Positions 1-64,000 of a stretch of 64,000 nt of DNA are shown here, in pieces; position 1 is the first letter of the stretch, and every line of letters starts with the position of its first letter. Both the position numbers and the translations under genes were made by a program. The DNA is from Microvenator marinus (GTDB lineage Bacteria; Myxococcota_A; Bradymonadia; Bradymonadales; Bradymonadaceae): positions 2,132,001 to 2,196,000 of the forward strand of contig NZ_CP042467.1 in the NCBI RefSeq assembly GCF_007993755.1. The letters run 5' to 3'. The notes beneath the pieces are model-generated. The model had not been told where the DNA came from. It saw nothing but the letters and a program-made list of their open reading frames with translations, and did not search any database.

Positions 1-876
1 TTGGTTGGCATCGCGTTTGGAGGCGGCATCATCTTCCTGATCGCCGCCCTGGATAACACCATGCGCACAGAGGACGATGTCAATCGTTACACGCGCTCGC
101 CCGTTTTGGGCGCTCTTCCTGAAGTGGACGCAGCCACGATCAAAGGCCTTGCCGACAACGCCTCGCTCGATATCATCACGCACGTTGCGCCTAAGAGCTC
201 ATTTGCTGAAGGCATCAAGACGCTACGAACCAACTTGATGTTCATGGCGGCTGACGAACCTCCGAAGCTTCTGCTGGTCACAAGCCCTGGGCCAGGCGAA
301 GGAAAGACGCTGATCTCGTCGAATATGGCCATTGCCATGGCCCAATCCGGCCTCAAGACCCTGATTGTGGACAATGACTTGCGTCGCCCTCGTGTCCACA
401 AGGCTCTTGGACTCAAGAACGCCAAAGGTGTCTCAGAGATCGCGATCGGAGAAGCCACGCTCGAAGAGACGCTTCTTCCCTCGGGTATCGAGAACCTCTG
501 GGTACTACCTGCGGGCGATATTCCGCCGAATCCGACTGAATTGATGCATACCGCACGCTTCGAGAAGCTCATCGAAGAGCTTTCTCAGAAGTTCGACCGA
601 GTGATTCTGGACTCGCCTCCGATCGGAGCCGTGGCAGACGCATTGATTCTAAGCCGCTTTGTGGATGCAGTTCTGCTGGTGGTCAAATACGGAACGACGC
701 GTCGCGAAACCTTCCGCCGCTCAATCGACCAGCTCGATGCGATTGGCGCACCTTTGATGGGTTGCGTGCTCAACGACATCAAGAAGGACGCTGCGGGATA
801 TGGATACTCCTATTATTACTACCGCTACAACTACGAGGAGAAGCCCACAAAACCAGACTCGAAGATGGCGTCTTGA
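1..876 (+). CDS. BY-type tyrosine kinase, C-terminal part (5' end outside window)
   Basis: This is the ATPase/kinase half of a bacterial tyrosine kinase of the Wzc/CpsD type, which phosphorylates its own tyrosine-rich tail to control polymer length in exopolysaccharide export. The frame is already open at base 1, and the first ~20 residues look like the second membrane helix of a Wzz-type chain-length domain, so the gene starts upstream. Walker A (SPGPGEGKT) lies near fragment residues 95-103, Walker A' (LIVDND) near 121-126 and Walker B (VILDSPP) near 202-208. The C-terminus carries a tyrosine cluster (GYGYSYYYYRYNY), the usual autophosphorylation site. No exopolysaccharide gene follows; the next gene is a lipoprotein, so any polysaccharide cluster must lie to the left. 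The family call is firm; the polymer handled is unknown. Confidence 0.9.
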   Translation: MVGIAFGGGIIFLIAALDNTMRTEDDVNRYTRSPVLGALPEVDAATIKGLADNASLDIITHVAPKSSFAEGIKTLRTNLMFMAADEPPKLLLVTSPGPGEGKTLISSNMAIAMAQSGLKTLIVDNDLRRPRVHKALGLKNAKGVSEIAIGEATLEETLLPSGIENLWVLPAGDIPPNPTELMHTARFEKLIEELSQKFDRVILDSPPIGAVADALILSRFVDAVLLVVKYGTTRRETFRRSIDQLDAIGAPLMGCVLNDIKKDAAGYGYSYYYYRYNYEEKPTKPDSKMAS

Positions 877-939
877 ACGCATTGATTCTGGCGCGGCCTC
901 CAAGTATGCTCCCTTTCGACAACATGTCGGGAACTAATT

Positions 940-2583
940 ATGAAACTCAATAATCCACTCTACCGAATTCTCATCACGCTCCTATGTGGTGCGCTCGTCA
1001 GCGCTTGCGGTGACGATGAAAAACCTTCTTCAAACAATACCCCTGAGCCAGATATGGCTGAGGAAGACATGCCTGTCGAAGAAGACATGCCGGTAGACGA
1101 GCCCGACATGACGGTTGAGCCTGATATGGAAGAGATTCCAGAAGGTGAAGTTCGAGTTCCTCAGACCATCTCGGTTCTGCCACCCACTCCCGCAAGTTGT
1201 GACACTCCGGGGTCAAGGCAACGTATCCCCTTTGTGTTTTCGAGCACCGACGTCGTTCCGATTGTCGCCGGAGATATCGTCTCGGGACGGCCTCTCGTAG
1301 CCAACAGCACTGTAGATGCTGGCTCCCTGCTTTTCCGACAGCCTCGCGTGGCGGTCGCGAACCAAGAGTCTTGTGAGAGTGACGATGATTGCACTCGCGG
1401 CTTCCACTGTGCGTTTAACGGACTCGTGCGTCAGTGTACGGCCACAACCGGCGTTGAGCTCATTCCAGGGACCGTTCAACAAGACAACGACCCGGGAACC
1501 ACCGAGAAGAGGCAGCTCGTAGCTGTCCTGATCGAGAACACGTCTGGACTTGAAGGACGCCTCCCCGTCGATGTGGGCGGCCTCTTTGGAGAGACTGGAG
1601 AGAAAGACCTCTTTGGGAACCCTGCCCGTGCAACCGATATCACTCGCATTCATCGCGAGAGCATCAAAGAATTCATGGTTGGGCTCGCCAGTGTGGCCAA
1701 GCCAAGCAACACCAGCGTTTCCGTTTGGTGGTATGCCGGTCAGGTTCCAGCAGAATCACGCCCGCTGGTCTTCCCGATGGAGCTGACGGACCACTTCACA
1801 AACGACCTCTCGGTGGGTGAATCGCTGATCGACACCATGCCCGACCCGATTCCAAAGCCTTCAAACCTCTACCAATCGATCTTGAAGGTCATCGAGAGCG
1901 ACCTCGGGCTTGAGAAGTACGACAATCACGAGAAGTTCCTCTTCGTGTTCACGGACGGCCCGAATGAAGTCTACGACCCGAACGCGTCCTACGCGCAGGT
2001 CCTGGAAAAGCTGCAGGAAGAAAACGTCAAGCTGAACATCCTTCAGCTCGACTCCAAGATTGACGATAGCTTGCTCCGCGATCTGCCCACGGTTTATGCA
2101 GGCAACACCGCATGTCAGAACGACCCAGCATGCTCGGCTCGCACCTGCACGGCGGATACAGACTGTCAAAACTATGAGGTTTGCCGTCAAGCTACCGTCT
2201 ATCCGGCTGAAGAAACTGGAGACGTCACGCAGACGAGCTCTACGTACTGTATGCCTCGTTACCAGGACGGTCGCATCGGACCGATCGACCAGTTTGCTGA
2301 CCTGACATGTCGCACGGGCGGCACGTACATGTACGTCAAAGATCCAAATGAAATGCGTGATTACTGGAGAGCCCTTCCTTCAACCATTGATGGCCAATGG
2401 TCGGTTGAAGCGGACTTCTCTCGCTTTCTCAATGAAGATACTCCGGTCGGTTTCTATCGTTTCAGCACCATCGCGCTTGGCCTTTTGGGCGGCCGCGACC
2501 TCGCTGCGCAACTCGTTGCACCTGCCGATGAATTCTCCCTCGACCGCCGTCCTATCATCCGTTACGGACGCGTCAGAAACTGA
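940..2583 (+). CDS. VWA-domain lipoprotein with cysteine-rich inserts
   Basis: This is a probable surface or periplasmic lipoprotein of 547 residues. A signal peptide ends in the lipobox VSAC (Cys23) and is followed by an acidic linker rich in DM/EDM (about residues 38-68). A von Willebrand A-like fold spans roughly residues 192-480, with a typical FTDGPNE strand near 337-343. The MIDAS position reads ENTSG rather than DxSxS, so metal binding may be altered. Two short cysteine modules, starting near Cys145 and Cys403, have the C-x(4-5)-D-C pattern seen in the giant repeat protein at 54384-57749. It is followed 9 nt later by the S1-domain gene, so they may be co-transcribed. Role unknown; adhesion or protein binding is inferred from VWA domains in general. 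Confidence 0.75.
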   Translation: MKLNNPLYRILITLLCGALVSACGDDEKPSSNNTPEPDMAEEDMPVEEDMPVDEPDMTVEPDMEEIPEGEVRVPQTISVLPPTPASCDTPGSRQRIPFVFSSTDVVPIVAGDIVSGRPLVANSTVDAGSLLFRQPRVAVANQESCESDDDCTRGFHCAFNGLVRQCTATTGVELIPGTVQQDNDPGTTEKRQLVAVLIENTSGLEGRLPVDVGGLFGETGEKDLFGNPARATDITRIHRESIKEFMVGLASVAKPSNTSVSVWWYAGQVPAESRPLVFPMELTDHFTNDLSVGESLIDTMPDPIPKPSNLYQSILKVIESDLGLEKYDNHEKFLFVFTDGPNEVYDPNASYAQVLEKLQEENVKLNILQLDSKIDDSLLRDLPTVYAGNTACQNDPACSARTCTADTDCQNYEVCRQATVYPAEETGDVTQTSSTYCMPRYQDGRIGPIDQFADLTCRTGGTYMYVKDPNEMRDYWRALPSTIDGQWSVEADFSRFLNEDTPVGFYRFSTIALGLLGGRDLAAQLVAPADEFSLDRRPIIRYGRVRN

Positions 2584-2592
2584 GCTAAAGAC

Positions 2593-4191
2593 ATGAACAA
2601 CAAGAATTTTCCTGGCGCACAAGACCCACAGGTGCGCAAAGCTTCTGCGCCCGAATCCTCGGACTCTCCAATCGCTGCGGATGGCCTTCCCACGCTGAGC
2701 CCTCCTCCCCCGGTCGACTCAAACGAGTCGAAGGCTCCGGCAAAACCAAAGAAGCCGGACCATGTGCACGTGCACGTCGAGACCGGATCACTCGCTGATT
2801 TTGAAGCGCTTCTCGCCGGCGAATCGTTCGAATCTCCGCGCGCTCGCGTCCAGCCAGGCGACAAAGTGGGCGGCGTGGTCACCAAGGTCGGCGAAAAGTA
2901 TCTCTACGTGGAATTGGATGGTCGCATCGAAGGACTTGCGTCCACGATCGACTACCCAGATACCAAAGAGGGCGATCGTCTTGATTTCTACGTCATTCAC
3001 ACACGTGGAGGCACGGTGGAGCTCGGAAAGTCGATGTCGACCCGCGACTCAGGTCTCGATGCGCTTGAGCACGCCTACTCTGCAGGTTTGCCGGTGGAAG
3101 GTCGTGTTTCAAGCCGCAACAAAGGCGGGTTTGAAATCGACTTCAAAGGCGTCGCGGCATTTTGCCCCTTAAGCCAAATCGAAGCCGGCTTCACGGAGGA
3201 TCCCGACGAACATCTGGGTAAAACGTATCGGTTCAAGATTACCGACATTAGAGAAGACGGCCGAAATGTGGTCGTTTCGAGGAGCGCGCTCATCCAGGAA
3301 GAGAGAGCGGCTGCTGCCCAAGAGACGCTTGCCACGCTCCAAGAGGGTCAAGTCGTTCAAGGTACAGTCACTCGTCTGGCTGACTTCGGCGCCTTCGTTG
3401 ACCTCGGCGGTATTGAAGGATTGGTCCACGTCTCCGAGATCGGACACGCGCGCATCGCCCATCCTTCGGAAGCACTGAAGGAAGGCGAACTTGTGAGTGC
3501 CCGAGTCCTGAAGATGGAAGAGGGTCCCAAGGGTCTTAGGATCGGGCTCTCCATCAAGGATACGCTCTCCGACCCATGGGAAAGCAGAATCTCTGAGTTT
3601 GCCGAGGGCTCCAAGATCGAGGGGCGAGTCACGCGCGTTGAGCCATTTGGGGCGTTCGTGGAGATTGCTCCAGGGCTTGAAGGTCTTGTTCACATCTCAG
3701 AGATGAGCAACGAACACGTCAAACGTGCTTCAGATGTGGTTAAGGTCGGCCAAACCGTAAACGTCGAAATTCAGTCCATCGATACCGCACGAAAGCGGCT
3801 CTCGTTGAGCATGAAAGAGGCTGGCGAAGATGTCTGGTCTGCGATCGACCAGCACTTTGTGGTCGGCCAGAAGGTGAGCGGTGCCGTAGAGAACATCGAG
3901 GATTTTGGTGTGTTCGTCAGACTTCAAGGTGCCACAGCGCTTCTCCCGAGAAGTGAGATGGGACTGGCTAGAGACGCGACGCCACATCGACTCTACAAAA
4001 CCGGCCAAACCGTCGAGGCCAAGATCTTGGAGATCGACCCAATCCGACGGCGAATCGCGCTCACCGTACGATCGGACGAAGAGCTTGAACGCGCGTCTGA
4101 GGAAGCCAGCGCGCCGCGCTCGTTCGTCGACAAAGGCTCTTCGTCTTCGCTCGGCACCTTCGGTGAACTCTTGCAGAAAAAGCTCAAGTGA
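2593..4191 (+). CDS. S1-domain RNA-binding protein (five S1 repeats)
   Basis: This 532-residue protein is related to ribosomal protein S1, which binds mRNA and helps it onto the 30S subunit. After a Pro/Lys-rich disordered N-terminus (about residues 1-85) there are five S1 OB-fold repeats at roughly 88-160, 165-240, 250-325, 338-412 and 422-495. The third and fourth are the most typical, with GAFVD/GAFVE followed by GLVHVSE/GLVHISE. E. coli S1 has six repeats and about 557 residues, so this may be a divergent S1 or an accessory S1-family protein; the chromosome probably has another rpsA, but that cannot be seen here. The tail is Ser-rich. Its stop overlaps the GTG start of the next small gene (GTGA), implying translational coupling. 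Confidence 0.85.
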   Translation: MNNKNFPGAQDPQVRKASAPESSDSPIAADGLPTLSPPPPVDSNESKAPAKPKKPDHVHVHVETGSLADFEALLAGESFESPRARVQPGDKVGGVVTKVGEKYLYVELDGRIEGLASTIDYPDTKEGDRLDFYVIHTRGGTVELGKSMSTRDSGLDALEHAYSAGLPVEGRVSSRNKGGFEIDFKGVAAFCPLSQIEAGFTEDPDEHLGKTYRFKITDIREDGRNVVVSRSALIQEERAAAAQETLATLQEGQVVQGTVTRLADFGAFVDLGGIEGLVHVSEIGHARIAHPSEALKEGELVSARVLKMEEGPKGLRIGLSIKDTLSDPWESRISEFAEGSKIEGRVTRVEPFGAFVEIAPGLEGLVHISEMSNEHVKRASDVVKVGQTVNVEIQSIDTARKRLSLSMKEAGEDVWSAIDQHFVVGQKVSGAVENIEDFGVFVRLQGATALLPRSEMGLARDATPHRLYKTGQTVEAKILEIDPIRRRIALTVRSDEELERASEEASAPRSFVDKGSSSSLGTFGELLQKKLK

Positions 4192-4577
4192 ACCTACTCA
4201 GTTCCGAGTTTGCCATTTTGAGCGCCCTCATGGGCGCTCTCTTGCTTTTAATCGTCCTGGTCAGGGTCTTAGGTGACTTCAAGAGGATTCGCTCTCTACG
4301 TGCGTCTGGCGAGCTCTCAGAATTCTTCGCACTTCTACGTGAGATCAAAAGAAGGGATGGCGAGCTGGAGATGTTGCAAAGATTGGAGCTCTTCTTGGTC
4401 CTTAGACAGCTTGAACAAGTCGTGCTTACCCGTACAGATTCTGGGGACGAGCACATTGCAAACCAAACGTGTGAACTTCTCAAAGGCCTCCCAACGACTC
4501 GATTATCGCTCTACGAACTAGAGGGCGTTATTCAGCAACTGGAAGAAGCCCACCTTTCGAAGACGGCTCAACCTTAA
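4188..4577 (+). CDS. Small membrane-anchored protein of unknown function
   Basis: I do not recognise this 129-residue protein. A single hydrophobic segment at about residues 8-30 is followed by a charged, Leu/Glu/Arg-rich region with helical, possibly coiled-coil character, so it is likely an inner-membrane protein with a cytoplasmic tail. The GTG start overlaps the stop of the S1-domain gene by four bases (GTGA), which supports the start choice and coupling to it. Its last 50 bases overlap, tail to tail, the end of the kinase gene on the other strand. No catalytic motif is visible. Confidence 0.6.
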   Translation: MNLLSSEFAILSALMGALLLLIVLVRVLGDFKRIRSLRASGELSEFFALLREIKRRDGELEMLQRLELFLVLRQLEQVVLTRTDSGDEHIANQTCELLKGLPTTRLSLYELEGVIQQLEEAHLSKTAQP

Positions 4578-6348
4578 GTAGTCCCTTCGACTTCTTTTTG
4601 TCGTCGATCTTAAACGTATCAACGCTCAAGTCGTCTGACTTTTTCTCGGCCGGTTTGGGCTGCGCCACCACCTTAGGTGCTGGCTCTGGTTCAGGTTCAG
4701 GCTCTACCACCTGCTTCGGCTCAGGATTTGGGGGACGAACTTTGGGAGCTGGTGCAGGTCTGGTGTTCACGACAGGCCGTGCGGCGGGCGCAGCTACGGG
4801 TTCTGCCTTGGCTTCAATCTCAGGCTCCGCAATTGCCTCGCTCGGCACCGCTGGCTCAGCAGGAGCAATCGCTGCCTGCGTAGGCGCCTCAACAGGCTCT
4901 TCTTTCGGCTCGGTTTCCTCGGGCTTTTGCTTCGCCTCGGTTGCGACTTGAACCTCGGTTCGTTGCTCGGCATTCGCGTCCGGACTTTGACTCTGGAGCC
5001 AAATAAAGCCAATACCGAAGATGAGAAGGCCTGCAGCAATCGCCGAGATCAGCACCACCGGTGCCTTCTTGGTGTCCTCAGACGCCTCGGAAGGTTCGGT
5101 TACGAGGATATCTATCTCGCCGCTCTCCATATCCGAGAAATGCGCCTCAACTTCCATGTCGGATGTTCGAGAAACCGCACGGAAATCTCTGGAGCTCGAC
5201 GACGAATGAAGCTCGTCAAATCCTGGCACAGACACCGAGTTCTCGGCTAACCCCGCGGGCTCGTACTCGTTGGCGAGTCGAGAGTAGATCCCGGAAAGCT
5301 TCTCGAGCAGGGTACGCGCTGTTTGGGGTCTGTCCTTGGGCTGCTTTTCCAGACATTGGTCCACCAATGCTTGAAGCTCAGGGTCGAGGTCGGGGCGCCG
5401 CTCAGCCAACTTGGGTGGATCGACGTGCACATGGGCATAAGCCATATCCCCCTTCGGGAAAGGCAACTCGCCCACGAGGGCCTCGAAGAGCGTGATCCCG
5501 ATCTGATAGACGTCAGTGGCCACGGTCAAATGGATGCCCATGATCTGTTCGGGCGCCATGTAGGCTGGAGTTCCTCGGACGCGAGTACCACGCACGTAGA
5601 GGTCGTTCAGAGAACGCGCCAGTCCGAAGTCGACAAGCTTGAGCGTACCGTCCGCCTGCATCAAGACGTTTGATGGCTTGAGGTCACGGTGAATAAGCTC
5701 ATGGTCGTGCAGGTATGCCACGACGCGCGTGAGTTGGATGGCCATTCTCAGGGCATCCATCTGCTTCATCGGGCCCTTCATCTCGACAAGCTTTTCCAGA
5801 TTCTGGCCGAGCACGTACTCAAAGACCATGAGCACGCGTCCATCCACGTTCAGAATATCGTGAATCGCGACCAGATTTGGGTGGCTAAGCGTGGCCAAGT
5901 TTCGAGCTTCGACGAGGAAAATCTGTTGAGCTTCTTCATTCTCTCGGAGCTCATCGCTGAGCATCTTGATGGCTACAGGTCGGTTCAAAAGACGGTCGAT
6001 CGCTTTGACCACCACACCCATACCGCCGCGCCCGAGCACGGTCTCAAAGACGTATCGGTCTCCCACGAGATGAGCGATGTCCATCTGCAAGGTGTTCATC
6101 GTGGTGATGCCGGCATCAGAGGCCCGAGTGGCATCCACAATGAACAAAGTCGACTCGCCCTTTCGTTGGATGGTCCGAGTAACCTTCTCATGGCCGAGCC
6201 AAATCTCGAAGGTGTAGGAGCCCGGGGCCAGGTCGATCTCAACCTTACCCTCATCGTTGGTCACGTAGTCTTTATCAGTCCCCGCCAGGCGAACCGTGGT
6301 ATTAATCAGCGGCTCAGCTTGGTTAATGAACATTACGGTCGTTCTCAT
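4528..6348 (-). CDS. Membrane-anchored Ser/Thr protein kinase with N-terminal beta domain
   Basis: This is an eukaryotic-type (PknB-like) kinase of 606 residues. The kinase domain spans about residues 98-352: glycine loop GRGGMG (106-111), VAIK with Lys128, HRD at 220-222, DFG at 240-242 and an APE-type MAPEQ at 264-268. It is preceded by an unusual ~75-residue domain with short beta strands (residues 1-75, including NDEGKVEIDLAPGSYTFEIW) that resembles a carboxypeptidase-regulatory/transthyretin-like fold. One membrane helix lies at about 428-449, followed by a long Pro/Ala/Glu-rich tail that would be extracytoplasmic, ending in the near-repeats SKGLLKVEP and SKGGLLPV. All catalytic residues are present, so it should be active. 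Targets are unknown. Confidence 0.9.
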   Translation of the reverse strand: MRTTVMFINQAEPLINTTVRLAGTDKDYVTNDEGKVEIDLAPGSYTFEIWLGHEKVTRTIQRKGESTLFIVDATRASDAGITTMNTLQMDIAHLVGDRYVFETVLGRGGMGVVVKAIDRLLNRPVAIKMLSDELRENEEAQQIFLVEARNLATLSHPNLVAIHDILNVDGRVLMVFEYVLGQNLEKLVEMKGPMKQMDALRMAIQLTRVVAYLHDHELIHRDLKPSNVLMQADGTLKLVDFGLARSLNDLYVRGTRVRGTPAYMAPEQIMGIHLTVATDVYQIGITLFEALVGELPFPKGDMAYAHVHVDPPKLAERRPDLDPELQALVDQCLEKQPKDRPQTARTLLEKLSGIYSRLANEYEPAGLAENSVSVPGFDELHSSSSSRDFRAVSRTSDMEVEAHFSDMESGEIDILVTEPSEASEDTKKAPVVLISAIAAGLLIFGIGFIWLQSQSPDANAEQRTEVQVATEAKQKPEETEPKEEPVEAPTQAAIAPAEPAVPSEAIAEPEIEAKAEPVAAPAARPVVNTRPAPAPKVRPPNPEPKQVVEPEPEPEPAPKVVAQPKPAEKKSDDLSVDTFKIDDKKKSKGLLKVEPSSKGGLLPVAE

Positions 6349-6425
6349 TCGACCTTGCCCTTTGTTCGAGTCCTTTTGATTGTCACTACCTTAACCATGG
6401 TCCGAACCCGCGTCAATTTGATCCA

Positions 6426-7928
6426 CTATTTGATGCCGGAGACCTTAAACTGGTCCATGCCCCAATTCTGAAGACTCTTAAATTTTATCGATTTGCCGAA
6501 TGTGTCTTCGAGCTCTTTGACGGCTTTCTTCTCGGGACCGCGCAAATACTCGATAACAGCAGGGTTAGCTTCTACTTGAAGATTCGGCTCGGTGTAGCGG
6601 CGCCCCACGCGTTGGATCTGCCGAATGACGTCGTAGGCGGCGGACTCGCGCGACTTCACGACCCCTGCCCCGTCGCAAACCGGACATGATTCGCAGAGAT
6701 ACTGGTCGATCGACTCCCGTGTGCGCTTTCGCGTCATCTCAACGAGGCCGAACTCAGAGATCGCCAGGGCATTCGTCGTTGCACGGTCGCGCTTCAGCGC
6801 TTCTTCAAGCGCGCGGTAGACGCGATCGCGATGTTTGACCTCTTCCATATCGATGAAGTCGATGATGATGATCCCGCCGATATTTCTGAGCTTGAGCTGG
6901 TAGACAACTTCATCGACCGCTTCGAGATTCGTTCTCAGAATCGTCTCTTCGTGGGAGGTCGTCTTTCCAACGAATTTGCCGGTGTTGACGTCAATAGCCG
7001 TGAGCGCCTCGGCCCGGTCGATGACCAACGAGCCACCCGACTTGAGATCCACACGCCGATGCAGAGCACTGCGGATCTCAGATTCAATGCCATAAGCATC
7101 AAAAATGGGCTCAGGCTCGGTGAAGAGCTTAATCTCGCCTGAGAAATTCGGGATATACTTCTCCACGAATTGCTCCACGCGCTCTTTGTCCTGCACATTG
7201 TCCAAGACGATCGCGTCGAGGTGCACACCCACAAGGTCACGCACAGCGCGAATGATAAGGTCCGACTCCTCGTAGAGGAGATAGGGCGCCTTGACCCGAG
7301 CATGCTTCTCGAGGACCTCACCCCATAAGGCGATCAACGACTTCATGTCGTGAACGAGCTCTTCTTCTGAGACACCGGCACTTACGGTTCTCACAATGAA
7401 CCCGGTGCCTTCGGGACGATGCGCCTCGACGATCTTTCGAAGACGTCTACGATCTCGGTCGGATTCAATTCGTTTTGAAATCCCTACATGAGAGACCGTG
7501 GGCATGAAGACCACATATCGGCCCGGCAAGGAGATATGGCTTGTGAGGCGAGCACCTTTGGTGCCCATGGGCTCCTTGGCGACCTGGACCAAGATCTCTT
7601 GTCCAGAATCGAGGGAGTCTTGGATTTCTGTGCGTTGACGGCCTCTGCCGCGCGCCAGCTGCCGGTCCGAGTCGTCCTCGTAGACGGCGAAATCTTCCTC
7701 AAAATTGTAGACATCCGAGGCGTGAAGAAAGCCAGCACGTTCGTGGCTAATATCCACAAACGCTGCCTGCATCCCTGGGAGAACGCGTACGCTTTTGCCC
7801 TTGTAGATATTGCCTACAATGCCTCGCTCGCGTTTACGCTCGATATGAAATTCACTAATAATGCCATGCTCAATGAGTGCGACTCTCGTCTCATCACTCG
7901 TCGAGTTGACAACAAGCACGTTGGACAT
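6426..7928 (-). CDS. rng: Ribonuclease G (RNase E/G family)
   Basis: This endoribonuclease processes the 16S rRNA 5' end and degrades mRNA in the cytoplasm. At 500 residues it matches RNase G (489 in E. coli) and lacks the long degradosome scaffold tail of RNase E. The N-terminal S1 domain (about 38-130, with VRVLPGMQAAFVDI) is followed by the RNase H-like/DNase I-like core. The metal-binding aspartates are seen in LTAIDVNTGKFVG and IIIIDFIDME. The zinc-link region reads YLCESCPVCDGAG, near residue 405-420. The gene lies downstream of nothing obvious on its strand and is divergent from plsB across a 233-base spacer. A confident call. Confidence 0.95.
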   Translation of the reverse strand: MSNVLVVNSTSDETRVALIEHGIISEFHIERKRERGIVGNIYKGKSVRVLPGMQAAFVDISHERAGFLHASDVYNFEEDFAVYEDDSDRQLARGRGRQRTEIQDSLDSGQEILVQVAKEPMGTKGARLTSHISLPGRYVVFMPTVSHVGISKRIESDRDRRRLRKIVEAHRPEGTGFIVRTVSAGVSEEELVHDMKSLIALWGEVLEKHARVKAPYLLYEESDLIIRAVRDLVGVHLDAIVLDNVQDKERVEQFVEKYIPNFSGEIKLFTEPEPIFDAYGIESEIRSALHRRVDLKSGGSLVIDRAEALTAIDVNTGKFVGKTTSHEETILRTNLEAVDEVVYQLKLRNIGGIIIIDFIDMEEVKHRDRVYRALEEALKRDRATTNALAISEFGLVEMTRKRTRESIDQYLCESCPVCDGAGVVKSRESAAYDVIRQIQRVGRRYTEPNLQVEANPAVIEYLRGPEKKAVKELEDTFGKSIKFKSLQNWGMDQFKVSGIK

Positions 7929-8161
7929 ACACCACCATCCGTGCGCTCTAGACCCCCGAAAAAGTCTTCGCGATCAACCGTTTGATCCATTCGATTTCGC
8001 CAGTTTTTACGAGAACAAGAGCACAACTTTATAAGTAAGACTATTAGGTCAGATTCAACAAAAGAAATCTTTGCGCTCGACTCATTATCATAGCCCAGAA
8101 AATTCAGCGATAAAAAAACGGGGAGATAGCGCTTGAGCAAAGCTTGCCGTATAAGAGGGCC

Positions 8162-11062
8162 ATGGCATCGGAGCCCACACAGCAGGACGAAAGTCCCCTT
8201 GATGCAGACGCCTTGATTCCATGGGAGACGAGCGAACTCGGCTCCGAAGAATCAGAGGTTGAAGCCCAAGACGTCAAAGACCGGCGCACAGAACTCGCCA
8301 GGCAACTCGTCGACAAGCCTCATCGCTCGGCCATGTTGAACGAATTCGGCTGGGTTCTGCGCTTGCTCGCCCGCTTCGTCTTCGCACATGTTCTCTTTGA
8401 AAAACGCTCTATTGACACCATTCGGAGTATCACAGAGCCGGCAAACGGAACTCAGAACGGTCATATCGTCTATCTGATTCGCACGCGAAGCCTTTTGGAC
8501 TACCTCTATTTCAACTGGGCTTTTTCCCAACACGACTTGCCGCTCGCGAGCTACGCGAATGGCGTGTCTACTCACTGGTTGCGCGGATTTTTCGGTTGGC
8601 TCGGGGCGCTCTTTCGACGAGAGCCGCCAGAAAAGCCAGAGGAACAAGTCCAGGCCTTGGTCACAAACGGTCACCCCGTCGTGCTCTTCCTTGAAGAGCC
8701 CAAAGCCAGCGTCGAGAAAAATCTAGAGTTCTCTCAGAAGTTTATCTACCGGTTGATTCGAGGCCAAAAGACCACGTCGGTGCCAGTCATGCTGGTTCCT
8801 ATGCTCCTTGTGTGGGAAAAGCGACCGGACTCAAAACACCCGACCATCCTCGACGATATCTTCGGAACCGCGCAATCACCGGGATTCTTCAGGAAGGCTG
8901 TACACTGGTTCCAGACCATTTGGCAGAGCTTCCTCAAATTTGGGCAACCTGTGGTGCAGCTCGCGCCGCCGGTGAATCTCCAACATTTCATCCAAGAGTA
9001 TCCAAGCGCAGATACGGCCGATGCCTCAGAAATGCTTCGCCAGCACCTGCTGGAAACGTTCGAAAAGGAACAGCGCGTCATTCTCGGGCCGGTTGGAGAG
9101 CCGCAAGATACGATCTGGAAGGATATCCTGACTCGGCCTGCTCTATCCCATGCGATTCGGGACGTGGCTGAACAAGAGGCAATTCCGGAAGGCAAGATTA
9201 TCGAGCGCGCTCGGGAGCAATTTGACGAAATCGCTTCAGACCACTCGCTCCTGATGATCAAGATTTTCTCATCGGTCTTGAGTTTCGTCTGGTATCGAAT
9301 CTACGACGGATTTGAGGTGGATGAGGAAGGCCTTGAACGCGTGCGTGAGGCCGCCAAGACGAGCAATATCGTGCTCGTTCCGAGCCATAAATCCCATATC
9401 GACTACCTGGTCCTCTCCTATATTTTCTACAAGTACGGCATGACTGCACCTTTGATCGCCGCGGGTGTCAATCTTTCGTTCTGGCCGATGGGCTACCTAT
9501 TCCGAAAGGCTGGCGCGTTCTTTCTTCGACGCACATTCAAGGGAGACCCACTCTATGCGGTCGTCTTCAAAGAATACGTGATCCGAATGCTCGAGGAGGG
9601 CTACCCCATCGAGTTCTTTATCGAGGGCACACGAAGCCGAACTGGAAAACTCATCAAACCCAGGTACGGCATGCTCGAGATGATTATCCGAGCGTTTACG
9701 TCCGGCCGCCTCGAAGCCGTTAAGTTCATCCCTATTTCGGTCGGATACGAAAAAATCATCGAAGAAGCGTCTTACAAGTCGGAGATGCTCGGCGGCGAGA
9801 AGGAAAAAGAGAGTTTGGGCGGCCTTTTGAAGGCTCCGAAGTTTCTTACGTCGCGCTACGGCCGACTCTACGTTGAATTCAATGAGCCACTCGACCTCGG
9901 AGACTATCTCGCGAAGTACAACCTCGACCCAAAGAATCTGGACGAGGAAGACCTGCAAGTGGTCACGGTGCGCCTGGCCCATCGCATCATCTATGACATT
10001 AACGAAGCTACCGCTGTAACGCCTTCGGCGCTCGCCGCGACGGTGCTTCTCAACAACGATGCACGCGGAATTGAGCGCGAGCGATTCTTAAGAGAGATCG
10101 GATTCCTGGTCCACTTCTTGAGTCAACCGTCTCGAAACGTCCGAGTTTCACGCACCGTGATTCAAGCCCTGGACTCCCAGGCCGCTCGACTCGAAGAGCT
10201 AGAAGCGGTGCGTGCACAAGCGACGTCGGACTCGTCTTCCAATTCCTTGAGCACCCTTTCGCGCGTGGACCATTCCATGGACGTGGAGGCGTTGATTGGG
10301 GAGATTATCGCTCCGCTGATGGACCGTTCACTAGACCTCTTTGAGGTCAACGATCAGATCAAGTCCACCAAGGACAACGGACTTATCGTCTATTCTGTGC
10401 CGGAGGATGCGCGGCTCCAACTCTCGTTCTACCGCAATAATATCGTCCATCATTTTGTGCCCGAAGCTCTTCTCTCGGCCGCGATCAGCCGGTTCCAGTC
10501 CGCTGAAATCGAGCTCGAGCCGTTGATGGAAGAAACGCTCTTCCTCTCAAAACTCTTCAAATTCGAGTGGATCTACGAGGAACGCGCGGAGTTCAGAAAC
10601 GTATTCATGCGTACGCTCCAGTATTTTGAGGAGTGCGCGTGGGTCAGTATCCAGGACGGTGAGAAGCAAATGGTCACGATTGCCCAGCCGCATCCTGTGG
10701 AACTTGAGTTCTTCAGGCGCCTGGTTCTGACGTTCCTCGAAGCCTATGCCATCGTGACTGGCCTACTCGAAAATATGGCCACCAAGCCGATGGAGAAGAA
10801 AGAGATTGTGGAAAGTGCGCTCAAGAGCGCGCGCGCTGATTACCTCAAGGGGAAGATCCTCTTCCAGGAAAGCCTCTCCAAACCTACCTATGAGAATGCG
10901 CTTCGTCTTCTAGAAGACTGGAAGATCGTAGAGCGAATCAAAGACGATTCTCGCAAGAAAGAAGCCTACCAGCTGACCAAGGAATGGTCAGAAAACCAGA
11001 AATACGCGGAACTTCATCAGCATATCGTGGAGTTTGTGTATCCCGGCCGTAAAGAGGCATGA
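8162..11062 (+). CDS. plsB: Glycerol-3-phosphate 1-O-acyltransferase (PlsB family)
   Basis: PlsB acylates sn-glycerol 3-phosphate at position 1, the first step of phospholipid synthesis, at the inner membrane. The HX4D acyltransferase box HKSHID falls at residues 409-414, followed by FWPMGYLFRKAGAFFLRRTFKGD and FIEGTRSRTGK, which match PlsB closely. At 966 residues it is longer than the E. coli enzyme (about 807); the extra length is in the C-terminal third and the acidic N-terminus. I chose the ATG at 8162; an in-frame TTG at 8144 is possible, but AGAGGG sits just before the ATG. It overlaps the next gene by four bases (ATGA). The presence of the acyl-ACP/acyl-CoA dependent PlsB rather than PlsY fits a Gram-negative cell. 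Confidence 0.92.
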   Translation: MASEPTQQDESPLDADALIPWETSELGSEESEVEAQDVKDRRTELARQLVDKPHRSAMLNEFGWVLRLLARFVFAHVLFEKRSIDTIRSITEPANGTQNGHIVYLIRTRSLLDYLYFNWAFSQHDLPLASYANGVSTHWLRGFFGWLGALFRREPPEKPEEQVQALVTNGHPVVLFLEEPKASVEKNLEFSQKFIYRLIRGQKTTSVPVMLVPMLLVWEKRPDSKHPTILDDIFGTAQSPGFFRKAVHWFQTIWQSFLKFGQPVVQLAPPVNLQHFIQEYPSADTADASEMLRQHLLETFEKEQRVILGPVGEPQDTIWKDILTRPALSHAIRDVAEQEAIPEGKIIERAREQFDEIASDHSLLMIKIFSSVLSFVWYRIYDGFEVDEEGLERVREAAKTSNIVLVPSHKSHIDYLVLSYIFYKYGMTAPLIAAGVNLSFWPMGYLFRKAGAFFLRRTFKGDPLYAVVFKEYVIRMLEEGYPIEFFIEGTRSRTGKLIKPRYGMLEMIIRAFTSGRLEAVKFIPISVGYEKIIEEASYKSEMLGGEKEKESLGGLLKAPKFLTSRYGRLYVEFNEPLDLGDYLAKYNLDPKNLDEEDLQVVTVRLAHRIIYDINEATAVTPSALAATVLLNNDARGIERERFLREIGFLVHFLSQPSRNVRVSRTVIQALDSQAARLEELEAVRAQATSDSSSNSLSTLSRVDHSMDVEALIGEIIAPLMDRSLDLFEVNDQIKSTKDNGLIVYSVPEDARLQLSFYRNNIVHHFVPEALLSAAISRFQSAEIELEPLMEETLFLSKLFKFEWIYEERAEFRNVFMRTLQYFEECAWVSIQDGEKQMVTIAQPHPVELEFFRRLVLTFLEAYAIVTGLLENMATKPMEKKEIVESALKSARADYLKGKILFQESLSKPTYENALRLLEDWKIVERIKDDSRKKEAYQLTKEWSENQKYAELHQHIVEFVYPGRKEA

Positions 11063-11946
11063 GGCAGGTTCCCCTAAGCCGCGCCGGCATCCCTGCAAAG
11101 ACGGCGGGGAACGTATTAGAGTTCTTGGTCGCGAAGTTTCCGCATATCAGCACAGAGGATTGGAAGAGTCGACTTGATCGCGGCCAAATCCTTGGCCCGG
11201 ACAAGACTCCGGTCAAGGCTGAAGAAGCAGCTTCGCGGTACACCCATCTTTTCTACACAAGAGAGGTGGCCGAAGAGGATCCGATTCCCTTTGAGCATCA
11301 AATCATCTGGGAGAACGAAGAATTGCTCGCGGTGGATAAGCCCCATTTCTTGCCGGTCTTACCTTCGGGGCGATTCGTCAAAGAGACCCTGCTCGTGCGG
11401 CTTCGAGAGAGGCTGAAAAACCCCGAACTTGCCCCACTTCACAGATTGGATAAAGACACGGCTGGGGTCATTTTGTTCTCAAAGAGACAAGCCACAAGTG
11501 CGGCGTATCACCAGCTCTTTCGGGAAGGTCTTGTCGCCAAGGAGTATAGAGCCGTAGCGCCCACCGCTGAGTTTTCCGAACGCGAGATTTCCAGCAGGAT
11601 CGTGCGTGACCCTGAGTTCTTCTTTCGCTCGGCAAACGAGCCAGGCCCTGAAAATGCGCGGACTTTGGTTGAATGCCTCGAGCCGGGACCAGAATGGACA
11701 CTCTACCGACTCACGCCCTACACCGGCAAAAAGCACCAGCTTCGCCTTCATATGGCCACGCTCGGCATCCCAATCAAGAACGACCCGCTCTATCCGGAGA
11801 TCAACGATCCCGAACCGAACGATTTCTCTTCACCCCTTCAGCTGCTCGCTAAGAAGATTTCGTTCCGAGACCCGGTGGGCGGGGAGGAACTCGAGATTGA
11901 GTCTCGTTTGGTGCTCGAGGAGATTGCCCTCGAGCACCCTGAGTGA
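11059..11946 (+). CDS. RluA-family RNA pseudouridine synthase
   Basis: This enzyme converts specific uridines in rRNA or tRNA to pseudouridine. The 295-residue protein has a short S4-like N-terminus and the RluA/TruC catalytic motif HRLDKDTAG at about residues 134-142, with the catalytic Asp in the centre, followed by YRAV and a C-terminal TGKKHQLRLHM motif. The start ATG overlaps the plsB stop (ATGA), so the two are co-translated. Which RNA and position are modified cannot be told from sequence alone. The gene ends directly against the end of typA on the opposite strand. Confidence 0.9.
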   Translation: MRQVPLSRAGIPAKTAGNVLEFLVAKFPHISTEDWKSRLDRGQILGPDKTPVKAEEAASRYTHLFYTREVAEEDPIPFEHQIIWENEELLAVDKPHFLPVLPSGRFVKETLLVRLRERLKNPELAPLHRLDKDTAGVILFSKRQATSAAYHQLFREGLVAKEYRAVAPTAEFSEREISSRIVRDPEFFFRSANEPGPENARTLVECLEPGPEWTLYRLTPYTGKKHQLRLHMATLGIPIKNDPLYPEINDPEPNDFSSPLQLLAKKISFRDPVGGEELEIESRLVLEEIALEHPE

Positions 11947-13746
11947 TCACTTTGTCTTGCGACGATTGTGCTCAAGCTCCGCCTTTCGAATACGAATCGA
12001 TTTCGGCGTAATCTCGACATATTCGTCGTGCTGGATGAACTCGATGGCTTGCTCCAGGTTCAGCTTCCTGGGTGGTGTGAGAATCAACGCATCATCAGCA
12101 CCCGAGGAGCGCATATTGGTGAGCTGCTTCTTCTTGCAAGGATTGACCACGAGGTCGTTGTCGCGAGCGTGAAGACCCACGACCTGGCCGCCGTAGACTT
12201 CCTCTCCAGGTCCCACGAAGAGCTGTCCACGCTCCTGCAAACTGAAGAGTGAATAGCCCGTGGTGTCGCCATTCTCGAGCACGATCAGGGCACCGTTTCG
12301 CTTGAACGGAAGGTCACCACGGTGCGGCTCATAGCCATCAAAGTTGCTGTACATCACACCCGTTCCACGGGTGTCCGTAAGGAACTCGGAGCGGTAGCCG
12401 AGCATGCCGCGCGAGGGCACACGGAAGGTCAGGCGCTGGGTGTTGTCGTGGTTGACGTGCACACCGAGGAGGTCGCCTCGGCGCTGCTGCAACTTGTTGA
12501 TCACGGTGCCGGCGTAGTCGGAATCGGTCTCGATCACGACTTCTTCGATAGGCTCAAGCTTCTTGCCGTTCTCGTCTTCGCGGAAAATCACGCGTGGCTG
12601 AGAAACCTGAATCTCATAGCCTTCGCGACGCATGGTTTCCAGAAGGATGGTCAAGGAGAGCTCACCGCGGCCTGACACTTCGAATGCTTCCGCGCGCTCG
12701 GTCAAATTGACTCGCAAAGACACGTTGAACTCGAGCTCTTTGTCCAGGCGCTCTTTGATCTGACGGCTGGTGACAAACTTTCCTTCTTTGCCGGCAAACG
12801 GCGAGTTGTTGATCATGAAGATCATGGAAAGTGTGGGCTCGTCGACCTCGATCGCAGGCATCGGAACAGGATTTTCCAGGTCGGTGATGGTATCGCCCGG
12901 CAGAATCGCGTCGAACCCCGTCAAAGCCACGATATCGCCGGCTGAGGCCTCAGTGCGAAGCACGCGCTCAAGGCCCTTGAAGCCCCAGAGCTTGGTCACA
13001 CGAGCACTGTCTTTGGTGCCGTCGTTTCGGCAAACGGCAACGCGGTCGCCTTCAGTTACACGACCGTTGAAAATGCGGCCGATAGCCACGCGTCCGAGGT
13101 AGGCGTCGTAGTTCAAGGTTGCGATCTGCATCTGAAGCGGGGCTTCTGGGTCACCGCTTGGAGGGTCAACGTGCTCAATGATGGTGTCGAAAAGCGGTTT
13201 CAAGTCGACAGGCTCGTCGCCGAGCTCCTTCATCGCGTAGCCCTGAATACCGGAGGCGTAGACCACCGCGAAATCAAGCTGCTCGTCACTGGCTTCAAGG
13301 TCCACGAAAAGGTCGAAGACCATGTTCAGGACTTCGTCCGGACGGGCATTGGGTCGGTCGATTTTGTTGATCACCACGACAGGGAAGTGCCCAAGACCAA
13401 GTGCCTTACGAAGCACGAACTTGGTCTGAGGCATTGGGCCTTCAAATGCGTCCACAACCAAAAGCACGCAGTCGACCATCTTTAGAACACGCTCAACCTC
13501 GCCGCCGAAGTCAGCGTGGCCGGGCGTATCGATGATATTGATGCGGTGGTCATTCCAGTCGATACCTGTGCACTTGGCATAGATGGTGATGCCACGTTCA
13601 CGCTCCAAATCGTTGGAGTCCATGGCGCGTTCTTCGAGCTGACGGTGACTTGCTACAGTGTTTGACTGGCTCATTAGGCCGTCGATTAGCGTCGTCTTCC
13701 CGTGGTCGACGTGTGCGATGATTGCGATATTTCTTACGTTCTTCAT
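11947..13746 (-). CDS. typA: Ribosome-associated GTPase TypA/BipA
   Basis: TypA/BipA is an EF-G-like translational GTPase that helps 50S assembly and stress or cold adaptation. From the ATG at 13746 the protein has 599 residues and begins [19 protein letters not shown], the typical family start, with the P-loop at 11-19. [15 protein letters not shown] and NKIDR supply the switch I, switch II and G4 motifs, and the C-terminal domain with [12 protein letters not shown] is characteristic. An in-frame opening reaches 13812 but has no family homology, and GAGG precedes the chosen ATG. It is divergent from the kinase at 13951 across 204 bases. Confidence 0.96.
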
Positions 13747-13950
13747 GGACCTCAACTCCGATTCTGCCCTCGTGGGGGGCGCTCTATAGCGTGTCATTGC
13801 GGAAAACTCCACGCCTTCAGGTCGAATTTTTCAAATTGTCACGAAAATTGAGGTTTTTTCTGCACTTTGGGGCTCAAGATCAATGCTGGGTCGGCAGTTG
13901 CGAAAGCGTTTGATTTCCTTCACTATGGTTCTATTACGCGAGCGAGTTCC

Positions 13951-15477
13951 ATGGGCGACCCCATACCACCTGTCCCGGGCGACTTATTCGAAGGTCGATA
14001 CCGGATTGACGCCACCATAGGCGAGGGTGGATTTTCGCGTGTCTATCGCGCGACGGATACTCAGACAAATCAGATCGTTGCCCTCAAAGTCCTGACGTCG
14101 CGTGCAGATGATTCGCTCGCCGATCGCTTCCAACGAGAAGCTCAGGTCCTGAGCGCCCTCAATGAAAACCACATCATCCGGCTCTATGGGCACGGGCGCG
14201 ACCCAGACGGGCTGCTCTATATGGCCTTTGAGTACGTGGAGGGCCGCAGTCTTTTTGAGCATTTGAGGGACCACGGGCGCATGGAGGCAGCTCGGGTGGC
14301 CTTGGTGCTGCAGCAGATTTGTCAGGCCCTCCAGGCCGCTCACGCTCAGGGGATTTTGCACCGCGATATCAAACCCAACAATATTATGTTGCGCGACGAT
14401 GATTACGTAAAAGTCTTGGACTTCGGCATTGCCAAGGCGTTTGGTCAGAGTGCGAAGCCGGGGCAAGATTTAACGGCAGCTGGGACCTTGATCGGAACGC
14501 CACGCTATATGTCGCCCGAGCAGATTCGCGGGCAAGCCGTAGGCCCACCGAGCGATATCTACGCGTTGGGAATGGTGGCGATTGAGCTTTTGACGGGGAG
14601 AAAGGCACTTCCAGGGCGCGACCGACTTGAGATTCTCGAGCAGCAGCTCTCACACTCACCTAATATCCTGCCCACTGACCTCAACGTCCCGGGCAAGCTC
14701 CGTGATATCGTCGAGCGCATGACAGCAAAGGACCTTCGGATTAGGTACTCGAGTGCAGCTGCGGTGCTCAGAGACCTCGTGCACTGGAATGAGAATGTAG
14801 CCGAGGTAGATGAAACCATGCTGGCTACGTCTCAGACGCCTGCAAGCATGCCTGTTTCGCCTGATGGTGACTCAACGGTGATGCATCGTATCAACACTCG
14901 GGATTTGCCCCTACCAGCACCTCAGGTAACCCCCTCAGCAAAGCCAGAGGGCTTTGAAGAAGCCCCAGTTACTTCTCAAAACTTCCAGGCACCTCAGACA
15001 GACCAGGCGGCCAACCCGTGGGCTCCTCAACCCCAAAATGCCTCCAATAGCGGTACGTGGCCTCAAGCATCTTCCAGTGGGTCTTGGCCGCAGGCGGCGG
15101 CGAGTGGTTCGTGGCCACAAGCGTCTTCGAGCGGTTCTTGGCCTCAAGCGCAGCCGCCGGTGCCTTCAGCGAGCGGTTCTTGGCCACAGGCACCCCAGAG
15201 TGGTCAATGGGTACAAGCACGGCCACCCCTGGTCCTGACCATGGCGCAAAAGGTCATCCTCGGGGTTTCTCTCTTCGTCCCAGGCGTGGCCCACCTGGCA
15301 TTTGGCCAAACCAAGAAGGGCGCGATTATCCTCATCATTTTCGGGCTTTCACTCGGCACCATCCTCATTGCAACCCTTGCTTTCGCACTCGATGCATTGC
15401 TCATCGTGCGTGCAAAACGCTATCGCGAGGTAGGCGAGTTCGAATTCTTTCCAGATTACAAAGAATTCTTCTCCTGA
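13951..15477 (+). CDS. Ser/Thr protein kinase with WPQA-repeat linker and C-terminal membrane helices
   Basis: This is an eukaryotic-type kinase of 508 residues. The kinase domain covers about residues 17-275: GEGGFS (24-29), VALK with Lys46, HRD 137-139, DFG 157-159 and MSPEQ near 187-191. A Pro/Gln-rich linker follows, with six imperfect SGSWPQA repeats (about 367-422). The C-terminus (430-490) contains two hydrophobic helices around a GQTKKG turn, similar to small TM2-type membrane modules, so the kinase is tethered to the membrane from its C-terminal end. The start at ATG 13951 is chosen because conserved kinase sequence begins just after it; an upstream in-frame TTG/ATG region has no homology. 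Substrates are unknown; a VWA protein follows 99 bases later. Confidence 0.9.
   Translation: MGDPIPPVPGDLFEGRYRIDATIGEGGFSRVYRATDTQTNQIVALKVLTSRADDSLADRFQREAQVLSALNENHIIRLYGHGRDPDGLLYMAFEYVEGRSLFEHLRDHGRMEAARVALVLQQICQALQAAHAQGILHRDIKPNNIMLRDDDYVKVLDFGIAKAFGQSAKPGQDLTAAGTLIGTPRYMSPEQIRGQAVGPPSDIYALGMVAIELLTGRKALPGRDRLEILEQQLSHSPNILPTDLNVPGKLRDIVERMTAKDLRIRYSSAAAVLRDLVHWNENVAEVDETMLATSQTPASMPVSPDGDSTVMHRINTRDLPLPAPQVTPSAKPEGFEEAPVTSQNFQAPQTDQAANPWAPQPQNASNSGTWPQASSSGSWPQAAASGSWPQASSSGSWPQAQPPVPSASGSWPQAPQSGQWVQARPPLVLTMAQKVILGVSLFVPGVAHLAFGQTKKGAIILIIFGLSLGTILIATLAFALDALLIVRAKRYREVGEFEFFPDYKEFFS
15046..15216 (+). repeat. Tandem repeat coding for SGSWPQA units
   Basis: Within the kinase gene, about 171 bases code for six imperfect copies of a unit built on SGSWPQA, spaced 9-15 residues apart: SGTWPQA, SGSWPQA three times, then SASGSWPQA and SGQWVQA. 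The DNA copies share near-identical GGTTCTTGGCC(T/G)CA blocks. Such repeats can expand and contract by slippage or recombination. The Trp/Pro-rich linker may be a flexible spacer or a protein-binding segment. Confidence 0.8.
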
Positions 15478-15576
15478 AGCTGTCCTAAGCACGTTTCACA
15501 AGATTTTCACCTGACACTTCACTCAGGTTCATTCACAACACGGATAGTGGTCTCCTAACACCAACGAGGAGCCGCT

Positions 15577-17037
15577 ATGACAGCCTTATTCAAACTCAAA
15601 AGATTCTACCCCGTCGCTATTGCCCTTGCGATCTGGGGTCCATTTCTCACCTATCAAATGGTCCAAGAGGTTAATGAGAAGTACTTCGAGGAAGTGCCTG
15701 CGGAGCGCGCTGACTTGTTGACCATTCAGGACACGGTTGAGCCGACCACAGAAAAACTTGTCGCACTTGACCGTAAAAGTGGGTCCATCATGTATGGCGC
15801 CCAGCTCTCGCACATCCAGACCGACAAGCCCGGCACGTTCTATGCTGCGCTAGCCCTTCAAGCCGTGGACACCCTTGAGGTGCAGTCAGCCCCTGTCGAC
15901 GTCACCATTGTTCTCGATATTTCAGGATCGATGAACGACTCAAACAAGCTCAACGACGCGTTGCAGGCAGCGCGAACACTTGTGGTCGGGCTCGACTCAA
16001 ACGACCGAGTTTCACTCGTGACATACTCAGACCAGGCCTCGCTTGAAGTTCCGCCAGCGGCCGCAACCCAAGAGCACAAAGCGACGATCTTCGCCGAGCT
16101 AAATTCGACCTATGCCCAGGGCGGAACCAATATTGGAGAAGGGTTCACCAGTGCGGGTTTGGCGATGGCCGAATCCAGTGGTGAGTTTGTGCGCCGAGTC
16201 ATCCTGATCTCGGACGGAAATCCGTCCGTGGGCGTGGTAGATCCTGTCCAGCTTGCACAAAGCGCTGGAGCTCTGCGCGAGAGTAAGAACCTGACGATCT
16301 CAACGATCGGACTTGGTCTGGACTACAACGCACGGCTTATGGAAGAGATCGCGAACCAGGGCGGTGGCTCCTACTACTTTGTGGGCAACTCCAACGAGAT
16401 TTCAGACGTGTTAGCTAAAGAACTTGGATCTATGAAAAAAACGTTGGCGAACAACGTGCGCGTGAAAATCACAACGCCTGAATTCATATCCATCACGAAC
16501 TCGGTGGGAGGCGCGGTCACGAAGTATTCTTCACGCGAAGGAGAGATCTACATTGGAGATTTCCCGGCCGGAAATCATCGCAGCGCCTTTGTGGAGCTCG
16601 AGGTCCTAAACCCCAAAGCACTCATCGAAAACGGTGCAGTCCTAAAGGTTGAGGTCACACACAGCGAAGGTACAAAATTCCTAACTCACTCGATGGACCT
16701 CACCATGGGATACGGGTCAGAAATGGTGGAAGAACCCGTGTTGACCCGGCTAAAGCAGATCGAGACGTCCGAATCTGTTCGGACCGCGATGGAACTCTTC
16801 GACTCCTATCAAAAGGAACGAGCAGCACAGACACTTGAGAGGCAAGAGGCCATCAACAGGGAATTCCTGAAACGATACGGCATTGAGAGCGCGGCCTTTG
16901 ACAGGGTCAATAAAGACCTTCTTCGGACGGCAGAAAAGCTCAGAGTGATCGAAGCCAAAAGTTACGAAGGAAAGTGGCTGATCAAGGAGAAGTTCAACTA
17001 CGCGAATGGCTCCATCCAAAGCGAAGTGAACTTCTAG
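15577..17037 (+). CDS. VWA-domain protein, membrane-anchored
   Basis: This 486-residue protein has an uncleaved or weakly cleaved N-terminal hydrophobic segment (about residues 11-28) and a von Willebrand A domain at about 107-290. The MIDAS motif DISGS is intact (Asp114, Ser116, Ser118), and the later metal ligands are seen in QGGTNIGEG and ISDGNP. It resembles the exported VWA family containing YfbK-like proteins, which bind protein partners through a metal ion. A GAGGAG Shine-Dalgarno precedes the ATG. It ends one base short of the convergent lipoprotein gene. Function beyond metal-dependent protein binding is unknown. Confidence 0.82.
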   Translation: MTALFKLKRFYPVAIALAIWGPFLTYQMVQEVNEKYFEEVPAERADLLTIQDTVEPTTEKLVALDRKSGSIMYGAQLSHIQTDKPGTFYAALALQAVDTLEVQSAPVDVTIVLDISGSMNDSNKLNDALQAARTLVVGLDSNDRVSLVTYSDQASLEVPPAAATQEHKATIFAELNSTYAQGGTNIGEGFTSAGLAMAESSGEFVRRVILISDGNPSVGVVDPVQLAQSAGALRESKNLTISTIGLGLDYNARLMEEIANQGGGSYYFVGNSNEISDVLAKELGSMKKTLANNVRVKITTPEFISITNSVGGAVTKYSSREGEIYIGDFPAGNHRSAFVELEVLNPKALIENGAVLKVEVTHSEGTKFLTHSMDLTMGYGSEMVEEPVLTRLKQIETSESVRTAMELFDSYQKERAAQTLERQEAINREFLKRYGIESAAFDRVNKDLLRTAEKLRVIEAKSYEGKWLIKEKFNYANGSIQSEVNF

Positions 17038-17038
17038 T

Positions 17039-18145
17039 CTACTTCGACTCAAGGACCTGAGGGACCGCGCCCACCACCAGAATCTCCCCATCCGAATTTA
17101 GGGCTGCATCTTCCACACCCGAAGCCAATCGTGTGCTCTCGCCATTTATCCCTACCCGATAAAGCGCTGTGTTGGTGCGGGCGAGTAGAGATTTGGTCTT
17201 CGGGTCGGGTGTGATTTCCCACACAACGAAATCCAATTCGTCTTCAAAGACGTGCAGTGGTTTGGCGCTCAGACTTGAGCCTTCTGAAGTCAAAACACTC
17301 AGCCTGGGCTCCGCGTTATCTCGGTACTTCTGATGCCAACCATCTGCGAAGGCCACAAAGGGTGCCTCGTTCGGAAATTCTACGAACTCCAACGCTCGCA
17401 CTCCCCTAACCGTTTCAATCGGAACCCTGGTCCCATCGGGATTGAGCTGAAACGCCCCACCGGGCTCAACCCCCGCACTGCCGTAGATGGTGCCCACAAA
17501 GACATCTTCAATAGGGTCCGCGTTGAGATTACCCACGGCCCAGGCCGCTGCCATCCGAAACGCCCCGAGAGGTTCAAACTCCCATTGCGTGCCGGCTCGC
17601 CTCGCGGTGCGGGCCTCTACCTCAAATCGGGTCTTGTAGTGGGCGATGAGAAGCCGACCATCCGCACGTTGGACAACCGTCGCAATCTCTTGGCGCTGTG
17701 CCGCCGGCCCCATCTCCCAAATCGTGTCGGAAACGAGCTTGCCCCCCTTGAGCTCAAAGAGCTCCACACGGGCTTGAGCCTCCCGCCTTTCCACGGTCAA
17801 GCCAGTTGCGAGCACGATCTTATCTTGATTGTCGATTTGTACGGTCGTCAAAACCTGAGGCCCCCCCTGAATCTTGGTCGTGGCGAGTACGACGCCAGCG
17901 GAGTCCACGACGCGCAGCTCGTTAGGCGTGGCAACCACCCATTCGTCTTTTTGATCCGCGTTGAGGTCGGCTGCGGCTACCATCTTGGCGCCAGCTGCCC
18001 ATTCGAAGATGTCCGCGCCCTTTTGAGGCGCTGTCGGCGCTGTCGGCGCTGGAGGCTCCGGTGGCGCAGTCGGCTTTTCACAAGCCGTGGCCAGGATTAG
18101 GAGTAGAACTAGGGTGAGCCCGAGCTTTTGCTGTTCATCTTTCAT
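17039..18145 (-). CDS. FG-GAP/VCBS-like lipoprotein
   Basis: This is a predicted lipoprotein of 368 residues. Its signal peptide ends in ATAC (Cys22), followed by a Pro/Ala/Thr linker. The body has segments such as AAADLNADQKDEWVVAT and AVGNLNADPIEDVFVGT, spaced about 150 residues apart, which match the calcium-loop pattern of FG-GAP/VCBS beta-propeller blades. It is probably a periplasmic or surface propeller. It follows the SDR gene on the same strand after 39 bases and could be the last gene of the phasin-phaC1-SDR transcript, although no good ribosome site is visible. No enzyme function is implied. Confidence 0.65.
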   Translation of the reverse strand: MKDEQQKLGLTLVLLLILATACEKPTAPPEPPAPTAPTAPQKGADIFEWAAGAKMVAAADLNADQKDEWVVATPNELRVVDSAGVVLATTKIQGGPQVLTTVQIDNQDKIVLATGLTVERREAQARVELFELKGGKLVSDTIWEMGPAAQRQEIATVVQRADGRLLIAHYKTRFEVEARTARRAGTQWEFEPLGAFRMAAAWAVGNLNADPIEDVFVGTIYGSAGVEPGGAFQLNPDGTRVPIETVRGVRALEFVEFPNEAPFVAFADGWHQKYRDNAEPRLSVLTSEGSSLSAKPLHVFEDELDFVVWEITPDPKTKSLLARTNTALYRVGINGESTRLASGVEDAALNSDGEILVVGAVPQVLESK

Positions 18146-18184
18146 TCTACGCCCGTACCAAGCGACTAGAGGGCGCTTGTGCGT

Positions 18185-18937
18185 CTACATCGTAATCCCA
18201 CCGTCCACATCGATGCAACGGCCGGTAAAGTAATCACACTCAAAGATGAACCGAACGGCTTGGAAGATCTCTTCTGGCTTCGCGACACGACCAAGAGGCA
18301 CCTTCGAGACCATCTTCTCGAGCATCTCTGGACGCATGCCATCCAGAATCGGGGTCTGCACAAATCCAGGTGCCACGGCGCCTACACGAATCCCATGCTT
18401 TGCGAGCTCCTCACCCCAGAGCTTCGTATCAGCCACGAGCCCCGCTTTTGCTGCCGAGTAGTTCGACTGACCGCGGTTTCCATGCCGAGAGCACGAGGAG
18501 ATATTCACGATGACTCCGCCGTTATTGTCGCGAATCATCTGTGCTGCGACCTCACGAGCAAAGAGGAAGGGTCCAGTCAGGTCAACGTCGATCACTGCAT
18601 TCCAGTCATCGAGAGACATCGTGTGGAGCTCGCCCGTCTTTCGGTCCACGCGCACGAGGAGGCCGTCACGGAAGATGCCCGCGTTATTAACCACACCATG
18701 AACGGCACCAAACTTCTCAACGCACGTTTGCACTGACGCCTTCACGTCGTCCTCGCTGGTCACACTGCCAACGAACCCAACGATGCGGTCCGACTCAGCT
18801 TCGAGTGCATCGAGACCCTCTTTGTTCATGTCGAACGCCACGACCCCGGCACCGGCCTGCGCCAAATTCAGCGCGAAACAACGTCCAAGGCCGCTTGCTG
18901 CGCCGGTCACAATCACATTCATTTCTTTCAAATTCAT
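18185..18937 (-). CDS. Short-chain dehydrogenase/reductase (acetoacetyl-CoA reductase-like)
   Basis: This is a classical SDR of 250 residues with cofactor loop TGAASGLG (11-18), NNAG (84-87), catalytic Ser147/148, Tyr160 and Lys164, and the C-terminal DVDGG motif of FabG-like enzymes. Its start overlaps the phaC1 stop (ATGA), so it is translationally coupled to a PHA synthase. It is therefore a good candidate for the reductase that makes 3-hydroxyacyl-CoA, or oxidises it during granule turnover. Asp36 at the end of the second beta strand predicts NAD(H) rather than NADP(H), which differs from textbook PhaB. An alternative role as a general hydroxyacyl dehydrogenase cannot be excluded. Confidence 0.82.
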   Translation of the reverse strand: MNLKEMNVIVTGAASGLGRCFALNLAQAGAGVVAFDMNKEGLDALEAESDRIVGFVGSVTSEDDVKASVQTCVEKFGAVHGVVNNAGIFRDGLLVRVDRKTGELHTMSLDDWNAVIDVDLTGPFLFAREVAAQMIRDNNGGVIVNISSCSRHGNRGQSNYSAAKAGLVADTKLWGEELAKHGIRVGAVAPGFVQTPILDGMRPEMLEKMVSKVPLGRVAKPEEIFQAVRFIFECDYFTGRCIDVDGGITM

Positions 18938-20022
18938 GACTTTCCTCCTCGCCGCTTTGGCGATGCTTTCGAAGTTTTCTGAGCGTCTTCTGCTACTTCA
19001 ACACTTTCAGGTGCTGGATCTTTGGGTGGCTCATCCACCAGTGCTACCCGAGACTTTTTCGGTGATTTCTCCAGGGTTTCCAAGAAGAAATCCGTGATGA
19101 TTGGATAGAGGTCTGTTTTTGCCCTCGAGCCAACCACAGCCCCAACGTGGCCTCCCTTGACGGTGACCATGCGTTTGTCCTCGGCTCCCACCGAATCGTG
19201 CAACCCCTGAGCTGCCAACGGTGGGCAAATATGGTCGCTCGAAGTCGCGATGGTCAGCGTTGGGCATGTAATCTGGCTCAGATCGACGCGCTTGCCGTGC
19301 ACCCAATGCTCGCCCTTAACCAACTTGTTCTCCTGGTAGAGCTCCTTGATATAGGTCACATATGCCGCACCCGGAAATGGTATGTTGTCTGAGGCCCATG
19401 TATCCAAAGCCTCAAAAGAGTCACGGAACACCGGGTCGTGCGCCTTGTTCGCGAACGAAACCCATTTTGAAATCTGCGAAGTCGGACGCATCGACACAAA
19501 ACCAGATTGCATTTGTTGCGGCGCAACATTGCCCGCCTGCGCTATCACCTCAGGGTCAAACCAACGCGGGTCCGTCATTTCACCCAAGACGCCGGCATGC
19601 TCGAAATCAAAGGGCCCGGCTAGGTTAACGAATGAGGCAACGTGTTCTGGGTTTAGGGCTGTGTAGATGCCGGTCAGCGTGCCTCCCATGCAATACCCAA
19701 GCACACCGATCTTGTCTTCTCCGGTCACTCTCAAGACCTTTCGGAACGCGCGACCAAGGCGTGCAAGTACATCGTCCCAGTTTAGGTAGCGGTCTTCGTC
19801 ACGCGGCACGCCCCAATCCAAGCAGTACGTATCGAGGCCCGCCTCGACACACGCCTTTACAAGGCTCGCTTCCTCGTGAAGATCGATCACGTACCAGCGG
19901 TTGATAAGCGACGGAACCAGAAGGACCACCGGACCGGGGTTGGCCACCACTGGCCTAAACCGTGTCAACTCGGCGGTGCCATCGCGCATGACCACATCAC
20001 GTGGTGTGGGTGCAATACTCAT
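18934..20022 (-). CDS. phaC: Polyhydroxyalkanoate synthase, short (class III-like) form
   Basis: PhaC polymerises 3-hydroxyacyl-CoA into PHA at the granule surface. The 362-residue protein has the lipase-like box GYCMGG with nucleophile Cys111, Asp263 (SSDHICP) and His292 (GGHVGAV), plus the SLINRWYVIDL and DTYCLDWG motifs of the family. Its length is that of class III PhaC, which needs a PhaE partner. A charged Lys/Pro/Ser tail (about 318-362) is extra. The ATG at 20022 follows AGGA by seven bases; an in-frame extension to 20112 has no homology. It is the second gene of the phasin-phaC1-SDR operon. A paralogue lies at 28549-29595. Confidence 0.93.
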   Translation of the reverse strand: MSIAPTPRDVVMRDGTAELTRFRPVVANPGPVVLLVPSLINRWYVIDLHEEASLVKACVEAGLDTYCLDWGVPRDEDRYLNWDDVLARLGRAFRKVLRVTGEDKIGVLGYCMGGTLTGIYTALNPEHVASFVNLAGPFDFEHAGVLGEMTDPRWFDPEVIAQAGNVAPQQMQSGFVSMRPTSQISKWVSFANKAHDPVFRDSFEALDTWASDNIPFPGAAYVTYIKELYQENKLVKGEHWVHGKRVDLSQITCPTLTIATSSDHICPPLAAQGLHDSVGAEDKRMVTVKGGHVGAVVGSRAKTDLYPIITDFFLETLEKSPKKSRVALVDEPPKDPAPESVEVAEDAQKTSKASPKRRGGKS

Positions 20023-20068
20023 AGAATTTCCTGAATTCGAAGTTAGAAAAAGGTGAGCACTTGGGTAC

Positions 20069-20132
20069 GAAATGAGGTCCCGGACAAGGTTAAAGTGTCT
20101 GCTGAAACCCACGTACCCCGGGACCTCATTTC
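20069..20132 (-). repeat. 15-bp perfect inverted repeat between phasin and phaC1
   Basis: GAAATGAGGTCCCGG at 20069-20083 and its exact complement CCGGGACCTCATTTC at 20118-20132 flank a 34-base loop. On the transcribed (minus) strand the first arm contains the phasin stop codon (AAATGA), and the second arm ends about 47 bases before the phaC1 start. The stem has nine GC pairs, but no T-run follows it directly, so it is not a textbook terminator. A transcript-processing or stability element that sets different phasin and synthase levels is likely. Confidence 0.7.
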
Positions 20133-20386
20133 ATAGTCATAAACTCGACACTTCGCTTAGCGTTCTCGAGCATGGTCTGACGCATTTGCTCTTGTAGTTC
20201 GAGCTGGTAGTTCACGGTCGACTTGAAAATCTTGCTCATCTCGTCGAATTGCTTCATCGCCTGATCCACCGACTGACGCTGCATTTTTGCGGCTTCTTCG
20301 AACGCCGTAGTCATGCGCTCCATGGTGTCAGCGTTTGCTTTGTGGAAAAAATCGTTCGCTTGAGTTGTCTCTGTTTTTGCTGCCAT
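20126..20386 (-). CDS. Small phasin-like granule protein
   Basis: This 86-residue protein is helical, with amphipathic heptads (for example ERMTTAFEEAAKMQRQSVDQ) and no cysteines, as in phasins that coat PHA granules. It heads the operon that encodes PhaC1 and the SDR. The start at 20386 is fixed by a perfect AAGGAGG seven bases upstream; the longer open frame to 20491 runs through the promoter and operators. The control region has a strong sigma70-type promoter and three PhaR-type palindromes, as expected for a phasin gene. It could also act as the PhaE-like activator of PhaC1. No similarity beyond coiled-coil character can be judged by eye. Confidence 0.78.
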   Translation of the reverse strand: MAAKTETTQANDFFHKANADTMERMTTAFEEAAKMQRQSVDQAMKQFDEMSKIFKSTVNYQLELQEQMRQTMLENAKRSVEFMTMK

Positions 20387-20399
20387 TTCGGGCCTCCTT

Positions 20400-20410
20400 T
20401 TGCAGTGCAC
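20400..20410. promoter_or_regulatory. PhaR-type operator, copy 1
   Basis: TTGCAGTGCAC matches the TTGCANTGCAA palindrome in ten of eleven positions. It directly abuts the phasin Shine-Dalgarno (20393-20399), so a bound repressor would sit in the leader just downstream of the transcription start. Confidence 0.65.
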
Positions 20411-20430
20411 CATGCATAGGTTCACTTTTG

Positions 20431-20445
20431 TGTTGCAGTGCAACA
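20431..20445. promoter_or_regulatory. PhaR-type operator, copy 2
   Basis: TGTTGCAGTGCAACA is a perfect 15-bp palindrome around one central base. It overlaps the -10 box of the leftward phasin promoter and the expected start site. This is the classic position for repression, and it agrees with what is known of PhaR controlling phasin genes. Confidence 0.82.
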
Positions 20446-20470
20446 TAAGAACCCAAATAGCACTCGTCAA
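20442..20470 (-). promoter_or_regulatory. Sigma70-type promoter for phasin-phaC1-SDR operon
   Basis: Read on the minus strand, TTGACG (20465-20470) and TATGTT (20442-20447) are separated by exactly 17 bases. The -10 box is inside operator copy 2. The leader to the ATG at 20386 would be about 50 bases. Confidence 0.72.
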
Positions 20471-20480
20471 GTGATTTTCG

Positions 20481-20491
20481 TTGCATTGCAC
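20481..20491. promoter_or_regulatory. PhaR-type operator, copy 3
   Basis: TTGCATTGCAC matches the TTGCANTGCAA palindrome with one mismatch. It lies between the leftward phasin promoter and rightward phaR, 75 bases before the phaR ATG, where it could serve autoregulation of phaR as well as looping with the phasin sites. Confidence 0.6.
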
Positions 20492-20565
20492 AAAAATCCG
20501 CTTGGAACTCGCATCGATTCTAGTTACACAGAGAAGGTATCCCTCAAAGAGCCTCGGAATTTGAA

Positions 20566-21126
20566 ATGGTTAAGTTGATCAAGAAATACACAAACAGACG
20601 TCTATATGACACCGATGATAGCCGGTACATCACGCTTGATGAGCTCGCGGAGCTCATTCGAAAAGGGCATGACGTCAAGGTGATAGACGCCCAGAGTGAT
20701 CAGGATTTAACTCAGGCGACACTCGCGCAGATTGTTGTGGAGTCGAGAGGTGCAGCCAAACTGCTTCCAGTCCCGTTGCTCACGCAAATGGTCCGAATGG
20801 AAGACGATGCGCTGGCTGAGTTCATGAGCCTCTACCTGACCTGGTCTCTGGACATCTACTACGCCATGAAACAGGCACGGGTAGCCACAGGGGCAGATGC
20901 CTACCAGGAGTTCTTGGGGCGCTATGCACAGATGGCCACGATGCCTTTAAACATGGCGCGTGGGGGCTTGAATCTGGTGCGCGGAAAGCTCAAAAATGAA
21001 AAGGATGTAGCTGAGGCTCCGCGCGAAGAAGAAAACGAGATCGATTCCCTCCGAGACGAAATCAATGAACTCAAAGAACTCATCAAAGGGCTCGCCGAAA
21101 AGCCCAGAGGACGCTCAAAAACCTAG
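20566..21126 (+). CDS. phaR: PHA synthesis regulator PhaR
   Basis: PhaR binds nascent PHA and DNA, and represses phasin genes until polymer appears. The 186-residue protein opens with the diagnostic PHB_acc_N domain (about residues 3-62: LIKKYTNRRLYDTDDSRYITLDELAELI), then a PHB_acc-like region with LPVPLLTQMVRMEDDALAEFMSLYLTWSLDIYY, and ends in an acidic coiled coil. A weak TTGGAA (20502-20507), 17-base spacer and TACACA (20525-20530) could be its promoter. Three operator-like palindromes separate it from the divergent phasin operon. Its last 62 bases overlap the start of the next gene in another frame. A confident family call. Confidence 0.95.
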   Translation: MVKLIKKYTNRRLYDTDDSRYITLDELAELIRKGHDVKVIDAQSDQDLTQATLAQIVVESRGAAKLLPVPLLTQMVRMEDDALAEFMSLYLTWSLDIYYAMKQARVATGADAYQEFLGRYAQMATMPLNMARGGLNLVRGKLKNEKDVAEAPREEENEIDSLRDEINELKELIKGLAEKPRGRSKT

Positions 21127-22189
21127 TCCTGAGCGAGTTTTGGTCTTCGGGTGGTTTCTCGGGATTTTTGCGATCGCGTATTATCGGGCACTGGGTGGCA
21201 TTCCTCAGGATATGAGTGCGTATTTTGCTGCCGCGGATGTGATTGAGCAGGGATTGAGCCCCTATAGCGAGATCTCCAAATCACCGACATATGACGGCTT
21301 TCCGTATGTGTATTTCCCGGGGCTGCATCCACTCACCGAGGTGATCTTTGGAGCGCCAAAACAAGTCTTGGTGGGTATCGATTCGGTCTTGCGAGGCGGA
21401 CTCGCGGCGTTTTCGATTTGGGCCATCGCAAAGAAGCTAAAGGAGCTCCCGCCCTGGCCACTCTTGGTGCTTGGTCTCGCGTTTTTCGACCCATTTATCA
21501 CCGACTTTTTCGTTGGAAATCTCTCTACGTACATGTTCGCGATCTTCGCGTTCGTCCTTTGGATTGGCGAGCAAAAAGGGAGATTTAGAAACAAGATTGC
21601 AGGGTTGATTGCGGGGGTTGTACTCGGCGTTCTGCTTATGTTCAAACCCTTTTGGGGCATCGCCACGGCGTGGGTGGCCGCAACGTCCAAGCGATGGGAG
21701 TTGGTGTCTGGACTTCTGATAGGCGCGCTCGGAACTTTGGCCTGCGGGTGGATTTTCTACGCGTCCGAGATTGAGCCCTGGCGCGAGCTCGTACAATCCA
21801 TTCGAGTCTATTGGACGAGCTTTGACCTCGGAACCGCATCGCCTTGGCTCGTGCTGCCCGGGGCGCTCGCTTGGGGTGTTGGTGCGTGGCACGTTCGAAA
21901 ACGGCCCGACGCGTGGGTCTGGGCCTCGGCAACCCTTCTCTTCTGGCCGCGACTAGGCTTCTATTCATATCTGCTGGTCATACCGCTTCTTCTTTGGGCC
22001 ATAAAAACGTACGGCCGAAAAGCGCTGCTACTGGCTTTACCTTTCACTGTGGCTTTGACGCTTCCTCTTCACGCTTACACCGTTTTGAAGCTCGCTATTT
22101 TCTACGGATTTTGCCTTTTGTTGAGTGGCTTATGGCTACTGAGATCGCCTGATGTTGCACCGCAACAAACACTTGACACAAAAAGTTGA
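21065..22189 (+). CDS. GT87-type polyprenyl-sugar glycosyltransferase-like membrane protein
   Basis: This is a polytopic inner-membrane protein of 374 residues with about nine hydrophobic helices. The first periplasmic loop has an acidic start and QGLSPY (PQDMSAYF ... VIEQGLSPYSEI), as in the GT87/DUF2029 mannosyl/arabinosyl-transferase group that uses lipid-linked sugars. The annotated ATG lies inside phaR; a start inside the overlap is required because the first helix begins soon after it, although a TTG at 21140 is also possible. It is transcribed with phaR. A sugar-transfer role in a PHA locus is not known to me, and this could be a passenger gene. Its last codons carry operator copy 4. 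Confidence 0.68.
   Translation: MNSKNSSKGSPKSPEDAQKPSPERVLVFGWFLGIFAIAYYRALGGIPQDMSAYFAAADVIEQGLSPYSEISKSPTYDGFPYVYFPGLHPLTEVIFGAPKQVLVGIDSVLRGGLAAFSIWAIAKKLKELPPWPLLVLGLAFFDPFITDFFVGNLSTYMFAIFAFVLWIGEQKGRFRNKIAGLIAGVVLGVLLMFKPFWGIATAWVAATSKRWELVSGLLIGALGTLACGWIFYASEIEPWRELVQSIRVYWTSFDLGTASPWLVLPGALAWGVGAWHVRKRPDAWVWASATLLFWPRLGFYSYLLVIPLLLWAIKTYGRKALLLALPFTVALTLPLHAYTVLKLAIFYGFCLLLSGLWLLRSPDVAPQQTLDTKS
22153..22167. promoter_or_regulatory. PhaR-type operator, copy 4
   Basis: TGTTGCACCGCAACA is a 15-bp palindrome with one mismatched pair. It lies in the last codons of the GT87 gene, just upstream of the TTGACA box at 22173 that would drive the envelope operon. Confidence 0.62.
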
Positions 22190-22201
22190 ACTGTTTAGGG
22201 T
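22173..22201 (+). promoter_or_regulatory. Possible promoter of envelope operon
   Basis: A perfect -35 box TTGACA (22173-22178) is followed after 17 bases by TAGGGT (22196-22201), a poor -10. Operators lie on both sides of it (22153-22167 and 22214-22226). The -35 match is strong but the -10 is weak, so the exact start is uncertain. Confidence 0.45.
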
Positions 22202-22213
22202 CCGCTCGAATTT

Positions 22214-22226
22214 GTTGCAGTGCAAC
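22214..22226. promoter_or_regulatory. PhaR-type operator, copy 5
   Basis: GTTGCAGTGCAAC is a perfect 13-bp palindrome around one central base, identical in core to copy 2. It sits 18 bases before the ATG of lipoprotein A, downstream of the likely transcription start, a repressing position. Confidence 0.8.
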
Positions 22227-22244
22227 GTAACCCCCTATGTCTTC

Positions 22245-23171
22245 ATGAACACACGGTTAATATTGTTGATCTCAACGCTGCTCTTGGGCGCCCCAGGCAC
22301 AGCATGTATTGATGCTGACGGCCCTCGCGAGCTTTATGAAGATGATTTGGGTGAAGACGCCGGCACTCAAGACATGGGTCTAGACAGCACCTCGGATATG
22401 CAGGTGGGGCCGGATATGGCTCTCGAAGACTCCGGACAAGACCAAAACACAGAAGACCAGGGCCAGCCCGGCAACTGTGTACCGAATCGTGATGGGGTAA
22501 TCGAGCGTGACGAGGTCACCCTACGCGCGGGCCTCAACGCCAAGTTCAAGGTCTCCACGCGTGCCGAATTCAATACCGCGCCAGAAGAAGTAGAAGGAGA
22601 GTCTGTTTGGGATCTGAGCGGAGACTTTGACGGCGACTCGCTCACTATCGTAGAGCTTCAGGAGCCCGATTCATTCTGGTTTTCAGCTGATTTCCCGGAC
22701 GCAACCTACGTGACCCAGCTCAGCGCTGACTCGGACCTCTTGGGAATCTTCAAGAGCAGTGAGACAGGGCTCGAACTCTTAGGAGTGGCCTCTCCAGAAG
22801 AAGGCTTCACACAGACCAAACTTGAGTACGACCCACCTGTTGAAGTTTTGAAGTTTCCAATCGAGGAAGGTTCACAGTGGGAAACTGAGTCATCTGTCAG
22901 TGGCACGGCGCTTGGGGTATTCTCCCTCTACGACGAAACCTACGTCACGCGTGAGGCAGGCCAAGGCATTCTCAAAACGCCTTTCGCTGACTTCCCTGTG
23001 ACCAGGCTTCGCGTTGATCTGGAGAGGGTTGTGGGCTTCGTCACCACCACCACGCGGCAATATGTCTGGGTTTCGGAGTGTTTTGGCACGGTGGGCACCG
23101 TTCGGTCGTCAGACAATGAAAGCGATATCGAGTTCTCGAGCCCCTCCGAGATCCGGAGGATCGCCCCTTGA
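22245..23171 (+). CDS. Lipoprotein A of PhaR-linked envelope operon (unknown family)
   Basis: This 308-residue predicted lipoprotein has a signal peptide ending in GTAC (Cys21), a DM/ED-rich linker (about 24-75) and a C-terminal domain of alternating beta strands. It is a paralogue of lipoprotein B at 25641-26465. Both have C-[VL]-P-N-x-D-G-x-I-x3-E just before the domain (here Cys78, loop 79-90), a stretch ending in the W-[VL]-x-E-C-F-G motif, and a final SE[IF]RR tail. The loop looks like an EF-hand that lacks its first acidic ligand. The ATG at 22245 is chosen because a longer opening runs through two operators. First gene of the operon; I recognise no known family. Confidence 0.75.
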   Translation: MNTRLILLISTLLLGAPGTACIDADGPRELYEDDLGEDAGTQDMGLDSTSDMQVGPDMALEDSGQDQNTEDQGQPGNCVPNRDGVIERDEVTLRAGLNAKFKVSTRAEFNTAPEEVEGESVWDLSGDFDGDSLTIVELQEPDSFWFSADFPDATYVTQLSADSDLLGIFKSSETGLELLGVASPEEGFTQTKLEYDPPVEVLKFPIEEGSQWETESSVSGTALGVFSLYDETYVTREAGQGILKTPFADFPVTRLRVDLERVVGFVTTTTRQYVWVSECFGTVGTVRSSDNESDIEFSSPSEIRRIAP

Positions 23172-24094
23172 AACTCGCCCACTCCATTCATCTCTTAGTC
23201 TTGGCGGGACTTCTGCAAGGTTGTTTGAGTTTTCATAACGGCCCGATCCCCGACGCTCCTCCGAGCGGCAAAAAGGATGTCGGGGTCACACATTACGTGG
23301 AGCTCGAGGGGTCGCGGATTCATTATCTGGAGGCAGGGGAAGGCCCGGCCGTGGTGCTGATTCACGGGTTCGCCTCTTCATTGGACGCCTGGAACACCGT
23401 GATTGGGCCACTCGCAAAGCACCGCCGTGTGATTGCACTCGATCTCAAGGGTTTTGGCTATAGCGACCGAGCCCCTGGCGACTACTCACCGGCGGCACAG
23501 GCCCGCATTGTGAACGCGCTCATGGAACATGTGGGCGCTCAGACTTTTGAGGTCGTCGCACACTCGTGGGGAGCTTCAGTGGCACTTAAGTTAGCCCTCC
23601 AAGAGCCCGAAAAGGTGGACAAGCTCGCCCTCTACGACGCCTGGGTCTATTACGAACAGCTCCCAACATTTTTTCAGTGGGCGCGCGCGCCATTCCTCGG
23701 CGATATGATGTTTGCCCTCTGGTATCGAGAGCGCCCGCAGGACAAGATTGCAGGAGCGTTCTACGACCCAAGGTATGTGACCCAAGAGCTCGTGGACACG
23801 GTGGAGACTGACCTCGCCATTCCTGGCGTGACCGCGGCTGCCCTTGAGGCCGTGCGCGGTCAGACCTATGAGGATTGGCAGCACCAATACAAGACTATCG
23901 AACAACCCACTCTTTTGCTCTGGGGCGAGAACGATGCTGTAACGCGGCTTGAGTTCGGAGAGCGACTGGCACGGGACCTGCCGAACGCCGAGCTCGTCAT
24001 CTATCCACAATGTGGCCACTTTCCGATGATCGAAGCGGCAAAGCAGTCGACCCGAGACCTGCTTGAATTCTTGCTTGCACCGGAGGCCCCATGA
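23168..24094 (+). CDS. Lipid-anchored alpha/beta hydrolase
   Basis: This alpha/beta-fold hydrolase of 308 residues is exported as a lipoprotein: LLQGC gives lipidated Cys19. Oxyanion motif LIHGFASS is at 64-71. The catalytic triad is Ser133 in AHSWGAS, Asp256 (GENDAV) and His284 (CGHFPMIE). It should cleave an ester, lactone or similar bond outside the inner membrane. Its TTG start overlaps the lipoprotein A stop (TTGA), with GGAGG eight bases upstream, and its stop overlaps the next start (ATGA), so it is translated as part of a chain. PhaR-type control suggests a hydroxyacid or fatty ester substrate, but this is inference; it lacks the usual features of secreted PHA depolymerases. Confidence 0.82.
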   Translation: MKLAHSIHLLVLAGLLQGCLSFHNGPIPDAPPSGKKDVGVTHYVELEGSRIHYLEAGEGPAVVLIHGFASSLDAWNTVIGPLAKHRRVIALDLKGFGYSDRAPGDYSPAAQARIVNALMEHVGAQTFEVVAHSWGASVALKLALQEPEKVDKLALYDAWVYYEQLPTFFQWARAPFLGDMMFALWYRERPQDKIAGAFYDPRYVTQELVDTVETDLAIPGVTAAALEAVRGQTYEDWQHQYKTIEQPTLLLWGENDAVTRLEFGERLARDLPNAELVIYPQCGHFPMIEAAKQSTRDLLEFLLAPEAP

Positions 24095-25641
24095 AGCTGA
24101 GCCGCCTTAGTGCCGCTATGGTCGTGCTAACTTTCACGGGCGCCGCCGCAGCGGAGCAGGCCCCAAGCCTCTCAACCCTTGGGTACGATATCCTTCACGC
24201 CCAAGAGCGTGTTGAAGTTGACGGATATTTTCGTTGGCGAGGCGAAGTCTTGAACAATTTGGACCTCGACCATGGGCTGACGCCGTCGGGGCTCCCACTC
24301 TATCCGGTGCCGCTATCAGGTGGCCAAACTCTAACCACCTCTGACATGAGGCTCAGGACCGATATCTCGATCTACTCGCCGCTCGGAGACGTGGCCGTTA
24401 AGGCACGTTTAGACGTGATCGATAACCTCTCGCTTGGCTCGACCCCATCCGGACCGCCCCAAACCACCACAACTCAAGACCCAACGCTACTGAGCGTCAA
24501 ACGTGCCTGGGCCGAAGTCTTGACACCGTTCGGTCTCTTGAGCGTGGGACGCATGGGAGCCCATTGGGGGTTAGGGATTTTGGCCAACGCGGGAGACTGC
24601 CTTGAGTGCGACTCCGGAGATGCTGCGGACCGCATCGCGTTTATCACCCCGATCGGAGGCCATATCCTGGCCGCTGCCTATGATATTGGTTACGTGGGAC
24701 CATGGGTGGAGCAGCGCCAGCAGCGGTATGTAGACATTGAGCCCTCAGACGACGTCAAAGCGCTCACATTCGCATTCTTGAACTACGACACTCCCCAAAC
24801 CTTGGAGCGGCGGAGGAATGCCGAGAGAGCTACCTTCAACTACGGACTGACGTTTTCGTATCGTTGGCAGACCGCAGACACACCGAGTTGGTATCTGCCC
24901 AACACGACGAGCACCGAAACCCCGGTCGTACCTCGGAATCTTAGCGCGTGGGCCACCGATATGTGGTTGCGCTTCGATTCTGCGTGGGGCCGCGTGGAGC
25001 TTGAGGCTGTATACGTCGGTGGAGAAATTGAGGATGCATCTCTTCTTCCGGGAGTCATCTACCCCGAACCGCTGACGACGAATCAATGGGGTGCTGCGCT
25101 CCAAACCGAGTTTGGCAGAAAGGAGTGGTGGGCGAGCTTTGGGGTGGATGCGGGCATCGCAAGTGGAGATGGTGCACCGGGGTTCGGAGTCAATCCTGGA
25201 CCTTTTGATTCTCCCGCTGAGCCAGGCGATCTAGATGGTCCTCAGTCGCGTCTGCCTTCGGACAACGCGGTCAATAATTTCAAGTTTCATCCGGACTACC
25301 GTGTCGACCAGATCCTCTTTCGGGAGATCATCGGTACGGTAACGGATGCCGCTTATGTGCGGCCTCACGTAGACTTCGTCTTCGGTCAGGTCGGCCAAGG
25401 TAATTTTCGGTTCGAGCTCGCTGGCATTTACTCCCAGGCGCTGAATGCCGCGTCCACGCCGGGACAAGAAGCGCCGCTTGGAATCGAGCTCAATCCATCG
25501 CTCAAATGGGAAGGCACGGCTTTTTCGGCGGCGCTTGACTACGCGATCTTGATGCCACTTTCTGGGATGAACAACCCGAACCGAGGCCTTGAGGCGAGCG
25601 AAGCTCAACTGCTTAGACTCCAACTTTGGACACAATTCTGA
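24091..25641 (+). CDS. Outer-membrane beta-barrel protein
   Basis: This exported protein of 516 residues has a signal peptide (cleavage near AAA-EQAP, residues 20-24) and many amphipathic strands with aromatic girdles, ending in aromatic Phe (LRLQLWTQF), the classic outer-membrane signature. It has long Asp/Pro/Gly-rich loops and resembles large barrels common in delta-proteobacteria (TIGR04551-like by impression, not verified). Start ATG overlaps the hydrolase stop (ATGA), and its stop overlaps the next start (TGATG). In this operon it may form the channel or display platform for the hydrolase and lipoproteins. Substrate unknown. Confidence 0.75.
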   Translation: MKLSRLSAAMVVLTFTGAAAAEQAPSLSTLGYDILHAQERVEVDGYFRWRGEVLNNLDLDHGLTPSGLPLYPVPLSGGQTLTTSDMRLRTDISIYSPLGDVAVKARLDVIDNLSLGSTPSGPPQTTTTQDPTLLSVKRAWAEVLTPFGLLSVGRMGAHWGLGILANAGDCLECDSGDAADRIAFITPIGGHILAAAYDIGYVGPWVEQRQQRYVDIEPSDDVKALTFAFLNYDTPQTLERRRNAERATFNYGLTFSYRWQTADTPSWYLPNTTSTETPVVPRNLSAWATDMWLRFDSAWGRVELEAVYVGGEIEDASLLPGVIYPEPLTTNQWGAALQTEFGRKEWWASFGVDAGIASGDGAPGFGVNPGPFDSPAEPGDLDGPQSRLPSDNAVNNFKFHPDYRVDQILFREIIGTVTDAAYVRPHVDFVFGQVGQGNFRFELAGIYSQALNAASTPGQEAPLGIELNPSLKWEGTAFSAALDYAILMPLSGMNNPNRGLEASEAQLLRLQLWTQF

Positions 25642-26465
25642 TGCGATACTTACTCTTGATTCTCTTGCTCTCAGGATGTGCGGACAATGTGACCCCACCG
25701 GTGTCTATCGCGCCGTGGGATGGGGATGCCCCTGCAACGCCCGAGTGCCTCCCCAACCTTGACGGGAGGATTGATGCCGATGAGCTAGCACCCGGATTTG
25801 GAGTACCAGCGAATTTTGTGGTTAACGCCCCTGGTACGACCGTTGAGCTCGATCTCAACGGATTGCGCGACGCTTCAGGAGCGCGGGTTTGGGACTTTAG
25901 AGGAGTCTCGCAAAGTGACCGAGAGCTACAAGTTCAGGCTCAGACCGTGGAAGGAACGTGGTTCGAGTCTGAGTTTCCAGGCGCCCAATTCACAACACCT
26001 CTTGACCCTCGTGGTGTGGAACTCGGAGTTTATTCACACTCAGACAACGGACTCTTTTTGCACGGGTTCGTAAGCAGCGATCCCGAGAGCAACACCTTGA
26101 CCCAGATGCGCTACACCGAGCCGCTGCTCCTCTACCCATTTCCGCTCGAAAATGGTGATGAGTGGATATCAGTCGGTGAGGTCGTCAATGGCCAGTTTCG
26201 AGGACTGCCGTATGCGGGTCGCGATACCTATACCTCGGTGGTTGCTGAGACCGGCGAGGTCTGGCTGGACTCGATCGAGTTTACCGATGTCCTTCAGGTC
26301 AAGACACTCGTGCAGGTGCAACCGGCTGTCGGAGCATCCACAAGCAGGGTGCAGGTCTCATGGCTTTTCGAATGTTTTGGAGAGGTGGTTCGCGCGGCCA
26401 GCGAAGATGGCGAAACCGACCTAGATTTCTCAAGAGCTAGCGAGTTTAGACGATTAGGTTTTTGA
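25641..26465 (+). CDS. Lipoprotein B of PhaR-linked envelope operon (paralogue of A)
   Basis: This 274-residue lipoprotein has a very short signal peptide with lipobox LSGC (Cys13). It lacks the long acidic linker of A but shares its layout: C-L-P-N-L-D-G-R-I at residues 36-44, a central VWDF/E-x2-W-F-x-S-[AE]-F-P region, WLFECFGE, and the ending SEFRRLGF. The ATG at 25641 overlaps the barrel gene stop (TGATG); an opening to 25626 would lack a signal peptide. It ends two bases before a perfect PhaR-type operator. The duplicated lipoproteins flanking the hydrolase and barrel suggest a complex with two homologous subunits. Confidence 0.75.
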   Translation: MRYLLLILLLSGCADNVTPPVSIAPWDGDAPATPECLPNLDGRIDADELAPGFGVPANFVVNAPGTTVELDLNGLRDASGARVWDFRGVSQSDRELQVQAQTVEGTWFESEFPGAQFTTPLDPRGVELGVYSHSDNGLFLHGFVSSDPESNTLTQMRYTEPLLLYPFPLENGDEWISVGEVVNGQFRGLPYAGRDTYTSVVAETGEVWLDSIEFTDVLQVKTLVQVQPAVGASTSRVQVSWLFECFGEVVRAASEDGETDLDFSRASEFRRLGF

Positions 26466-26467
26466 TT

Positions 26468-26486
26468 CATGTTGCAGTGCAACATG
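26468..26486. promoter_or_regulatory. PhaR-type operator, copy 6
   Basis: CATGTTGCAGTGCAACATG is a perfect 19-bp palindrome, the longest in the set. It lies directly after lipoprotein B and 44 bases before the PhaE-like/phasin-like gene, so it likely controls the PhaE-like - acyl-CoA synthetase - phaC2 operon. Confidence 0.82.
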
Positions 26487-26529
26487 AAACTCATTATGGT
26501 CCTTTATGACCAAAAGCAAAGGAGACTTT

Positions 26530-26811
26530 ATGATGTGGCAAATGTGGAAAAAAGGATTCGATCAGTGGGAAGCAACAACGGCCAAATACCTCGAAGAGGT
26601 GATTCGAAACCCTGCCGTACTAAAGGCTTCCGGAGACATGCTCAATGGCTCCATGAAGACCAAAGCACAAACCGAGAAGTTCATGTCTCAGTGGTGGTCC
26701 ATGATGGGCCTTCCAACGCGCACCGATCAGGAGCGTACCCTCCACGCGCTCAACCAGCTTCAAAGCCGTATTCTCGACCTTGAGGAGAAACTCGAAGCAC
26801 GCGGTGAGTAA
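26530..26811 (+). CDS. Small PhaE-like/phasin-like protein
   Basis: This 93-residue protein is rich in Trp/Met/Lys at the N-terminus (MMWQMWKKGFDQWEATT) with a C-terminal coiled coil (LHALNQLQSRILDLEEKLEA). This resembles the C-terminal region of PhaE subunits and PHA-granule phasins, which activate short PhaC. Start at ATG 26530 with AAAGGAG five bases before it. It is followed two bases after its stop by the acyl-CoA synthetase and then phaC2. It likely partners PhaC2 in the same way that the phasin at 20126 partners PhaC1. The function is inferred from context and composition. Confidence 0.72.
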   Translation: MMWQMWKKGFDQWEATTAKYLEEVIRNPAVLKASGDMLNGSMKTKAQTEKFMSQWWSMMGLPTRTDQERTLHALNQLQSRILDLEEKLEARGE

Positions 26812-26813
26812 TC

Positions 26814-28541
26814 ATGGACATTACGCCCTATCTCGACCTTAGAATCGCACCACGAGCCGTATTCGATAGCCTGCCAGAGAGGCGTGCCCGCCCGAGGTTT
26901 ATGGTGCCAGACGGCAAGGACTGGCGCGCTGTGACTTGGCAAGCCTTTGCCGAACAGATTCAGGCTATCGGCACCTACCTGATGCTTGGACTCGGTCAAG
27001 AGAGCGGCGTTAAACCCGGCGAACGATCTGCAATCCTAGCGAATAACCGGGTTGAATGGATTTCCGCGGCCCTTGGAATCCAAGCGGTTGGCGGCGTGAT
27101 GGTTCCCATCTACCCTTCGAGTACCGATGAGCAGATCGGCTACATCGTCGACCATAGCGACACACGGGTGCTCTTTGTGGACTCAGCCGAGCTCTTAGAA
27201 CGGGTTGTCGGCGCGTGGGACGACCTTGGCAGGGTTGAGAAGGTTGTGTTGTTCGACACCGTAGATCTTGGCCAATTGGCGGCCAACCTACGAGCCAAAA
27301 ACCTACGATGCCCAAGCGTCACCGAACTCAGCGCCCGGATTGTGGTTTGGGAGGATGCGATAAGACTAGGGCAGGCGCTCATCGCAGAACGACCGGATGC
27401 ATTCTTCCAGACCATGGAAAAGGTCTCTTTGGACCAAGCCGGTGTGATGCTTTACACCTCGGGAACTACAGGGCCGCCAAAAGGCGTTCCGCTCACGCAC
27501 CGCAATATCGGCGTCAACGGGCGCGACTGGCTTCAATCGAATGCCTCTCTGATCGACGAAAATTCGGTGGATCTTCTCTGGCTTCCGATGAGTCATATCT
27601 TTGGTTTTGGCGAAGCATGCTTGGGGAATTCGTTGGGCTTTACGTCTTACCTTTCAGACCCAGCTACAGTCTTAACTCGACTCCCTGAAGTTCGACCCAA
27701 TGTCTTCATGAGCGTACCCAGGTATTTCGAGAAGCTAGCCCAACTCGCCAGTACCGAACGAGACGCGAAATCACGCTCAAAGAAGTTGGCAGAAATCAGC
27801 GGGGGCAGGTTGAAGTTCTGTCTCTCAGGTGGTGCCGGCCTCAAACGCGAAGTCAAAGAATTCTTCCACGAGTGCGGGCTCCTCATTATCGAAGGCTATG
27901 GACTTACCGAAGCGAGCCCAACTCTGACATTGAACCGTCCGGATGCATTCCGTTTCGATACCGTTGGAAAGCCCCTCCCCTCCGTTGAGATCAGACTTGG
28001 GGAAGACTCCGAGATACTCGCCCGTGGCGAATCCATCTTTGGCGGCTACCACAAGGATCCGAGCGCGACCCGAGACGCTTTTACTCAGGACGGCTGGCTC
28101 AAGACCGGAGATCTTGGCAGATTCACCGACGACGGATTTCTGCAGATCATAGGACGAAAGAAGGAAATCATTGTCACTGCTGGAGGTAAAAACATTGCCC
28201 CTGGTAACATAGAAGTAAAATTTAATGATGACCCCTTTATTGCTCAACTCGTGGTCTTTGGTGACGCAGAGAAATATTTGACAGCCGGTGTCTGGGTCCA
28301 CCCAGAAGCGATCGAAAAGAAGCTCGGCAAGAGCGCGTCACCGGACGAAATCAAAAGCTTCTTAAAACCTAGAATTGAAGCGGTAAACGGCGAGCTAGCG
28401 AAGCATGAGACGATAAAAGACTTTTTGGTTTTCGAGGAGCCACTGAGTGTTGAGAACGGATTCCTTACACCGACACTAAAGGTCAAACGCAACCTGGTCT
28501 ATCAGGAGTTTGGTCCTCGCATTTCTGAGCTCTATAAGTGA
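26814..28541 (+). CDS. Long-chain acyl-CoA synthetase (AMP-forming, FadD/FACS-like)
   Basis: This enzyme activates fatty or hydroxy acids to acyl-CoA using ATP. The 575-residue protein has the AMP-binding P-loop YTSGTTGPPKG at residues 214-224, GYGLTE, the A8-type motif GDLGRFTDDGFLQIIGRKKE and a C-terminal lysine motif (TPTLKVKR). It resembles the long-chain (FAA/FadD15) subgroup with its TxGK-type ending. It sits between a PhaE-like gene and phaC2 with only 2 and 7 bases between genes, so it probably supplies CoA esters to that synthase. The exact chain length or hydroxyl preference is unknown. Confidence 0.9.
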   Translation: MDITPYLDLRIAPRAVFDSLPERRARPRFMVPDGKDWRAVTWQAFAEQIQAIGTYLMLGLGQESGVKPGERSAILANNRVEWISAALGIQAVGGVMVPIYPSSTDEQIGYIVDHSDTRVLFVDSAELLERVVGAWDDLGRVEKVVLFDTVDLGQLAANLRAKNLRCPSVTELSARIVVWEDAIRLGQALIAERPDAFFQTMEKVSLDQAGVMLYTSGTTGPPKGVPLTHRNIGVNGRDWLQSNASLIDENSVDLLWLPMSHIFGFGEACLGNSLGFTSYLSDPATVLTRLPEVRPNVFMSVPRYFEKLAQLASTERDAKSRSKKLAEISGGRLKFCLSGGAGLKREVKEFFHECGLLIIEGYGLTEASPTLTLNRPDAFRFDTVGKPLPSVEIRLGEDSEILARGESIFGGYHKDPSATRDAFTQDGWLKTGDLGRFTDDGFLQIIGRKKEIIVTAGGKNIAPGNIEVKFNDDPFIAQLVVFGDAEKYLTAGVWVHPEAIEKKLGKSASPDEIKSFLKPRIEAVNGELAKHETIKDFLVFEEPLSVENGFLTPTLKVKRNLVYQEFGPRISELYK

Positions 28542-28548
28542 GTAGACG

Positions 28549-29595
28549 ATGATCTCTCGAATATTAAATATCAAGCGCAAGCTCGTTGATGAAAAGGTTC
28601 CTGTCGGCCAAACTCCAGCTGACGTCATATTCTCCGAGAATAAGTGGCGCCTGCTTCGATACAGATCTGAGTCGTCGACCGGAACTCCCGTACTTCTGGT
28701 GCCTTCGCTCATCAACCGTCACTACGTGCTCGACCTTATCCCAGGTAAGAGCTTTGCCGAGTATCTGGTGGAACAGGGGCATGATGTCTTCATCATCGAC
28801 TGGGGAACTCCGGGACGAGAAGACCGATATCTGGAGTTTGAGACATTCGTACAAGACTATATTGGGCGTGCGATACGCAAGGCTTGTCAGGTATCTGGGC
28901 ACCCCAAAATCCACATCCTTGGATATTGTCTTGGTGGCCTGATGACCACCATTCATGCGGCTTTGAACCCTGAACACATCCTTACCCTCACCAATCTTGC
29001 GGCTCCGGTATCCTTTGAGGACGAAGGCCTCCTGAGCGTGTTTAGCCGTGAAGTGCCTCTTGACTTGGAGGCTCTCGTCGCGGCGTTTGGAAACGTACCT
29101 TGGCCGCTGATGCAGTTTGGGTTTCACCTGCTTCGCCCAACCATGACGCTCTCCAAACTGGCCTATATGTGGGAGAAAGCCGAGGACGATGAGTTTCTGG
29201 ATGGTTTCTTCGCGATCGAAACCTGGGGTAACGATAATGTGAGTTTCCCAGGGCAAGCCTTCCTGACCTATATCAACACGCTCTACAGGCAGAATCAGCT
29301 GATTCGCGGCGAGTATCACGTACGCGGCCGGGCGGTAGAATTGGCCCAGATTCAATGCCCCCTTTTGAACATTGTCTTTAAGCACGACAATATTGTGCCC
29401 GCCGAGTCTGCCGCAGTTTTGAACGAGGTCGTGAGTTCCGAAGACAAGACGCTTCTTGAGATCAACGGGGGCCACGTGGGTGCTGTGGTTTCAAGAAAGG
29501 CCTCCACAACGCTTTGGCCGGTCGTTTCTCAATGGTGGAGAGCCCATGATCAGAATGAGAGCGAAGAGTGCCCAACCCTTCTGATGCACGGCTAA
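28549..29595 (+). CDS. phaC: Polyhydroxyalkanoate synthase, second short paralogue
   Basis: This is a 348-residue PhaC with nucleophile Cys127 in GYCLGG, Asp280 (KHDNIVP) and His309 (GGHVGAV); the SLINRHYVLDL and HDVFIIDWG segments agree with the first PhaC, which it resembles throughout. It lacks the basic C-terminal tail of PhaC1 and has a different N-terminus. It is seven bases downstream of the acyl-CoA synthetase, so it probably uses hydroxyacyl-CoA formed from free acids. Two short synthases in one locus are unusual, and they may differ in substrate or form a hetero-oligomer. Confidence 0.92.
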   Translation: MISRILNIKRKLVDEKVPVGQTPADVIFSENKWRLLRYRSESSTGTPVLLVPSLINRHYVLDLIPGKSFAEYLVEQGHDVFIIDWGTPGREDRYLEFETFVQDYIGRAIRKACQVSGHPKIHILGYCLGGLMTTIHAALNPEHILTLTNLAAPVSFEDEGLLSVFSREVPLDLEALVAAFGNVPWPLMQFGFHLLRPTMTLSKLAYMWEKAEDDEFLDGFFAIETWGNDNVSFPGQAFLTYINTLYRQNQLIRGEYHVRGRAVELAQIQCPLLNIVFKHDNIVPAESAAVLNEVVSSEDKTLLEINGGHVGAVVSRKASTTLWPVVSQWWRAHDQNESEECPTLLMHG

Positions 29596-29688
29596 AACTC
29601 GTCCATAGCCTCAAGCTGAGGACCTGTTCTCGACTTATCTTAGCAATCGGCGCCATTGAACTTTTCCGGAATTCGTTTTTGTCATTTC

Positions 29689-29703
29689 CAAAGAAATTCT
29701 TTG
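29689..29703. promoter_or_regulatory. Operator-like palindrome upstream of lipoprotein gene
   Basis: CAAAGAAATTCTTTG is a perfect 15-bp palindrome around one base, 35 bases before the lipoprotein ATG at 29739. It differs from the PhaR sites. The AT-rich surroundings could make it an operator or part of a promoter. No cognate regulator is visible. Confidence 0.4.
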
Positions 29704-29738
29704 CTTTAGAATTGAGGATTCCAAATTAGGAGTCCTGT

Positions 29739-30299
29739 ATGAAATTGTTGACCTTGCTGGTTCTCTCAAGCCTAGCCCTTTTTTCAACCAGCTGCGGCGA
29801 TGATGAAGCCCTTTTCACGTCTGGCCAAGTATCCGTAAAACTAAACCTCAAAGAAGGTGATGTGGTTTCTGAGCGACTCGAAGACCGCAAGAATATCTCA
29901 ACCGAGTCTTCTAATCCATACGGGGCGTTCCTGAACGAAGTGGACCGCACATTTGGTGACTCGCCACGAGAGATTCGAGTGGAAGAAGTCAGTATTGAGA
30001 TCAGCGAAACGAAAGATGATGTAGCGACCTTCGCAGACCTATGGCCTCAGGAGTTTGAGGTGTTCTTCGCGGCCGATGATTCGGTTTCGGGCTACACGAT
30101 TGCGACCGCCAGCTCCGCGACCAACGTTGGGCCAATTACGATGACCTTGGACGAAAATGTGAACCGCCAGGAAGTACAAGACCTGCTCAACTCCGGAAAT
30201 TTTCGGGTGGGAGTGCGGGGCAACACCGAACAGACCTCATCCGCCAAGTTCGATACCACGTTGAACATCACAACTGCCTTCGGCGTCTACGAACGATAA
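29739..30299 (+). CDS. Small lipoprotein of unknown function
   Basis: This 186-residue protein has a clear lipoprotein signal (lipobox STSC, Cys19) followed by GDDEA. The rest is rich in acidic residues and beta-type segments, with no family I recognise. Start supported by TAGGAG seven bases upstream. It is monocistronic as far as can be seen: the gene on its right (the CNT transporter) is convergent, 13 bases away. The Asp after Cys19+1 (CGDD) gives Gly at +2, so it may be outer-membrane sorted. Confidence 0.7.
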   Translation: MKLLTLLVLSSLALFSTSCGDDEALFTSGQVSVKLNLKEGDVVSERLEDRKNISTESSNPYGAFLNEVDRTFGDSPREIRVEEVSIEISETKDDVATFADLWPQEFEVFFAADDSVSGYTIATASSATNVGPITMTLDENVNRQEVQDLLNSGNFRVGVRGNTEQTSSAKFDTTLNITTAFGVYER

Positions 30300-30312
30300 G
30301 TTCGTCTTGGGC

Positions 30313-31563
30313 TCAGAGGCTCACGAGTCCGGCGTGAGCCAGCACGCCTATGAGGGCGCCCGTCGAACACGTGGCGAGCGTGCCGGTGAGGATGGCTCTG
30401 AAGCTGAGGGCGGCGACTTCCTTACGCCTCTCTGGGATAATGGCGTCCAACCCACCCACCAAGATGCCCAGACTTCCGAGGTTAGCAAAACCGCACATCG
30501 CGTAGACCATGATGACGCGGCTCGTCTCACTCAGCCCGGCGCCCGAAGTTGATGCGAAGTTCAGATACGCCACGAACTCATTGAGTACGGTCTTGGTCCC
30601 CATGAGCTCAGCCGCGACCATGACTTCCTTGGCCGGAATGCCCATCAACCACACGATTGGCGCAAACACCCAGGCCACCATTCTCTCGAGCGTCAACTCC
30701 CCCGGAAGTAGTCCCAGACCTGCGTTGAAGAAATGAACCAAGGCGAAAAGCACGATGATTGTCGCCGCGATCTGGAGGCACATTTCGAGCCCTTCGCGCG
30801 TTCCACGCATGAGTGCGTCCATGGTGCTCTGAGACTCAACCTTGATCTCCATTTTTTCTTCGGACTCCGCACCAATTTCGCCGGGCAAATGGAGGTGTGC
30901 CATGAGCAATGCTGCGGGAATACTCACTGCGGAAGCCACAAGGATATGGCCCATTGCGTTCGGCAACACGGGCTCGAGCACGGAGGCATAAAGCACCATC
31001 ACTGTCCCAGCCACCGTTGCCATCGCGCAAGTCATCAGGGCCAAGAGTTCCGACGATCTCATTTTTTGAAGGTAGGGCTTCACAATAAGTGGTGCCTCGA
31101 TGATTCCAAGAAAGAGCGTGGAAGACGCGGAAAAACCAAGTGGGCCACTGATACCCATCACGCGTTTGAGCAGCCACGCAAAGCCCGCCACGACCCGTTG
31201 CAAGACTCCCCAATGAAAGAGAACCGCCGAAATCGCACTCACGACCATGATGAGCGGCAAGACCCGAAATGCCACGATAAACGAGCCTCCCGGGCTTATT
31301 TCCTCGAACGGAAGCGCCGCGCCAGCGAGGTAGCCGAACATGAAGCCTGCAGCCTTTGTGGTGGACTGGTCGAGCGTAAGAACTACCGAGTTCAACGCAG
31401 CCAAGAGGTCCCTGAGCCCTGGAGTGAACACGAAGAGGATGGCGAGCCCAATCTGAAGGCCGAGTGCGCCCAGGGCCAGGCGCCAAGAGACCTGCTTCGA
31501 GCGCGAGCCCAAGACCCAAGCCAAGACTGGGAACACGAGAATACCTAGGAGACTTTGAAACAT
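30313..31563 (-). CDS. CNT-family nucleoside transporter (NupC-like)
   Basis: This is a concentrative nucleoside transporter of 416 residues, which imports nucleosides with H+ or Na+. About nine to ten hydrophobic helices are visible, with the family's GISGPLGFSASSTLFLGIIEAPL-type region (the core GxSxxxFxGxxEAPL) near residue 140-160 and FANLGSLGI near 370. The start overlaps the end of the upstream kinase gene by 19 bases. The gene order MTAP-like phosphorylase, kinase, transporter predicts uptake and breakdown of nucleosides or methylthioadenosine. Family call is firm; substrate is inferred. Confidence 0.9.
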   Translation of the reverse strand: MFQSLLGILVFPVLAWVLGSRSKQVSWRLALGALGLQIGLAILFVFTPGLRDLLAALNSVVLTLDQSTTKAAGFMFGYLAGAALPFEEISPGGSFIVAFRVLPLIMVVSAISAVLFHWGVLQRVVAGFAWLLKRVMGISGPLGFSASSTLFLGIIEAPLIVKPYLQKMRSSELLALMTCAMATVAGTVMVLYASVLEPVLPNAMGHILVASAVSIPAALLMAHLHLPGEIGAESEEKMEIKVESQSTMDALMRGTREGLEMCLQIAATIIVLFALVHFFNAGLGLLPGELTLERMVAWVFAPIVWLMGIPAKEVMVAAELMGTKTVLNEFVAYLNFASTSGAGLSETSRVIMVYAMCGFANLGSLGILVGGLDAIIPERRKEVAALSFRAILTGTLATCSTGALIGVLAHAGLVSL

Positions 31564-32525
31564 CCGATGCCCTCGACAATGGCTCTTTCTGCCATCGCCT
31601 TTGCGGTTTTGATATCCGCTAATGACGCATTTTCAAAAAGATATCCACTTCGAAAAGGTCCGATAGCGCGAGCCAAAATCTCAAACCCAAAATGTATATT
31701 GGCGGCCTTGAAGTTCTCGGCCTGCCAGCTAAAGACTTCGAAGTAGGCATCAGTGAGTTCAGCTGCAAACTCCTCGACGGGGGCCGAATTCTCGGAGCAA
31801 AGAGCCCACATCCGAAGGTGCGCCAAGAGATGAGCAAGGTCCTGTTCTGGAAAGCCCCAGTGAGCAAACTCAAGGTCAATGACTCCCCACGAATCACCGT
31901 TCAGAAGCAGTGACGCGGGCCAAAGATCGCCCAAAATCATGCACTCGCCTGCACACCCCGAAAACCGCGACGCTACCCACTCCGCGGGCTCATCAAACCG
32001 AGGATCGTCCAGCATGGCAGCCAGTCCTCGATACTGAACCTCCGAGCGCACCTTTTGGATAGCAGTGTTGTCAATGCGCCCCGCAAATTCTTCTCGGCGC
32101 TCCGAGACCGACGACCTGGCATGCAGCGTGCCGAGCCAACCGCCGAGAGTTCGCCCATGACCCTTCAATCGGCTCACATAATCTTCGTCCGCGAGAATTT
32201 CGGCAAGGCCACGGCCTTGTACAAAACTCATGAGGAAGGTGCTCTGAGGGCGGTCATGGACTAGGACTTCTGGCCAATGCACACCGTTGGGCAATTCCAA
32301 TTCCCCCAATATCTTCAAGGCCTCCACTTCAACGTCCATGCGCGAAATTGGGAGATCAATCTCCGGGTTGGTCGCAAGATGTGGGGCGGCATGTTTCAAA
32401 ACCAGCACCCGGTCCGGACACACCACCTTGAAGACCTGATTTACGAGTCCCCCAGAGAGAGGGTCGATTCGGTCAACGGGACCACCCAAGTGGTCTCGAA
32501 GCCATTGTTCAGGGTCAAAACTCAT
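31545..32525 (-). CDS. APH-fold kinase-like protein (altered catalytic loop)
   Basis: This 326-residue protein has an aminoglycoside-phosphotransferase/methylthioribose-kinase type fold. An LSGGLVNQVFKV nucleotide loop (23-34) and VLVLKH with Lys44 are visible, and DLEFA (217-221) is the DxE/D metal motif. The catalytic loop reads LGDLWPAS: Asp200 is kept, but the preceding His of HGD is Leu198 and the usual Asn is Ser205. The gene follows an MTAP-family phosphorylase and precedes a nucleoside transporter, so methylthioribose or ribose 1-phosphate handling is plausible, but activity is uncertain. The ATG at 32525 is chosen; a GTG at 32531 directly abuts the upstream stop. Confidence 0.72.
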   Translation of the reverse strand: MSFDPEQWLRDHLGGPVDRIDPLSGGLVNQVFKVVCPDRVLVLKHAAPHLATNPEIDLPISRMDVEVEALKILGELELPNGVHWPEVLVHDRPQSTFLMSFVQGRGLAEILADEDYVSRLKGHGRTLGGWLGTLHARSSVSERREEFAGRIDNTAIQKVRSEVQYRGLAAMLDDPRFDEPAEWVASRFSGCAGECMILGDLWPASLLLNGDSWGVIDLEFAHWGFPEQDLAHLLAHLRMWALCSENSAPVEEFAAELTDAYFEVFSWQAENFKAANIHFGFEILARAIGPFRSGYLFENASLADIKTAKAMAERAIVEGIGCFKVS

Positions 32526-32531
32526 GAACAC

Positions 32532-33323
32532 TCAGAACGTGTAGATGGAGTTCTTGTACTGAACCGGATACGCGTTGTCCATGAACTCGAACACGATGTC
32601 CTTAAAGACCTGACGTGCCGCGACCAACGATGCCTCGACCCCTTCGGAATCAGGGTTTGGGATATCGGGATGAGAGTATTTATGACCCACGACCAGTCCG
32701 GCGCATGGAATCTGGAGTTCGTTCGCGAGTACAAGCTCCGGCCCTACCGACATGGAGTTCACTTGTGCCCCCCAAAGCGCCCACATTCGGTTTTCCGCGG
32801 GCGTCTTGGTCCTGGGTCCACCTACGTATCCAAACACCACACGATGCGCCTCGTGTCCGGTCTTCTCATTGATGAGTGAGGCGCAAAAACCGCTGAGTTC
32901 GTGAGAGACGATACCTTCCTCGAGCACTAGATGACCGCCTTGACCTGGTTCTACAAACATCGTGCACGCACTCCCGTCCGGAAGGCGATTTTCGGGCATC
33001 AAGAGGTCATCAATGACGAGCGGCGTGTTGATCGGAATCTTGGAATCCAAGACCCCAACGGAGCTCGTCACAAGCAAGGCGCCCACGCCAAGCTGCGCCA
33101 GAGCCGCCGCATTCGCCCTGTAGTTGATTTGATGAGGCAAAGTGCTGTGTGGCACCCCGTGACGAAACAAAACGTAAGCAGGTGGCCCTGAGACCCTCTC
33201 TCGTTGGAAAAGGAGCACATTGCCGAACGACGTCTGCACGTTGATCGGAATGAGCTCTCCCTCAAGCCCTTCGTAAAACGCGCTCCCAAGAATGACTCCG
33301 ACACTTTTTTGTACGTCTTGCAT
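32532..33323 (-). CDS. MTAP/purine nucleoside phosphorylase family protein
   Basis: This enzyme would split 5'-methylthioadenosine (or a related nucleoside) with phosphate. The 263-residue protein shows VGVILGSAF near the start, FRHGVPHSTLPHQINYRAN (the RHG...PH..NYRAN signature), SSVGVLD, and GPRTKTPAE, all family hallmarks. First gene of the operon with the APH-fold protein and CNT transporter, each within a few bases or overlapping. A short region follows before the divergent DUF2867-like gene. Substrate choice between MTA, inosine and others cannot be read directly. Confidence 0.87.
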   Translation of the reverse strand: MQDVQKSVGVILGSAFYEGLEGELIPINVQTSFGNVLLFQRERVSGPPAYVLFRHGVPHSTLPHQINYRANAAALAQLGVGALLVTSSVGVLDSKIPINTPLVIDDLLMPENRLPDGSACTMFVEPGQGGHLVLEEGIVSHELSGFCASLINEKTGHEAHRVVFGYVGGPRTKTPAENRMWALWGAQVNSMSVGPELVLANELQIPCAGLVVGHKYSHPDIPNPDSEGVEASLVAARQVFKDIVFEFMDNAYPVQYKNSIYTF

Positions 33324-33386
33324 CTCTATGAACTACCCCAACTCGTTCACTTGTAAAAGCGGGGCTGGGTGCGTATTAGCATCACT

Positions 33387-34766
33387 ATGAATTCCAAAAA
33401 GAAAGTCGTCATCGCTGGGGGTCGCGGATTTATCGGGCAAGCCTTGATTGCAGCACTGGCCGACTCCTTCGAGATCATCGGCCTCTCAAGGCGAAGCCAG
33501 GAATCAGACGGTGGCGTGGAATGGCGCGCCTGCGACCTATTCTCGAGAGCACAGACTCAAGAGGCGCTCAAAGGGGCAGATATCGCGGTCTATCTAGTCC
33601 ACTCCATGTTGCCGAGCGCGCGCCTTACACAAGGTGACTTTGAGGACATGGACCTTATCTGCGCCGACAATTTCGCACGTGGTGCGCTCGCAAATGGGGT
33701 TCAACACATTGTGTATTTGGGCGGTATCTTACCCAAAGGAACTGGCGTTTCGCGGCATCTAGAGAGCCGCCACGAGGTCGAGATTGCGCTCGCCGCTTAT
33801 GGAACTCCAGTCACATCGCTGCGTGCCGGCTTGATTGTGGGTCCCAACGGCTCGTCAACGGCCATCGTGGTGCGACTGGTCAAAAAGCTCCCGGTCATGC
33901 TTTGTCCAGCATGGACGCGGATGAACACGCAGCCGATCGCGCTCCAAGACGTGGTTCATCTCTTGAAGTTCTGCCTCGAAAACCCCGAACAAACCAAGAA
34001 CCAGGTCTTTGACATCGGTGGAAGGGAGCTCATGACCTACAAAGGCATGATGGCTGAAACAGCGCGAATCATGGGGGTCAAACGCCTGATGATGGATGTG
34101 CCCTTTGACTCCCCGCGAATTTCATCCGGCTGGGTTTCTACGTTCACCGAAGCCCCGTTGGAGCTCGTGGCACCACTCATCGAAAGCCTTCAACACAGCA
34201 TGGTCGCGGAAGATAGCCGCTTATTGGAGATGGCTGGCCTCGAACCTACCCCGTTTGAAATCAGCATGCGCGAGGCCGTGGAGTTCGAGTTCCAGAAGTC
34301 CAAGAACCCAGTCGCGTTTGACAAGAAAGGCTCGCGAAATGCCGAGGAGAGTACGGTTCGCTCGGCGCAGAGGCTCCCTTTGCCTCAAGGCAAGCACGCA
34401 ACGTGGGTGGCCGAAGAATACGCCCGCTGGCTCCCGGACTTTCTGGCTCCCTTAATGCGGGTCAAGGTTCAGGACCGAATGACCTGCTTCTACGTCAAAG
34501 GCATCACACGGCCACTCCTCGAACTCGAGCTCGCCGAGATCAGCGCCGAAGACCGTCAGGTGTTTTGGATTCGAGGAGGTCTGCTTGCTCATCCGAACCC
34601 CAAGGGGCGCCTCGAGTTCCGAGAAGTCTTGGGTGGGCGGGCTACTCTTGCCGCAATCCACGACTTCCGCCCGAAGCTCCCGTGGTACATCTACCGATAT
34701 TCTCAGGCGCTCGCCCATCTCTTTGTGATGCATGGATTCTCTGAACATCTTTCGGAATCAACGTAG
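33387..34766 (+). CDS. NAD(P)-binding protein with DUF2867-like C-terminus
   Basis: This 459-residue protein starts with an extended-SDR Rossmann fold: VVIAGGRGFIGQALIAAL with the GxxGxxG loop near residues 10-16, then VYLVHSMLPS and the YLGGI strand as in NDUFA9-like/SDR_a11 enzymes. The C-terminal 150 residues form a second domain, with a LPLPQGKHATWVAEEY start and WFxxxG-like end, as in DUF2867. No catalytic YxxxK is visible, so it may bind nucleotide without classical SDR chemistry. The ATG at 33387 is chosen over a GTG at 33369. Divergent from the MTAP gene; function unknown. Confidence 0.75.
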   Translation: MNSKKKVVIAGGRGFIGQALIAALADSFEIIGLSRRSQESDGGVEWRACDLFSRAQTQEALKGADIAVYLVHSMLPSARLTQGDFEDMDLICADNFARGALANGVQHIVYLGGILPKGTGVSRHLESRHEVEIALAAYGTPVTSLRAGLIVGPNGSSTAIVVRLVKKLPVMLCPAWTRMNTQPIALQDVVHLLKFCLENPEQTKNQVFDIGGRELMTYKGMMAETARIMGVKRLMMDVPFDSPRISSGWVSTFTEAPLELVAPLIESLQHSMVAEDSRLLEMAGLEPTPFEISMREAVEFEFQKSKNPVAFDKKGSRNAEESTVRSAQRLPLPQGKHATWVAEEYARWLPDFLAPLMRVKVQDRMTCFYVKGITRPLLELELAEISAEDRQVFWIRGGLLAHPNPKGRLEFREVLGGRATLAAIHDFRPKLPWYIYRYSQALAHLFVMHGFSEHLSEST

Positions 34767-34839
34767 ACCAACGGCTCAAAATCATTAAGGTTGGGGTGCA
34801 TCTAATCCGGAAACACCTTTGATTTGCACAAATTCCCAA

Positions 34840-36045
34840 ATGCTCAAGTTTGCGCCTTTGATGACGATCTTGCTCGCTGGCCAAGCCAAAGCGGCGGGCT
34901 TTGCTTTGGCCGAACAGGGTGCCGCTGCATCCGGCAACGCGAGCGCGCATACCGCGTCCAAGGACTCCCCGGATCTCGCCTACTTCAATCCTGCTCTGCT
35001 CGCGTTAAGTCCTGGTTTTCGAGCCCAGCTAGGCGCAAGTTTCCTATTTTCATCTTTAGAACACGACGGAGAGGCTCTTACCAAAACCGAGTCACCTCCG
35101 GGTACCCCACCGACCCTTAAGCTTAGCTATATCCATGATTTCGAGGCGTTTCGGGCGGGTATGAGCATCTATGCGGGTGTGCCCTTTGGTTCCGGCGTGA
35201 CTTGGCCCAACACGTGGCCTGGGCGTTTTGAAATCACCTCCATTCAACTTCGGGTTTGGGAGCTCAACCTCAATCCGGTTGTCCAGACCCGCGTCGCAGA
35301 CGTGGAACTCAGCCTCGGAGGCGGGCCACGTCTTTTGGCAAGTACGGTCGGACTGACTCGGAAAATCGATGCCGTGGAAAATGAGGGCGAGGTGGAGCTG
35401 GCTGGGGAGGCGAGCGGTGTGGCGTGGCAGGCGAATGGCGCGGTGACATGGAAAGGGGTGACGCTCGGGGCTCATTATCGAAGCCCCAAGGACCTAAATT
35501 TTGAAGGCTCGGCTGATTTCCGAGACGTTCCGCCCGAGCTCTCAGGGCGCGCTCAAGACCAAAATGTGTCCACCATGCTCGGCCTTCCTTCTCGCCTTGC
35601 GATTGGTGTGTCGTGGCGGCATCAAAACCACGAGTTCATGCTGGATGTTGAGAGATTCGGATGGTCTTCATTTGAGACTTTTGGAATCAACTTTGAGAAT
35701 CCGGATACTCCCGACGTGTTGGAGCCAAGGCTGTGGCAGGATACCTGGTCCTTCCGTGGCGGCTATCATTTGCGGCTTCTCGAAGAACGTCTCAGCACTC
35801 GTGCTGGCTTTGCGTGGGACCCATCTCCTGCGCCTGCGGCGACCCTGAGCCCTACTCTGCCGGACGCCGATCGCGTCTCCGGGACCTTGGGAGCTGGCTG
35901 GAAATTTGGTTCGGGAGTCTCAACGGATATCGCTTTTGGTGCCACCCTCTTGCTCGAGCGAGAACCGACCAATCCGAACGCCATTCCAGGCAAGATTAGA
36001 GGCTCGATACCTTTTGTAGCCGTGGGCGTGTCGTACGAGCTCTAG
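34840..36045 (+). CDS. FadL/TodX-family outer-membrane transport protein
   Basis: FadL proteins are outer-membrane channels for long-chain fatty acids and other hydrophobic molecules. The 401-residue protein has a signal peptide (MLKFAPLMTILLAGQAKA) and a mature N-terminus AGFALAEQGAAASGNAS, the hatch signature, followed by FNPALLAL. The barrel body is Gly/aromatic-rich and ends in GVSYEL. The ATG at 34840 gives a proper signal peptide; the longer TTG opening does not. It lies 5 kb from the PHA/acyl-CoA synthetase locus and may supply fatty acids for PHA, though no PhaR-type palindrome precedes it. Confidence 0.9.
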   Translation: MLKFAPLMTILLAGQAKAAGFALAEQGAAASGNASAHTASKDSPDLAYFNPALLALSPGFRAQLGASFLFSSLEHDGEALTKTESPPGTPPTLKLSYIHDFEAFRAGMSIYAGVPFGSGVTWPNTWPGRFEITSIQLRVWELNLNPVVQTRVADVELSLGGGPRLLASTVGLTRKIDAVENEGEVELAGEASGVAWQANGAVTWKGVTLGAHYRSPKDLNFEGSADFRDVPPELSGRAQDQNVSTMLGLPSRLAIGVSWRHQNHEFMLDVERFGWSSFETFGINFENPDTPDVLEPRLWQDTWSFRGGYHLRLLEERLSTRAGFAWDPSPAPAATLSPTLPDADRVSGTLGAGWKFGSGVSTDIAFGATLLLEREPTNPNAIPGKIRGSIPFVAVGVSYEL

Positions 36046-36206
36046 GATCAACCTACTAGACGTTTTGTGCACATTCAGTGTTCGTTTTGAGCCTACTCAC
36101 TCCAGTTCAGCGAGTCGCGATAGAGGAATTGCAAAGCATTTAGGGTGATTAGGGCGCGGCACGCTCCTTGAAATGACAACGTTCCAATCGTTTGAACGGA
36201 GTCAAT

Positions 36207-36950
36207 ATGCGACGATCACCTTTCCCTTCTGCCTCGACCTTGCTCAGCGCAAGTCTTTTCACAACCTTCATCTTGGCCGTCTTTGGAATTCTGAAATGGC
36301 TTCAAATCCCCACGGGCGAATGGATGGATTGGCTCTTTGGTGTGGCGGGCTTTTGGTGGCTACTTGGGGTGACCACCATCCCCTGGCGAATTCACTTCAG
36401 CGCCGAAGATGTATTGCGAAACCACAAACTCTCGACCGAACGCGGGCTCGAGCCCAAGAAATCTGACTATGTTGCAGCGCAAAAAATATCATCCAAGGCC
36501 CGCTCGATTGCCATCGGGCTACACCTCTTTAGCGCGGTGGGATTTGCGGCTCTGGCGTATTTTGGATTCACACCGCTAGGCTGGTTCGCAAGTGTTGCCG
36601 CCATTCTGCTCACATTCGTTCAACCACTCGCCCGCCTCTATGCTCATATCGCCGACACACTCAGTGATATGCGACACGACGCACGCTTTCCGCGCGACGA
36701 CGTTCAAACGCTCAAGGAAGACCTCTTGGTGATAGAGGCCACGGTCGAACCCCTCAATCGCCTCGACCCCACGTCCTGGATCAATGATTTAGACAACCGT
36801 TTGGACCGAATCGAAACCCAACTCTCCGAGCTCGACAACGCCGTGATCGCCTCAAAAAGAGAGTCTGAGAAGGCTTACAAACGACTGCATGAAGACACGG
36901 AATTTGTAGGAAACGTGCGCGACCTGATTCGATTCTTTAAGCAAGCCTAG
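36207..36950 (+). CDS. Membrane protein with C-terminal coiled coil, unknown
   Basis: This 247-residue protein has four hydrophobic segments (about residues 10-30, 40-60, 100-120 and 125-145) and a cytoplasmic tail ending in a heptad-rich coiled coil (WINDLDNRLDRIETQLSELD). I do not recognise the family. Start: ATG at 36207, five bases after GGAG. It overlaps the convergent TPR gene tail to tail by four bases. No catalytic motif. An inner-membrane organiser or sensor role is only a guess. Confidence 0.65.
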   Translation: MRRSPFPSASTLLSASLFTTFILAVFGILKWLQIPTGEWMDWLFGVAGFWWLLGVTTIPWRIHFSAEDVLRNHKLSTERGLEPKKSDYVAAQKISSKARSIAIGLHLFSAVGFAALAYFGFTPLGWFASVAAILLTFVQPLARLYAHIADTLSDMRHDARFPRDDVQTLKEDLLVIEATVEPLNRLDPTSWINDLDNRLDRIETQLSELDNAVIASKRESEKAYKRLHEDTEFVGNVRDLIRFFKQA

Positions 36951-38602
36951 TGGAGGATTTGGTCGTGCTCAGCCGCCCTCGCTAGCCCCAGTCGAATGGC
37001 CCGTTCAAAGCGTGGGTCGTCCATCACAGGCTTCATATAATCGTCCTCGACGGCCATCTGCGCGTATCTCCGTGAAAGGGCCACGGCCTCCTCCAGGTCT
37101 GCGAACACAGTGCTTTCCAAAAGCCCCTTTTTTCCAAGTTCGCACGCACGATTGAAGTAGGCTGTAGAAATCGGGGAGTCACCAAAAGACTCCATGCCAG
37201 CCGAATGGTAGAGATCGATTGCACGGGTGTAGGACTCGATGGCCTCGTCTGGCCGGTCCTGAAACGTATGACAGAGGCCTAGGTGCAAATGAGGCAAGTA
37301 GAAGTCAGGCTCGTCCTTGAACCAAAGCTCTACGAGTCTCTCCAACCTCGGCCAATCACCACTTAGCTCATGGGCTAGAGCCGAGAAAACTCTACCCAGA
37401 GTCGGCGGGCCAAACATCGCGTAATCGTACCATTCGTAGGCAAACTCATCGAAAGAGCCCGGCTGTAAAACCCAGTCCTCTACAGCATCGAGCCACTGAT
37501 TCCACGTCTCAAATGCCGCCTCCTCGTCCCCGGCTCTCCAAAGCAACTCGCCCTTAAACGGCAACAAAACCACCGAGTCCGGCTCGAGCTCAATAACGGG
37601 CTCAAAGGAGTCCCTCAACCCGTAGAGCTTGAAGACGAAGAGCCAGCGCGCACGCCAATCGGGATCGTGTTCAAAGAGCGACTCCAAGGACTGAGCCTCG
37701 TAGAGCCCGGTGCGAAGCAAGGAGAGTGCAACATTTCGGGCAGCCTGAGTCACGTCTTGGCCTTCCAGCGCGAGCGCACGCTCCTTCTCTAGGAAGGCAA
37801 TCATCTCGGGTTTTTCCTCAACGAAAGCGTCCTCGTAGGTATTGGCGAGCGTGTACTCCATGGCAAACCAAGCTGCCCAATGGTCTTCGAGTTGCCCAAA
37901 GGCCTCGGCCTGAATCTTTCGTGCCTCCAGAAGATATTCGTTTTCCAAGAGCGCGGCCTGCGCACTCTCGAGCGCGAAGGCCCAGTCGCCACGCGCCATG
38001 CCGTCGTGAGCGCGCCCGAGGAGGACATCGATGTTCCGTGTCGGGTGGTAGAATGGCTGCTTTCTGTCCTGAATTTGGCGGAAGACCTGAGTGGCCAAAT
38101 TTCCGAACACAGGGTCCTCTTGAAGCGTTTCAACGTCTTCCTCAACTCCAGGCACGAAGTAGAGCAGTGATGCGGCTTTGAGCGCGGCCACCTTGATTTG
38201 TGTTTCTTCGGAGTTGAGCGCCCTTGACCAATGCGCGTAGAGCGGGCCTGTGTAGATGTCTTGAGTACGCAAAGACCAGCCCAAGAGGCTGAAACGCGAA
38301 AGCTCTCTGGGAAGTTCGCGGTCCTCCACAAAATCCATCTGTTTGACCACCTCCTCGAATGAGTAGACGCCAAGCAGGACCTTGAGCGCCTCGGTGTCCT
38401 CGTCCTCTTCCGTGAACGTGATAATCGCCCCGCCAAAGGTTGGAACAGACCGGTAAATCACCGAAATATCACCTTTGTACCAGACACGTTCGAAGTCTTC
38501 GTGGTTACTCACCGGATAGGTGTATCCGCGCATGAAACCCACGGTGAAACAGGCGCTTTCTACGTCGTGTTGGGTCTTCGATTGGGGCAATAGATACTTC
38601 AT
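36947..38602 (-). CDS. TPR-containing protein of unknown function
   Basis: This 551-residue soluble protein has no signal peptide. It contains helical TPR-like repeats, the clearest at about residues 440-480 (LHLGLCHTFQDRPDEAIESY), others around 200-250. The N-terminal 150 residues are a separate acidic domain with W/Y-rich stretches. Its ATG overlaps the stop of the 38599-39702 gene (ATGA), so both are co-translated at the end of a five-gene leftward operon. TPRs imply a protein-binding scaffold. No family recognised. Confidence 0.7.
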   Translation of the reverse strand: MKYLLPQSKTQHDVESACFTVGFMRGYTYPVSNHEDFERVWYKGDISVIYRSVPTFGGAIITFTEEDEDTEALKVLLGVYSFEEVVKQMDFVEDRELPRELSRFSLLGWSLRTQDIYTGPLYAHWSRALNSEETQIKVAALKAASLLYFVPGVEEDVETLQEDPVFGNLATQVFRQIQDRKQPFYHPTRNIDVLLGRAHDGMARGDWAFALESAQAALLENEYLLEARKIQAEAFGQLEDHWAAWFAMEYTLANTYEDAFVEEKPEMIAFLEKERALALEGQDVTQAARNVALSLLRTGLYEAQSLESLFEHDPDWRARWLFVFKLYGLRDSFEPVIELEPDSVVLLPFKGELLWRAGDEEAAFETWNQWLDAVEDWVLQPGSFDEFAYEWYDYAMFGPPTLGRVFSALAHELSGDWPRLERLVELWFKDEPDFYLPHLHLGLCHTFQDRPDEAIESYTRAIDLYHSAGMESFGDSPISTAYFNRACELGKKGLLESTVFADLEEAVALSRRYAQMAVEDDYMKPVMDDPRFERAIRLGLARAAEHDQILH

Positions 38603-39702
38603 ATATTCCCCGCCAGGAATCGCTCGGAAAGTCTTGCCCGCAGCTCCGGACTAGGCTCTCGCTCCCAGGCCTCGTAGAGAAAAACGTCGAGCATGGACTC
38701 AAACGCCACCTCGTAGATCATCTGACGCGCCTCTTGAGAAGCTGAGCTCACTACGCCGGTGAGATACCTCTCGAAATCCGCTCGGTCGTCGTAGAGCGTA
38801 CGCAGAATCATGATGCCTTCGTTCAGATGCAAGACGGGGTCGAGCTCCATCCACTCTTGGATAGCTCCCAGATTCATGGATCTAAAGCCGATGAGCACCG
38901 CCAAAATATCCACGGGAAGATCGAGCGGGAGCTGGGTCTTCGTCGCTCGATTCAAGGCGTCGATGTGCGTGGAATTGACGGGCGCGTAGTTCACTTCAAA
39001 CACAACATCGGGCGCATGCAGCTCTACCGAAATCACGCTTCCAGAAATCGCGCTTCGAAACGAGCATTTCTCTATGCGCCCCGGCCGCATGGCCCAGTAC
39101 TCTCGCATGGCCGAGCTCCGCTCAAGCTCAGTCCATTCGCGCGTATTTTCTGGCCATGGGTCCCAATCAAACTCCGAGCCCCAACGGTGGGTGCTCAGCG
39201 CCGGATTCGCCGCCAGATCATCGACGATTTGGTCGACGGTCATGTTCATTCGGTCGGTACGACCTATATAAAATCGAGCCTTGTTTGGGAGTTCGTTGAT
39301 GTACGGTTTGGTGGGTACCCAGGCCTGAATGGCCTTGTCGATGCCGGCTTGGGTGGGCTCCACCGGAATCCACAAGATGGCCGGTATCTCTAGGATCGGC
39401 GCAAACCAGATCACGCCTGGAAACACGGGATCAAACCACCACGAGCCCAACCGATCATGAGTCGAATCAAAGACTGCGACTTCCCCGGTGAACGCCAGTG
39501 GAGTAGACCGTGAGACCCGTTCTTTGCACATCGAAAGATGGTCGTCGTAGAGCGGGATGAACTGATAGGGAGAGCCCAACGCATGGAGTGCCTCGCCGCG
39601 CTCATGTTGGCTATCTTCCTCGCTCATCCACTTAAACCAGGTGTTGTCTTGCGTCAGCTCGTACACCTGGTTGACGGCTGTTTCGCCCAGCCAGTGTCCC
39701 AT
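38599..39702 (-). CDS. Conserved-looking protein of unknown function
   Basis: This is a 367-residue soluble protein without signal peptide or helices. It has many Trp/Pro residues (for example SWWFDPVFPGVIWFAPILEIPAILW-like hydrophobic strands near residues 88-110) and an Asp/Glu-rich body. No family recognised. It lies 15 bases after the THI5-like gene and overlaps the TPR gene by four bases, so it is translated together with the TPR protein; the two may form a complex. It may be related to the nearby SRPBCC and THI5-like genes by pathway, but nothing in the sequence proves that. Confidence 0.62.
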   Translation of the reverse strand: MGHWLGETAVNQVYELTQDNTWFKWMSEEDSQHERGEALHALGSPYQFIPLYDDHLSMCKERVSRSTPLAFTGEVAVFDSTHDRLGSWWFDPVFPGVIWFAPILEIPAILWIPVEPTQAGIDKAIQAWVPTKPYINELPNKARFYIGRTDRMNMTVDQIVDDLAANPALSTHRWGSEFDWDPWPENTREWTELERSSAMREYWAMRPGRIEKCSFRSAISGSVISVELHAPDVVFEVNYAPVNSTHIDALNRATKTQLPLDLPVDILAVLIGFRSMNLGAIQEWMELDPVLHLNEGIMILRTLYDDRADFERYLTGVVSSASQEARQMIYEVAFESMLDVFLYEAWEREPSPELRARLSERFLAGNI

Positions 39703-39717
39703 GCGGCCCCCAATGCC

Positions 39718-40608
39718 CTAAAAGGCGAGTCGATTGGTCCAGTAGGTGTGCCCAGCCGTGGGTGCTTGCGCGGTGCGAACCATCCAGGCTTCGAGCTCTT
39801 TGTAGTAGTCGTCACTCATGGAGAAATCATGCGTGAAACACGCCGTCGTCGCATCGTAAATGGCGCGTCCAAGTTCATCGGAGGCGTCTACACCGGCGCG
39901 TGCGTTGTAGATCTCTTGAGCTTTTCGAGGCTCTTGTTTGACCAAATCTACCGCACGTCTCAACACTTTAACGAGCGACCTGTACGACTCTTCGTCGGAC
40001 TCCAAAAGTTGGCTCGACGTGATGAGGATCAGTTGGCAGAAGTCTGGCACGCCCCAATCTTTGAGCGCGAAGAAGTCAGCCGCAAATCCGCGATGACGCG
40101 CCTCGATCACTTCAAAGTTGTAGAATACCAGCGTGGCAGCGTCAGCCTTGTCTTCGGCCAACGCATTGGTGTGATAAAAGCTGTTGTTCACCGGAACGAT
40201 GACCTCGCCAGACACGCTACCGCCGTCGGCCTCGATCATGGTCTGAGCTATTGCCCTACCACCGGGGCCCGGCGCTCCTGGGTATTGAAGTCTCTTGCCG
40301 AGCAAATCCCTCGGCCGTTCAATTCCCTTACCCTTGAAGTACATCACGCCCCCGTTGGTATGAAGGAAGCGCGCAAACCCAACTTGGTCTTGGCCTTCGG
40401 CCACATCGTGAACCAGATGCAGAGGCTCGGTAATCGCAGCCTCGATCTCACCTCGAGCCATCATCTCTGCGGCATCCAAGTGTTCGTGTGGCTCGATCAG
40501 TTCAAGGTCGAGTCCAACCTCTTTGAACCAACCGAGTTCTTGACCCACCAAAAATGGGACGTGGTCTGGATTTAGGAACCATTCAAGAGCAAGTCGAAAC
40601 GGTTTCAT
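39718..40608 (-). CDS. THI5/NMT1-like protein without signal peptide
   Basis: This 296-residue protein has the periplasmic-binding-protein fold of the NMT1/THI5/SsuA group. It starts RLALEWFLNPDHVPFLVGQELGWFKEVGLDLEL, close to thiamine-pyrimidine (HMP) binding proteins, and continues with typical GGVMYFKGKGI and LGKRLQYPG segments. There is no signal peptide, so it should act in the cytoplasm. No ABC permease or ATPase is next to it. It lacks the CCCFC motif of yeast THI5 HMP synthase. It could bind a pyrimidine or be a divergent enzyme. ATGA overlap with the SRPBCC gene upstream. Confidence 0.78.
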   Translation of the reverse strand: MKPFRLALEWFLNPDHVPFLVGQELGWFKEVGLDLELIEPHEHLDAAEMMARGEIEAAITEPLHLVHDVAEGQDQVGFARFLHTNGGVMYFKGKGIERPRDLLGKRLQYPGAPGPGGRAIAQTMIEADGGSVSGEVIVPVNNSFYHTNALAEDKADAATLVFYNFEVIEARHRGFAADFFALKDWGVPDFCQLILITSSQLLESDEESYRSLVKVLRRAVDLVKQEPRKAQEIYNARAGVDASDELGRAIYDATTACFTHDFSMSDDYYKELEAWMVRTAQAPTAGHTYWTNRLAF

Positions 40609-41135
40609 GCCTTCTCCTCAACAAGGGACTTCAACTTCGACAGTCCCTGCTCATAATCCTTTCCAATCCATCCGTCCATCATGAGCCCCATCCATCGGCC
40701 AATCGGTGAATTGCCCATATCCACTTTTAATCCCCAGAGCACCTTCGACCCACCCTCTACATGAGTGATTTCGAACCAAGCGACCGCATCCGATTGCCCC
40801 TCAAACTGAAGATTGGTCTCCACAAATTCGGGGGGACGAACCTCGGTGATTGTCTGTTTTCCGTTGCCCACATCGGGCTTATCACTTTTCCAGGTCATCG
40901 ATGCGCCAGGCTGGCCGGGCGCACCCTCAAAGACATATTTTGCAGCCGGGTCACGATCGGCCCAGGGCGACCACTTTTGCGAGAGTTCGAATTGCGCCAC
41001 ATGCGGATACACCGCTTCGGGTGGCGCGGTGATCTGAATCTCTCGTGTGACTTCAACTTCACGTGGTTGCGTATAGGCTAAAGCCGCAACCAGAATCACA
41101 ACCGCAACAATCGCACCTAGAATTTTCTTAACCAT
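40605..41135 (-). CDS. SRPBCC/START-like (polyketide cyclase type) protein, membrane-anchored
   Basis: This 176-residue protein has an N-terminal hydrophobic helix (about 4-23: KILGAIVAVVILVAALAYT) and then a START/SRPBCC-like fold: REIQITAPPEAVYPHVAQFELSQKWSPW is the usual N-terminal signature. Such proteins form a deep hydrophobic pocket for small lipids or polyketides. The ATG at 41135 follows GGGAGATGG; the longer opening to 41237 has no homology. It overlaps the THI5-like gene by four bases. Likely periplasmic face of the inner membrane. Ligand unknown. Confidence 0.82.
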   Translation of the reverse strand: MVKKILGAIVAVVILVAALAYTQPREVEVTREIQITAPPEAVYPHVAQFELSQKWSPWADRDPAAKYVFEGAPGQPGASMTWKSDKPDVGNGKQTITEVRPPEFVETNLQFEGQSDAVAWFEITHVEGGSKVLWGLKVDMGNSPIGRWMGLMMDGWIGKDYEQGLSKLKSLVEEKA

Positions 41136-41166
41136 TGATCCATCTCCCTTTTTTTGGCTTTCACCG

Positions 41167-41844
41167 TCATTCTTCAAACGTACACTGAAATAGATTGCCG
41201 TCTGCAGGGGAAAGGCCAAACCCAAACTCGGGCCCACTCGTAAATGTGATTACGCCCGGCAGAGGTAGCGAATCACTCTCATCTCGGCATTGCAACAAGT
41301 CTGTGACTTCGCCCTCATAGCGCCAAACTTCGCCGTTTTCGCAGGTCACCGTGTAGTCAGAATCGGTAAACTCCGCGCGAACGGTTCCAAAGCGCGTATC
41401 GAGTTGAAACGCGTTTTCGGTGTCTTGAACGCGGGCACATACATCCCCCGTGATGATCTCAAAATCCCAGTCTTCTTTGTCGATGATCGTATCGGCGACT
41501 AGACTCTGGCTGAACGCTATTTCCACGCTGCCCACCACGCAAAGATCTGTCTGGGCCATAGTGCCTTTGGTGACGCCTTCCATACACGCGTAGACCTCGC
41601 GCACGGCACGCTGCCAACAGAAATTGGGGTCAGCCAATACCTCGCAGCTCAGCTCGCACACTGCTTGGCCGCATTCCAAAAGGGGGGCGATGTTATTCAG
41701 ACCGGTTCCCGTATCGGGTGTTCCCAGATCACCTTCGGGCTCAACGTAGGGCGTAGACGACTTTTTTTCGTCGCTACCGCACGAAGAAGCAATCGCCCCG
41801 GCAACGAGGAGTAGTGCGAATGTACTGACTTTATGAAGGCGCAT
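41167..41844 (-). CDS. Cysteine-containing lipoprotein, unknown
   Basis: This 225-residue lipoprotein has a signal peptide ending in IASSC (Cys22), followed by GSDEKKSSTPYVEPEGD. The body has about ten cysteines, suggesting several disulfides in the envelope (CGQAVCELSCEVL near residue 58). No known family. It heads the five-gene leftward operon 41844-36947; the SRPBCC gene starts 31 bases after its stop. It might be a surface partner of that pathway. Confidence 0.65.
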   Translation of the reverse strand: MRLHKVSTFALLLVAGAIASSCGSDEKKSSTPYVEPEGDLGTPDTGTGLNNIAPLLECGQAVCELSCEVLADPNFCWQRAVREVYACMEGVTKGTMAQTDLCVVGSVEIAFSQSLVADTIIDKEDWDFEIITGDVCARVQDTENAFQLDTRFGTVRAEFTDSDYTVTCENGEVWRYEGEVTDLLQCRDESDSLPLPGVITFTSGPEFGFGLSPADGNLFQCTFEE

Positions 41845-41958
41845 TTTGGTCCGTGATATTGGGTTTCTTGGTCACTCGCCCTAATAGTGCGTGACTCGTC
41901 AAACATCTGGCGCTATACTCCCATTTAGCTCGATAAATCAATGCTTTCGGAGAGGACC

Positions 41959-43632
41959 GTGACAAAAGGCCGAATCTTTGTTGCCCTGCTCTTTGCGGCG
42001 TTCACTGGCTGTGACGGTGAACTCGCGATCAATGCAGATGGACCAAGTATAACTCCCCCAGGGACCCAAAACCCGGGTCAGAACAACAACACGCCCGGGT
42101 CCAACAACCCAAATCTGGGGAGCGAACTCACGGAATCACACCTGCGACGACTGACCCCCGTCCAGTTCGAAAACACGGTCCGACACGCGCTTGGTGATGT
42201 CTTTGAAGCCGAAGATCTTCCTAGCTTTGGAGACGATATTCCGACGATCGGACTCAACAATAATCCGTCTATCTTGCGCATCAACACCGTCAATATCGAC
42301 AGTCTTTATGCCTCGATGCAACGCCTGGCCCAGGCTGCCGTTCAAGGCACGCCGGTGGTCAGCGAATGTGTGGAAGCTTCGAATGATACCTGTTTTGCCG
42401 AGGTCGTAGACGAAATCGGCCCCAAGCTATGGCGCCGGCCGCTTCAATCCGAAGAACGCGACGACCTCTTGAATACGCGGGCGGAGCTGGCAAATGTGGC
42501 TAGCCGAGCCGAACAAGCTGAGTTCCTCATTCACGCGCTACTCGCCTCACCAAATACCCTCTTTCGCACAGAGCTAGGTGAGGTGGATGGAGAGGCGCGA
42601 GTGCTGACGCAATTCGAGCTCGCGAGCGCGCTCTCTTACACGTTGTGGAACGCCCCGCCCGACCAGGAACTTTGGGAACTTGCGGCCAACAACCAACTCG
42701 GTGATTCCGAGATTTTACGCGCTCAAACGACTCGCATGCTCGAGGACCCAAGGGTCGCAGACGCGCTCGCTGAGTTCTTCGTGGACTATCTCAAGCTCGA
42801 AGCGATTTTCACCAAGACTAAAGAGGCCTCGCTCGGCCTAACCCCCGAAGCCAGAGAAGCGCTGGTTGAAGGCGTAAGACGCGACCTTAGACAAATTTTC
42901 TCTCAGCCAAACGCGACGCTGCTCGACCCCTTCTCGGTCAACAATTTCCACGTCAACGAGTACGGCGCTACCTTCTTTGGAGTACCTGTAACGCAGGGCG
43001 GAGAATACGAAGTCGTGGCCATGGATCCCTCCGAAAGACGAGGAATTCTCTCACACCCCGCATTCCTGAGCGTTCACTCAGGCGAAGGGGATACGGGCAT
43101 TGTCAAACGTGGTGTGTTCACGCTTGAGCAACTGCTCTGCATTCACCTCGGAGCGCCGCCCGCAGACATCTCAGAGTCCGAAGACGTACCCGAAGACTTC
43201 GACGACGCGACCGCCACATCACGCGAGGTGCTGACGGTCAGGCACAGCTCTCAACCCGAGTGCGTCTCATGTCACCGAATCATCGACCCAGCCGGCTTCG
43301 GCTATGAAAACTGGGACGGTGTCGGTCGCTACCGCGAAGTCGAGAAGGGCAACGTCGTCATCGACGCAAGCGGAGAGCTCGCCATGGGCCAAGAGGTCCT
43401 CACGTATACCAATAGCGTCACATTCCTTGAGAGCTTGACGGGCTCCGAGGCGCTCCGGTCCTGTATCGCTGACAACTTCTTCACCTACGCACTGGGTGAC
43501 GCACCAAAACTCTCCGAGCGAGAAGCGCTCTACCAAGCCTTTGCAGAAGCTGACGGAGATATCCATGCGGTGCTCGAAGCACTTGTCCTTAGCCCTAGCT
43601 TTAGCGCGCGCAAACTGGAGGAAGCACAATGA
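41959..43632 (+). CDS. DUF1592/DUF1588-type cytochrome-like lipoprotein
   Basis: This ~557-residue protein of the planctomycete-type PSD family has an LTPVQFENTVRHALGD start (DUF1587-like), a central DUF1592 region, RGILSHPAFLSVHSGE and ECVSCHRIIDPAGFGYENWDGVGRYR (DUF1588 with a CxxCH heme-c or zinc site), and a DUF1585-like tail. The signal peptide ends in TGC, so it is probably a lipoprotein. I chose GTG 41959, six bases after GGAG; an ATG at 41941 is also open. It overlaps the next DUF1552 gene (ATGA), a typical pairing. Function is unproven; an extracytoplasmic redox or carbohydrate-related role is usually proposed. Confidence 0.82.
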   Translation: MTKGRIFVALLFAAFTGCDGELAINADGPSITPPGTQNPGQNNNTPGSNNPNLGSELTESHLRRLTPVQFENTVRHALGDVFEAEDLPSFGDDIPTIGLNNNPSILRINTVNIDSLYASMQRLAQAAVQGTPVVSECVEASNDTCFAEVVDEIGPKLWRRPLQSEERDDLLNTRAELANVASRAEQAEFLIHALLASPNTLFRTELGEVDGEARVLTQFELASALSYTLWNAPPDQELWELAANNQLGDSEILRAQTTRMLEDPRVADALAEFFVDYLKLEAIFTKTKEASLGLTPEAREALVEGVRRDLRQIFSQPNATLLDPFSVNNFHVNEYGATFFGVPVTQGGEYEVVAMDPSERRGILSHPAFLSVHSGEGDTGIVKRGVFTLEQLLCIHLGAPPADISESEDVPEDFDDATATSREVLTVRHSSQPECVSCHRIIDPAGFGYENWDGVGRYREVEKGNVVIDASGELAMGQEVLTYTNSVTFLESLTGSEALRSCIADNFFTYALGDAPKLSEREALYQAFAEADGDIHAVLEALVLSPSFSARKLEEAQ

Positions 43633-45068
43633 GTATTTCAAGACGAACATTCCTCAAAGGTGTGGGCGCGAGCGGCCTTGCAGCAAGTCTTTTCGGGTCA
43701 AAAGTAGCCATGGGACAAACGGCCGAAGCACCACTACGAGTGCTCCTTGTTGGCCTTCAGCACGGTTGGGGGCGCGACTTCGACTTCGGGCGAGAATTCA
43801 CAGGCTCTGAGTTCGACTTCACGATCCCGCAGCCCCTTCAAGGCCTAGAGGCCATCAAAGACCAATGTGTTTTCATCGATGGAGCTCGCGGAACACTCTG
43901 GGGTAATGCCCACGATGTCTCGTATTCCGACATGTTCACGGCCTCGGTGTGTTGGGACGAGCACGGCTCTGACCAACTTGGTGCGCATTTCCCTGAGCCC
44001 ATGGGACCGTCACTCGACCACGTCATCGCTCAACACCACTCAGCCCAGGTGCTGCGCGTAAGCGCAAACTATCGCTCTTGGGGCCGCCAAACGCATCCTC
44101 TTTGCTTCGACGATAACGCGCGGGTTCTGGACCAGTTTTTCAGACCTCAAGACGCGTATGACGCCATCATTGGACCTATTCGCGAAGCCGCGGCACCGCC
44201 ACAACCCGGGCGAGCCGCACTTCGTGAAAAGCTCTTTGAACACATGCAACGCGACACAGATCGCATGATGGCTCAGGTCTCAGGCACCGAGCGCGCAAAA
44301 ATTGAGTCGTACCGCCAGGCATTCACGGACCTTGGCCAACGACTTATGCAGCGCACGACGGTCGAACTCACCGAAGACCAGATTCCCGAGCGTCCAGAGC
44401 AGAGCCCGGCCTTCAGCATGATGGTTGACCACTATCTGGATATGATTCGCCTCGTATTCCAAGCCGATACCCACAGAGTTGCGGTGCTCGGCCTGGGCGA
44501 AGGCGTGGACGGATGGCAGTGGCGAGACGCGAACGGAAATATCCAAAGCGGCAACCCATGGAGCACTGATTTCCATCATAACGTGGCGCATCACGGCACA
44601 GGCCACGAAGATCAGGAACGCGCGCGACTCGCCTACGAAGGCTGGGTCGAGTGGTACGTCGAGAAGATCGTCGGCTTTGCGCAGATGCTCGATCTCACGC
44701 CAGATGTGGATGGCGGAACACTTCTAGACAACACGATCATCGTCCTTACCGGTGAGGTAGGTACGGGGCAGCACGACACGCGCAACAAGATCCACGTGCT
44801 CATCGGAGGTGGAGACCGCCTCGCCCGTGGCCGATGGGTTAACGCGCCGCTGGTGGACCCGAGAAACCGCAGTGGCGTCTTCATCGGTGGCCAAACGCGG
44901 ACCGGCAACGACGTGGAATCGGGCCTAAACTACGGCCGCCACCTGAGCATCTGGCACACCGCCGACGTGCTCGCCGAGGTCGGCAGACTCGCCGGCGTTC
45001 CTCTGGACGACGGGTTTGGGCTCCCGGCCAACAATCGGGCACCGATGCCGCTCACCTTGCGAACATGA
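43629..45068 (+). CDS. DUF1552 protein, Tat-exported
   Basis: This 479-residue protein has a twin-arginine signal (SRRTFLKG in the first 12 residues, cleavage near VAMGQ). The mature protein has DUF1552 features: LQHGWGRDFDFGREF, a long helical middle and NNTIIVLTGEVGTGQHDT, resembling an alkaline-phosphatase/sulfatase-like superfamily region (EVG...GQHD). It is translated with the DUF1592 gene (ATGA). Export by Tat suggests a folded, cofactor-loaded protein. Both members of the pair are usually of unknown function. Confidence 0.85.
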   Translation: MSISRRTFLKGVGASGLAASLFGSKVAMGQTAEAPLRVLLVGLQHGWGRDFDFGREFTGSEFDFTIPQPLQGLEAIKDQCVFIDGARGTLWGNAHDVSYSDMFTASVCWDEHGSDQLGAHFPEPMGPSLDHVIAQHHSAQVLRVSANYRSWGRQTHPLCFDDNARVLDQFFRPQDAYDAIIGPIREAAAPPQPGRAALREKLFEHMQRDTDRMMAQVSGTERAKIESYRQAFTDLGQRLMQRTTVELTEDQIPERPEQSPAFSMMVDHYLDMIRLVFQADTHRVAVLGLGEGVDGWQWRDANGNIQSGNPWSTDFHHNVAHHGTGHEDQERARLAYEGWVEWYVEKIVGFAQMLDLTPDVDGGTLLDNTIIVLTGEVGTGQHDTRNKIHVLIGGGDRLARGRWVNAPLVDPRNRSGVFIGGQTRTGNDVESGLNYGRHLSIWHTADVLAEVGRLAGVPLDDGFGLPANNRAPMPLTLRT

Positions 45069-45137
45069 CTCTAACGAACTGGTTATGAACTTCACTTCCG
45101 GCTAGAGTAGTTGAGTGATGTCGCCAGGTTTGAATTC

Positions 45138-45308
45138 ATGACAGAAGAACCACCACCAACCGATAATCCTTCCGCCGTAGACGCCGCAGGTGTTGACCTG
45201 ACGTTAATCGCTTGGTTCCAAACTCTGACTCCAACCGAGCGCCTCAAGACTCTCCAAAACTACCTTGAGTCAATAGAAAAGCTTCGACGTGCCAATGAGA
45301 ACCGCTGA
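45138..45308 (+). CDS. Small acidic protein paired with nucleotidyltransferase
   Basis: This 56-residue protein has an acidic disordered start and a helical end (LTPTERLKTLQNYLESIEKLRRAN). Its 3' end overlaps the next gene in another frame. It is a type of small protein found upstream of MNT/AbiEii-like nucleotidyltransferases, so a pair, perhaps an antitoxin-toxin type unit, is possible. Start ATG 45138; no strong ribosome site. Confidence 0.55.
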   Translation: MTEEPPPTDNPSAVDAAGVDLTLIAWFQTLTPTERLKTLQNYLESIEKLRRANENR

Positions 45309-45780
45309 CTTTTTAGGCATACTCGAAGTATTGGCGGATCGAGATGTCGACTTCATCGTTGTGGGGGCGTTATCAGCCGTGATTCAGGGTGCACCTGTGA
45401 CCACGTTTGACTTAGATATCGTACACTCTCGCACTCCTGATAATCTTGACCGTTTGCTCGGCGCACTGGAGTCGTTGAACGCCTACTACCGTGGACATGG
45501 TGAACGACGACAGGTGCCCAGTATCAGCCACCTCGCCTCAGAAGGACACCAACTGCTGAGTACCGACTTGGGCCCGCTGGATGTCCTTGGAACCATTGAA
45601 GGTGGCCTTGACTATCAAGACCTTCTGCCGTTTAGCAAGAATCTCAATCTCGACGGGAGGACATTCACAGTCCTCAAAATCTCCAAGTACTTAGCCTTCA
45701 AAGAAGACTCTCAACTGGAAAAGGATCGAGCACGGCTACCCATCCTCAGAGCCTGCGTCGCTCAGAATCCCGAGGAATAA
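45295..45780 (+). CDS. MNT/AbiEii-like nucleotidyltransferase
   Basis: This 161-residue protein has a pol-beta nucleotidyltransferase core. VVGALSAVIQGAP is followed by DLDI, with Asp39 and Asp41 as the metal pair. The usual GS motif before the aspartates is replaced by GALSAV. A C-terminal ILKISKYLAFKEDSQLEKDRARLPIL helix, in which the KEDS...KD...LP motif is typical of AbiEii-like/DUF6036 proteins, completes it. ATG 45295 is chosen; a GTG at 45289 is also in frame. Its start lies in the small upstream gene. Likely a stand-alone adaptive or toxin-antitoxin type module. Confidence 0.7.
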   Translation: MRTADFLGILEVLADRDVDFIVVGALSAVIQGAPVTTFDLDIVHSRTPDNLDRLLGALESLNAYYRGHGERRQVPSISHLASEGHQLLSTDLGPLDVLGTIEGGLDYQDLLPFSKNLNLDGRTFTVLKISKYLAFKEDSQLEKDRARLPILRACVAQNPEE

Positions 45781-45823
45781 CAATTTCGACGAAAGCAGTG
45801 AATGGAGTGTGTTAGCCGCAATC

Positions 45824-45848
45824 GAAAATGAAAATCATTATCATTTTC
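45824..45848. promoter_or_regulatory. Fur box
   Basis: GAAAATGAAAATCATTATC (45824-45842) matches the 19-bp Fur consensus GATAATGATAATCATTATC at 17 positions. The overlapping continuation CATTATCATTTTC extends it. A TACAAT (45852-45857) just downstream could be the -10 of the promoter. It precedes the iron operon 45906-49541. Confidence 0.88.
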
Positions 45849-45905
45849 ATTTACAATCCGAGAGAAGGGAGTTAGAGAGAGCCTGTCTTGAGAGCAGGAG
45901 TGCTC

Positions 45906-47198
45906 ATGAAACGAGCTCCAATCCTAGTATTTTTCATCTTGACGGTGCTGGCGCCATCAGCCCAAGCACAGGAAAAAGAAAAAGCGCAAGTAGTTGAGGA
46001 CCCCGAACTAGAATTCTCAGGCTATGGAGAACTTAGTTTTGGATGGTTAAACTACGGCGAAGACCAAACTCGGGAGGGCGGTGCTTGGAGGGATTCTCGA
46101 CTCGTTTTTGATTCCACTCGCTTCGTTCTCAAAGCCGAGATGGAGTTGCCCGCAGATTTCGAGTTTGAAGCGGAGATCGAGTTTGAGCATGGCGGCACCG
46201 GATCGGCACTTGAATTGGAGTACGAAGAGTTTGGCGAGTACGAGCAAGAGATCGAAAAAGGTGGCGAAGTTATCCTGGAAGAATTCTATCTGAGCCGGAC
46301 TTTCTCAGATTTGGTCCGTGTCCGCGTTGGTAGGTTCTATACCGCCGTCGGTCTACTATCCTACCACTATCGGCCGGGTGACCTCATAGCATCGGGGCGA
46401 CCCGAGTCCGAAACCACCATTCTACCTGCGGTTTGGGATGAGATGGGTGCCGATGTTCGGCTCAAGTGGAACTGGCTGGAAGCCACCGCTCAAGTCATCA
46501 ACGGACTTGACTCCACGGGTTTTAGTTCGCAGGGTTGGGTCAGTACCGGCCACCAGACTAGGTTTGAGTTCATCCGCGCTCGCGGCCTTGCCGGTGTGCT
46601 ACGCCTCGACTTCGTGCCAATTGATGGTCTCAAGGCGGGCGTATCCGCCTACTACGGAGACACGGCCAAGAACCGCCCTAAACCTGACCTTGCCAAAGAT
46701 TGCAACGACCCAGAGGAAGCTCGAGTCGCCCCATGTGGCTACGTGTCGGCTGGCCTCTTGATCCTTGACGCGCACTTCAGTCTTGAGCTCGGCCCCGCCC
46801 GCGCAAAGGGGCTCCTACTCTGGGGAAATCTTGAAAATGCGGATGTAATCTCGGCCCGTAATCGAAATCTAAGCAACTTCCTTAACGTACTTCGCTCCGA
46901 AGTCGCGGAACAGGCGATCCTTGCGTGGGGCGAGCTAGGGGTTGACCTCTTGCATGGGTTCGACACCAAGTGGCGATTAGAGCCGCATCTCAGATTCGAA
47001 TATTACGACACCATGTTTCGGGTGGCCGAAGGGGTGTTTGACCCACCTAGGTTCGAGCGCTACGTCGCCAGTGCTGGTGTCGGAGCAGACTACGACAACT
47101 CGGTCATGGCTCGCCTGACCACACGATATCGCTGGTTTGGCGACTCAAGCTTAAGGGACCAGACCGAGGTATTTCTTACAACAGGCTTTCACTACTAA
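45906..47198 (+). CDS. Outer-membrane porin-like barrel of iron operon
   Basis: This 430-residue protein has a signal peptide (MKRAPILVFFILTVLAPSAQAQ) and a barrel-like body with aromatic-rich strands ending in TTGFHY. It resembles phosphate-selective porin (OprP/O) type barrels, with GRFYTAVGLLSYHYRPGD. It follows a Fur box and precedes imelysin and a DUF1111 protein, so it may import ferric or heme iron, or help a two-part system at the surface. ATG 45906 with GGAG five bases upstream; a TTG at 45888 is open but less likely. Confidence 0.78.
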   Translation: MKRAPILVFFILTVLAPSAQAQEKEKAQVVEDPELEFSGYGELSFGWLNYGEDQTREGGAWRDSRLVFDSTRFVLKAEMELPADFEFEAEIEFEHGGTGSALELEYEEFGEYEQEIEKGGEVILEEFYLSRTFSDLVRVRVGRFYTAVGLLSYHYRPGDLIASGRPESETTILPAVWDEMGADVRLKWNWLEATAQVINGLDSTGFSSQGWVSTGHQTRFEFIRARGLAGVLRLDFVPIDGLKAGVSAYYGDTAKNRPKPDLAKDCNDPEEARVAPCGYVSAGLLILDAHFSLELGPARAKGLLLWGNLENADVISARNRNLSNFLNVLRSEVAEQAILAWGELGVDLLHGFDTKWRLEPHLRFEYYDTMFRVAEGVFDPPRFERYVASAGVGADYDNSVMARLTTRYRWFGDSSLRDQTEVFLTTGFHY

Positions 47199-47215
47199 TT
47201 TTGAAGGAGAACACA

Positions 47216-48280
47216 GTGAAACATCTACTATTAGGATTTGGAATTTCTTTGGTCGCGATCTCTTGCTCGGAGGATGATTCAGGCGTTGTCGACAACTCCT
47301 TCGACGATCCCACCATCGTTCAAGGATATGCGGAAAACGTCATCGTTCCTAAGTACGAAATGCTCGACAGCAATGCTGCAGCCCTTGTTTCAGCCGTCGA
47401 AGCACTTGTGGCTGACCCAACCGATACCAATCTGAGCGCTGCCCAGGACGCTTGGCGGGCAACCCGCACACCGTGGGAGCAGAGCGAATCTTCGCTCTTT
47501 GGCCCCGTAGATTCTAACGGATATGACCCCGCACTCGATTCGTGGCCGGTCAACCTCACGGATATCAACGGCGTGCTTGCAAGCAACCAAGAGCTCAATC
47601 AGACCTTCTTTGATTCACTCTCACCAGAGAGCAAGGGATTCCACACCATTGAATTCTTCCTATTCGGTGAGAATGGTGATGCCGATGCGGAGTTTACCGA
47701 ACGCGAAGCTCAATACCTGAGTGCCGCTACGGCTGACCTAAAAGTCAACACCTCCGCATTGCTCGGCAGTTGGACCGAAGGCGATTCAGCCTACAAGACC
47801 GTGTTCACAAGCGCAGGAGAAGAAGGCAACACGGTATATCCATCGAGGGCCGCCGCTGCTCAGGAGATTGCCTCAGGAATCGTGGTGATTCTTGACGAAG
47901 TCGCAAATGGAAAGATCGCAGACCCGTTTGACGAGCGTGATGTGACCCTCGTTGAAAGCCCTTTTAGCGCAAATTCTTTAGCTGACTTCAGAAACAACAT
48001 CGCTGGTGCGAAAGAGGCCTATCTTGGCGACTTTTCGACGGGCTCAAAATCCGGTGTAGGACTAGCTGACTGGGTTCAAGAGCAAGATGCCGAACTAAAC
48101 ACCAGAGTGTTGGCGGAGTTCGACGCAGCAATTGCAGCGATTGATGCGATCCCCGCCCCCTTCAAAGACGCCATCTTGAATGACAATGGTCGTGCAAAAA
48201 TCCAGGAGGCAGTAGATGCCATCAACACCGTTCGTGTCAGTTTTGAAAGCGATATCAATCCGCTCATTTCTGGTAACTAG
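47216..48280 (+). CDS. Imelysin-family (M75/IrpA-like) lipoprotein
   Basis: This 354-residue lipoprotein has lipobox AISC (Cys17), followed by an imelysin (EfeO/M75) helical domain. The GxHxxE-type motif GFHTIEFFLFG lies near residue 137-147, and the RxxWExSE region reads RTPWEQSE near 87-94. Imelysins bind iron or act on iron-binding proteins. GTG at 47216 after AAGGAG with seven bases; the TTG at 47201 lacks a signal. The 3' end overlaps the DUF1111 gene by 65 bases. Likely handles iron at the outer membrane. Confidence 0.88.
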   Translation: MKHLLLGFGISLVAISCSEDDSGVVDNSFDDPTIVQGYAENVIVPKYEMLDSNAAALVSAVEALVADPTDTNLSAAQDAWRATRTPWEQSESSLFGPVDSNGYDPALDSWPVNLTDINGVLASNQELNQTFFDSLSPESKGFHTIEFFLFGENGDADAEFTEREAQYLSAATADLKVNTSALLGSWTEGDSAYKTVFTSAGEEGNTVYPSRAAAAQEIASGIVVILDEVANGKIADPFDERDVTLVESPFSANSLADFRNNIAGAKEAYLGDFSTGSKSGVGLADWVQEQDAELNTRVLAEFDAAIAAIDAIPAPFKDAILNDNGRAKIQEAVDAINTVRVSFESDINPLISGN

Positions 48281-49541
48281 TCTCGTAGGTATCACCGCCT
48301 GCTCAGGGGAGGACTTTCGAATAGAGCTTCCTCCTGCCGGTGGTGACACGACAATTTGGGAGCCCACCTCGTACGCATTCATGATGCCCGCGCCGGGTCT
48401 GAGTGAAGACGAAGACCTTTTGCACCGAAAAGGCGACCGTGCTTTCGAAGAGAAGTTTGTGAGTGCCCCTTCAGTCATCAATCCGGGGCTTGGGCCCACG
48501 TACAACAACACCAGCTGCAACGGCTGCCACCTCCGTAACGGGCGCGGAGTTCCGGTCGCCGGGCACCCTTCGCTTCGGTCTCATTTGCTGGCTCGTGTGT
48601 CTACCCTCGACGGTCAGCCAGTTCCAGGACTGGGTTCACAGGTGCAGGATTTCGCAATCCTCGGCACTGAGGCCGAGGCTCAGGTAGACGTAACGTGGGT
48701 AGAGGTTCCCGGCTCTTACCCTGATGGGACACAATATTCGCTAAGGAGGCCTGAAGTTCGAATACTCAAAGATGGAGTGGAGGTCAGAGACATCGTCGTC
48801 TCGCTTCGTCAACCTCCACCGGTATTCGGTCTTGGTCTCTTGGAAGCACTTAGTGAAGAAGAGATCCGGCGCAACGAAGACCCGGATGACCGAGACGGAG
48901 ATGGTATTTCTGGACGAGTGAACCAAGTCCAAGACCTCGCGTCAGGGCAACTTTCGCTGGGGAGATTTGGCTGGAAAGCAAACCAACCGAATCTCGTGCA
49001 ACAGAGTGCTGAGGCGTACCGCAATGATATGGGAGTGGGAGCTCCAGGCTTCCCAGATGAATTGGGAAATGTCGAAATCAGCGAGGAGACACTTCTTGCA
49101 GCGGCGTTTTACGCTGAGTCCTTGGCCGTACCAGCACGTCGCGACTATCCTGAGGCGGGTTTCGAACTTTTCCGTGAGGCGCAGTGCAATGCATGTCACT
49201 TGACCTCAATGACGACCGGGGCCTCTGATAGAGAGTTCCTAGCCTTTCAAGAATTCGCTCCTTTTACCGACATGCTGCTCCATGACATGGGAGAGGGGCT
49301 GGCCGACTACCGCGCCGACGGACTAGCAGACGGCTACGAATGGCGCACCACCCCTCTCTGGGGGATTGGCTTGACGCAGACCGTGGTTCCAGACACGGCT
49401 TTTCTGCACGACGGACGAGCACGCACCATAGAAGAGGCCATTCTATGGCATGGCGGGGAAGCCGAGACTTCGCGGGATCGCTTCAAGACCATGGACGCCG
49501 AAGAACGAGAGCTTCTCCTGAGCTTCGTTTCAGCACTCTGA
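48216..49541 (+). CDS. Di-heme oxidoreductase-family (DUF1111) lipoprotein
   Basis: This 441-residue protein of the DUF1111/DHOR family, often found next to imelysin, has two heme-c motifs, SCNGCHLRNG and QCNACHL, and a third conserved block HDGRARTIEEAILWHGGEA, which is diagnostic. The signal peptide has lipobox ITAC. Start at ATG 48216 overlaps imelysin by 65 bases; internal GTG/TTG starts (48234, 48243) are possible. Together with imelysin it would form an IrpAB-like iron-uptake pair. The redox role is inferred from the family. Confidence 0.86.
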   Translation: MPSTPFVSVLKAISIRSFLVTSLVGITACSGEDFRIELPPAGGDTTIWEPTSYAFMMPAPGLSEDEDLLHRKGDRAFEEKFVSAPSVINPGLGPTYNNTSCNGCHLRNGRGVPVAGHPSLRSHLLARVSTLDGQPVPGLGSQVQDFAILGTEAEAQVDVTWVEVPGSYPDGTQYSLRRPEVRILKDGVEVRDIVVSLRQPPPVFGLGLLEALSEEEIRRNEDPDDRDGDGISGRVNQVQDLASGQLSLGRFGWKANQPNLVQQSAEAYRNDMGVGAPGFPDELGNVEISEETLLAAAFYAESLAVPARRDYPEAGFELFREAQCNACHLTSMTTGASDREFLAFQEFAPFTDMLLHDMGEGLADYRADGLADGYEWRTTPLWGIGLTQTVVPDTAFLHDGRARTIEEAILWHGGEAETSRDRFKTMDAEERELLLSFVSAL

Positions 49542-49604
49542 CTCAAAAAGAATCCCTTGCTCCCTCCGTCTCTCTAATGCGATGAGAGCTTAGAGGAGGA
49601 TTTC

Positions 49605-50870
49605 ATGGCGGAACATCACGTGGTCATCATTGGAGCGGGGTTTGCGGGCTTGAGCGCTGCTAAGAGCTTGAAGAGTGCTCCGGTGAAAGTGACGATCATA
49701 GACAAACAGAATCATCACCTCTTCCAGCCATTGCTTTATCAGGTTGCAACAGCTGCGTTGAGTGCACCCGATATCGCCGCCCCAATCCGAAAGGTCTTGC
49801 GCAAACAGAAGAACGCCACCGTATTGCTGGCTGACGTTGAGGACATCGACCGCGAGACCAAATGCGTCAAGCACTCAAAGGGCTCGATCGCCTATGACAC
49901 GCTGATCGTCGCAGCAGGCGCGGCCAACTCGTACTTTGGGCATGACGAATGGCGGAAGTTCGCACCGGGCCTCAAAGAGCTCTCAGACGCGTTCGAAATT
50001 CGAGAAAGAGTGCTCAAAGCCTATGAAAACGCCGAGCTCGTGACCGACGAGAACGAACGGACCGAGTATCTGACGTTTGTGGTAATCGGCGGAGGACCAA
50101 CCGGCGTTGAGATGGCCGGAGCACTCAAGGAAATCGCCACGCGTACCATGCGCTCGAACTTTCGGAATTTCGATCCCAAGTCGGCTCGAGTCGTACTCAT
50201 CGAAGGCTCGGACCGTGTCCTCGGCGCCTTCCCTGCCGAACTCTCAAAGTCGGCGCAGAAACAGCTCGAAGACCTAGGCGTTGAGGTGGTTCTAAACACC
50301 ATGGTCAAAGACATTGACGCCACGAGCGTGACGACTTCCGATGGACATCTCATCAAGGCAAAGACCGTGGTCTGGGCCGCTGGAGTTGGAGGAGCGCCGC
50401 TCGCGAAGAAGCTCGGTGTAGAGTTGGACCGCTCGGGACGAGTCCCGGTGAGGCCGGACTTCAGTTTGGAGGAGGCCCCGGAGATCTTTGTTATCGGAGA
50501 TCTGGCCAAAGCGACGAGCAAAGACGGCGAAGAAGTTCCGGCACTAGCGCCGGCTGCGACTCAAGCAGGCGCGCACGTCGCCGAGCAAATCGTTCGGCGC
50601 CTTGAAGGCAAAGAGCCCGAAGCTTTTCAGTATTTAGATAAAGGCATGATGGCGACAATCGGACGCTCGCGGGCCGTGGCGCTCTCCGGCCCCTTGAAGC
50701 TCAGTGGTTGGCTCGCCTGGATGGCCTGGCTCTTCATCCACCTCATCTTCCTGGTGGACTTCAGGAATCGCATGGCGGTGCTCTTCGAATGGGCGTGGGC
50801 GTACGTGACGTTCCAGAGGAGCGCCAGGATCATTGTGCAATCCGATTCAAAATCAGCCGTAAAAACTTAG
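49605..50870 (+). CDS. ndh: Type II NADH:quinone dehydrogenase (NDH-2)
   Basis: This FAD-dependent, non-proton-pumping NADH dehydrogenase of 421 residues has FAD loop GAGFAG (10-15) and HLFQPLLYQVATAALS, the signature that separates NDH-2 from other pyridine-disulfide enzymes. Other marks are VVIGGGPTGVEMAG for NADH, IGDLA near residue 300, and a C-terminal hydrophobic region WLAWMAWLFIHLIFLV for membrane attachment. Start ATG after GAGGAGG. Monocistronic. A confident call. Confidence 0.95.
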   Translation: MAEHHVVIIGAGFAGLSAAKSLKSAPVKVTIIDKQNHHLFQPLLYQVATAALSAPDIAAPIRKVLRKQKNATVLLADVEDIDRETKCVKHSKGSIAYDTLIVAAGAANSYFGHDEWRKFAPGLKELSDAFEIRERVLKAYENAELVTDENERTEYLTFVVIGGGPTGVEMAGALKEIATRTMRSNFRNFDPKSARVVLIEGSDRVLGAFPAELSKSAQKQLEDLGVEVVLNTMVKDIDATSVTTSDGHLIKAKTVVWAAGVGGAPLAKKLGVELDRSGRVPVRPDFSLEEAPEIFVIGDLAKATSKDGEEVPALAPAATQAGAHVAEQIVRRLEGKEPEAFQYLDKGMMATIGRSRAVALSGPLKLSGWLAWMAWLFIHLIFLVDFRNRMAVLFEWAWAYVTFQRSARIIVQSDSKSAVKT

Positions 50871-50925
50871 ATCCATCTCGAGGGGGCCACGTTTCACCAC
50901 GTATCAACAACTTCAAGGAGTTATC

Positions 50926-52344
50926 GTGAAACGCCCAATCTGCCTCGCACTCGCCCTTCTCTTCTCGCATAGCGCATTTGCCGATCCTTCGGTGCAGCTC
51001 GCCTCCGTAGAACCACCGAACGAGACCAAGCTCACCGATCTCGCTCAAAACAAACTGCTCTACACCACCTACTTCTACACCGCGGGAGAAGCCATCGTTC
51101 ACGGCTACGAAAAGGACACGGACGTAAGGATCGTGTCTCTCGCTGAAAACCGCACCATTTGGGAGGGAAGGGTCGGTGAAGGACAATCGCATAACGTTCC
51201 AACGGGCCAAGGTGTCTTCGCCTTCTTGGCCGACAAAAAGGCGTCCATCCTAGTTGGCACACCGTCTTCATGCACCGCGGTCGGCTATTACGTCCGAGAT
51301 ATCAACGGAAGCTTCACCGCGAAACGCTTCCTCACCGAGTTGCCATCGAGCGTCTTCGGAGCGGACAACCAACTGATTGTCTGGGCCTGGCAAGACACCG
51401 AAGTCACTATCAGTAACCTTTCCGCCGACAAAGAGATCAAACGCGCCAAGGTTAAAGCGGGCGAGAGATTGGTGCTCAACAACACGGACCTTGGGGCCCT
51501 GAACAGCCATATGCTCGATATTCAGTCGACTGGCGCGGTCTCCGTTCAAGTCTACTACGACCAGGGGTTTCACGTTCCTTCGATGGACGGACGTGTATCT
51601 GGCAAGATTTTCAGAACCTATGTCGGCTTGACCACGGAAGGCCACAACGACCTCAACCTGATTAACTACGGCCGAGACACCAAAGTACGTGTGAAGAATA
51701 TCGATACCGGCGAGAAGATCTGGGAAGGCAAACTCGCCTCGCAAGGGGTCAAGAATCTGAGGTTGAGCGGCGTGTATGTTCATATCGAGTCTGACGATGA
51801 AATCTCGGCGCTCGTGGCACCCTACAATTTCCAAGGATACGCACAACATCACTTTTCCGGTGGCCATGAAGGAACCGGAATCGAAACCAATTTCATCACC
51901 ACCACTAGCGAACAACTCTGGGTCTTCTCGTATTTTGACCAAAATCCGGTCCAGATTCTCTCTATGGATGACAAGGTTCTCTGGTCCGGCAATCTGAACG
52001 CGGGGCATGCCCAAGGCTATCACCCGGGCGCCGGAACCTACAAAATCAAGAGTCGCGAGGGCGTGTCTGTGATGGGCGGTTCAGCGGCTTGTGGGGCTGA
52101 GTACTCACCCGCTGGCGGGCTCTTTAGAATCGACGAGGAACTCTTTCAAGTCGCAGCGCAGATTGTCCAAGCACGGAAATCGGCGGCAAAGGCTGAGGGA
52201 CGTGAAATCTCCGAAGACGAACTCAACGCGCCTTTAAGCTCGTCCGAGCTAGAGAGGGCGGCGGAAGAAGTCGAGAAAAAGACGGGAAACAAGATGTCGC
52301 CGGCAGCCATCGACTCACGTATGAAGTCTATCCAGACTCACTAG
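50926..52344 (+). CDS. Exported protein with four beta modules (IgGFc-binding-like)
   Basis: This 472-residue protein has a signal peptide (cleaved near AFA-DPS). It contains four tandem modules of about 92 residues, each with a strand [DN]x[KDP]V[RTQ][IV] followed by x-W-x-G and a Gly-turn, starting near residues 65, 158, 252 and 341. The best are DTKVRVKNIDTGEKIWEGKL and DTDVRIVSLAENRTIWEGRV. The pattern recalls the IgGFc-binding N-terminal domain of deltaproteobacterial surface proteins. A C-terminal Glu/Lys-rich tail follows. GTG start with AAGGAG. Probably an adhesin or periplasmic scaffold; function inferred. Confidence 0.72.
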   Translation: MKRPICLALALLFSHSAFADPSVQLASVEPPNETKLTDLAQNKLLYTTYFYTAGEAIVHGYEKDTDVRIVSLAENRTIWEGRVGEGQSHNVPTGQGVFAFLADKKASILVGTPSSCTAVGYYVRDINGSFTAKRFLTELPSSVFGADNQLIVWAWQDTEVTISNLSADKEIKRAKVKAGERLVLNNTDLGALNSHMLDIQSTGAVSVQVYYDQGFHVPSMDGRVSGKIFRTYVGLTTEGHNDLNLINYGRDTKVRVKNIDTGEKIWEGKLASQGVKNLRLSGVYVHIESDDEISALVAPYNFQGYAQHHFSGGHEGTGIETNFITTTSEQLWVFSYFDQNPVQILSMDDKVLWSGNLNAGHAQGYHPGAGTYKIKSREGVSVMGGSAACGAEYSPAGGLFRIDEELFQVAAQIVQARKSAAKAEGREISEDELNAPLSSSELERAAEEVEKKTGNKMSPAAIDSRMKSIQTH

Positions 52345-52351
52345 ATTCAGC

Positions 52352-53554
52352 TCAAACTCTACGCCTCAGCTCAATAACGGCGTCATCCAAACCCTCCAAA
52401 GTCAGCGGGAACATCTTGAAGATATTCGCAATCACCCTGACCGTATAATAGCTAGCCCAATAGCGGGGCTCGTCGGGGTTTAACCAAACAGTCCTCGGAA
52501 TTTTTTCCGCAATTCGCTTGAGCCAGATGATGCCAGGGTCCAAGTCCCCGCCTTGGCGCGAGAAGTAGTAGTCAATTGCCCCATTCGAATCCATGAGCTC
52601 GTAAGGCGCCATCGCGGCATCGCCAACGATGATGCAGCGCCAGGTGCTGTCTACCTTCTTGAGGACTTCGGAGGTCTTGATCGCTTCACGACGTGCGATA
52701 TCGGTATAAAGCGTGCCGTAGGGGCAATTATGAAAATAGTAGCTCTCGAAATGCTTAAAATGAGACGCCTGATGCGCGGCTGAAAACAACAACGACGTGA
52801 GCTGCGAATAAGGTGTCATTGAACCGCCCACATCCATGAGAAGCAGGAGTTTGACCTCATTCTTTCTAGGTACGGTGAAAACGAGCTCGATTTCGCCAAA
52901 GTTTCGCGCTGTTTCGTCGATAGTTTCGTCCAGATCCAGCTCTTCTTCGCGCCCGTCTTTTGTCAGAATACGCAGGCGCTTTAGCGCCGTACCGAACTGC
53001 CGCACGTCTAGAACAAGGTCGTTTCGAAGGTTCTTAAAGCGTCGCTCGGTGGCCACCTGAACAGCTGAGCGATTGCCACCTTTGACGCCCACACGAATCC
53101 CTGCCGGATTGTAGCCCGAATGACCAAACGGACTTGTTCCGCCCGTACCTACCCACCTATTGCCGCCGTCGTGACGCTCGTCTTGCTCTTTGAGACGCTC
53201 TTCAAATCTTCTCCGAAGCTCATCTAAATCCAAATGCTCCAAGAGCGCCCGTTCTTCTTCGGTCAAGCCACGAAACGCAATCGGGTCCTCAAGCCAGTCG
53301 AGAAGTTCCTGATGGATATCCGCATCGAGAGCAGCCCAATCCACCGTGGCATCTTCGAAGAACTCGGCGAATGCGAGGTCCCATCGGTCATAGAGCTCGG
53401 GCTTCTTGACCAGAATACTCCGCGCAACCCCGTAGAAATGACTTAGGGAGTCTTCGGCGAGCCCGCCCTCAAGGGCCTCAAGTAAGGTCAAGAACTCTTG
53501 AAGCGAGACCGGAATCCCCCGTTCGCGCAGATGATAGAAGAACTCGACAAACAC
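52352..53554 (-). CDS. CoxE-like VWA domain protein
   Basis: This 400-residue VWA-containing CoxE-type protein is typically a partner of MoxR AAA+ ATPases in metal or cofactor insertion and complex maturation. The N-terminal half (EFFYHLRERGIPVSLQEFLTLLEAL) is characteristic, and the VWA domain begins LLLLMDVGGSMTPYS with MIDAS DxGxS instead of DxSxS. The GTG start abuts the MoxR stop (TGAGTG). No signal peptide, so it is cytoplasmic. It forms a three-gene leftward unit with MoxR and the cysteine-repeat lipoprotein. Confidence 0.88.
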   Translation of the reverse strand: MFVEFFYHLRERGIPVSLQEFLTLLEALEGGLAEDSLSHFYGVARSILVKKPELYDRWDLAFAEFFEDATVDWAALDADIHQELLDWLEDPIAFRGLTEEERALLEHLDLDELRRRFEERLKEQDERHDGGNRWVGTGGTSPFGHSGYNPAGIRVGVKGGNRSAVQVATERRFKNLRNDLVLDVRQFGTALKRLRILTKDGREEELDLDETIDETARNFGEIELVFTVPRKNEVKLLLLMDVGGSMTPYSQLTSLLFSAAHQASHFKHFESYYFHNCPYGTLYTDIARREAIKTSEVLKKVDSTWRCIIVGDAAMAPYELMDSNGAIDYYFSRQGGDLDPGIIWLKRIAEKIPRTVWLNPDEPRYWASYYTVRVIANIFKMFPLTLEGLDDAVIELRRRV

Positions 53555-54367
53555 TCAGACCCGCTTCTGAATCGCCTTCAGGTCAGCCTCTTTCTTGAGG
53601 AGGACGCCCAAGAAAGGGAAGGAGTTTCGCACCATGTCTTGGCTCAAGCCCGCGCGTTGCAGGGCAGAGAGCCAATCTACCAACTCACTGGTAGACGGCT
53701 TCTTTCGGACGTCCGGCTGTTCTCGCAACCAATAGAACTTGAGGAGCACCTGGGCCAAGAGTTCGTCTTCGATCTTGGGGAAGTGCACGTCGACGATTTG
53801 GCGCATCAGCTCCTGTGACGGGAACTCGATATAATGGAACACACAGCGCCTTAAGAAAGCGTCAGGCAGCTCTTTCTCGGCGTTTGAGGTGATGATAACC
53901 ACGGGCCGGTGTTTGGCCTCGATCGTCTCATTGGTCTCACGCACGTAAAAGCTCATCTCGTCTATTTCGCGAAGCAAATCGTTCGGGAACTCAAGGTCTG
54001 CCTTGTCGACCTCGTCAATCAGGAGGACCACACGCTCCGGGCTCGCGAACGCTTCGCCGAGCGGCCCCAACTTAATGTAGCGCCCGATATCGCTGACATC
54101 TCCGTCACCAAAACGACTGTCGTTCAGGCGTTGCACGGTGTCGTAGACGTAGAGGCCTTCCTGAGCTTTTGTGGTTGATTTGATATGCCACTTCAAGAGC
54201 GGCATTTTCAGGGCATCGGCTACGGCTCTAGCCAAAAGGGTCTTTCCAGTGCCCGGCTCACCACGAATCAGGAGCGGACGCTTTAGGGCCACAGACACGT
54301 TGACGGCATCGCGAAGCTCAGGGCTTGCGATGTAGGACTCGGTCCCATCGAATAGATTGAAGCTCAT
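53555..54367 (-). CDS. MoxR-family AAA+ ATPase
   Basis: This 270-residue AAA+ ATPase of the MoxR group has Walker A GEPGTGKT, Walker B LLIDEVDKAD, a sensor-1 TSNAEKELPDAFLRR, and a final KPSTSELVDWL sensor-2 region. Together with CoxE it should remodel a target complex. Start ATG 54367; an opening to 54508 runs back into the end of the upstream gene without homology. It follows the cysteine-rich gene by 16 bases. Cytoplasmic. A confident call. Confidence 0.92.
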   Translation of the reverse strand: MSFNLFDGTESYIASPELRDAVNVSVALKRPLLIRGEPGTGKTLLARAVADALKMPLLKWHIKSTTKAQEGLYVYDTVQRLNDSRFGDGDVSDIGRYIKLGPLGEAFASPERVVLLIDEVDKADLEFPNDLLREIDEMSFYVRETNETIEAKHRPVVIITSNAEKELPDAFLRRCVFHYIEFPSQELMRQIVDVHFPKIEDELLAQVLLKFYWLREQPDVRKKPSTSELVDWLSALQRAGLSQDMVRNSFPFLGVLLKKEADLKAIQKRV

Positions 54368-54383
54368 TAGAAATCCGTAAAAC

Positions 54384-57300
54384 TCAAGGATCGACGCAAG
54401 ACTGGTTCTGGCACTCTTGCGGAAACGGGCAATCCGCCGAATCCAAACACTCAACGCCGCGTTGGCATGTCCCTGCGATACAGAGCTCACCCACTCGGCA
54501 GTCAGCATTTAAGACGCACGACGAAGGCTGAGGATTCTCGCAGAATCCGAAATTGCACTCTTCGCCGGCCGGACAATCCGTGTCACGGCTGCAAACCGGT
54601 GCAGGGATGCTGAAGCATGCTCCTGCATAACACGATTGACCGGGAGGGCAGCTGGCATCGCTCGTACAACCACCGGCGTTGAGGCAGCGAGCGTTCACAC
54701 AGGTGCTCGGTGCCGGGCATTCGGAGTCGTTCTGGCAATACGGGCCCGGAATACAGCGGCCAGCCTGGCAATCAAATCCGTTTCGGCACTCCGCATCACT
54801 CTGACACACAAAGGGCTGGCAGTAGCCGAAATCACAACGTTGGTCCGCCGGACATTCGGCGTCTTGAGTACATTCAGCAGCCACGAGACAAACATTGTTT
54901 CGGCACTCGGTGGTAGGCGGGCAGTTTGCATCCGACTGACAGCCGGTTACTCGCTGACACTGGTCTCCGATACACGAGAAGCCGTTCGGACAATCGAATG
55001 TTGAGGAGCACGACACGGGTACAATGCAGGTTCCCGAGAAGATATCGCATTCTTCGCCCATGTTGCAGTCGGCATCTTGGCGACATTGCGGAGCTGTTTG
55101 ACAAAGGCCGAAGAGGCATTCCTCACCGGGGTCGCAATCGGCGACGGACGTGCACTGTTGCGGGCCAGCGGGCTCACACACGCCATTGACGCAAGATTCA
55201 TTTGCTGCGCAATCAGCATCAGATTGACACCCAAGCTGGACACATTGACCGTTGACGCACGCGCCATTTGGACAGTCGGCATCTACCTGACATTGATTCG
55301 GGTCGGGTTGACACTGACCGTTAATGCAAGGTCTTCCGTCTGGGCAGTCTAAATCGCTCATACACTGTGGTGGCGCCGGGAAACAGACGTCGTTGATGCA
55401 AGACTCGCCAGGGTCGCAATCAGAGTCCGTGGAGCATTCACCGACGAACTGACACTGGTAGTTAAGGCAGCGCTCACCCTGTCCACAATCCGAGTTCACG
55501 CGGCACTCGGGGGTAAACGGCAAACAGAATCCGAACTCACAAATCTGGTCGTTTGGACAATCGACGTCGGTGGAACAATTACCTGGTGGCAGTGGCACAC
55601 ACGCCCCTGCAATACACTGGAGGAAGCCTCCACAATCTGCATTGCTCTGGCAACCGTTTGGAACCATGCAAGTATTGTTCTGGCAGACCATGCCTGGAAG
55701 TGGGCAGTCCGAGTTGCTCTGACAGACAAGTGGTGGCGTGCAGCGTCCGGCAGCGCACATCCATGCGGGCGGACACTCTGCCGAGGTCATGCATGCGGTT
55801 GGAACGCAGTTATTGAGGTCACACCGCTCGCCTGGGCCACAGTCTTGGTCCAAAGAACACTCGGGTGCGGGTTGGCAGAAGAAGCCGTTACAAACCGCAC
55901 CCACCGGACAATCCGAGTCCACTGTGCATTGTCTGAAGTCCACACAGCGGTCATTCAGGCACGTGAACCCTGGCTGGCAATCTGAGGAGTCCGCGCACTC
56001 TACTGCGGGCTGGCATTGCCTCGAAATCGGCTCACACTCTTGGTTTGCCGGACAATCCGAGTCACGGCTACAACCATTCTGAGGCGCACAGAAGTTGTTG
56101 ACGCAGACCTCTCCGGCGCCACAATCCGCGTCGTTGACGCAATTGCCAGTGAAGACGCACTGACCGTCCACACAGACCTCGCCACCCGAGCAATCACCAT
56201 TAACCTGGCATTGTGGTGGCGGGGTGGTGCAGATGCCGTTGACGCATCGTTGTGATGGTGGGCAATTGATATCGCTCAGGCATTGCGAAGGCGGCTCGCA
56301 GCGGTCGTTCACGCAGCTCCAACCCTCGGGGCACAAGTCGTCCTGACATTGGAAGTTCGCCTCGCAACGGAATTGAACACAGGTTTCGTTTGGCGCACAC
56401 TCAGAGTCTGAGCGGCAATCACCCACGAAATAACAAGCGCCGTTGAGGCAGATTTCAGCAGGCCCACAATCGAGGTCCACCTGACATCCGCCATCGGGAA
56501 CACACGCGCCGTTGGCGCAACGCTCTCCAGGCAAACAATCGGAGTTTACCTGACACTCAGGATTGTCCACGCAGATTCCCTGAACGCACGAGGAGTTTGG
56601 CGGGCAGTCGATGTCTGAGAAGCAGTCGGGCATGCGAGGTGTACACATTCCGTTCAAGCAGAATTGGTCGGCCGGGCATTGATTGTCGGTCATGCACATT
56701 GGGGCGGGGATACAAGCGTTGTTCACGCACTGCTCAAATGGGCCGCAATCCTGGTCGGTTTCGCAACCTTCGAACACACATTGGTTGTCGTCACAGCGAC
56801 CACCCGGGCCACAATCCGTGTCTTGGATACACTCCAGAATTTCGCATTCAAAGTCTACACAACGGCCGCGTGGGCCACACTCGGCGTCCACCACACACTC
56901 GCCCGCAAACTCACACACACCTGCGTCTGTGCAGATGAAACCTTCTGGGCAAGGTCTGCCGTCTGCGCATTCGGTTGGAACTGGGAAGCACTGACCGTTT
57001 TCGCACGCGAAACCTTCGGGGCACTGGTCGTCGGACATGCATTGGTTCTGAGGGATACAGGCGTTTGCAATGCAGCTAAATCCGGCTGGGCAATCGATGT
57101 CCTCGCGGCATTCCACATCGGGCTGGCAGACGTTCTCAACGCAGATCAGGCGAGGGTCGAGACAGTCTGCGTCCTCGGTACACTGAACCGGAACACATTG
57201 ACCGTCCACACATAGTGCGGTCCCCGGGCAATCGGCATTCTCCTCACACACCGCTTCAACGCACTCACACCCATCACACGTTCCGCTCGGACACTCAGAG

Positions 57301-57749
57301 TCCTCGGAACACTCGCAGTTGTTGAAGCAAACACCGTCAATACACGCCTCATTCTCCGGGCAATCCAGGTCTTCTTCACACTCTGGCGTACAGACTCCCT
57401 CGATGCAGCTCGTGTTTGGCGGACATTCAGCATCATCCTCACATTCCGGACGCTCCACGCACTCACCGTCCTGGCAAACTTCGCCCACGTTGCAGTCGGA
57501 GTTGGATTCACAGACCTCGGGGACTTCCCCGTCGGTGCAGATCCCGTCTTCGCAAGTCTGCCCAGGGTCGCAGTCCGTCTCGTCAAAACAAAGGTCCGGA
57601 ACCGAGCAGAAGTTCGATACGCATTGCGAGCCCTCGCCGCATTCTGCGTCTGAAGAACATCTATCGACGAGCGCCAACTTGCCACAACTCAAGGTTGTAG
57701 CGAGCGCAAACAAAACGAGTGATAACCAACTAAATTTCAAGGACTTCAA
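54384..57749 (-). CDS. Giant lipoprotein of 47 cysteine-rich repeats
   Basis: This is a 1121-residue exported protein made of 47 tandem repeats of about 23 residues, each with four cysteines in the pattern C-x(3-5)-[DES]-C-x(4-7)-C-x(3-5)-C. It resembles the Dickkopf-N/EB-like modules found in deltaproteobacteria. A TTG at 57749 is the best start, five bases after GGAGG, giving a signal peptide ending in TLSC (Cys22), a weak lipobox. The upstream opening to 57875 has no signal. Repeats contain about 190 cysteines, so rigid disulfide-linked rods are likely. Same module type occurs twice in the VWA lipoprotein at 940. Operon with MoxR and CoxE. Surface structure or adhesin suspected. Confidence 0.78.
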   Translation of the reverse strand: MKSLKFSWLSLVLFALATTLSCGKLALVDRCSSDAECGEGSQCVSNFCSVPDLCFDETDCDPGQTCEDGICTDGEVPEVCESNSDCNVGEVCQDGECVERPECEDDAECPPNTSCIEGVCTPECEEDLDCPENEACIDGVCFNNCECSEDSECPSGTCDGCECVEAVCEENADCPGTALCVDGQCVPVQCTEDADCLDPRLICVENVCQPDVECREDIDCPAGFSCIANACIPQNQCMSDDQCPEGFACENGQCFPVPTECADGRPCPEGFICTDAGVCEFAGECVVDAECGPRGRCVDFECEILECIQDTDCGPGGRCDDNQCVFEGCETDQDCGPFEQCVNNACIPAPMCMTDNQCPADQFCLNGMCTPRMPDCFSDIDCPPNSSCVQGICVDNPECQVNSDCLPGERCANGACVPDGGCQVDLDCGPAEICLNGACYFVGDCRSDSECAPNETCVQFRCEANFQCQDDLCPEGWSCVNDRCEPPSQCLSDINCPPSQRCVNGICTTPPPQCQVNGDCSGGEVCVDGQCVFTGNCVNDADCGAGEVCVNNFCAPQNGCSRDSDCPANQECEPISRQCQPAVECADSSDCQPGFTCLNDRCVDFRQCTVDSDCPVGAVCNGFFCQPAPECSLDQDCGPGERCDLNNCVPTACMTSAECPPAWMCAAGRCTPPLVCQSNSDCPLPGMVCQNNTCMVPNGCQSNADCGGFLQCIAGACVPLPPGNCSTDVDCPNDQICEFGFCLPFTPECRVNSDCGQGERCLNYQCQFVGECSTDSDCDPGESCINDVCFPAPPQCMSDLDCPDGRPCINGQCQPDPNQCQVDADCPNGACVNGQCVQLGCQSDADCAANESCVNGVCEPAGPQQCTSVADCDPGEECLFGLCQTAPQCRQDADCNMGEECDIFSGTCIVPVSCSSTFDCPNGFSCIGDQCQRVTGCQSDANCPPTTECRNNVCLVAAECTQDAECPADQRCDFGYCQPFVCQSDAECRNGFDCQAGRCIPGPYCQNDSECPAPSTCVNARCLNAGGCTSDASCPPGQSCYAGACFSIPAPVCSRDTDCPAGEECNFGFCENPQPSSCVLNADCRVGELCIAGTCQRGVECLDSADCPFPQECQNQSCVDP

Positions 57750-57873
57750 AGGTGCCTCCGCCGCGCCTAATTCGGGAGTCGAGCCATACCTCTCCACGCT
57801 AGCATAAGTCTTTGCAGACTTCGAGAACTTCGCTCGACTTGATGCATTCGTGTATCTACGCCAAAGTTCGGGC

Positions 57874-58743
57874 ATGGAACTCTCTCAGCTTCAAACATTT
57901 TTGGTGATTGCGCGCGAAGGCCAAATGACACGGGCAGCGAGCGTCCTGCACCTGACGCAACCTGCTCTAAGTGCGCAACTTTCCAAGCTCGAAGAAGAAC
58001 TGGGAGGCCCACTTTTTGACCGCACACCTCGTGGCATGACGCTCACGCACGCGGGAGAGGTCTTCAAGCCCTTTGCGGAAGAAGCTCTCGGGCGCCTCAA
58101 AGACGGTGAACGGGCGCTGCGAGAACTTCGGGGTTTGGAGGCTGGAAATCTAGCCGTCGGGGGTGGTGCTACAGCCACAACCTATCTACTTCCCCCCGTC
58201 TTGGCGCAGTTTCACGAGGCGCACCCTGGTTTGCAGCTCTTCGTCAGAGAACAGGCGAGTAGCGGGGTTATCGACGCGGTGATTTCCGGGGAATTGGACC
58301 TTGGAATCGTCACACTCGGGAGCGGAGAGCGGCCACCAGAGCCACTGACCATGGCGCGTTGGGTCGAGGACGAGCTCGTCTTGGTGGTGCCGCCCGGACA
58401 CTCGTTCGAGGGGCGCGAGACCTATGAATGGAAGGATCTGAACAACCTGCCCTTGGTACTCTTTGAAGCCGGCTCGGCCGTGCGAATGCTCATCGACACC
58501 CGGCTTCAGGCAGAGGGCACCCGGCCCGAAATCGTCATGGAATTGCGGTCCATTGAGACCATCAAGCAAATGGTGGCTCAGGGGATTGGCGCCGGGTTTG
58601 TATCGAGATTTGCATTGAGTGAGACCACCAAGGGAATCCGCGCCAAACGAGACGCTATCAAGCGAGAGCTCGCGATAGTCTGGCGCGTGGACAGAAGCCT
58701 AAATCCAGCGGCGGCTGCGTTTATTCAGGTACTGACGGCTTGA
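57874..58743 (+). CDS. LysR-family transcriptional regulator
   Basis: This 289-residue LysR-type regulator has a winged helix-turn-helix at about residues 17-36 (MTRAASVLHLTQPALSAQLSKLE) and an effector domain in the C-terminal 200 residues, resembling CysB/CbbR-like members. It is divergent from the cysteine-repeat lipoprotein, with 124 bases between the starts, so it may regulate that gene and itself. Its last 23 bases overlap the convergent pentaheme cytochrome gene. Inducer unknown. Confidence 0.9.
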   Translation: MELSQLQTFLVIAREGQMTRAASVLHLTQPALSAQLSKLEEELGGPLFDRTPRGMTLTHAGEVFKPFAEEALGRLKDGERALRELRGLEAGNLAVGGGATATTYLLPPVLAQFHEAHPGLQLFVREQASSGVIDAVISGELDLGIVTLGSGERPPEPLTMARWVEDELVLVVPPGHSFEGRETYEWKDLNNLPLVLFEAGSAVRMLIDTRLQAEGTRPEIVMELRSIETIKQMVAQGIGAGFVSRFALSETTKGIRAKRDAIKRELAIVWRVDRSLNPAAAAFIQVLTA

Positions 58744-59446
58744 CCGAAAACGCATGAGATTTATGGGTTTTTCGCGTTGAAACCGTACCGTGCGGTCCGT
58801 CGACCTCCGGCACATGACACGTACTGCACGCCGTCTGAGGAGATTCCTTTGAAGCCTTGCAATGTGGCACCTGGTGCGGACTTCCCAACTCTGAGTGACA
58901 GGCGAGACAGAGAGTCTTTCCGTCTTTGATTTCGGGGAGCGCATCGCCTGTGTTGTGAACCGGTGACGCATTAGGAATCACGTCACGCCCACTCCTGAAC
59001 TTTCCGGGTTCAGCCCATTTGATGGCCTCGGAGCCAACCTTGCCTGACTCAAGGTGCACCGCTTCCACATTATGGCAAGCCGCACACGAGACTCCCTGCG
59101 TCGCGATGTATGAGTCGGGCTCGTCGGGCGCCCGAGGCGCATGACACGTCGAACACTCGGTGATCGCTTTTGGGTTCTCTTGCGAGATTTCCGCGAGCTT
59201 CGTTTGATAGACGGCATTCTTCGAGTGGTGCGATCGGCTGTGGACCGATTGACTCCATTCCTTAAAAACGGCGCCATGACACGGCGCGCACTGAACCGGA
59301 TCGTCTGTATCAACAAGGACTTCCTTGTCTTGAACTTGCGCGGCTCTCAGAGGCTTAGGGGCATGGGCCTCCTCTTTTTTGCACCCACAAACAACCAGGA
59401 AACTAAGAAAGAGAAACAAGACACGAGCACCACAGACATCAATCAT
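58721..59446 (-). CDS. Pentaheme cytochrome c lipoprotein
   Basis: This 241-residue protein has five CxxCH heme-c motifs (CAPCH, CSTCH, CAACH, CLACH, CSTCH) with extra distal His residues. The N-terminal signal ends VCGC, implying a lipidated, periplasm- or surface-facing cytochrome. It resembles the cytochrome c554/NapC-like multiheme group. Start ATG 59446 after GGTGG; a slightly longer opening to 59473 exists. It sits convergent to LysR and divergent from acnA. Electron-transfer role likely; partner unknown. Confidence 0.85.
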   Translation of the reverse strand: MIDVCGARVLFLFLSFLVVCGCKKEEAHAPKPLRAAQVQDKEVLVDTDDPVQCAPCHGAVFKEWSQSVHSRSHHSKNAVYQTKLAEISQENPKAITECSTCHAPRAPDEPDSYIATQGVSCAACHNVEAVHLESGKVGSEAIKWAEPGKFRSGRDVIPNASPVHNTGDALPEIKDGKTLCLACHSELGSPHQVPHCKASKESPQTACSTCHVPEVDGPHGTVSTRKTHKSHAFSVKPSVPE

Positions 59447-59535
59447 TTTTATACCACCAATAGCTTTAATCAATTTTCATTATCGAAAGCCGTGATTACA
59501 CTCACTATCGGTACAATAACCAACGGAGCAAGCAT

Positions 59536-62259
59536 ATGACCAACCTCAAAGACAACGCAAAAACAACAATCAAGACATCGAGCGGCGAATTCGGCGCTTA
59601 TGACCTTAACTCACTTGGGCAATTCGGAAATATCAACTCCCTGCCCTACTCAATTAAGGTCTTGCTTGAGGCGTGCCTCAGAAACCTGGACAACAAGGTG
59701 GTCTTTGACGAGCACGTCAAGGCCCTCGCCGGTTACAACGCAAAGGATGTTGGCGAGCAGGAGATCCCGTTCATGCCCGGCCGCGTGGTCCTTCAGGATT
59801 TCACCGGTGTTCCTGCTGTGGTTGACTTGGCGGCGCTTAGAAGCGCGATGGACCGCCTCGGAGGTGATGTCCAGAAGGTCAACCCATTGACCCGCGTAGA
59901 CCTGGTGATCGACCACTCCGTTCAGGTCGATGCGTTTGGAACCCCGGGCGCCATCCAGATCAATAAGGAGTTTGAATTCGAGCGCAACCGAGAGCGCTAT
60001 GAGTTCCTGAAATGGGGCCAGAAAAGCTTCGATAACTTCAGCGTGGTCCCACCTGAGACCGGTATCGTTCACCAGGTAAACCTCGAGTATCTGGCATCGG
60101 TCGTGCTTGAGAAAGACGGTGTCCTCTACCCAGACTCATTGGTCGGGACCGACTCACACACCACCATGATCAACGGCTTGGGCGTTTTGGGATGGGGTGT
60201 TGGCGGTATCGAAGCCGAGGCAGCAATGCTCGGTCAGCCAAGCTACATGCTGATTCCCGAAGTTGTTGGCTTCAAGCTGACCGGTAAGCTTCGAGAAGGT
60301 GCCACGGCTACCGACCTTGTCCTCTTGGTCACGCAGATGCTTCGTAAGCACGGTGTGGTGAGCAAGTTCGTGGAATTCTACGGCCCTGGTCTGAGCGCAT
60401 TGACGCTTTCAGACCGTGCGACCATCGCGAACATGGCACCTGAATACGGCGCCACCATGGGCTTCTTCCCCGTAGACGAGAAGACCATCGAGTATATGCG
60501 TTTGACAGGTCGCGACGAGGCGTTGCTCGAGAAGGTCGAAGCTTATACCAAGCTCAACGGTCTCTGGAGAAACGACGACTACGAGATTGAGTACAGCTCG
60601 AGCATCGAGCTCGACCTCGGCGAAGTCCAGCCTTCCCTGGCTGGCCCCAAGCGCCCGCAGGACCGCATTTTGCTCTCCGATATGAAGGGTGAATTCCAAC
60701 TGCATCTCGAGAAGACGTTCTCGCGCAAAGACGGAAAGTCGGTCCCAACGAAGTATGCTGGTGCTGAGTTTGACCTCACCGACGGTGATGTAGTCATCGC
60801 GGCGATCACGTCGTGTACCAACACGTCGAACCCCGCCGTCATGATCGGCGCGGGTCTCGTGGCCAAAAAAGCAAACGCTCTGGGCCTCAAAGCCAAGCCA
60901 TGGGTCAAGACTTCTCTGGCACCTGGTTCGCGCGTGGTCACCGACTACCTGGATAAATCGGGCCTTACGGAGCACCTGGAGGCTATCGGCTTCTACACGG
61001 TCGGCTACGGCTGCACCACATGCATCGGAAACTCCGGACCACTCCCAGCTGAGATCGCGAAGTCCATCGAAGACGGCGAGTTGGTAGCTGCTAGCGTTCT
61101 CTCCGGAAACCGTAACTTCGAAGGCCGCGTGAGCCCGCACACACAGGTGAATTACCTCGCGTCACCACCGCTCGTAGTGGCCTATGCCCTTGCTGGGTCG
61201 GTCAATATCGATATCTATCGCGACCCAATCGGCAAAGACAAAGACGGAAAGGACGTCTTCCTCAAAGACGTGTGGCCAACCAACGCGGAGATCGCGCAGG
61301 AAATGGGCACTGCGGTGACACGCGAGCAGTTTGAGACGCGCTACGCTCATGTGTTCGAAGGTCCAGCGGAGTGGAAGGAAATCCCAGCTGCGGAATCGGC
61401 TGTGTATGGATGGCCGCCTGAGTCGACCTATGTGCAAGAGCCACCGTTCTTCATCAACATGCCTAAGACTGCGCCTGCCATTCAGCCAGTCGAAGGCGCA
61501 CGCGTTCTCCTCAAGCTCGGTGATTCGGTCACCACGGACCATATCAGCCCAGCCGGCTCCATCCCCAAAGAGAGCCCAGCTGCCAAGTATCTTGAGAAGC
61601 ATGGCGTCGAGCGACGGATGTTCAACTCGTTTGGGTCCAGACGCGGAAACGACCGCGTGATGACGCGCGGAACCTTCGGGAACATCCGTATCCGAAACCA
61701 AATCGCCCCTGGAACCGAGGGCGGTTACACCACGTATCTCGGACCGAACGAGACGCCCGCAGGGCCGTTCTCATGGCTCACCTACGACTCCGACGTCGAC
61801 CCAAAGACCGGCGAAGTCTGCTTCGTATACGACGCTGCCGTGAAGTATCAGAAGAATAAGATCCCGTTGGTCGTGCTCGCCGGAGTGGACTACGGCATGG
61901 GATCGTCGCGTGACTGGGCGGCAAAAGGCACCTTCTTGCTCGGTGTCAAAGCAGTGATCGCGAAGAGCTACGAGCGAATCCACCGCTCAAACCTCATCGG
62001 AATGGGTGTCCTGCCGTTGCAGTACAAGGGCTCAGACACAACCGAGTCCCTCGGACTGACGGGTCACGAGACCTTCGATATCCAGATCACCGACGACGTC
62101 GAGCCGTTGCAAGACATCAAGGTCAAAGCCACGTCGCCGGATGGAAAAGTCACCGAGTTCGTGGCGCAGTGCCGCATCGATACCCCTGTTGAGGTCGATT
62201 ACTACCGTCACGGCGGCATCTTGCACTACGTCTTGAGACGAATGGCAGGCCAAGCGTAG
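59536..62259 (+). CDS. acnA: Aconitate hydratase A
   Basis: Aconitase interconverts citrate and isocitrate using a 4Fe-4S cluster. The 907-residue protein is of the AcnA/IRP-1 type; cluster ligands are Cys427 (TSCTNTSNP), Cys493 and Cys496 ([12 protein letters not shown]). SRDWAAKG and [12 protein letters not shown] are also present. Start ATG with CGGAG upstream. A near-perfect TACAAT (59512-59517) could be its -10. It ends with a clear intrinsic terminator at 62300-62334. A confident call. Confidence 0.96.
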
Positions 62260-62299
62260 GCGATTGTACTTGACCTAAATTATTCGGGAATAGAATTAT

Positions 62300-62334
62300 A
62301 CGGCGCAGATATTTACACTGCGCCGTTTCTTTTT
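62300..62334 (+). terminator. Intrinsic terminator after acnA
   Basis: ACGGCGCAG (62300-62308) pairs perfectly with CTGCGCCGT (62318-62326) across a nine-base loop, followed by TTTCTTTTT (62326-62334). It is the clearest terminator in the window. It directly abuts the ribosome-binding site of the next gene. Confidence 0.9.
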
Positions 62335-62344
62335 GGAGGAGACC

Positions 62345-63034
62345 ATGGAAGCTCAAGTTTGGAACTCAGTATCGACCGCATCAACAGACGAGCGGGTCGC
62401 ATTCATACGAAAAACTTACGCCCACCTTTTGTTCGCCATTCTGGCTTTCGTGGGTATCGAAGTCGCACTTTTTGCGACGGGCCTCGCCGAAGTCATCGCA
62501 CAGACGATGCTTAGCGTGAGCTGGCTCCTCGTCCTCGGACTCTTCATGGGCGTGGGTTGGCTCGCGGATTGGTGGGCACATAAAGACACAAGCCCTGGCC
62601 TTCAGTACATGGGGCTGATTCTCTACGTGGTGGCTGAGGCGATCATCTTTGTGCCGATTCTCTACATCGCATCGGCGTACTCAGACCCAAGCGTGATTCC
62701 ATCTGCCGCCGTCACAACGTTGCTGGTTTTTGCGGGCCTTACCGTGAGCGTCTTTGCGACCAAGAAAGACTTCTCCTTCTTGAGGTCAGGCCTCATGATC
62801 GCGGGATTCCTCGCAATCGGTCTCATCGTTGCGGCCTCTCTCTTTGGATTTGAGCTAGGCCTACTCTTCTCAGTGGCCATGGCTGGGCTGGCCGCTGGCT
62901 ACGTCCTTTACTACACATCCAACGTGTTGCATCACTACAACACCAACCAGCACGTGGCTGCGTCGCTAGCTCTCTTCTCGGCGGTGGCATTGCTCTTCTG
63001 GTACATTTTGCGCATCTTCATGTCGCGCGACTAA
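62345..63034 (+). CDS. Bax inhibitor-1/YccA-family membrane protein
   Basis: This 229-residue protein with about seven hydrophobic helices belongs to the BI-1/YccA/YbhL family, whose bacterial members may conduct calcium or modulate FtsH. The start MEAQVWNSV... and the helix with NxxxHxY features (SNVLHHYNTNQHVAASLALFSA) fit the family. ATG 62345 follows GGAGGA by four bases. It is preceded by the acnA terminator. A possible own promoter is TTGACC (62270-62275) with TAGAAT (62291-62296), spacer 15. Confidence 0.88.
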   Translation: MEAQVWNSVSTASTDERVAFIRKTYAHLLFAILAFVGIEVALFATGLAEVIAQTMLSVSWLLVLGLFMGVGWLADWWAHKDTSPGLQYMGLILYVVAEAIIFVPILYIASAYSDPSVIPSAAVTTLLVFAGLTVSVFATKKDFSFLRSGLMIAGFLAIGLIVAASLFGFELGLLFSVAMAGLAAGYVLYYTSNVLHHYNTNQHVAASLALFSAVALLFWYILRIFMSRD

Positions 63035-63106
63035 GCACCACTAAACACTTGCCTTATCTCGGCATCCTGCGAAACTACGCGCACTGAGACTTTTGTTGGA
63101 GTGCGT

Positions 63107-63856
63107 GTGTCCAAGATATCTGGTTTTGCAATTCTTCTGGCATTGATTGGGGTTTCGTATTCACCTGATGCCCACGCTCAATACGTGGACAAGGATGATT
63201 TGGCGCGATTTGACTCAGAGCTCGATCGCGACTCGTTCATGGCTACCGCTCGATTCCGTGCGGTCATGGTGCCGCCCTTTCTACTCGGGCTGGCGTTTGA
63301 TGAGCACGCCAACAACTGGCAGGACGGCACCACGAATTTCGCCTACGGCGTGGAGTTTTCGTGGCGCCGAAATCAGGATTTCGAGATTGGCCTGGCCATC
63401 GATTACGCGGACTTGAGCATGCCCGGGCAATTCTGGCTGGCGTCTGACGACCCACCAGACGATGCCGACTGGACCACCGTGGATATTGGACTCCTAAGCC
63501 TTGTTCTCTCTTCGTACTGGTTCTGGGACGTCAATGAGTGGTTCTCGCCCTATATTGGCGGGGGTATCGGCCCAGCTTTGGTCATCGGCGAGGTCAACAA
63601 ATACAATCCGCGTCCGGGCACACCGTGCCGGTCGGCAGGTACTTACAATCCCCCAGGATGTGTGGGGGAGAACGGGGAACCCGACTTGGAAGCCTATTTT
63701 GACCCCGCAGAAAAAGAGAATATTCCTCCAGTTTTGCCCGTCTTGAACCTGACACTTGGAGCACGATTCAATATCTCGAAACACGGTGTGCTCAAGCTCG
63801 AGTTCGGCTTCCAAAACTACCTCTTTGCTGGCATTGCCGCGGGAGGACAGTGGTAG
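63107..63856 (+). CDS. Outer-membrane beta-barrel protein (OmpW-like size)
   Basis: This 249-residue exported protein has a signal peptide ending AHAQ (MSKISGFAILLALIGVSYSPDAHAQ) and strands typical of small barrels (GVEFSWRRNQDFEIGLAIDYADLS). A four-residue-cysteine loop (CRSAGTYNPPGC) is present, and it ends in AAGGQW. GTG 63107 with GGAG five bases before; GTG 63101 is a less likely alternative. The next gene follows after four bases, likely co-transcribed. Ligand unknown. Confidence 0.72.
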   Translation: MSKISGFAILLALIGVSYSPDAHAQYVDKDDLARFDSELDRDSFMATARFRAVMVPPFLLGLAFDEHANNWQDGTTNFAYGVEFSWRRNQDFEIGLAIDYADLSMPGQFWLASDDPPDDADWTTVDIGLLSLVLSSYWFWDVNEWFSPYIGGGIGPALVIGEVNKYNPRPGTPCRSAGTYNPPGCVGENGEPDLEAYFDPAEKENIPPVLPVLNLTLGARFNISKHGVLKLEFGFQNYLFAGIAAGGQW

Positions 63857-63860
63857 ACAC

Positions 63861-64000
63861 ATGAAAGCATTTGTTTTTGTCTTATTCTCATTGATTTCAT
63901 TCAATGCTTGGGCAACCGAGCCTGTACCGGGTCAAGAGTATACCGGCCCGCAGAAGTTCGAGTTGGCGCAACTCGGCCTCAGCTTTGACCTTCCGAAAGG
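63861..64000 (+). CDS. Exported protein, N-terminal fragment (continues beyond window)
   Basis: An ATG at 63861 opens a frame that runs to the end of the window. The 46 visible residues start MKAFVFVLFSLISFNAWA, a signal peptide, then TEPVPGQEYTGPQKFELAQL. It begins four bases after the preceding gene and is probably in the same operon. Too short for a family call. Confidence 0.6.
   Translation, partial: MKAFVFVLFSLISFNAWATEPVPGQEYTGPQKFELAQLGLSFDLPK

Follow-up and report, generated by a model that had tools for sequence, protein, structure and literature searches.

Four contiguous genes of Microvenator marinus, at 22245-26465 of the 64,000-nucleotide stretch of DNA analysed here (the window), encode two lipoproteins (lp1 and lp2), a lipid-anchored hydrolase and an outer-membrane beta-barrel. 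They lie among genes of PHA synthesis and sites of the PhaR type, in the following order:

18185-18937, minus strand: SDR oxidoreductase adjoining the second PhaC (PF13561, E 7e-51)
18934-20112, minus strand: second PhaC (relatives with 53-70% identity at the syntenic position)
20126-20491, minus strand: phasin-like protein (by sequence and position)
20432-20444, no strand assigned: PhaR-type operator between the phasin-like gene and phaR (GTTGCAGTGCAAC, exact)
20566-21126, plus strand: PhaR, PHA-responsive transcriptional repressor (Pfam PF07879, E 8e-27)
22154-22166, no strand assigned: PhaR-type operator upstream of a TTGACA element (GTTGCACCGCAAC, exact to GTTGCANNGCAAC)
22214-22226, no strand assigned: PhaR-type operator between the putative promoter and lp1 (GTTGCAGTGCAAC)
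22245-23171, plus strand: lp1, lipoprotein with an acidic linker and a predicted YmcC/GfcB-like beta domain (residues ~88-308)
23168-24094, plus strand: lipid-anchored alpha/beta serine hydrolase, TTG start (Pfam Abhydrolase_1, E 4e-39)
24091-25641, plus strand: outer-membrane beta-barrel, short form of the TIGR04551 family (360.3 bits; predicted structure)
25641-26465, plus strand: lp2, lipoprotein paralogous to lp1, without the long linker (homology to lp1)
26471-26483, no strand assigned: PhaR-type operator upstream of the phaE-like gene (GTTGCAGTGCAAC)
26506-26811, plus strand: PhaE-like PHA synthase subunit, short at ~100 aa (PF09712, 35.7 bits against a cut-off of 25.7)
26814-28541, plus strand: AMP-forming acyl-CoA ligase (PF00501, E 1.5e-63)
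28549-29595, plus strand: PhaC, class III-like PHA synthase (TIGR01836, E 5.7e-88)

The four open reading frames are joined by overlaps, exactly where the sequence-only reading had put them: TTGA between lp1 and the hydrolase gene, ATGA between the hydrolase and barrel genes, and TGATG between the barrel gene and lp2. The junctions recur in relatives: the step from hydrolase to barrel measures exactly -4 at 64 of 78 loci and that from lp1 to hydrolase -4 at 50 of 71, barrel to lp2 being less strict than these two (the start codon counted was the one nearest to the preceding stop, which biases toward overlaps). Judged from these sequences, such recurrence is not chance. Overlapping genes speak for coordinated expression and for that alone: to conclude, as had been done, that the coupling implies a stoichiometric complex is to over-read it. 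A multi-spanning membrane protein is encoded at 21065-22189, between phaR and lp1, and overlaps the end of phaR; no counterpart was found in the other loci searched, and it is not counted in the module.

A search of GTDB genomes with a profile of the barrel gave 109 relatives, the best 80 of which were read; all are Myxococcota-type, 'Deltaproteobacteria'-type or uncultured, and most of the loci are in metagenome-assembled genomes. For these best 80 of 109, and with denominators confined to loci that have enough contig on the relevant side, lp1 and the hydrolase gene stand ahead of the barrel gene in 58/58, lp2 follows it in 56/56, and phaR adjoins the module in 54/58; downstream come phaE (51/56), the ligase gene (52/56) and phaC (49/56). 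Where there is contig on both sides, phaR, the four genes, phaE, ligase and phaC are all together in 40 of 46 loci. Ten near relatives keep the whole order, upstream genes included, some of them running off contig ends. The gene order, whose lack of conservation the sequence-only reading had named beforehand as one thing that would refute it, was thus found conserved across the phylum, and with it a strong link to the PHA synthesis genes. In a panel of 58 genomes the module is present in 13 of the 26 relatives that have PhaC and in none of the 32 that do not (p 3e-6, a test that, like every co-occurrence test given here, ignores shared ancestry).

Departures from the common order exist. In family f3 (L078-L080) the phaC and ligase genes are remote versions that have exchanged places, and in L080 a PhaJ/MaoC-type hydratase gene stands behind them; in a few loci (L129, L136) the stretch read contains no phaE and neither ligase nor phaC. 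In a divergent minority of modules (L129, L132, L144), whose hydrolases are ~40% identical, the PHA genes that normally adjoin are partly or wholly absent. Family f2, the closest of the others, is without the four genes and has phaR-phaE-ligase-phaC (L173) or phaR-phaE-phaC (L171, L172). Since some genomes keep phaR-phaE-ligase-phaC without it, the module is, on this comparison of genomes, an add-on to the PHA genes.

The window contains four exact copies of GTTGCANNGCAAC and no more, at 20432, 22154, 22214 and 26471. In the 5.85-Mb genome GTTGCANTGCAAC has five copies: three in the cluster (at phasin/phaR, lp1 and phaE), one at a distant symporter gene, where it forms a perfect operator 17 nt upstream of the start, and a fifth (genome 4798715) inside a recD-like reading frame, which is taken as chance and not as a regulatory site. 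The operator core, TGCNNNGCA, is the core of characterised PhaR sites, published as CTGCNNNGCAG / YGCRNYGCR, and in S. meliloti, phasin promoters have the -35 element between paired PhaR sites (PMC12542648). Of 64 loci, 29 have a site scoring at least 10 of 12 upstream of lp1, where shuffles would give 0.7. PhaR-type control of the module, claimed from the window alone, is consequently well supported at the level of sequence by the operators, the published motif and the lp1-upstream sites across the phylum. That two operators flank the likely promoter stands as regards the sites, those at 22154 and 22214 lying on either side of TTGACA (22173-22178); as regards the promoter it stands less well, the -10 element being weak and a promoter scan giving no match at lp1.

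Are the four genes, then, general envelope genes that merely fell under the PhaR switch, adjusting the envelope to granule-filled cells, for example, with no carbon flowing between the module and PhaC? The f2 genomes, with phaR-phaE-(ligase)-phaC and no module, and a barrel family without assigned function would both agree with this, but the tight adjacency to the ligase/phaC operon is kept across many families, the catalytic triad of the hydrolase is invariant, and carriers are linked to the module (below); we regard the proposal as very improbable.

PhaR scores 102.2 bits against TIGR01848, slightly below the cut-off of 109.45. The protein at 28549-29595 is PhaC-like, at 295.3 bits under the curated TIGR01836 cut-off of 365.3; its Cys127, Asp280 and His309 are present in 58 of 58 sequences, and it probably works as PhaC. 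The PF09712 match of the PhaE-like protein covers only the C-terminal quarter of the PHA_synth_III_E domain, and its gene probably starts at 26530 rather than 26506, because AGGAG lies immediately upstream of the former. On the minus strand, the second PhaC has its nucleophile Cys in 37 of 38 sequences and its Asp in all 38; the SDR oxidoreductase is found in 38 of 80 loci and homologues of the phasin-like protein, whose true start is probably internal, in 10 of 80. What the cluster shares with class III PHA synthase loci (phaE-phaC under PhaR control) is a PhaE-like subunit, a PhaC with Cys-Asp-His, PhaR and PhaR sites, although PhaE is here only ~100 aa long. We know of no class III PHA locus that includes an outer-membrane hydrolase, barrel or lipoproteins.

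The triad reported for the hydrolase (Ser133-Asp256-His284) is intact, and it is invariant in 70 of 70 homologues, 69 of which also have the lipid-anchor Cys19. Family scores are of no use as a guide to substrate, since the models for acetoin-dehydrogenase E2, PcaD, haloalkane dehalogenase and PHA depolymerase all match, far below their cut-offs. An Esterase_PHB (PF10503) domain is absent among the Pfam matches of the hydrolase at E<=1.

The lipoproteins are paralogues, as had been said: lp1 retrieves lp2 at E 2e-29 and 35% identity. The family occurs in 74 of 379 genomes sampled across the phylum, nearly always as two copies ~3.5 kb apart. Among 70 lp1/lp2 sequences Cys21 is conserved in at least 90%, and Cys78 and Cys279 are invariant. 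In family f3 (L078:11966-14716, L079, L080:5410-8058) one protein of ~900 residues, encoded ahead of the hydrolase, carries three fused lp domains in tandem. Neither lp1 nor lp2 has a Pfam match at E<=1 or an NCBIfam family, and they are consequently not members of the GfcB/YmcC family by sequence. The AlphaFold model of lp1 (mean pLDDT 85.9, ordered from about residue 80 onward) is closest to YmcC/GfcB-like lipoproteins (4fvs, 3fzx and 2in5, Z 8.2-11.0; best Foldseek E 1.8e-3), with lipid carriers at lower Z (LmcA 7.0, MTTP 6.2, LolA 5.1). The apparent likeness is that of lipoproteins with comparable predicted beta domains; identity is 7-13%, the lp proteins have an acidic linker, a conserved Cys pair and a CxPNxDG motif, and capsule genes are not seen alongside. 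A PDB sequence search with the lipoproteins gave a weak EF-hand match only (E 0.09). The motif CxPNxDGxIxxxE resembles an EF-hand loop, yet it lacks an Asp at the first ligand position, and calcium binding is for that reason not claimed.

The barrel belongs to TIGR04551 (NCBIfam): it scores 360.3 bits against the curated cut-off of 300 (E 2e-107) over positions 2-519 of the 519 in the model, and the family name carries no function. Most relatives, and the window's own genome, also have long homologues (~700 aa) without the operon. The one in this genome, at G000:C1:5710705-5712189 (L088), is TIGR04551-like, with an open frame of ~715 aa. The barrel has no Pfam match at E<=1, which places it by sequence in neither the AlgE nor the FadL nor a TonB-dependent/plug family, and a PDB sequence search with it gave no match. 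Its AlphaFold model (mean pLDDT 88.9) is nearest in fold to AlgE (4b61, Z 25.0, rmsd 4.3 over 358 residues; also the top Foldseek match), MOMP (24.9) and OccK2 (23.2), the OccK/OprD channels lying at Z ~20-23; FadL is absent from the 50 fold matches listed. The predicted fold is thus like that of AlgE and OccK/OprD/MOMP, with Z 20-25 over 308-369 residues, while no Pfam family is common to both sides and alginate or polysaccharide genes are not seen alongside the barrel gene. At 90% conservation the barrel has 17 Arg and no Lys. Conserved Arg pairs (R48/R50, R87/R89) alternate along the strands and therefore probably face the lumen of the barrel.

The alginate exporter at the head of the fold matches invites an opposite construction: barrel and lipoproteins would secrete a polymer or complete its making (polysaccharide or oligo-hydroxyalkanoate), and the hydrolase would trim it, the whole being turned on when PHA is plentiful. 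The YmcC/GfcB likeness of the lipoproteins is in keeping with this, as is the control of exopolysaccharide genes by PhaR in S. meliloti (PMC12542648). Yet AlgE has no clear lead over MOMP and the Occ uptake channels (Z 23-25), the module is conserved together with a ligase that activates carboxylates, with PhaE/PhaC and with a Na+ symporter, and the gene clusters common to many loci contain no further conserved polymer-export neighbour. Export is improbable on balance and retains some weight because AlgE tops the fold matches.

The symporter is that of the distant operator: a Na+/solute symporter (SSF) gene at G000:C1:5739271-5740875 (L170:4269-5876, minus strand), far from the pha cluster. 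About twelve loci (L070/L135, L073, L111, L139, L147, L152, L154, L161, L167 and others) have an orthologue of it within the cluster or next to it, and in nine other loci an MFS carrier unrelated to the symporter directly precedes lp1; the two occur together in none, and one or the other is in the cluster in some 20 loci besides the window's. The MFS carrier of L113 (4767-5981) ends a few bases upstream of lp1. Operators before symporter orthologues are clear in the window's genome and in L176, L182 and L189, and are not seen in most others, some of those inside the cluster included. In the 58-genome panel the symporter is present in 15 of 26 genomes with PhaC and 0 of 32 without (ancestry ignored). 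It is also present in genomes with PhaC that have no module (G021-G023), and therefore does not need the module; f2 genomes lacking the module have it too. A PDB sequence search with it gave no match. To judge from its family, a Na+ symporter would run inward, and uptake is thereby favoured.

We propose, with a probability of about 0.5, that the module is an outer-membrane acquisition set: an ester would be split outside the cell and its acids, probably hydroxyacids, taken in for PHA. The following steps are envisaged: 1) The lipid-anchored hydrolase would cut the ester, either on the cell surface or within the periplasm. 2) The two beta-shell lipoproteins would hold hydrophobic substrate or hand over products. 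3) The Arg-rich barrel would pass the freed carboxylates through the outer membrane. 4) The SSF symporter (the MFS carrier in other species) would move the acids across the inner membrane. 5) The acyl-CoA ligase (26814) would activate them and PhaE/PhaC (26506, 28549) would polymerise them. 6) PhaR would repress the whole set until PHA is present and titrates it. A surface device that cleaves and imports an ester had been proposed from the window; its import route has gained backing from the operator-bearing symporter and from the likeness of the barrel to carboxylate channels, while what we infer is which ester is cut, which way transport runs, whether the lipoproteins face the outside and what part they play. 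In favour of the proposal there are also the conserved gene order, the co-occurrence of module and symporter with PhaC, the operators, the linked carriers and the catalytic residues that the enzymes keep. Counting against it are the top barrel match, which is an exporter, and the best matches of the lipoproteins, which include YmcC/GfcB, linked to capsule systems, together with the symporter of genomes that have PhaC and no module and the few loci (L129, L136) where the PHA genes downstream are not seen.

As to substrate, the requirement for a carrier in the inner membrane and for a channel that is polar speaks for acids that are short or hydroxylated, rather than for long-chain fatty acids. 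Examples would be 3-hydroxyalkanoates or oligomers of these, which lysed prey could supply from its PHA. The ligase has the A10 Lys, A7 Asp and A8 Arg in all 62 sequences reaching those positions, and its nearest relatives are the adenylation domains of carboxylic-acid reductases (CAR) and FadD5, with FadD11 also close; this likeness fits fatty acids equally. The set could accordingly be one for scavenging lipid, its hydrolase a lipase or esterase acting on prey lipids or triacylglycerol, its lipoproteins binding fatty acids, its barrel importing them, and its ligase making acyl-CoA that beta-oxidation and PhaJ feed to PhaC. The hydratase of L080 and the weak fold likeness of lp1 to lipid carriers would suit such a route, and bradymonads, which are without FabB/F and FabI, may take prey fatty acids (PMC7460792). 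The barrel, on the other hand, is not FadL-like by sequence (it has no Pfam match) and its conserved make-up is polar and Arg-rich. Carriers of the SSF and MFS type are linked, moreover, though long-chain acids, to our knowledge, need neither at the inner membrane. Lipid scavenging is the less likely reading, and one of real weight on account of the ligase type and PhaJ.

Uptake of hydroxyacids admits a more particular version. Bradymonads live as predators and build up PHA as they feed (PMC7460792), which speaks for the proposed uptake in general, and the PHA of prey has been the subject of work on Bdellovibrio, another predator (PMC4834554). It is conceivable, if somewhat unlikely, that in Myxococcota predators the PHA oligomers of lysed prey are cut on the predator's own surface, the hydroxyacids enter by a dedicated channel and the predator's own PHA is rebuilt from them, polyester to polyester, with the storage polymer steering the set through PhaR. 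A strong Esterase_PHB (PF10503) protein is found in 5 of the 11 genomes that have PhaC and not the module (G022, G023, G025, G029, G051), against 0 of the 13 that have it, a comparison that is small, post hoc and made with relatedness ignored. It is as if the one had replaced the other, PF10503 being a family that also holds other esterases.

Two known systems resemble the proposed acquisition set in outline. The Sus-type uptake loci of Bacteroidota likewise combine an anchored hydrolase, binding lipoproteins and an outer-membrane channel in one operon; the module is without a TonB plug or SusD domain (Pfam search), and its substrate would be an ester, not a glycan. FadL-FadD with a lipase similarly joins ester cleavage, outer-membrane passage and acyl-CoA ligation; the module differs in a barrel that is not FadL by sequence, in its four-gene coupling, in PhaR control and in an inner-membrane carrier. 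Searches of open-access papers, which could miss an older description, found no account of TIGR04551 or of the four-gene cluster. The sequence-only reading had known of no described system of this form, which holds for the literature searched, with the reservation that the barrel family already had a name.

If the proposal is true, it would give a function to TIGR04551, named but unexplained, and to two unnamed lipoprotein families, and a sensor of storage polymer would be seen to govern uptake at the cell surface. The hydrolase, channel, carrier and ligase would together constitute a testable route for the uptake of hydroxyacid esters, of possible use in PHA biotechnology. For the predatory Myxococcota, it would be a route by which the material of prey is converted into PHA.
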